A DNA stretch of 20,350 nt, taken from positions 1 through 20,350 of IMG/VR virus record IMGVR_UViG_3300028374_000079; one strand, given 5' to 3'. Shown piece after piece: positions 1-20,350 of the stretch. The DNA is from a virus. The position numbers were made by a program, and so were the translations under genes. The notes beneath the pieces are model-generated. The model was not told the origin of the DNA. It made no database searches and saw only the letters and a program-made list of their open reading frames with translations. Positions within the stretch are counted from its first letter, which is position 1. Each line of letters begins with the position of its first letter.

Positions 1-541
1 CTTCCATAGAAACTAAAGAGGCACCTTTACCCGGAACGTCTGAAGATAGCGCGTCTGACAATACTGAGGTGCCCCCTGTAAATACAGCGTCCTCTAGTTG
101 TTGAACTGTAACCGCTGACGAGCTGAGCGCACTAGTTCCTATGCCGGTAATGGTATTACCATTCAGGTTAATATCGCCCTGAAGTGAGCTGAAACCAAAG
201 CCATCAGAGAGTTCTTGGATAGCGTTAAGCAACTGGTCGTTACTACGGTCAAGATTAGCCTCAGTAAGGATTTCTCCGTCCGCGTAGTCTACTGCGGGGT
301 TAGACTTATCCATAATGCGCCGGATATTAATGACCGCGCCTGACGCAGGTGCTGCGCCGGTCAGTTCAATAAGCCCGTCGTTGATCCAGATAAAATCCCG
401 CTTGATCTGATCACCTGCTCCGTCTAGCTCACCGTCTACTGCTACACTAACGCTATCCCGAGAGAAAATGCCGTTAGTGAAGTTCACTGCAAACTGTACT
501 GTAGTGCCGTCGCCTACAGGAGTATTAACTGAAAATGCCAT
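1..541 (-). CDS. Tail fibre/tailspike protein, T7 gp17-like N-terminus (partial)
   Basis: The first 180 codons are visible, starting at ATG 541-539 with no stop before the left edge, so the C-terminal receptor-binding part is missing. A GGAGAG Shine-Dalgarno site at 546-551 supports this start. Residues 1 to about 112 match the T7 tail-fibre N-terminal anchor (Pfam Phage_T7_tail type): a short beta-rich start, then VINIRRIMDKSNPAVDYADG (residues 70-89) and a helix-like DRSNDQLLNAIQE stretch. This domain fixes the fibre to the tail tube. It is followed by a repeat typical of phage fibres (DINLNGNTITGIG, residues 123-135) and by PGKGASLVSME (170-180), wording often seen just before a beta-helix spike. 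The gene follows the gp16-like gene, exactly as gene 17 follows 16 in T7. Family assignment of the anchor is firm; whether the rest is a fibre or an enzymatic spike cannot be seen. Confidence 0.88.
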   Translation of the reverse strand, partial: MAFSVNTPVGDGTTVQFAVNFTNGIFSRDSVSVAVDGELDGAGDQIKRDFIWINDGLIELTGAAPASGAVINIRRIMDKSNPAVDYADGEILTEANLDRSNDQLLNAIQELSDGFGFSSLQGDINLNGNTITGIGTSALSSSAVTVQQLEDAVFTGGTSVLSDALSSDVPGKGASLVSME

Positions 542-551
542 AAGGCTCTCC

Positions 552-572
552 GTTGTAAGGGGGCCTTACAGC
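552..572 (-). other. Hairpin between the gp16-like gene and the tail fibre gene
   Basis: The minus-strand RNA reads GCTGTAAGG, loop CCC, CCTTACAAC. This gives a 7-bp perfect stem (554-560 with 564-570) extended by one C-A mismatch and a further G-C pair. An alternative 5-bp GGGGC/GCCCC stem overlaps it. No U-tract follows, so it is not a standard terminator. It lies directly upstream of the tail-fibre Shine-Dalgarno site (546-551), where it could affect processing, stability or translation of the message. The inverted repeat is seen directly; any function is inference. Confidence 0.4.
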
Positions 573-577
573 CCCGG

Positions 578-3500
578 TTAATCTTCTAGCATGAATTCCA
601 TCAATGCCTTATTAAAGATAGTAGTACTGAATGGAACAGCCATTACAGATCCGCGTATGTCCGCGTTTGTTGCTGTCCCTGATACTACCTTAGCAGGCAA
701 TGAAGCTGCCTTTACCATTGTGTTGACTGCGCCTGCTGCTGGAATGAAGTCAATGATATCGAACTCATTCACTCGTGCGCCTGTGTGGCCCATCTTTCGA
801 GTGTTCAGAACATCAGGTGCAAGGCCGAGCTGGTTAGCCATAGTGCCGATCTCAGGCAGTATAGACATCATGCCCATGTAGTTCACCGTCTGCTTTATGA
901 GGTCTTCCTGTGTACGCTCGTCTGAGGTAAGCCCCGCCTTAATAGACTGCACTCCATACGATACAGCAAAGCCATAGAGCAGTGTGCTCATGCTTGCCTG
1001 ATCGTGTATCCTCATGTTACGCAGAAGCTGCTTCTCAAATGCTACGATAGGGAAGTGCCTGAACTGCGTTAGCAATGAGCCTACAGTCTTGTGCATCCAG
1101 TTAGATGTCTCGCCAGCTAGTTGCCGTTGGACTACCTGTGCCGTGTGCCGGTTAATGCCGATTGCGAACTGCTCCGCTACATCCTCAGGCCACTTCTGGA
1201 TACCCAGCTTGGTTAGTGTACCCTTAGCATCAAACACAGTGTCGCCGTTAGCTACGCCCTTGTTGATCTGCTTAATGATCTTATCTATGTATACAGCGTC
1301 TATACCAATGTCCTCCATACGAGCTGCTGATTTAGCTAGCTGCTCAGGATTAACTGCAAGGTCTGCGAACTTGTTTATCATCATCTTAGCAGCCATACGA
1401 TGCTCAAAGTGACGTACCGTGTTCATCCCGCTGGCATAGCCTAGCATTACACTGGCCTTACCCAGCCCCTTGTCTACTATCTTGCCAAAGGTTGCTAGGT
1501 CAACTGCCCCAGAGATCTTGTCGTCAATAACGATGTCAGGACGATACAGCAGGTGGTCATAGTCGAAGTCGCCCAATAGAGGGCGCAGCTCATCAATGAC
1601 ATCATTACGTCCGCGCTTAACTTTCCTAGCGAGCGTTACAACGTCATCAACCGCAGGCATATTCTTAGCTGCGGATTTAAGCCCGAGCCTACCTACTACT
1701 GTGCCTACCTCAGCGAGCTGAGCAGCACCGACCATACCAAGCAGGTTAACCGTGGTCATCTGCTGGAACCTACGTGCGTTCTTATTAATACCGCCAGCAA
1801 TAGGAGTAGCTGTGAAGTAAGACTTGATATCATCCAAGTGCTCAGACAGGTTATCGTCACCGCCCTTCAGTCCCTTAACGCGAGCATTGTCCTTCATTGC
1901 AGCAGACTTCCAGCGATTCCATATACCGTCATTGGTGAAGCCCTTCTTAGCCATAGCTGAGCGGCCAGCAACGTCACGAGCATACTTAGAGGCGATTGAG
2001 TTCAGATCGTTGTCTACCAGATCCAGCAGGGACTTATCGCCACTGGTTATGTTCAGGTTGATCTTAGTCCTGCCCTTAGTAAAGGCTGGTCCTGCAGATG
2101 CCTCTTTCGCATCTAGTACACGCATCATCCCGTTGATCTGAGCATCCTCAATGCCCATGCGGCTGAGTGCTGTTCTGAGCTGTCCTCTGGCGTCCTTCGC
2201 AAGTAGACCAGCAATGTTAGTGTCAACACCAGCCATACCGTCAAGTGCCCGCTTCACTACAGCCGATGCGATCTCGTCTGCCACCTCTTTAGGAATGTCT
2301 ACAGACTGATAGCCCTTGCTGATTAGCTTAGTTGCAGGGCGGCTGCCTAGCTGCAGTACCCTCTCGCCTTTCCACACAAGCGGCACATAGCCTTTGCGAC
2401 TAGGAATATCCTGCATAGCTTCCCATCCAGACTTGCGTCCAATGGTTAGAGCCTCCTCCATCATATCGTCCCAGCGATCAGCAGCTTCGATTACGTACGG
2501 ATTAGTGTTTCTAGGTGTTTCACCCGTTGTGCGGGATTCCAGTACCTGACGCACTTGCAGATCAAAGTCGTCTCTTGCTGTTGTGTGGTACGAGCGCTTG
2601 TACCATTTATGGCCCGCGCTCTTAGCCCACATGCTGAAGTTTTCATTCAGTGGAATAACGCCGAGGGACAAGATGCGCTTCTCGTACATATCTTTGTACA
2701 TTGATGCTGTGTTGGATCGGCCGAGTGTACCTGTGCCGCCCTCCAGCAAGTCTGAAGCAATGCGCTTAACTACGTCAGACGGATGGTTGATTAGGCGAGT
2801 GAAGTCACTTGCTGTAATCTTATTTAGCACAGCAACACGGTTAGTTGGGTCTGCGTCCAGCCGCTCTTTAATACGGTTGGCCTGCGCCCATTCACCAGCA
2901 GCCTCAAGAATATCATCCTCGGTGCCTGAGGTGTCCACGATCTGCGGCTCATAGCTACGGTTACGCATAGCACCTACGCTGTCGTCGCCATCGTTAGATG
3001 CACGTACAATGTCGTCAACCAGTTTAGTATCCAGATCGTCACGCAGCTTAGAGGAGGCCGCTTTCATATCAGCCTGCAGTTCATCCCATGTACCGGCTAC
3101 TCGATCCTCAACTGTAACAGTCTTAGTACCACGAGGCTCAAGCCCCGCGAATGAGTACGCCTCGTCCAGCTTAGCTGCTACGTCTGATCCTACGTTCGCC
3201 TCTGGGTCCAGCCGGGAGACTGCCTGTGCAACATCCTGCTTGGCTCTTGGCTTCTTAGCATTGCTGAGAGTCTTAAGGTTAGGGAATGAGTTAATCACTT
3301 CCTCAGCCTCAAGTCTAGCTGATACTTCAATAGGACCACTACGGCGCTCAGCACGTAGCCCTGTGCTTACCAGAGCGTCCCTAGAGACCGCCTTAGGACT
3401 AGGGGGACCAGCGATATTGGATGGGTTCATAACGTCTGTCTGTGAGGCCCTAGGAGCGTCTGGCGTAGGTGCTTCACTAGCCTGCCCTGTTACCGTAGCA

Positions 3501-4153
3501 GAGGGGGCCTCATCCGGGGCACGTACCTTAGGCTTCATTATTGCGCCGATGCCGCCACCTAGCACGAAGCCAAATGACGCAGCGTACAGGATCTCTTCAC
3601 CGCCCTTGGTGTAATCGTCTGCGGCAAGGATGGCCTCTGAGCCACCGGTTACGCCTGCAGTTACTGCGCCCAGACGCAGGCCGTTCTTAAGTCTGCTTGC
3701 GCGATTGACCCACGATGCCGCTGCAGTCCACGGAACAAAGTTCTCTGGACTTGCTAACCCAGCAACCATCTGCGCAGATACGCCGAAGAATCCTGAGTCA
3801 GTAATAATCTTTTGGTTCTCTAAGTCTTCGATCGCACGGCCCCGTTCATACTGGGCACCGGCGAGTGAAGGCTCAAGAGCAATACTTGTATGGAAGTCCT
3901 GTGGTAGGCCATCCAATAGATCTTTCTTGTGTACTTGGAAATCGTAATCAGGATCAATGTCATCAGGCTTCTCTGAGGAAAGTGAATCCAGCACGTTGTA
4001 TGCCAGATTCTCCCTTTGGAAAGCCGCGCCGAGAGTCTCTCCGAATCCCGGCTCGTCGTCTTCGCTCCTAATCGGTGTGTACCGCTTCATCCAAGAAGGT
4101 GCCAATGCTTCAGGTTCAGCATTAGGTGTAGCGTTCTCTGTTACATCGGCCAT
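578..4153 (-). CDS. Internal virion protein D, T7 gp16-like
   Basis: This 1191-aa protein is the last and largest of the internal core proteins. In T7 such proteins sit inside the capsid around the portal and are ejected to form a conduit across the cell envelope for DNA entry. Assignment rests on size (T7 gp16 is 1318 aa), on position between the gp15-like gene and the tail fibre, and on a mostly hydrophilic helical composition. The T7 N-terminal lytic transglycosylase domain is not apparent: the N-terminus is acidic and proline-rich. Three glycine- and alanine-rich hydrophobic stretches lie at about residues 121-148, 161-178 and 188-206 (the last contains SFGFVLGGGIGAIM) and could insert into a membrane. 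The start is set by a strong AAGGAGG five bases before ATG; only 9 bp separate it from the previous stop. The role is inferred from position and family; similarity outside these features was not tested. Confidence 0.85.
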   Translation of the reverse strand: MADVTENATPNAEPEALAPSWMKRYTPIRSEDDEPGFGETLGAAFQRENLAYNVLDSLSSEKPDDIDPDYDFQVHKKDLLDGLPQDFHTSIALEPSLAGAQYERGRAIEDLENQKIITDSGFFGVSAQMVAGLASPENFVPWTAAASWVNRASRLKNGLRLGAVTAGVTGGSEAILAADDYTKGGEEILYAASFGFVLGGGIGAIMKPKVRAPDEAPSATVTGQASEAPTPDAPRASQTDVMNPSNIAGPPSPKAVSRDALVSTGLRAERRSGPIEVSARLEAEEVINSFPNLKTLSNAKKPRAKQDVAQAVSRLDPEANVGSDVAAKLDEAYSFAGLEPRGTKTVTVEDRVAGTWDELQADMKAASSKLRDDLDTKLVDDIVRASNDGDDSVGAMRNRSYEPQIVDTSGTEDDILEAAGEWAQANRIKERLDADPTNRVAVLNKITASDFTRLINHPSDVVKRIASDLLEGGTGTLGRSNTASMYKDMYEKRILSLGVIPLNENFSMWAKSAGHKWYKRSYHTTARDDFDLQVRQVLESRTTGETPRNTNPYVIEAADRWDDMMEEALTIGRKSGWEAMQDIPSRKGYVPLVWKGERVLQLGSRPATKLISKGYQSVDIPKEVADEIASAVVKRALDGMAGVDTNIAGLLAKDARGQLRTALSRMGIEDAQINGMMRVLDAKEASAGPAFTKGRTKINLNITSGDKSLLDLVDNDLNSIASKYARDVAGRSAMAKKGFTNDGIWNRWKSAAMKDNARVKGLKGGDDNLSEHLDDIKSYFTATPIAGGINKNARRFQQMTTVNLLGMVGAAQLAEVGTVVGRLGLKSAAKNMPAVDDVVTLARKVKRGRNDVIDELRPLLGDFDYDHLLYRPDIVIDDKISGAVDLATFGKIVDKGLGKASVMLGYASGMNTVRHFEHRMAAKMMINKFADLAVNPEQLAKSAARMEDIGIDAVYIDKIIKQINKGVANGDTVFDAKGTLTKLGIQKWPEDVAEQFAIGINRHTAQVVQRQLAGETSNWMHKTVGSLLTQFRHFPIVAFEKQLLRNMRIHDQASMSTLLYGFAVSYGVQSIKAGLTSDERTQEDLIKQTVNYMGMMSILPEIGTMANQLGLAPDVLNTRKMGHTGARVNEFDIIDFIPAAGAVNTMVKAASLPAKVVSGTATNADIRGSVMAVPFSTTIFNKALMEFMLED

Positions 4154-4162
4154 ATAGCCTCC

Positions 4163-7102
4163 TTATTTAAAACGTGGTTGTGAGATAATGTTAATCAGGC
4201 TGTCTGCCCATGTTGGATCAGTTGCGTACCCGGCCTCGTGAAGTAGTTGAATTTGCTCCTCTGGCGTGCTGGCTGACAATGCTTTCTGGTATCTCGGATT
4301 CTCGTTCAGGAAATTCCTTAGTCCCTGAGTAGCCTCAACATAACCGCCGTACACTTTGAAGCTCTCGTCCTCCCACTTCTGACGCTCCCCATCAATTACC
4401 TCATGCGTAGTGAACTTCTGGCCCTCTCCCTTTATGCCATGATAGTTACCGCCCTTAACGGCTGATCCCCAGCCAGTCTCCTGTCCAGAAATAGCAACCG
4501 CTACCTCAGGAAAGATATTTGAGTCCCCTAGGATCGCACGAGCAACTTCTAACGCCTCTGGCACAAACGTATCTGCTGAGGTGGCATTCGGCTTAGTGGG
4601 CAGGTTAGGGTACAGGCTGCGCTGGTACTCATCCGTCTTACCATCCGCGATCATCTTGTTCTGCGCGGGGGTGTTCTGGCGGGTGCTTGCATCCTTAGCG
4701 ATCTTGAACTTGTGGTAGTCCTCGTCGCTATCAATGCCGTTGTCATTCATCTCTTTCTGCTGAGTGCGGGCACGGAATTCAGCGTTATCATCCCTGAAGA
4801 CTTGCATCTGCTCCTCGACAAAGGTGTCGATAATGCTAGCAGCCCTGTTACCTACAATGCCGCCTGCGCTAACATCGTTCTCAAGTCCCTCGTCAGCAAT
4901 GATCTTATCGCGCAACTGTGCCCGGAGTCCGGGGTTGTTGCTGTCGAACCGATCAGCCATGCGGCTCTCGATAACAAAGGAACCTAGCCAGTTAGATAGG
5001 CCAGCTTCTGCTTCAGATTCTGTGTAGATATCTGACTCAACGGCCTCAGAATACAAACGCATCTTGCGCTCACGGTTCTGATCAGCAGCATCCATCTCAA
5101 TGGCCTGCAGCCGCTTGCGAGGTTTAACTACCGCATCCGAATAGGCTGCGCCTGCTGCCTTCATATCTACAGAGACTACATCTGAAATGATGTCATTCTC
5201 GTTCAAGTTAGCGAACATCAAAGAGCCACTTACCGGATCACCCATAAGTATTACATTGTCAGCATCAAAGTCAGGATTGGCAAGCAGGATCTGTTCCTTT
5301 TGGAACTCCACTGCCTCTGGTACATCCTTGTCCGCCACGCCCATCCACTTAGCAAGCGAGGTGCCGCCGTTATAAATAAGTGCGTCCCCTACCTGCTCGT
5401 GCGACTCCATGATCTTAATACGGGCTGCCTCAGTTGCTGATTCTGCATCCGGGTAGCCAGTCTGCATATAGGTATCGGCGAGGCGCTTGATACGTGACCG
5501 TACCATACCCTCGTTCTTTACTGCTGGAGCACTTGTTACGGTTCCCCAGATAGTATTGAAGAAGCCCTTGCCCATTACATTATCTACTGCATCGTCAAGC
5601 TCATTCGACATTTTAGTACGTTCGTCTGGAGTAAGATCCTTGGCGTTCTCTTTATTTGTCCGCACAAGTGCAGCCGCATCCCTGAGTTCCATCCCACCTA
5701 GCTCACTTAGATTACGGATCTTACCGAACTTAAGGCGGTTTTCTGCACTAAGGGTCCGCATAGCAAGGTCTGGGTTCTTAGCGTAATGAGCAGAGAAATC
5801 GCTGTACACCTCTTCAAAGGACCCCAGCAATGTACCGTCTTCCTTGAATGCGTTAGTCATGCCTGCGTCCCAGCGGCTAGCTCGATCACCGCTAACCGAG
5901 TTGTTGGCGGACCACAGCTCCATCGTCTGCGTCTCCTTTTCTTCAGCAGTAAGGGTTGGGTTCTGTTCTATCTGTTGCTCAACCGCCCTAGCTGTTTCCT
6001 GCTTTGTTTTAGGACTCATGCCTGCCTGCGATTCAATTTCCCCATTATAGTACGCCGCTTCATTAACCTTGCCATACATCTTCTTTCCACGAGAAGCGCG
6101 CCAGCTATTTTCGAGATTAGCGTAGTAACGGTTGCTGTTTTTCGTTGGGTACTTCTCTTGGAAGGACGCGGTGTTCTCTCTCATCTCAAGCAGGGTAGCT
6201 GAGTCAGCAATCCCGGCCTCTAGGTCAGCAAGATCATGCTGGTACACTGTGTTTAGCTTACCCTTCTCGTTAGCAGTATAGCGCTTCTTTGCTGACAGCA
6301 CTGAGCGTTCCTGCGCCGGGTTAAACTGGATCTCGTTCTCCCGTACATAGTTCAGTACAGTAGGGTCGCCCATATCCAGAGCAATAGCAGCCATATCAGC
6401 GTACTGCTGCTGGCGGAGTTCAGGGTCAGCAATGTTAGGTAGCGACAAGGATGAGATCAATCGTGAGCGAGCATCGCGCTCCCCTACCTGATCTCCGTTG
6501 TTCTTGTATCCCTGTACACTGCGGATGCCGCCTGAAATGTCTGCAGTAGACTGCGTGAGAGCGTCAGCACGACGCCTTTTGATATTAGCATTGGCTTGGT
6601 AGCGCCCTAGGTCCTGCACTAGCGGCATTGCTGCCTCAGTGATCATGTTGTCTGTCTCACGATCTCCTGTGAGCATACCCTTTACCCGCTGGCTTACTTC
6701 CTGCGCATAGGCGAGCGGGTCTGTCCCGTTCTCTCCGCTGTCAATAAGCTGCTTCTGTTCATTGTACCATGTGTCGGTTTTGATCTTAGCATCCATCGCC
6801 TTGAATCCACGGCGAGTAGGAGGAGCTAGGCCCTCAGCCATAGCCTCCCCGGATGATCGCATAGTCTGGCCCGCGAGGAAGTTAGCCTTAGCTGTCTTCT
6901 CCATTTCGGCCATCCCTAGCTTAGTCCCGAACTTAGCAAGCCCCTCCAGCAGCGGACTTGTACGGACTGTAGTATCTCCAAAGACAGTACTTCTTTCTGG
7001 AGCGAAGCTGTCAACTTGTTGAAGAGTTCTTACCTTCTCAGTCTGTGCTGCACGCTCAATGTTCTGATCGCGTACACCGCCGCGCTGTGGTGCTTCTGCC
7101 AT
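4163..7102 (-). CDS. Internal virion protein C (T7 gp15-like) with C-terminal glucosaminidase (GH73-like) domain
   Basis: A 979-aa internal core protein, expected to be ejected with its gp14- and gp16-like neighbours and to extend the DNA channel through the periplasm. The first ~840 residues are long, polar and helical, as in T7 gp15 (747 aa). The last ~132 residues (about 848-979) look like a FlgJ/GH73 N-acetylglucosaminidase domain: GQETGWG with probable catalytic Glu875, then NYHGIKG, FKVYGGYVEA, FLNENPRY and AGYATDPTWADSLINII with the family tyrosine at 959. Such enzymes cut murein glycan strands, here probably to make a local opening during infection. I chose the start at 7102 because AAGGGG sits six bases before that ATG and 10 bp after the gp14-like stop. 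The open frame continues 91 codons further upstream but only over the gp14-like gene. phiKMV-type phages also carry a muralytic domain at the C-terminus of this protein. Confidence 0.88.
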   Translation of the reverse strand: MAEAPQRGGVRDQNIERAAQTEKVRTLQQVDSFAPERSTVFGDTTVRTSPLLEGLAKFGTKLGMAEMEKTAKANFLAGQTMRSSGEAMAEGLAPPTRRGFKAMDAKIKTDTWYNEQKQLIDSGENGTDPLAYAQEVSQRVKGMLTGDRETDNMITEAAMPLVQDLGRYQANANIKRRRADALTQSTADISGGIRSVQGYKNNGDQVGERDARSRLISSLSLPNIADPELRQQQYADMAAIALDMGDPTVLNYVRENEIQFNPAQERSVLSAKKRYTANEKGKLNTVYQHDLADLEAGIADSATLLEMRENTASFQEKYPTKNSNRYYANLENSWRASRGKKMYGKVNEAAYYNGEIESQAGMSPKTKQETARAVEQQIEQNPTLTAEEKETQTMELWSANNSVSGDRASRWDAGMTNAFKEDGTLLGSFEEVYSDFSAHYAKNPDLAMRTLSAENRLKFGKIRNLSELGGMELRDAAALVRTNKENAKDLTPDERTKMSNELDDAVDNVMGKGFFNTIWGTVTSAPAVKNEGMVRSRIKRLADTYMQTGYPDAESATEAARIKIMESHEQVGDALIYNGGTSLAKWMGVADKDVPEAVEFQKEQILLANPDFDADNVILMGDPVSGSLMFANLNENDIISDVVSVDMKAAGAAYSDAVVKPRKRLQAIEMDAADQNRERKMRLYSEAVESDIYTESEAEAGLSNWLGSFVIESRMADRFDSNNPGLRAQLRDKIIADEGLENDVSAGGIVGNRAASIIDTFVEEQMQVFRDDNAEFRARTQQKEMNDNGIDSDEDYHKFKIAKDASTRQNTPAQNKMIADGKTDEYQRSLYPNLPTKPNATSADTFVPEALEVARAILGDSNIFPEVAVAISGQETGWGSAVKGGNYHGIKGEGQKFTTHEVIDGERQKWEDESFKVYGGYVEATQGLRNFLNENPRYQKALSASTPEEQIQLLHEAGYATDPTWADSLINIISQPRFK

Positions 7103-7108
7103 GATATT

Positions 7109-7114
7109 CCCCTT
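7109..7114 (-). promoter_or_regulatory. Shine-Dalgarno site that fixes the gp15-like start
   Basis: AAGGGG on the minus strand, six bases before the ATG at 7102. It overlaps the TAA of the gp14-like gene (7115-7113), suggesting coupled translation. It argues against the open frame's upstream ATG at 7375, which would overlap the gp14-like gene by more than 250 bp. Confidence 0.75.
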
Positions 7115-7721
7115 AGTTACCGATTCCGAGATTTCTGTTTGCGAACGATCCGAGTCCCTGTAGTTTGTCTGCAACGCCAAGGCTCTCTGCATCCCATTCT
7201 GATCCATAGGTTGTAGTAGCATAGTTAACGCCAGCATTAACAGCAGCGCCAAGGGCACTTGGAGCAGGCGTAGGTAGGAACAGGTTGTTCGTGGTCCTAG
7301 ACTGTACCTCAGCTTCGGTCTGCCTGCGGCTTCTTTCGAGTTCACTAACTGTCTCAGTAAGACTGTACATTTCATTGGCTTCTGCCTTAGCTGCGTTACG
7401 CTCGATGTCCATTATGGAATCGTCCACAGACATACCGGCTGTTCCAGCAGCGGCAGAGTTAACAATGGACGCCGCCCGAGATTTCATACGAGCAACGTCA
7501 ATGCTTGCGTCTGCGTTAACATACTGCTGCATAGCCCGCTGAATGTTCAGGGTAGTTACCGTCTGCTTATCATTACCGGCCTGTCTGGCCGCTGCATTGT
7601 TCTGATCTTGGATCTTCTGCTTGTGCTTCCCAAGGATGTTATTCATCTTAGCCTGTTGAGAAGCCTGCTTGTATCCCATGTATCCCTGTAGCGCCATGCC
7701 ACCGAGTAGTAGTAAAGACAT
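7113..7721 (-). CDS. Internal virion protein B, T7 gp14-like
   Basis: This 202-aa protein matches T7 gp14 (196 aa) in length, place and architecture. It has a short hydrophobic N-terminus (MSLLLLGGMALQGYMGYKQA), then a long Ala/Gln/Asn/Glu-rich helical region (about 20-145) and a glycine/alanine-rich tail. In T7, gp14 is the internal protein that ends up in the outer membrane of the infected cell and starts the ejection channel; the hydrophobic N-terminus agrees with that. It follows tail tubular protein B by 15 bp with GGGAGG before the ATG, and its stop overlaps the ribosome-binding site of the gp15-like gene. No gp13-like gene lies between gp12- and gp14-like genes as it does in T7. Identification is by composition, length and synteny. 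Confidence 0.85.
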   Translation of the reverse strand: MSLLLLGGMALQGYMGYKQASQQAKMNNILGKHKQKIQDQNNAAARQAGNDKQTVTTLNIQRAMQQYVNADASIDVARMKSRAASIVNSAAAGTAGMSVDDSIMDIERNAAKAEANEMYSLTETVSELERSRRQTEAEVQSRTTNNLFLPTPAPSALGAAVNAGVNYATTTYGSEWDAESLGVADKLQGLGSFANRNLGIGN

Positions 7722-7736
7722 ATAAACCTCCCGGCT

Positions 7737-10196
7737 TTATGATGGCCTAGTTATACGCGAACCGCGCTTGTAGTACAGCCCGTCCCATTCAATATCTGAA
7801 ACAGTGAAGGGGTAAGGCGAGTCATTGTAGATCCTGATACGAGAGCGGTCATTACGAGCGCGTACAGGGACCTCAAAGGAACCTGTTGTGAGGCTGAAGT
7901 CTCCTATGGTTGAACTAACTTGCCCGAGTATCCGGCCAGAGTTGCGCTCAGTATAGGCGTAATCAGCCTGTACGTCTACGTTAAAATCACCTGAGTCTAT
8001 GAAGTTAATGAACATAGCACCTATGGTGAGCTGAGACGTACCAATGGCCCTGTTACCTTGATCCCGCACATAGATCCGCGAGGGAGTAATTGAGCTTTCA
8101 TACTTCATGCCGAAGAGCACCGTACCGCCCAGCATATCATTCTTCAGGGTAGCTGTGCTGCCATCCCAGTCAATGATACGTGCAGGCATACCCGGGTAAG
8201 GACATCCCGGACCCTGTACTGCCAGCAGCTTATCTACGTCAGCAGGAAGGTGCCCAAGTCCAGAGGCGGTCAGATTTACTCCGTCTACCTCTGTTCTGTG
8301 ATCCATCATCAAGTCACCCTCAAAGTAAGTCTGAGTAGTATCCTGACTTATGTCCATCAGGCACACATGCACCTCATTGGTAGCATTGTCATAGGACAGC
8401 ACAGAAAGCGTTTGCTGGCTGAACTCCATGTGAAAGATGTACAGGTCGTCCCTGAACTCCCACTTACTCCACGCGCTCTGAAGGCGGCTGGTGTCCTCCC
8501 ACAGGTACTCGTACACGTAAGCTGTGCTGCCTGCACTCCCTACGCATACCATCTTACTAATGTTTGTTGAGCTAGACATAATGCGGATATCACCTACGAT
8601 CAGCCTCTCCACCGCGACCGTGATAGGCCGTGCGTTGTTGCTGTTAAGATCGCTGTCTGTGTAGAATTCCCGCACGCCTGAGTACACCCCTGAGTTAACC
8701 GCAAAGAACAGGTTCTGTCCTGAGGGAGCGGGCCGTACCTCTGTCTGCATAACAAACTGAGTGCTCTCTGCCATGGTCGCGTTCTGCGGGGTTATTGCTG
8801 AACCTCCGGGTATAGTGTACTGCGCCTGATCTGCGAACAGTACAAGGTCACGGTCCTGCGTCTGTGCGAAACGTAGCAGGTTAACCTTTACGCCAGCCGA
8901 GGCCAGCCCAATAGGCGCGTCAGCCAGCAGTGCAGTAACTGTCTTCTTAAAGAAGTTGAAGAAGTCCCGAGTAACTGACATACTAATACCTTCTGGATAC
9001 ACCAGCACGAGCCTGCCTTGGAACACTGCTAGGTCTACTATTGAGCTAGTTACAAAGTCAGGGAAGGGGTTAGTAGTCTTGTCCCCCGATGTACGGTCAG
9101 CCCAACGATCTATCTCAACAGAGTCTACCGTCTCGCCGCCTGCGCCACCAACGAAGTCGAAGCTGTCCCCGCGTATGAGCATGTGCGGCATTGTGTCTTG
9201 ATCTAGGACAGCAGTTCCGAACTGGGCCTCTACCCAAATTCCGGACTGGAAGTACGCAAGATCAAAGTTAAACCCACCGTAACTTAGGGGCGCTGTTGAG
9301 TTAACTGTGAAGCGCATATAGAAATCATCGGCTGCGTTCGTTCCGCCAGAAATTCGGTATACAGAACCGGCCCTCTCGTGTAACGGTAGGTCAGCAAGCC
9401 CGGTCACTTCATTGTTGTTTATTGCTACAATGGCGTCGCCGCCTGTGCTATCTGTGGTCTCTACGGAGTACTTTTCAACGGTAGCTTTTGGAATAATAAC
9501 GGACTCGTTGCCATCTACATACATATCAAAGTAATCGACGAAATTAGTAACGGCCTGTAGCGCGGTCCTCAGCAACTGCAAAGTGTTACTAGCACTGACG
9601 TTCTCCTCAGCATCCGTGTCAGTGCTTGCTGGAGTAGTCACTGTGGCAGAAGAGTACTTAGGCCCGTCTGATGTATCCGCCCGTACAGTAATAGTATAGT
9701 CACGGCTGTACTGTTCAGCTAGGATAGTTACCCTAGAAGGATTATTAACAGGCCACTCGTCCGGCTCATCGTTGGTTCCGCTTATAGTAACAGTCTTGTT
9801 GGTAAAGAACGTGTAGTCTCCTACCGTGGTTGCTGCTAGGTTAGCTTTAGGATTAGGCGTGTCCAAGTAACTCTGCATAGAGGCAGAGACAGAAGCGGTG
9901 AATTCCGTGCCATCCTTGCCAAGCACTCGCGGGTTCCCATCGTTAGGGTACACAACAATGAAGTACTCTTCTGCGTCACCCCTAGAATAGAAGTGAACAA
10001 AGATCTTTGATGGGTCAACTACAGGGGCCGCTACCTTGGCCTGAAACTGAGTAGGCGGACGCCTGTGAAGCATACGCAGGGGGTCAGATGTCATGTTGAC
10101 CTGATCCTCTACCTGTCCCGCCAAGCGCTCTTTATCGGGCTGCTGAGAGATCCCCTGCAGCAGTGTTCCTAATGATCCGTCTACTCGCTTGCCCAT
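7737..10196 (-). CDS. Tail tubular protein B, T7 gp12-like (nozzle)
   Basis: An 819-aa protein forming the distal tail tube or nozzle through which DNA leaves. The N-terminus is diagnostic for the family: GKRVDGSLGTLLQGISQQPD followed by an ERLAGQVEDQVNMTSDPLRMLHRRPPT region (residues 22 onward), close in style to T7 gp12 (794 aa). The rest is beta-rich, as expected for the nozzle. The open frame has an ATG 13 codons further upstream at 10235, but I chose the ATG at 10196: it is preceded by AGGAGG at 10202-10207 and lies one base after the gp11-like stop, and the upstream codons would only overlap the gp11-like gene. The TAA-C-ATG arrangement implies translational coupling to tail tubular protein A. 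A gp14-like gene follows directly. Confidence 0.94.
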   Translation of the reverse strand: MGKRVDGSLGTLLQGISQQPDKERLAGQVEDQVNMTSDPLRMLHRRPPTQFQAKVAAPVVDPSKIFVHFYSRGDAEEYFIVVYPNDGNPRVLGKDGTEFTASVSASMQSYLDTPNPKANLAATTVGDYTFFTNKTVTISGTNDEPDEWPVNNPSRVTILAEQYSRDYTITVRADTSDGPKYSSATVTTPASTDTDAEENVSASNTLQLLRTALQAVTNFVDYFDMYVDGNESVIIPKATVEKYSVETTDSTGGDAIVAINNNEVTGLADLPLHERAGSVYRISGGTNAADDFYMRFTVNSTAPLSYGGFNFDLAYFQSGIWVEAQFGTAVLDQDTMPHMLIRGDSFDFVGGAGGETVDSVEIDRWADRTSGDKTTNPFPDFVTSSIVDLAVFQGRLVLVYPEGISMSVTRDFFNFFKKTVTALLADAPIGLASAGVKVNLLRFAQTQDRDLVLFADQAQYTIPGGSAITPQNATMAESTQFVMQTEVRPAPSGQNLFFAVNSGVYSGVREFYTDSDLNSNNARPITVAVERLIVGDIRIMSSSTNISKMVCVGSAGSTAYVYEYLWEDTSRLQSAWSKWEFRDDLYIFHMEFSQQTLSVLSYDNATNEVHVCLMDISQDTTQTYFEGDLMMDHRTEVDGVNLTASGLGHLPADVDKLLAVQGPGCPYPGMPARIIDWDGSTATLKNDMLGGTVLFGMKYESSITPSRIYVRDQGNRAIGTSQLTIGAMFINFIDSGDFNVDVQADYAYTERNSGRILGQVSSTIGDFSLTTGSFEVPVRARNDRSRIRIYNDSPYPFTVSDIEWDGLYYKRGSRITRPS

Positions 10197-10197
10197 G

Positions 10198-10809
10198 TTA
10201 GCCTCCTGGGAAGTTGGCGTTACGTCCGCCCCCAAAAGTGGAGTACGGGCGAATGCCTGAATTAAGTCGTACAGGACCAGCGCCCAACAGCATGTTGGTT
10301 CTACGGTTCCGTTGCTCAGCAGTCTTTAGCTCAATCTTTGCGAGCTGTGCATCCTGTCTGAGCTGCTGTACACGCACAGGGTCGCCATCGTAGTCCGCTT
10401 GGAACTTACGTGCCGCCTCGTACTGAATATAGTTAGATGCCACGTAGGGCAGTTGATCGTACTCAAGGAAGACAATCATATCTACATTGATTGACCTATC
10501 GAGCTGAAATGTGTTACAGGTTGGATCATACAGTCGCTTCCCGCGTATAGTCAAATACGCGAAAGGATCGTGGGTTCTAACCTCTAGTGCATTACTAGGG
10601 ATAACAACTTCACCCTCCGTGTTCGGCACGAGGGTCACGGTTCTTTCCGTATTGAACCACCAGCTAGTTGCTTGTACTTCAATGGCCGTGTTTCTTAGTC
10701 TCGCCCGGGCTGCGATAACGTCCGGGTTGACTGCGTCAAGTGAGCTTACAGGCGCTTTGCCGATAGCTCCTCGCATGAGGTTGATTGCCTCAAGTTCAGT
10801 AAGGTTCAT
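10198..10809 (-). CDS. Tail tubular protein A, T7 gp11-like (adaptor/gatekeeper)
   Basis: A 203-aa protein (T7 gp11 is 196 aa) that forms the ring joining the portal to the nozzle and closes the capsid after packaging. The family signature is at the N-terminus: a helical LTELEAINLMRGAIGKAPV stretch, then a segment containing ARARLRNTAIEVQATSWWFN with the paired tryptophans typical of gp11-like proteins. The C-terminus is Arg/Gly/Asn-rich (RNANFPGG). The start has AGGAG nine bases before ATG. The gene lies immediately downstream of the intrinsic terminator that follows the capsid gene, so it should depend on read-through or on a separate transcript. That gives lower expression than capsid, as in T7. 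Its stop is one base from the start of the gp12-like gene. Confidence 0.93.
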   Translation of the reverse strand: MNLTELEAINLMRGAIGKAPVSSLDAVNPDVIAARARLRNTAIEVQATSWWFNTERTVTLVPNTEGEVVIPSNALEVRTHDPFAYLTIRGKRLYDPTCNTFQLDRSINVDMIVFLEYDQLPYVASNYIQYEAARKFQADYDGDPVRVQQLRQDAQLAKIELKTAEQRNRRTNMLLGAGPVRLNSGIRPYSTFGGGRNANFPGG

Positions 10810-10828
10810 ATTATTTTGCTCCTAAACG

Positions 10829-10857
10829 AAAAAAAGGGCCATCCCGAAGGATGACCC
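10829..10857 (-). terminator. Intrinsic terminator after the major capsid gene (T7 T-phi-like position)
   Basis: On the minus strand a 9-bp stem, GGGTCATCC and GGATGGCCC with a single G-T wobble, closes a TTCG tetraloop and is followed directly by seven T residues. This is a textbook Rho-independent terminator. It begins about 31 bp after the capsid stop codon and precedes the gp11-like gene. T7 has its single strong terminator for the phage polymerase in the same place, between genes 10 and 11, where partial read-through sets the ratio of capsid to tail proteins. Confidence 0.93.
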
Positions 10858-10888
10858 CATGGTCACTGCTTAGATGCAGTACTACTGT

Positions 10889-11917
10889 TTACACAGCAGC
10901 TACAACAACGCCTGCGTGCTCTGCACGGTTAGGAGTTACACCGAAGGCCAAGTAGCTATCAATGAACCATTGCAGCTCTGAGTCCATGTAGTAAACCTTA
11001 GAGGTCAACGGGATGGTCTCGCCAGCAAGCAGTGCCTTAGGAAGCATAACAAGTACCTTGGTACGGCCTTGCTCAGCAGTGGTGTCGTAAGCATTACCGT
11101 TACCTGTGTTGGACAGGAAGTGGCCACTTACAGCAGCTTTCGGGATACGGTTAGTCTTGACCAGTGGAAGGCCACAGGACTTAAGTACCATGCCTTCAGC
11201 ATAGTCGCCGTTACCCATGCTGTATTGCGAGTTGATCAGTCGATCGTTACGCAGCAGAGTGTAGTACTCAGCAGGACCTACAAGAATAACGCCACCGTCG
11301 AGGTCAACATCGTTCTCTTCGATACCTTGGCATACATCTTCGATTGCTTTCTGCAGCAGGTCAGGATCAGTCTCATCGCCTACAGCGTCGAGTGTAACCT
11401 TAGTGCCACTGTACCAGCCATCAGGCAGTGCAGTTTCACCAGCAGTAGGTGCTTGGTTGTCAACAGCAGCTACGATGAACGCGGATTTGATTGCTTGGAT
11501 AATGAAGGCTTCATCGAAGAACTTACCCAGTGTCTTACCGTGCTCTTGGCCCAGCTCAGAGCGGACATTGTAGTGAGCTTGGAAATCGTCAAGCAGTGCT
11601 ACGTTGTTACGAGCCAATACAATGGTATCGACCTTAACCTTTACGTTGTCAAACTGTGCAACAGAAGCATCAGGACGAACGCCCGGGACAACTTTCTGGA
11701 GAGTAGCTTCACCAACGCGGTCGTTAGTAACGGTATCAGTACCACGGATGGGCTTGATAGAAACGTATGAACGCATGAAGGACTTCTTAGCGAAGGTGCC
11801 TTCAACCATTCCACCGTATTGTTCAATGTGCAAAGGTTGTACAGTTGTTGCTGAGCCTACTGCGGCAAGTTCAAGACCTGAGCGGGACAGGCCCGTTGAA
11901 TCAGTTGGATAACCCAT
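10889..11917 (-). CDS. Major capsid protein, T7 gp10-like
   Basis: A 342-aa HK97-fold capsid subunit; T7 gp10A is 345 aa. Recognisable family features are the N-terminal region with ELAAVGSATTVQPLHIEQYG, then GGMVEGTFAKKSFMRSYVSI (residues 35-54), the TDTVTNDRVGEATLQKVVPG stretch and the QFDNVKVKVDTIVLARNNVA segment. Hundreds of copies form the icosahedral head with the scaffold as assembly partner. The gene follows the scaffold gene by 44 bp of very AT-rich leader carrying AGGAG nine bases before the ATG. It ends just before a strong terminator. There is no room or slippery site for a T7-type 10B frameshift product: the +1 frame closes within about ten codons. Codon use and composition match the neighbours. 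Confidence 0.97.
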   Translation of the reverse strand: MGYPTDSTGLSRSGLELAAVGSATTVQPLHIEQYGGMVEGTFAKKSFMRSYVSIKPIRGTDTVTNDRVGEATLQKVVPGVRPDASVAQFDNVKVKVDTIVLARNNVALLDDFQAHYNVRSELGQEHGKTLGKFFDEAFIIQAIKSAFIVAAVDNQAPTAGETALPDGWYSGTKVTLDAVGDETDPDLLQKAIEDVCQGIEENDVDLDGGVILVGPAEYYTLLRNDRLINSQYSMGNGDYAEGMVLKSCGLPLVKTNRIPKAAVSGHFLSNTGNGNAYDTTAEQGRTKVLVMLPKALLAGETIPLTSKVYYMDSELQWFIDSYLAFGVTPNRAEHAGVVVAAV

Positions 11918-11961
11918 AAATTTAACTCCTAATTTATTATCTTCTTAGTTCCACAAATAAA
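11918..11961 (-). promoter_or_regulatory. AT-rich leader and ribosome-binding site of the capsid gene
   Basis: This 44-bp spacer between scaffold and capsid has only 9 G or C bases by hand count and carries TTAGGAG before the capsid ATG. It is the longest gene-free spacer upstream of a structural start here. An unstructured AT-rich leader before the most abundant virion protein resembles the efficient T7 gene 10 leader and probably supports strong initiation. I see no sequence in it that looks like the candidate phage promoter found at 15475-15497. Confidence 0.5.
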
Positions 11962-12780
11962 TTACAATCCACGCTGCATGGCTACTTGCCGACGCTGGTG
12001 CAGTAATTGTGCCTCTGGACTATTTTCGCCATTGGTACGGACGACTTTATTTAACTCTTCGGCATATTGACGACGAGAAATTGGCTCAACACTTGACGGC
12101 TGAGCAGTTGCATCACCTTCCATTAGATTAGCGGGCTTGGTGAAACCGGGTGACTGCTGGTACATATTGGATAGCTCCCTTGCTGCGAGTTCAGATTGAA
12201 TGCCGCCAGCGGCGAGCATTGTATTGTACTGGTCCCATCCTTCCTTGGTTAGACCTGACTTGCCTGAGGCAATCCATTTACAGGCACCGTCCCACAGCTC
12301 TTTGCTACCAGCAGCCTTGTGTACAACTTCAGCAGTTGCTACTGCCTCAGCTTCGATCTTAGCATTCTCAGCCTTGACGCCAGCAAGGATACCCTGCGTA
12401 GCTGCGCGGCCTAGAACAGATTCAATGTATACAAGGTCAATGTCTTCTTCTTTGCCAGACTCAGAGAATACTCCGAATGCTTTATCAAAGTCTACGCCGC
12501 CCTCGTGGAAAGCGGATAGCACCTCGTCCATGTACTCGTTACCAGTAGACTCATACGGGAGATCTTCAGAAGCCTCTGCCTCTGCTTTCTCCTCCGGCTT
12601 GGCCTCTTCTTTTACTTCAGGTAACGTAGGCTTATCAGTGGTAGCGGGTGCAGCTTCTACTGCAGCGGGTGCCTCAGCGACCGGCTCTGTGACCGGCTCA
12701 ACTGGTGCCTCTGCCGGAGCAGCTACGGGTGCTACTGGCATCTCATTAGTGTTCGCTGGTTGAACGCCTGCTAAGCTCAT
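11962..12780 (-). CDS. Capsid assembly scaffolding protein, T7 gp9-like
   Basis: A 272-aa acidic protein located between portal and major capsid genes, the invariant place of the scaffold in T7-like phages (T7 gp9 is 307 aa). Residues about 14-71 are a low-complexity Ala/Pro/Glu/Val-rich run, followed by an acidic segment with NEYMDEVLSAFHEGGVDFDK (81-100) and a helical C-terminus rich in Arg, Gln and Leu that ends EAQLLHQRRQVAMQRGL. Scaffold C-termini usually contact the capsid protein through a basic helix, which fits. The protein should chaperone procapsid assembly and leave before DNA packaging. Translation is coupled to the portal gene: the portal TAA is directly followed by this ATG, with AAGGAG in the end of the portal gene. 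The assignment rests on position, acidity and C-terminal character. Confidence 0.9.
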   Translation of the reverse strand: MSLAGVQPANTNEMPVAPVAAPAEAPVEPVTEPVAEAPAAVEAAPATTDKPTLPEVKEEAKPEEKAEAEASEDLPYESTGNEYMDEVLSAFHEGGVDFDKAFGVFSESGKEEDIDLVYIESVLGRAATQGILAGVKAENAKIEAEAVATAEVVHKAAGSKELWDGACKWIASGKSGLTKEGWDQYNTMLAAGGIQSELAARELSNMYQQSPGFTKPANLMEGDATAQPSSVEPISRRQYAEELNKVVRTNGENSPEAQLLHQRRQVAMQRGL

Positions 12781-14313
12781 TTATTCTCCTTGGTTCTTTG
12801 CTACTTGCGGTGCTGTCTTAACTGCGACCTCTTCCGCAACTGCTTGCTGTTGTTGTGCCTGCTCTGCTTGAGCCATCTGCTGTAGCTCCTCAGGCGTCTT
12901 AAAGGCCATACCCTGATCAAGGCTGTTGTTAGCGGCAAGGTGCTTCAAGATGCGGCTCTCGCTTAGGTGCCTGCGGATCTCTGGTGACAGAGCATCCAGT
13001 GTAGCTGCATCGTTAACGAACATTCTCCACGACTCAAGATCACCTGAGCGAGACAGTGCATCTAGGCCAGTAATGATGATAGGCTCAATCTCTTCGCCTT
13101 CGATCTCTAGTCCTATACGCAGCATCAGCCGGTTAGCAATTGGCAACTGTAGAGTCTGTGCAAGGCGAGTGTATACACCACCAAGCGCTGTCTCTAGGTC
13201 ACGAGCAATAAGCCTGATCTCCTCAGCCGTTACGCGCTCAGCGTCCCGGATCTGGTTTGTGTCCATCAGGAATGCACGAGAGAGTCTGATCTCTTTCTTG
13301 TCTAGGTACGCCTGCAGCCCTTGGATATCCCGTAGCTTGTCAAAGGTTACTAGGGCGATGTCTTCCTCGCGGCCTGAGCACCATTGCCCGTTGGGAGTAG
13401 CGTTAAGTTCATTAACGTCAGTGAGTCCAGCGGGATGCACTAGGCCCTTAACCTGAGAGATCAGGCCCATAAGCTCATTGATAGTGCGCTCAGTGTTAGA
13501 CATAGCATGGAAGTCGCCAGCGTAATCTTCTACGAGGCCACGGCCATAGTCTTCGCCACGGATCAGCTTCCATGTTACTGAGATGAACGGTAGGGTTTTT
13601 ATTGTGTATACGCCCTCGTCGCCCTTGTCTGTAATCTGTAGCTCGTCAACGTGCTGAGTCAGGATATACTTCTTACGGTCAGCATCCCACATTACGTAGG
13701 TGTATAGCTTAACATCGTCGGTGTCTTTAACTATCGGCTTAGCTGCCTTTAGTGCTGCTTTAACTTTGTCTGGCAGGAACTCAACTTTCTTGTTGTCGCA
13801 GGTGATCATCTTAACAACGTCACCTGACAGGTTGCGCTTGATAACATAGTTACGTAGCGAGTACACCTGCAGACGCTGGTCTTCCTCAGGAGGAACAAAC
13901 AATAGTGAGTCGCCTACTACGATCAATTGCTTCAGCATCTCAGTCAAGGGATCTCGTGCCCCCATACGAGAAAGTTCCTTAACGGATTCCTTCTCAGCAT
14001 TCTGGAGTGCTGTGTCTATCTCAGCAGCAGGAACACCAGCGGCTTCAATCTGCTCCCTGATCTTAGCACTGGCGTCCAGCCTAAAGAACGGGCGGGATGC
14101 ACTGAACAGGCCCATCATCAGCTTGTTGCTTAGATGGTTAACTGCTTGGGCACCGAAGGATTGGAAGTCCTGTTGGATCTCGTCAGACTCAGTAGAGCCT
14201 TCCAAGGGGAATAGGGAAGGAACAGTCCAGCCTGCGTACCGCTCAATGCGGGTCTCGACTACACTGCGCTTCCCGCTTAATTCACTGTACATACTTTGAA
14301 CTGATTCAATCAT
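12781..14313 (-). CDS. Portal (head-to-tail connector) protein, T7 gp8-like
   Basis: A 510-aa portal subunit; T7 gp8 is 536 aa. Twelve copies form the vertex ring through which DNA is packaged and ejected and on which the scaffold and internal core assemble. Family features include an N-terminal RYAGWTVPSLFP segment, then EIQQDFQSFGAQAVNHLSNK and LMMGLFSASRPFFRLD (from about residue 45), a conserved GEDYGRGLVEDYAGDFHAM motif in the middle and the DTNQIRDAERVTAEEIRLIA stem/clip helix. The C-terminus is a Gln/Ala-rich low-complexity tail (EQAQQQQAVAEEVAV). The start has AAGGGG five bases before ATG, 9 bp after the stop of the gp7.3-like gene. The stop abuts the scaffold start. Confidence 0.96.
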   Translation of the reverse strand: MIESVQSMYSELSGKRSVVETRIERYAGWTVPSLFPLEGSTESDEIQQDFQSFGAQAVNHLSNKLMMGLFSASRPFFRLDASAKIREQIEAAGVPAAEIDTALQNAEKESVKELSRMGARDPLTEMLKQLIVVGDSLLFVPPEEDQRLQVYSLRNYVIKRNLSGDVVKMITCDNKKVEFLPDKVKAALKAAKPIVKDTDDVKLYTYVMWDADRKKYILTQHVDELQITDKGDEGVYTIKTLPFISVTWKLIRGEDYGRGLVEDYAGDFHAMSNTERTINELMGLISQVKGLVHPAGLTDVNELNATPNGQWCSGREEDIALVTFDKLRDIQGLQAYLDKKEIRLSRAFLMDTNQIRDAERVTAEEIRLIARDLETALGGVYTRLAQTLQLPIANRLMLRIGLEIEGEEIEPIIITGLDALSRSGDLESWRMFVNDAATLDALSPEIRRHLSESRILKHLAANNSLDQGMAFKTPEELQQMAQAEQAQQQQAVAEEVAVKTAPQVAKNQGE

Positions 14314-14322
14314 GATGGCCCC

Positions 14323-14658
14323 TTAGCGTAGTCCGCCAAGAGGAACACGCAGTTTGCGAGAACCTTTAGCTGAACCTGATTGGCGTCTTGCTCCCTCGGT
14401 AGCACCTAAGTCTACACTAGCTGCCTTGCTCTGTACCACTCCGGGAGTTGCCCCGGCTGGATCAGGCATTTCGATGTCGGGCATTTCAGGCATCTCTGGC
14501 ATTGCCTTCTTAGCGACCTTAGCCGCACCCTCAAACTGGTCGGTTACGCCTAAGCTAAGAACTGAGGCAATGTCACCCAGATCGCCCTTCACGGCACCCT
14601 TTACTCTCCGGCCTGCTGAACTTAATCCTTCCTTAAACATTTCTACTGCTCTGCTCAT
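14323..14658 (-). CDS. Small virion/tail assembly protein, T7 gp7.3-like
   Basis: A 111-aa protein directly ahead of the portal gene. It resembles T7 gp7.3 (99 aa) in being small and basic at the N-terminus (SSAGRRVKGAVKGD), having a low-complexity middle and ending in a Ser/Gly/Lys/Arg-rich segment (ARRQSGSAKGSRKLRVPLGG) like the Arg/Lys/Ser-rich end of gp7.3. T7 gp7.3 is a virion protein needed for tail assembly and adsorption. The middle has a short imperfect repeat, MPEMPEMPDIEMPDP, at residues 53-67. The start is supported by GAGGTG before ATG, and the gene lies 14 bp after its upstream neighbour. Similarity is by general character and synteny, not a strong motif, so the name is provisional. 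Confidence 0.62.
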   Translation of the reverse strand: MSRAVEMFKEGLSSAGRRVKGAVKGDLGDIASVLSLGVTDQFEGAAKVAKKAMPEMPEMPDIEMPDPAGATPGVVQSKAASVDLGATEGARRQSGSAKGSRKLRVPLGGLR

Positions 14659-14672
14659 AAGTCACCTCAGGG

Positions 14673-15083
14673 TTAGCGTACCCAATTTGATAGGGAGAAC
14701 TGGTGTGTTACCCAGCCTCGCTCTGTATGTGTCGGCCATTGCCGCTCTGCTACCTGCATACCTAAGAACCTTTTCCAGCGAGTATCTCTCTCGTTAGGAT
14801 CAAAGCCTGTGTATAATGCGTCAGTACCAGCGAATGAAAATGCCTCTGCACAGAACAGAACGACAAGTGTATAGAATTCCTTAGGAGATCCGGGGATGCA
14901 GTCTATAAGTAAACCCACCTCACCCTTACGAGTACACATACCAACAGCAAACGGATGACTAGAATCCTCATCATAAAAACTTCTGAGGTAGCACTGGTCT
15001 GATTCATATCCGTCGATTAGTTCCTGCTCTGTATCAGGGGATACTTCCCCGGCATCTCCGTATCTATAATCTTGTAAGTGCAT
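14673..15083 (-). CDS. GNAT-like small protein, possibly equivalent to T7 gp13
   Basis: A 136-aa protein with the layout of a GNAT acetyltransferase-like fold. A beta pair is suggested near FAVGMCTRKGEVGLLIDCIP, then a helix (KEFYTLVVLFCAEAF), a strand (DALYTGFDP), an N/T..RFLG segment (NERDTRWKRFLGMQVAERQ) and a final strand (GWVTHQFSL). The acetyl-CoA-binding Q/RxxGxG/A signature is not clear, so enzymatic activity is doubtful. T7 gp13 (138 aa), a protein needed for virion morphogenesis, has a similar length and a similar NTSHIRFLKTIGAVF segment. This may be its equivalent, moved from between gp12 and gp14 to ahead of the gp7.3-like gene. GGGAG precedes the ATG. The alternative is an unrelated acetyltransferase acting on host or phage protein. 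The fold assignment is by eye. Confidence 0.5.
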   Translation of the reverse strand: MHLQDYRYGDAGEVSPDTEQELIDGYESDQCYLRSFYDEDSSHPFAVGMCTRKGEVGLLIDCIPGSPKEFYTLVVLFCAEAFSFAGTDALYTGFDPNERDTRWKRFLGMQVAERQWPTHTERGWVTHQFSLSNWVR

Positions 15084-15095
15084 CTGTGCCTCTCC

Positions 15096-15470
15096 CTACT
15101 TAATTATACTAGTCTTAAATCCCTCTGCCTTAAGCCTTGCTTCAATAGTATCAATAACATTTAACTGACCAGCATTAAATGCAAGCTCTTCTACAGTAGT
15201 ATTCTTACTCCATCTCTCTTTAGGAAAGATCTTTTTTAGTCCTTCTAAATGTTCTTTGGAATACACTCTGTATACTGGCACTTCCTTCCGTGGCTCTGCT
15301 TGGGTCTCTCCTTCACTATCGCGTATATACTGGTTAATAATAGCAAGTTTTTCTTGGTCTGTGAGCTGAGAAGTTGCAGGCTTATCGCCTTCTGAGTTAT
15401 CTGAGTCACGCACTAATCCGATAAGGCTTGCGAGGATTGAGTACAGGAAGTTCAGTACAATGGTTTTCAT
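15096..15470 (-). CDS. Hypothetical protein with N-terminal hydrophobic segment
   Basis: A 124-aa protein that I do not recognise. Residues about 4-19 (IVLNFLYSILASLIGL) form one hydrophobic stretch with Lys2 in front, suggesting a membrane anchor or signal sequence; no clear cleavage site or lipobox is seen. The remainder is soluble and charged: an acidic linker (DSDNSEGDK), a helical part (LTDQEKLAIINQYIRD) and a Lys/Glu-rich C-terminal region that includes VYSKEHLEGLKKIF and VIDTIEARLKAEG. It is the first gene after the phage RNA polymerase, behind a hairpin and a candidate promoter, with TAGGAG before ATG. The gene is about 41% GC by hand count over 350 bases, against about 50% in a sampled stretch of the polymerase gene, which may mean later acquisition. 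A lysis or host-takeover role is possible but unsupported. Confidence 0.7.
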   Translation of the reverse strand: MKTIVLNFLYSILASLIGLVRDSDNSEGDKPATSQLTDQEKLAIINQYIRDSEGETQAEPRKEVPVYRVYSKEHLEGLKKIFPKERWSKNTTVEELAFNAGQLNVIDTIEARLKAEGFKTSIIK

Positions 15471-15474
15471 AGTG

Positions 15475-15497
15475 TGCTCCTACAGTGAGGTCTAAAG
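15475..15497 (-). promoter_or_regulatory. Candidate promoter for the phage RNA polymerase
   Basis: The minus strand contains CTTTAGA, then CCTCACTGTAGG, then AGCA. Aligned without gaps it matches the 23-bp SP6 promoter at 14 positions (including TTTAG, CACT, TAG) and the T7 consensus at 13 (including CTCACT and TAGG). It lies in the 42-bp spacer right after the polymerase gene and ahead of all structural genes, where a late promoter is expected. Its 3' part also serves as the Shine-Dalgarno site (TAGGAG) of the next gene, so part of the match may be coincidental. I found no second copy in this window. Confidence 0.45.
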
Positions 15498-15501
15498 ATT
15501 A

Positions 15502-15518
15502 GGGTGAGCGAGTCACCC
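15502..15518 (-). other. Hairpin over the RNA polymerase stop codon
   Basis: A perfect 6-bp inverted repeat, GGGTGA and TCACCC with a CTCGC loop, contains the TGA stop of the polymerase gene in its left arm. Only a weak T-rich stretch (TAATCTTTAG) follows. It could be a weak terminator for upstream transcription or an RNA-processing signal between the polymerase gene and the late genes. The stem is seen; the role is inference. Confidence 0.45.
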
Positions 15519-17939
15519 GAAAAAGTATTCTGACTCAAGCACCTCGTTGATGTCCATATCGCCAAGCGAGGGCGGCTCAGGCAGCTCAGTTTTAAGCTGC
15601 TCTTGTATCTCTCGTCTGAACTTATCAAGTAGGTCAACGTCCCTGTACATGCGGACAAACGCTACCCGAATAGCCCTATGTAGCTCAGGGATATCGCAGG
15701 CATGAGTACCAAAGTCATCGTGTACCATCATGTAGCTGTCAATGCCCTTTGACTCAAGCACTGTCTTAACTAGGTGACTAGCATCAAGGCTGTGGATTAC
15801 GTTAGGCGATGAGCCATTCTTCATTGCCCCTACGTCGATCTTGTCCGTGTACTCTCGTATCGTGTACTGGATACGGCTACCAGCTAAGGCGCTGTCTACG
15901 CGGTTAACCTTAGAGCGAACATCCTCTTGGTGTACTACGAATCCAGTAGGTGTCCTCCACACTAAGGGCTTACCCTCTTTGGCTGCAATGACTGCAACAG
16001 CTTGGAACCAGTCCATGCCCTCCCTTGCGGCCTTCACTACCTTACCGATGGAATCCCATACGGTATCGTTCAGTACATGCTTAGCCCCGTTGAACTCAGT
16101 GAACGTAGGGTACTGGTGCATGTGCTTAGTGCGCAGCCACTGGGCTATGTAGCCGCCTGCACTGTGCTTAGTAAGCCCATAGGGCAGGGTCATTACTGGT
16201 CGCTTTGTAGTGCTTCTGTCGATGCCGAGTCTAAGTAGCTTTTCACCAACAGGAGCACTATCGCTGCTGAGGCTATTAAGTCCTGCCACTGTAACTCTGG
16301 CGACTTCTCCGTAGATATCTCTTGGAGAGTCAGATGGAAGAACGTTTGTAGCCAAGCCTCCAACTCTGTCTCTGAGAAGTGCGGAGAAGTGCTGCAGACC
16401 GTTGCAGCTTCCGTCAAGGCCAACAGGGATATGGGAGATGAAATCGTTACCCTGCTCGTTGTAACCTTGATACTCAAAGCAGAAGGCCATGAACTGCAGG
16501 GGCTTGTCCGCCTCCCCGACGAACTTGGCAGATTCAATGGAGCAAGGGTCACTCGCAGCCCTAAGGATTCTATCGTGTAGCTCCTGTTCAACGTATCGTA
16601 CTCGTTCATTGTACTGCACTTTATCGTACCCGAAGAGACCAGCTCCTCTAACCTTAAACCAGAAAGCTCCCTCTTCACCAAGAGGCTTGCCAGTTGCGAA
16701 CTTAAGAAGTCCTTTAGAATAGTCTGCGCCCTGTGGGGACAGTCCTGAAGTGACTGGATAAAATCTGCCTCTGAAGTCGCAGGTGTATACGAAGTAGAAT
16801 CTATCATACTGTCTGTACTCCTCAACCATTGAATAGATGCGCCACATTCCTAACGCAGAGCCGAAGCGCTTACGCTCCTCGCTGTGCAGCGCTGCTGTCT
16901 CTCGCTTCCATCCCATCCACTCCTCGCGCTGTGCTTCCGTGAAGTCTTCCTTCAGGGTGCCTGCGACGGGGCTGGGCGGGAAGTTGTAAGGCCGTGTGCT
17001 GGGTAGCTTGATAACCTCTGTGATGTTCTGCTCAATGGCCCACTGTAGGAACTGAGCTGTTCTCGGGTTGATACACCACTCAGTAGCCTGCATCCTGTTA
17101 GCGCAGGTCATATGCTCAGCTAAATCGCTGTGCCCTATCTTGCTCTGGAATCGAGTTCGCACAAACGGGAACTTGGCCTGCATCTCAGGACTGTAGAATC
17201 CGCCGTGATTCATGCTCTCCCAATCCTTAGGCTTAACGATACATGGTGCGCCTAGGGGACGGACGAACTGCTGTATATCATTGAACTGCTTAAGCCACTC
17301 CTCCGTCTCTGCTGAGAGTATGAACCTGACAGGCTGTCTAACGCCTCTGGGAGGGGTCTTCACCTCGAAGAGGGGGGTTGTATCGAGTATAACTTTAACT
17401 ACGTTCTCGCCCACCTTAGCGCGCTCTGTGGCTGTCCAGTCATTCCACTCTACCTCAAAGGATCGCATCTTGTTGGTCAGTACTCTGTGCATGTGCCTGT
17501 AGTTAGTAGTTCCCTTAGTCTTGAAGTCGTTTATAACCGTGTCGTAGTACTCAGGATGCAGATACTTGAACCGTCCGAATTTGAGATCGTCCTCAATGCG
17601 CTGGCCAGTTTTTACAAAGCAGTCCTGCACCCCGCGCTCACCAGTGAACACGTTATTGAACAGCTCATTCAAGCCTACGCTGATACAGAACTGAGGATCA
17701 ACGCGCTTGATAAGACTTATGTACTTGCTTGGCCTGCCCCGTGTGGTTGTATTGTTGACACAGACATCCTCCAGTACTGACACACAGTCATCGAAGAACA
17801 TCTTGAATAGCTTACGGGCGGGTTCCGTTTCAGAACCACGGCCCGCATCTGCTGCAGAGCTGAACATAGCATTGTAACGATCCGCTGTGCGCTGCATCAT
17901 CTTGTCTTCCAGTGCGAGCTGTAATTCTATGGTTGCCAT
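15513..17939 (-). CDS. Single-subunit DNA-directed RNA polymerase, T7-type
   Basis: An 808-aa phage RNA polymerase (T7 is 883 aa) that transcribes the phage's own late genes. All catalytic motifs are present. Motif A is VGLDGSCNGLQHFSALLRD with metal-binding Asp509. Motif B is RSTTKRPVMTLPYG, with Arg575, Lys579 and Tyr587 equivalent to T7 R627, K631 and Y639. Motif C is VHDDFGTHA with Asp741, equivalent to T7 D812; T7 has Ser where this enzyme has Asp742. A CDFRGRFYP motif lies at about 387-395. The promoter-specificity loop should lie near 675-700, followed by SSPNVIHSLDASHL. The protein ends in an aromatic EYFFG, comparable to the T7 FAFA foot. GAGG precedes the ATG, overlapping the stop of the 41-codon gene upstream. 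Its place next to the structural genes is as in phiKMV. Confidence 0.98.
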   Translation of the reverse strand: MATIELQLALEDKMMQRTADRYNAMFSSAADAGRGSETEPARKLFKMFFDDCVSVLEDVCVNNTTTRGRPSKYISLIKRVDPQFCISVGLNELFNNVFTGERGVQDCFVKTGQRIEDDLKFGRFKYLHPEYYDTVINDFKTKGTTNYRHMHRVLTNKMRSFEVEWNDWTATERAKVGENVVKVILDTTPLFEVKTPPRGVRQPVRFILSAETEEWLKQFNDIQQFVRPLGAPCIVKPKDWESMNHGGFYSPEMQAKFPFVRTRFQSKIGHSDLAEHMTCANRMQATEWCINPRTAQFLQWAIEQNITEVIKLPSTRPYNFPPSPVAGTLKEDFTEAQREEWMGWKRETAALHSEERKRFGSALGMWRIYSMVEEYRQYDRFYFVYTCDFRGRFYPVTSGLSPQGADYSKGLLKFATGKPLGEEGAFWFKVRGAGLFGYDKVQYNERVRYVEQELHDRILRAASDPCSIESAKFVGEADKPLQFMAFCFEYQGYNEQGNDFISHIPVGLDGSCNGLQHFSALLRDRVGGLATNVLPSDSPRDIYGEVARVTVAGLNSLSSDSAPVGEKLLRLGIDRSTTKRPVMTLPYGLTKHSAGGYIAQWLRTKHMHQYPTFTEFNGAKHVLNDTVWDSIGKVVKAAREGMDWFQAVAVIAAKEGKPLVWRTPTGFVVHQEDVRSKVNRVDSALAGSRIQYTIREYTDKIDVGAMKNGSSPNVIHSLDASHLVKTVLESKGIDSYMMVHDDFGTHACDIPELHRAIRVAFVRMYRDVDLLDKFRREIQEQLKTELPEPPSLGDMDINEVLESEYFFG

Positions 17940-17946
17940 TGTTTCC

Positions 17947-18072
17947 TCAGAGTGTGGTTAGTGCCTTTGCTACTATTGCTTGCTGTCGTGGGTTAAGCTC
18001 AGTGATCTCAGCCTCCCCCCGTAGCACGAGGAGCGCTATGCTAAGCTCCCGCGCTGTGAATTCCGCTACCAT
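17947..18072 (-). CDS. Small 41-aa hypothetical protein
   Basis: A 41-codon reading frame, ATG at 18072 to TGA at 17949-17947, fills the gap between the kinase-like gene and the RNA polymerase gene. The translation begins MVAEFTARELSIALLVLRGE and ends in a short helix (NPRQQAIVAKALTTL); overall it looks like a compact helical hairpin. A GGAG lies ten bases before the ATG, and the stop codon overlaps the polymerase's own GAGG ribosome-binding site, so the two genes are probably translationally coupled. I do not recognise a family. Short proteins of this kind with an ELxxAL..L..GE pattern occur in many podoviruses, but no function can be given. Without this gene the region would be an unusual 150-bp gap in an otherwise packed genome, which supports it being real. 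Confidence 0.6.
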   Translation of the reverse strand: MVAEFTARELSIALLVLRGEAEITELNPRQQAIVAKALTTL

Positions 18073-18091
18073 ACTTGACTATCTCCGTAGG

Positions 18092-18697
18092 TTATCGTTT
18101 GTATCGTGGTTCCCGCATACTCTTATACAGGACCACTAAGCTATCAACGGCTCGGTCTATGCCGCCATGTTCTAAGGTAAGGTCATGGACTTCACAGGGA
18201 ACGCTCATAGCGTCTAGGTACATCCTGCTGTCGTTCTTGAACGAGTAGTATTTGCGGTACAGTCGGGCAACTACCACGTGTTGTGCCCCGAAGTAATTGC
18301 ATACCGACTGTACTTCCGCAGGGAAGCCGCCATCAGAAACAATAACATCTGCATCCAGCCCGCCCCACCTAAGGGCAGCAGCGTGGCCAAAGAAGTCAGC
18401 TCCTCCGTAGGGCTTTACTACTGCCTCAGAGGTTATCTGCAGCCATCGGCGTACACTCTTACCGCAGTACCACCTGATCTCTTTCAGGTACCGGTCAGCG
18501 TTTCTAGCGTATACCATATCAGCTGTGATCTCAGTGCCGGCCACGTAGCTAAGGAACTTAGCAGTGTGGTGATACAGCTCGTCCTTAAAGGCACCCTGCA
18601 CAATACGCTCAGGCAGGTCAGCCCGGGCCACTAATTCAGCGGCCAGTGTGTCCTTGCCGCAGCCCGGGGGGCCGTTTAAAATCAGGATCTTAGTCAT
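18092..18697 (-). CDS. Deoxynucleoside monophosphate kinase-like P-loop protein
   Basis: A 201-aa P-loop kinase. The Walker A motif is GPPGCGKDT at residues 9-17 with Lys15 as the phosphate-binding lysine. It is followed by KDELYHHTAKFL, a basic helix RWYCGKSVRRWLQI and the DVIVSDGGFPAEVQSV segment that forms the Walker B-like strand. This pattern is typical of phage dNMP kinases (T4 gene 1 type), which phosphorylate dNMPs to dNDPs and supply DNA precursors from degraded host DNA. The gene follows the metallophosphoesterase gene by 3 bp, and GGAG lies ahead of the ATG within the end of that gene. It precedes the small 41-aa gene. Another nucleotide or adenylate-kinase-like specificity is possible, since substrate residues cannot be read by eye. 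Confidence 0.78.
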   Translation of the reverse strand: MTKILILNGPPGCGKDTLAAELVARADLPERIVQGAFKDELYHHTAKFLSYVAGTEITADMVYARNADRYLKEIRWYCGKSVRRWLQITSEAVVKPYGGADFFGHAAALRWGGLDADVIVSDGGFPAEVQSVCNYFGAQHVVVARLYRKYYSFKNDSRMYLDAMSVPCEVHDLTLEHGGIDRAVDSLVVLYKSMREPRYKR

Positions 18698-18700
18698 TGC

Positions 18701-19717
18701 TTATCTCCGACAGAGTGCAAGGATTCCATTTGTATTACCTGTGTATCTACCCTGCTCATCCATGGGCATCGGGATCAGGACTGGCTGCGAATCAATGATT
18801 GCTGAGCAACCAATCACAGGCCGCTTAGGAAACAACTTCCCGTATGCAAACGCCAGTGCCTTGGGGTCGATCAGACAGCCTGATACCATTGCCCAGTACA
18901 GCGCTGAGGTGCTGCTACGATAGCGGATATAGAAATCACTGTGCTCATGCCCCTGTACAATGTTAGCACGTTCATGTGCCGCATTGTTAAGGATGTCACC
19001 TGAACTTTGGTGCTGAAAGATAACGGTATCGCCATTCGGCAACTTCACATGAATCTTATCCGACCATGCCCAGCCTTCGCCGCCACCGTCAGGGAACAGT
19101 ACGTCACGATAGGGCTTGATGTACTCAACCGGAATGCCGGTCTTGAATGCCTTACGGTACACCAGCGATCCGTGGTTACTATGGCAGATATCCTGCACAG
19201 GGAACATGCGGGCAAGTGCTTGCAAGAAGATGCGAGCCTTGTGTAGCTCAGGCCCAGCACTATCAAGGCCCGGGTCGCTGTCATGGAAGCTCAGTGCGTG
19301 ACCGTCTGTCTCGTCACCAAGGTTCACTACTCGGGTAGGCCGCAGGGCGGCAGCTACATCAGATAGGAACACGAGTGCGTCTGGATGGCTGTACGGAGCA
19401 TGCTGGTCAGGAATGATAAGGATGCGGCTGTTGTCTAGCTCGGCTGGGAACTCCCTTAGATCGTCTCCGGGGGATGGTGTACGCAGTGTCATCTCGCTCC
19501 GCATATTGCGGTCCAGCACAGTTGTACCTGCATAAGGCTCACCGTCTTTCTTTCGCGTATCTAGGTGACGAAGCCAGTACCGTAGCAGCTCTCGTGATAC
19601 CACTACATCCCGTAAGCTGCTCAGTGAATCGGCTGCTGCCTGTGTGCTATCTGTACGGTCTACGGCACCGTGGATCTCTGCATTAGTGAACAGCTTTCTG
19701 ATTCTTCCAATACTCAT
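18701..19717 (-). CDS. Calcineurin-like metallophosphoesterase with N-terminal HTH-like region
   Basis: A 338-aa protein with the full two-metal phosphoesterase signature. DQH gives Asp104 and His106; GDETDGH gives Asp135 and Asp138; SNHGS gives Asn181 and His182; FQHQ gives His236; GHEH gives His257 and His259. The domain spans about residues 97-285. The first ~55 residues are a separate, basic, helical part (TQAAADSLSSLRDVVVSREL then LRYWLRHL) that looks like a small helix-turn-helix, suggesting nucleic-acid binding. The substrate is unknown; DNA ends, nucleotides or RNA are all possible for this superfamily. The gene overlaps the endonuclease VII-like gene by ATGA, with AAGGAG in that gene's last codons, so both are co-translated. 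The domain family is firm; the HTH reading and substrate are inference. Confidence 0.87.
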   Translation of the reverse strand: MSIGRIRKLFTNAEIHGAVDRTDSTQAAADSLSSLRDVVVSRELLRYWLRHLDTRKKDGEPYAGTTVLDRNMRSEMTLRTPSPGDDLREFPAELDNSRILIIPDQHAPYSHPDALVFLSDVAAALRPTRVVNLGDETDGHALSFHDSDPGLDSAGPELHKARIFLQALARMFPVQDICHSNHGSLVYRKAFKTGIPVEYIKPYRDVLFPDGGGEGWAWSDKIHVKLPNGDTVIFQHQSSGDILNNAAHERANIVQGHEHSDFYIRYRSSTSALYWAMVSGCLIDPKALAFAYGKLFPKRPVIGCSAIIDSQPVLIPMPMDEQGRYTGNTNGILALCRR

Positions 19718-20097
19718 TCAGACTCCTTCTTAGCCTTAGCTCGTACCGTCCGGGCTTTCTTGTTCCGGGCAACGCGCTTCTCGGCTTCTGTTTTGTGGGT
19801 AGGGTACATCAATGGTCGCGGATTCTGCTCGTAGTGCCGCCAGTAAGTCGCAAGGTTTTCAAGCCAGTCAATCATGCCAGCCGTGCTGGCGGATCTGATA
19901 GCCGCTGTTCTGATCTTGCCCTCCATGCCATTACAGTTCCTGCACAGCACAGCTCGTATTGAACCTGTGTCATGGCAATGATCAAGCACTGGGTCCTTCT
20001 GCTTTAGGGACCCGCCGCATAGCGGGCATTTGTACCCCTGCTTAGCGGCCAGCTTATCCCGTACTGTTTTGACCTCAGCGACCTTCAGCTTACGCAC
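19714..20097 (-). CDS. Recombination endonuclease VII-like HNH nuclease
   Basis: A 127-aa zinc-binding nuclease of the T4 endonuclease VII family, which resolves branched DNA such as Holliday junctions during replication and packaging. Visible residues are the zinc cysteines Cys24 and Cys27 (CPLC) and Cys52 and Cys55 (CRNC), the catalytic pair Asp39-His40 in VLDHCHDTG and Asn56 after the last cysteine, all in the order and spacing of the family. The C-terminal region is basic (RNKKARTVRAKAKK). The start is GTG at 20097, overlapping the upstream gene by 8 bp, with only a poor Shine-Dalgarno site, so translation probably depends on coupling. In phiKMV-like phages an endonuclease VII gene also lies a little upstream of the RNA polymerase gene. 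T7 uses the unrelated gp3 for this task. Confidence 0.92.
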   Translation of the reverse strand: MRKLKVAEVKTVRDKLAAKQGYKCPLCGGSLKQKDPVLDHCHDTGSIRAVLCRNCNGMEGKIRTAAIRSASTAGMIDWLENLATYWRHYEQNPRPLMYPTHKTEAEKRVARNKKARTVRAKAKKESE

Positions 20098-20350
20098 TTA
20101 CTTTATCCAGCTCGTTACAAAACGAATTGAACTGCGCCTCGTCCGAGGCACGGCACGCCTCAATAAGATTAGCTGTAGACTCACGCACAAGGCTCTTAGG
20201 GGTTGTGCCCTTAATGCCCTGCTTGTCGATTGAGAGCACATTGACCTGACCAACAGCCAGCTCCAGCTTAACCTTGCCGAACTCAGTGTCTTGAAAGGTT
20301 GCATTCAGTGTCTTAAAGCTCTGCGTATGTCCGTGTTTCATGTTTGCCAT
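20090..20350 (-). CDS. Hypothetical 86-aa protein at the right edge
   Basis: A reading frame of 86 codons whose first visible ATG is the last three bases of the window; a second in-frame ATG is at codon 4. The true start may lie outside. The product is a mixed alpha/beta small protein, with a strand-rich first half (FKTLNATFQDTEFGKVKLEL then VNVLSID), a Lys/Thr-rich turn and a helical C-terminus (LIEACRASDEAQFNSFCNEL). I recognise no family. It overlaps the endonuclease VII-like gene by 8 bp and is in the same direction, so it belongs to the DNA-metabolism operon. No membrane segment or signal peptide is seen. Confidence 0.65.
   Translation of the reverse strand: MANMKHGHTQSFKTLNATFQDTEFGKVKLELAVGQVNVLSIDKQGIKGTTPKSLVRESTANLIEACRASDEAQFNSFCNELDKVSA

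Follow-up and report, generated by a model that had tools for sequence, protein, structure and literature searches.

A lysin at the C-terminus of the protein in the gp15 position is already known as a location from phages SP6 and phiKMV: phiKMV gp36 has measured lytic activity and SP6 gp36 is listed as a lysozyme (accessible text of PMC5380687). T7 instead carries a lytic transglycosylase at the N-terminus of gp16, as the initial annotation of the locus studied here had noted; in the fetched T7 protein, this SLT domain was recovered as PF01464 at residues 15–127 (E 1.7e-31). Domain swapping in ejection proteins has been remarked upon previously (accessible text of PMC8954989). In the open-access literature, with subscription journals lying mostly outside the search, we found no paper in which a T7-type internal virion protein is said to carry GH73; the accessible portions of PMC12031403 and PMC11172527 give "glucosaminidase" only within a list of enzyme classes.

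The window analyzed here is a stretch of 20,350 nucleotides (positions 1 to 20,350 of IMG/VR virus record IMGVR_UViG_3300028374_000079). It derives from a short-tailed phage for which metagenomes are the sole source. A gene on its minus strand (4163..7102; ATG at 7102, stop at 4163) encodes a gp15-like internal virion (ejection) protein of 979 aa with a C-terminal GH73 domain, flanked by gp14-like and gp16-like genes; the mechanical ORF is 1070 aa, with a start further upstream, within the gp14-like gene. Very probably, this GH73 domain on a gp15-position protein is a virion-carried entry lysin and one of a series of exchanged cassettes.

The C-terminal domain of the gp15-like protein

The initial annotation had assigned GH73/FlgJ hallmarks to residues 848–979, and this proved accurate: these residues correspond to 4561–4163, and GQETGWG (with Glu875), YHGIKG, and GYATDPTWADSL are all found in the protein. 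A Pfam search matched residues 854–975 (4178..4543, minus strand) to PF01832 (Glucosaminidase) with an E-value of 2.2e-19 and 70.7 bits, well over the curated cut-off of 30.2, and a six-frame search of the whole record located GH73 at one place. The top NCBIfam match was FlgJ TIGR02541 (E 7.3e-22), with 78.6 bits falling under this equivalog's own cut-off of 193. An AlphaFold2 model of residues 839–979 (pLDDT 93.3) contains the helical lobe and beta-hairpin of the GH73 fold, and its top structural matches were FlgJ-type peptidoglycan hydrolases, with Z of 14–17 against the solved structures (Z 17.3 and rmsd 1.5 over 114 for 4qdn; Foldseek E 3.4e-8 for 5dn5_A). A full-length AlphaFold2 model built from 4 sequences (pLDDT 55, pTM 0.26) was kept out of all fold claims. 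Pfam, NCBIfam, PDB sequence search, and fold all agree, confirming from profile and model that the domain at the end of the 979-aa protein is a GH73 glucosaminidase, with predicted activity.

One may postulate that the domain is not a glucosaminidase but a lysozyme (muramidase) or lytic transglycosylase; indeed, the helical lobe is common to the lysozyme superfamily, goose-type lysozymes reach Z up to 7.7 and MltE 7.2, and the more distant glucosaminidases LytB and autolysin E (Z 7.4–9.9) score little or no better than lysozymes. The FlgJ-type hydrolases nevertheless stand clearly above that superfamily, the best profile match was to neither a transglycosylase nor a lysozyme family, and Pfam reported no lysozyme or SLT family in the gp15-like protein at E ≤ 1. 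We reject this identity on profile and fold, and consider it extremely improbable.

The expected active-site residues of a GH73 enzyme are in place. Glu875 (codon 4478..4480, minus strand), the putative general acid/base in the central helix, is Glu in 84/84 rows of alignment A3. It aligns with a Glu of Sphingomonas FlgJ (3vwo) and corresponds to Glu184 of the Salmonella protein (accessible text of PMC4752226). Glu901 (4400..4402, minus strand), the beta-hairpin Glu equivalent to FlgJ Glu223, is likewise invariant (84/84) and aligns with the Glu of TTTEYENGE in FlgJ 5dn5; the same source reports that E223Q brings FlgJ activity down to residual levels. Tyr959, in GYATDP (4226..4228, minus strand), is also Tyr in 84/84 rows, although this count is biased because the GYATDP stretch was one of two patterns used to fetch viral loci. 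The domain could alternatively have lost catalysis and serve as a wall-binding anchor to position the tunnel, and contig L002, which has four nucleotide differences across the gp15-like gene, does carry G958E beside Tyr959, at a position at least 90% conserved in A3. This scenario appears decidedly improbable, however, given that Glu875, Glu901, Lys891, and Tyr959 are retained in the window, L002, L007, and L008, and that a lysozyme-like domain stands in its place in the relative L205.

Core, linker, and neighboring genes

The gp15-like gene lies in a gp14–gp15–gp16 order, with a gp14-like internal virion protein upstream (7113..7721, minus strand; PF24072 T7_gp14, E 1.5e-13) and a gp16-like ejection protein of 1191 aa downstream (578..4153, minus strand; PHROG 342, E 1.2e-143). 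A T7-type single-subunit RNA polymerase (15513..17939, minus strand; PHROG 414, E 8.1e-246) adjoins the structural genes, a phiKMV-like arrangement that is identical in phiKMV.

The designation "gp15-like" holds by position and by homology to the internal virion protein of Vibrio phage 1.204.O (hhalign 97.2%, residues 52–642) and to relatives L204 and L207, but not by any detectable match to T7 gp15: the PDB sequence search did not detect it, and hhalign gave 0.6% with a 3-sequence profile and 2.2% once Vibrio 1.204.O was added. Kurepalu-1 reached 81.6% when Vibrio 1.204.O joined the profile. Residues 52–715 (4958..6949, minus strand) form a gp15 core common to relatives that bear another lysin, with blastp identities of 36% to L207 over residues 52–715 (E 1.2e-134) and 33% to L204 over residues 41–775; no match to this core was found in plasmids. 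Behind it, a variable linker of approximately residues 716–853 (4544..4957, minus strand) holds the junction to the lysin cassette, and an NWLGxFVxESR-like motif and a DGKxDEY-like segment precede this junction. Among the window, L007, and L008, identity is 22–52% in the 50-residue blocks spanning 701–850, with block 751–800 the lowest of the entire protein, and 54–76% from residue 851 onward; the GH73 domain is 59–65% identical across these divergent sequences and the core 53–56%. Searched against PDB sequences, neither the C-terminus of Vibrio 1.204.O (transglycosylase-like to the eye) nor the MedPE insert gave a notable match.

It had also been proposed that the gp16-like protein lacks the T7-type transglycosylase, and that the sizes of both proteins shift accordingly; the gp15-like protein is indeed longer than that of T7 (979 vs 747 aa) and the gp16-like protein shorter (1191 vs 1318 aa). 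Three lines of evidence concur on the absence of the domain: no Pfam family was found in the 1191-aa protein at E ≤ 1; the PHROG 342 alignment begins only at profile position 219; and a model built from the SLT domains of T7, BL198, and XAJ24, which match it by construction, did not list the protein at E ≤ 10. The protein has about 37 residues ahead of the columns aligned with T7 residues 130–230. An SLT match of 0.5 bits in the sister gp16-like protein of L008 (E 0.73, residues 985–1072) was taken as noise.

We infer the virion packaging, enzymatic activity, and timing of the gp15-like protein as follows. In a T7-type ejection apparatus it would fill the gp15 position, and its C-terminal ~125 residues would be a GH73 N-acetylglucosaminidase carried in the virion. 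As the ejection proteins enter the periplasm, this domain would cut the glycan strands of peptidoglycan, and the cut wall would allow passage of the gp15/gp16 tunnel and the DNA; it would take the job of the N-terminal lytic transglycosylase of T7 gp16 that is absent in the window. An alternative is that the domain is (or is also) a lysis enzyme, with late gp15 reaching the periplasm and breaking the wall with no separate endolysin. The longest sister contig (G001; 41,934 bp) leaves room for such a role, as the 21 Pfam families found at E ≤ 0.01 among 38 scanned ORFs, a set without gp15 and several of the capsid, tail, and polymerase genes, include no peptidoglycan hydrolase, and a six-frame search located GH73 at one place. 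This contig is classed as linear and may lack genes, however, a diverged endolysin would escape the scan, and the PHROG matches listed were 25 of 66 families. The gp15-like N-terminus bears no export signal by eye, and cyanophages with GH73 on gp15 (DSL-LC07, S-SRP01, and S-CBP1) have a separate GH73 lysis gene too; a lysis role is thus unlikely in our assessment.

Lysin cassettes among relatives

The nearest relatives outside the GH73 clade of the window have other lysin domains at the same gp15 junction. Among relatives found by gp16, gp15 bears an RNNNPGNI-type domain in L204, L206, and L207 and a lysozyme-like domain in L205; Hydrolase_2 occurs in 5/32 of these relatives, and Phage_lysozyme and SLT were each found within the gp15-position ORF in 2/32. 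L205 and L206 share 99.9% identity over 8,317 bp downstream of the lysin cassette; upstream, where 117 bp could be compared, identity is 98.3%. The cassettes between these near-identical flanks nonetheless differ. Given this pair, the GH73 domain, behind its variable linker, appears to belong to an exchangeable set of wall-cutting domains that would be transferred as whole cassettes. On balance, we favor the view that in this phage group the gp15 C-terminus is a plug-in socket, in which entry-lysin cassettes (GH73, lysozyme-like, RNNNPGNI-type) are swapped between otherwise near-identical phages at a single junction that follows the conserved core, adapting entry to the host wall with the rest of the ejection machine untouched.

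In a survey of 19 phages, a lysin was found on gp15 only in 10, on gp16 only in 3, on neither in 6, and on both in none. Mutual exclusion is not established by these counts, given that chance alone would yield no phage with both in about 9% of cases (hand calculation). Coverage behind the group with neither was uneven, with Pfam applied to all 19 phages, PHROGs to gp15 of 8/19 and gp16 of 2, and E limits ranging from 0.01 to 1. The relative Vibrio 1.204.O is among the 6/19 phages without a recognized lysin on either protein, a group suggesting that phages may at times do without such a domain, or that it sometimes escapes recognition.

These patterns suggest that in T7-type DNA ejection the step of cutting the wall is a separable module: its carrier (gp15 or gp16), its place within that carrier, and its chemistry differ among phages, whereas the tunnel proteins remain. 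They extend the remark on domain swapping cited above to GH73 and to an apparently clean cassette exchange, and two near-identical phages that differ in cassette would allow a test of whether the entry lysin tracks host wall chemistry.

Comparison with known systems

The precedent of phiKMV gp36 invoked in the initial annotation stands, although it is not the sole one: a lysozyme occupies the corresponding position in SP6 gp36, and three cyanophages have GH73. Both gp36 proteins resemble the window protein in having a C-terminal muralytic domain on a protein encoded between the gp14 and gp16 positions, with a gp16-position protein in which Pfam finds no SLT; they differ in that the domain is of lysozyme type, and their cores have no detectable homology to the window protein.

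GH73 itself occurs on the gp15-position protein of Synechococcus phages S-SRP01, DSL-LC07, and S-CBP1, whose gp14 and gp16 neighbors are so named in DSL-LC07 and inferred from gene order in the other two. Together with IMG/VR L022, L058, L097, and L104 (in which the gp15-position gene is split into two ORFs), all 7/7 scanned exceed the PF01832 cut-off, with the match in the last third of the sequence. In contrast to the window, the cyanophage domain lies inside the protein, with a further segment behind it that in S-SRP01 is an M23 peptidase (E 3.3e-9), and the cyanophage core has no detectable homology to that of the window (1.3%). As to a shared origin of the window and cyanophage GH73 domains, a quick tree placed the two groups apart, but a tree in which they were constrained together was 3.83 log units better (p-AU 0.568), and the AU test does not separate the two histories.

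The lytic transglycosylase of T7 gp16 shares the presumed entry role but is found on another protein, at the other end, and with other chemistry. Alphaproteobacterial Autographiviridae (Atu_ph03, RHph_TM33, RHEph27, SI01, and Paso) also have a wall hydrolase on the gp15-position protein; in their case it is a Hydrolase_2 (SleB-type) domain near residues 240–375 rather than at the C-terminus, with an additional Peptidase_M15_3 in Atu_ph03. FlgJ (Salmonella 5DN4/5DN5; Sphingomonas 2ZYC/3K3T/3VWO) agrees with the window domain in family, in fold, and in both glutamates (acid/base and hairpin), at about 27–32% identity in structural alignments. In both systems the wall is opened for the passage of a large assembly; FlgJ serves the flagellum, whereas the phage domain is fused to an ejection protein.

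A FlgJ-type domain on the gp15-like protein

The window, a 20,350-base IMG/VR virus record, has on its minus strand the late genes of a short-tailed phage of the T7 type, in an order (RNA polymerase, then structural genes) that matches that of phiKMV. The 979-residue ORF at 4163-7102 (minus strand) is gp15 by position: it is preceded by the gp14-like gene (PF24072, E 1.5e-13) and followed by the gp16-like gene (578-4153; PHROG 342, E 1.2e-143). By sequence, tblastn relates its core to the internal virion protein of Vibrio phage 1.204.O (E 2e-5), and hhalign gives this pair 97.2% over residues 52-642. With that protein added to the profile, Pseudomonas phage Kurepalu-1 and MedPE-SWcel-C56 scored 81.6% and 88.6%, respectively, and even then T7 gp15, SP6 gp36 and phiKMV gp36 scored only 2-5%.

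The initial annotation had assigned the C-terminus of this protein to a murein hydrolase of the GH73/FlgJ type, and both profile and structure comparisons bear this out. The Pfam Glucosaminidase family (PF01832) matches residues 854-975 at E 2.2e-19, well above the cut-off, and FlgJ was the top match when PDB sequences were searched with the window protein. A model of residues 839-979, predicted from an 84-row alignment, had a mean pLDDT of 93.3; its nine best structural matches by Z score all belong to the FlgJ/AtlA/Auto type of wall hydrolase (4qdn, 17.3; 7qfu, 16.6; 3fi7, 16.5; 2zyc, 16.0; 3vwo, 15.8; 3k3t, 15.7; 5dn4, 15.5; 5dn5, 15.4; 5t1q, 14.2). A type VI effector (13.7), LytB (9.9) and goose-type lysozymes (at most 7.7) came next. 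Glu875, singled out as a hallmark at the outset, is Glu in 84/84 rows and aligns to the Glu of Sphingomonas FlgJ (3vwo); Glu901 is equally invariant and pairs with the Glu in the TTTEYENGE stretch of Salmonella FlgJ. Both residues fall outside the patterns used to fetch viral loci. Lys891, Tyr959 and Thr961 are invariant too, with counts that are biased because those patterns contain them. According to PMC4752226, Glu184 of Salmonella FlgJ is the acid/base and Glu223 the hairpin residue, and a Gln at position 223 reduces activity to a residual level.

The domain is retained across the window's own clade. Over the gp15-like gene, locus L002 differs from the window at four nucleotides, three of them non-synonymous, with two changes inside the GH73 domain (Q952K and G958E; window 4229-4249). 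The gp15 proteins of the more distant L007 and L008 are 54-56% identical and keep the domain (E 1.9e-24 and 6.3e-30). Among the window, L007 and L008, identity is 59-65% in the GH73 domain versus 53-56% in the core; blocks 701-850 between the two fall to 22-52%, and blocks 301-400 are low as well. A second role of the domain in lysis is possible: in the sister contig G001 (41,934 bases; L008, L115 and L116), a Pfam scan of 38 ORFs gave no other peptidoglycan hydrolase and no recognisable endolysin, although this contig may be incomplete.

The sister contig (IMGVR_UViG_3300036466_000070) also encodes an Acb2/Tad1 hairpin protein (L116, 5140-5508; PF24729, E 2.3e-18), of which none was found in the window record; this family counters CBASS defence. 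After its terminase lies a 118-residue ORF (L008, 16377-16733) with a lipoprotein-like N-terminus and a hydrophobic segment in the C-terminus, which by eye resembles a one-piece spanin; it has no Pfam match and a single PHROG of unknown function (E 7.1e-4).

Wall hydrolases on gp15 and gp16

The window's gp16-like protein lacks the SLT (transglycosylase) domain of T7 gp16, as had been proposed from the sequence. No Pfam family matched it at E<=1, with the SLT domain of T7 gp16 detected at E 1.7e-31 as a control, and a profile built from the SLT domains of T7, BL198 and XAJ24 did not list it at E<=10. Its alignment to PHROG 342 begins only at profile position 219 of 1235, and when 16 gp16 proteins are aligned, the window protein has about 37 residues ahead of the columns that hold T7 residues 130-230. 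Farther along, residues 548-1081 match a solved 1337-residue internal virion protein (PDB 9sfn chain G, E 8e-21).

PMC8954989 describes gp15 as the periplasmic tunnel of T7, with the transglycosylase on the gp16 N-terminus; some gp15-like proteins (K1E, K1-5) bear a lysozyme instead. By analogy, the window's C-terminal GH73 domain, which follows a variable linker, would cleave glycan strands during gp15 emergence.

The survey covered 19 phages, the window among them, whose proteins at the gp15 and gp16 positions were scanned with Pfam and, for some, also with PHROGs. A wall hydrolase was present on the gp15-position protein in 10/19: besides the window's GH73, these are PF00959 in SP6 (residues 770-905 of 978), PF07486 near residues 240-375 in Atu_ph03, TM33, RHEph27, SI01 and Paso, GH73 (774-874) plus M23 in S-SRP01, and wall hydrolases recognised by PHROGs in MedPE (371-510) and phiKMV (755-877 of 898). 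SLT on gp16 was found in three (T7 above the cut-off, BL198 and XAJ24 slightly under), and none of the 19 had a wall hydrolase on both proteins. In the other six (Lo5R7ANS, Kurepalu-1, JSF7, R8W, P-SSP7 and Vibrio 1.204.O) no wall hydrolase was recognised on gp15 or gp16.

Two phages of this set have further features. Alteromonas phage R8W has a stand-alone lysozyme-like gene (L027, 2463-2945; just below the cut-off) between the genes at the gp15 and gp16 positions, so that the cassette looks like a gene in its own right, and residues 21-89 of its gp16-position protein (2960-8416) resemble staphylococcal nuclease (PF00565, E 1.3e-4, above the cut-off). The gp15-position protein of Agrobacterium phage Atu_ph03 (L011, 10293-13868) contains two tandem wall hydrolases, Hydrolase_2 then Peptidase_M15_3.

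Other lysins past the gp15 core

An IMG/VR gp16 profile search returned 48 loci, among which L204, L205, L206 and L207 are nearest outside the GH73 clade (gp16 47-58% identical in the best segment). The gp15 core is common to L204 (33%) and L207 (36%), and L205 and L206, which cover only its end, align there over their available extent. Past the junction with the lysin cassette, the domain in L204, L206 and L207 is another one (RGIRNNNPGNI...KAIIKHENG), whose L207 copy matches PF01832 below the cut-off (E 2.8e-5); a distant tie to GH73 is therefore possible. The corresponding domain of L205 is lysozyme-like: in searches of a few dozen proteins it matched the gp15 end of L239, which is Phage_lysozyme by Pfam, at E 9.1e-8 and the phiKMV gp36 lysozyme region at E 1.1e-4. 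The Pfam family PF00959 gave no match to L205 at the E 1e-3 level. From just before gp16 onward, L205 and L206 share 99.9% identity over 8,317 bp, and the 117 bp available upstream of the cassette are 98.3% identical; between these flanks lie 506 and 402 bases, respectively, with no detectable similarity and both open in frame. We read this difference as a probable cassette exchange, at a site near both contig ends, where assembly can err.

Lysin families were searched in 32 of the 48 loci (three of the other 16 are the GH73 clade itself). GH73 was found in none above the cut-off and in one below; PF07486 occurred in five, every time in the gp15-position ORF, and PF00959 in six, twice in 966-residue gp15-position ORFs (L236, L239) and four times in small ORFs. 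SLT was found on gp16 in none of the 32; it occurred in two, in ORFs directly preceding gp16 (L229, 1084 residues; L246, 1103 residues, where the gp16 reading is split).

In L204 (5581-5991) the gp15 core ends at C CCA AAG TAA and the lysin domain, which has no start codon near its beginning, goes on in the -1 frame. A hairpin follows, with a folding energy of -12 kcal/mol over 60 nt (z -1.7) and of -19.6 kcal/mol over 91 nt (z -1.1). This junction, found in one contig only, reflects either an indel introduced by sequencing or programmed frameshifting into the -1 frame.

Relation to known entry lysins

GH73 also occurs in the gp15-position proteins of S-CBP1 and DSL-LC07, which were scanned on the gp15 side only and stand outside the 19-phage count. 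In the cyanophage-like contig L104 (3744-6798) the GH73-bearing gp15-position gene reads as two overlapping ORFs of 534 and 567 residues, which may reflect a sequencing error or a genuine split. For S-SRP01, the accessible sections of PMC8557907 assign ORF 52 as a glycoside hydrolase (HHpred, 5DN5), and those sections make no mention of such an enzyme in the gp15-position protein. The closest bacterial GH73 proteins among the matches listed belong to Bacillota and mostly Gammaproteobacteria (31-46% identity for the 17 aligned). In a GH73 tree of 92 rows and few columns, the window clade forms a single group (support 99) whose neighbours are without resolution, and the tree neither shows nor rejects a common origin of the window-clade and cyanophage gp15 domains.

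The initial observation and its interpretation thus both hold. The location of a lysin at the gp15 C-terminus is already known, and GH73 is already present at the gp15 position in sequenced cyanophages. What the analysis adds is evidence that the gp15 position may be a site at which different entry lysins are exchanged.
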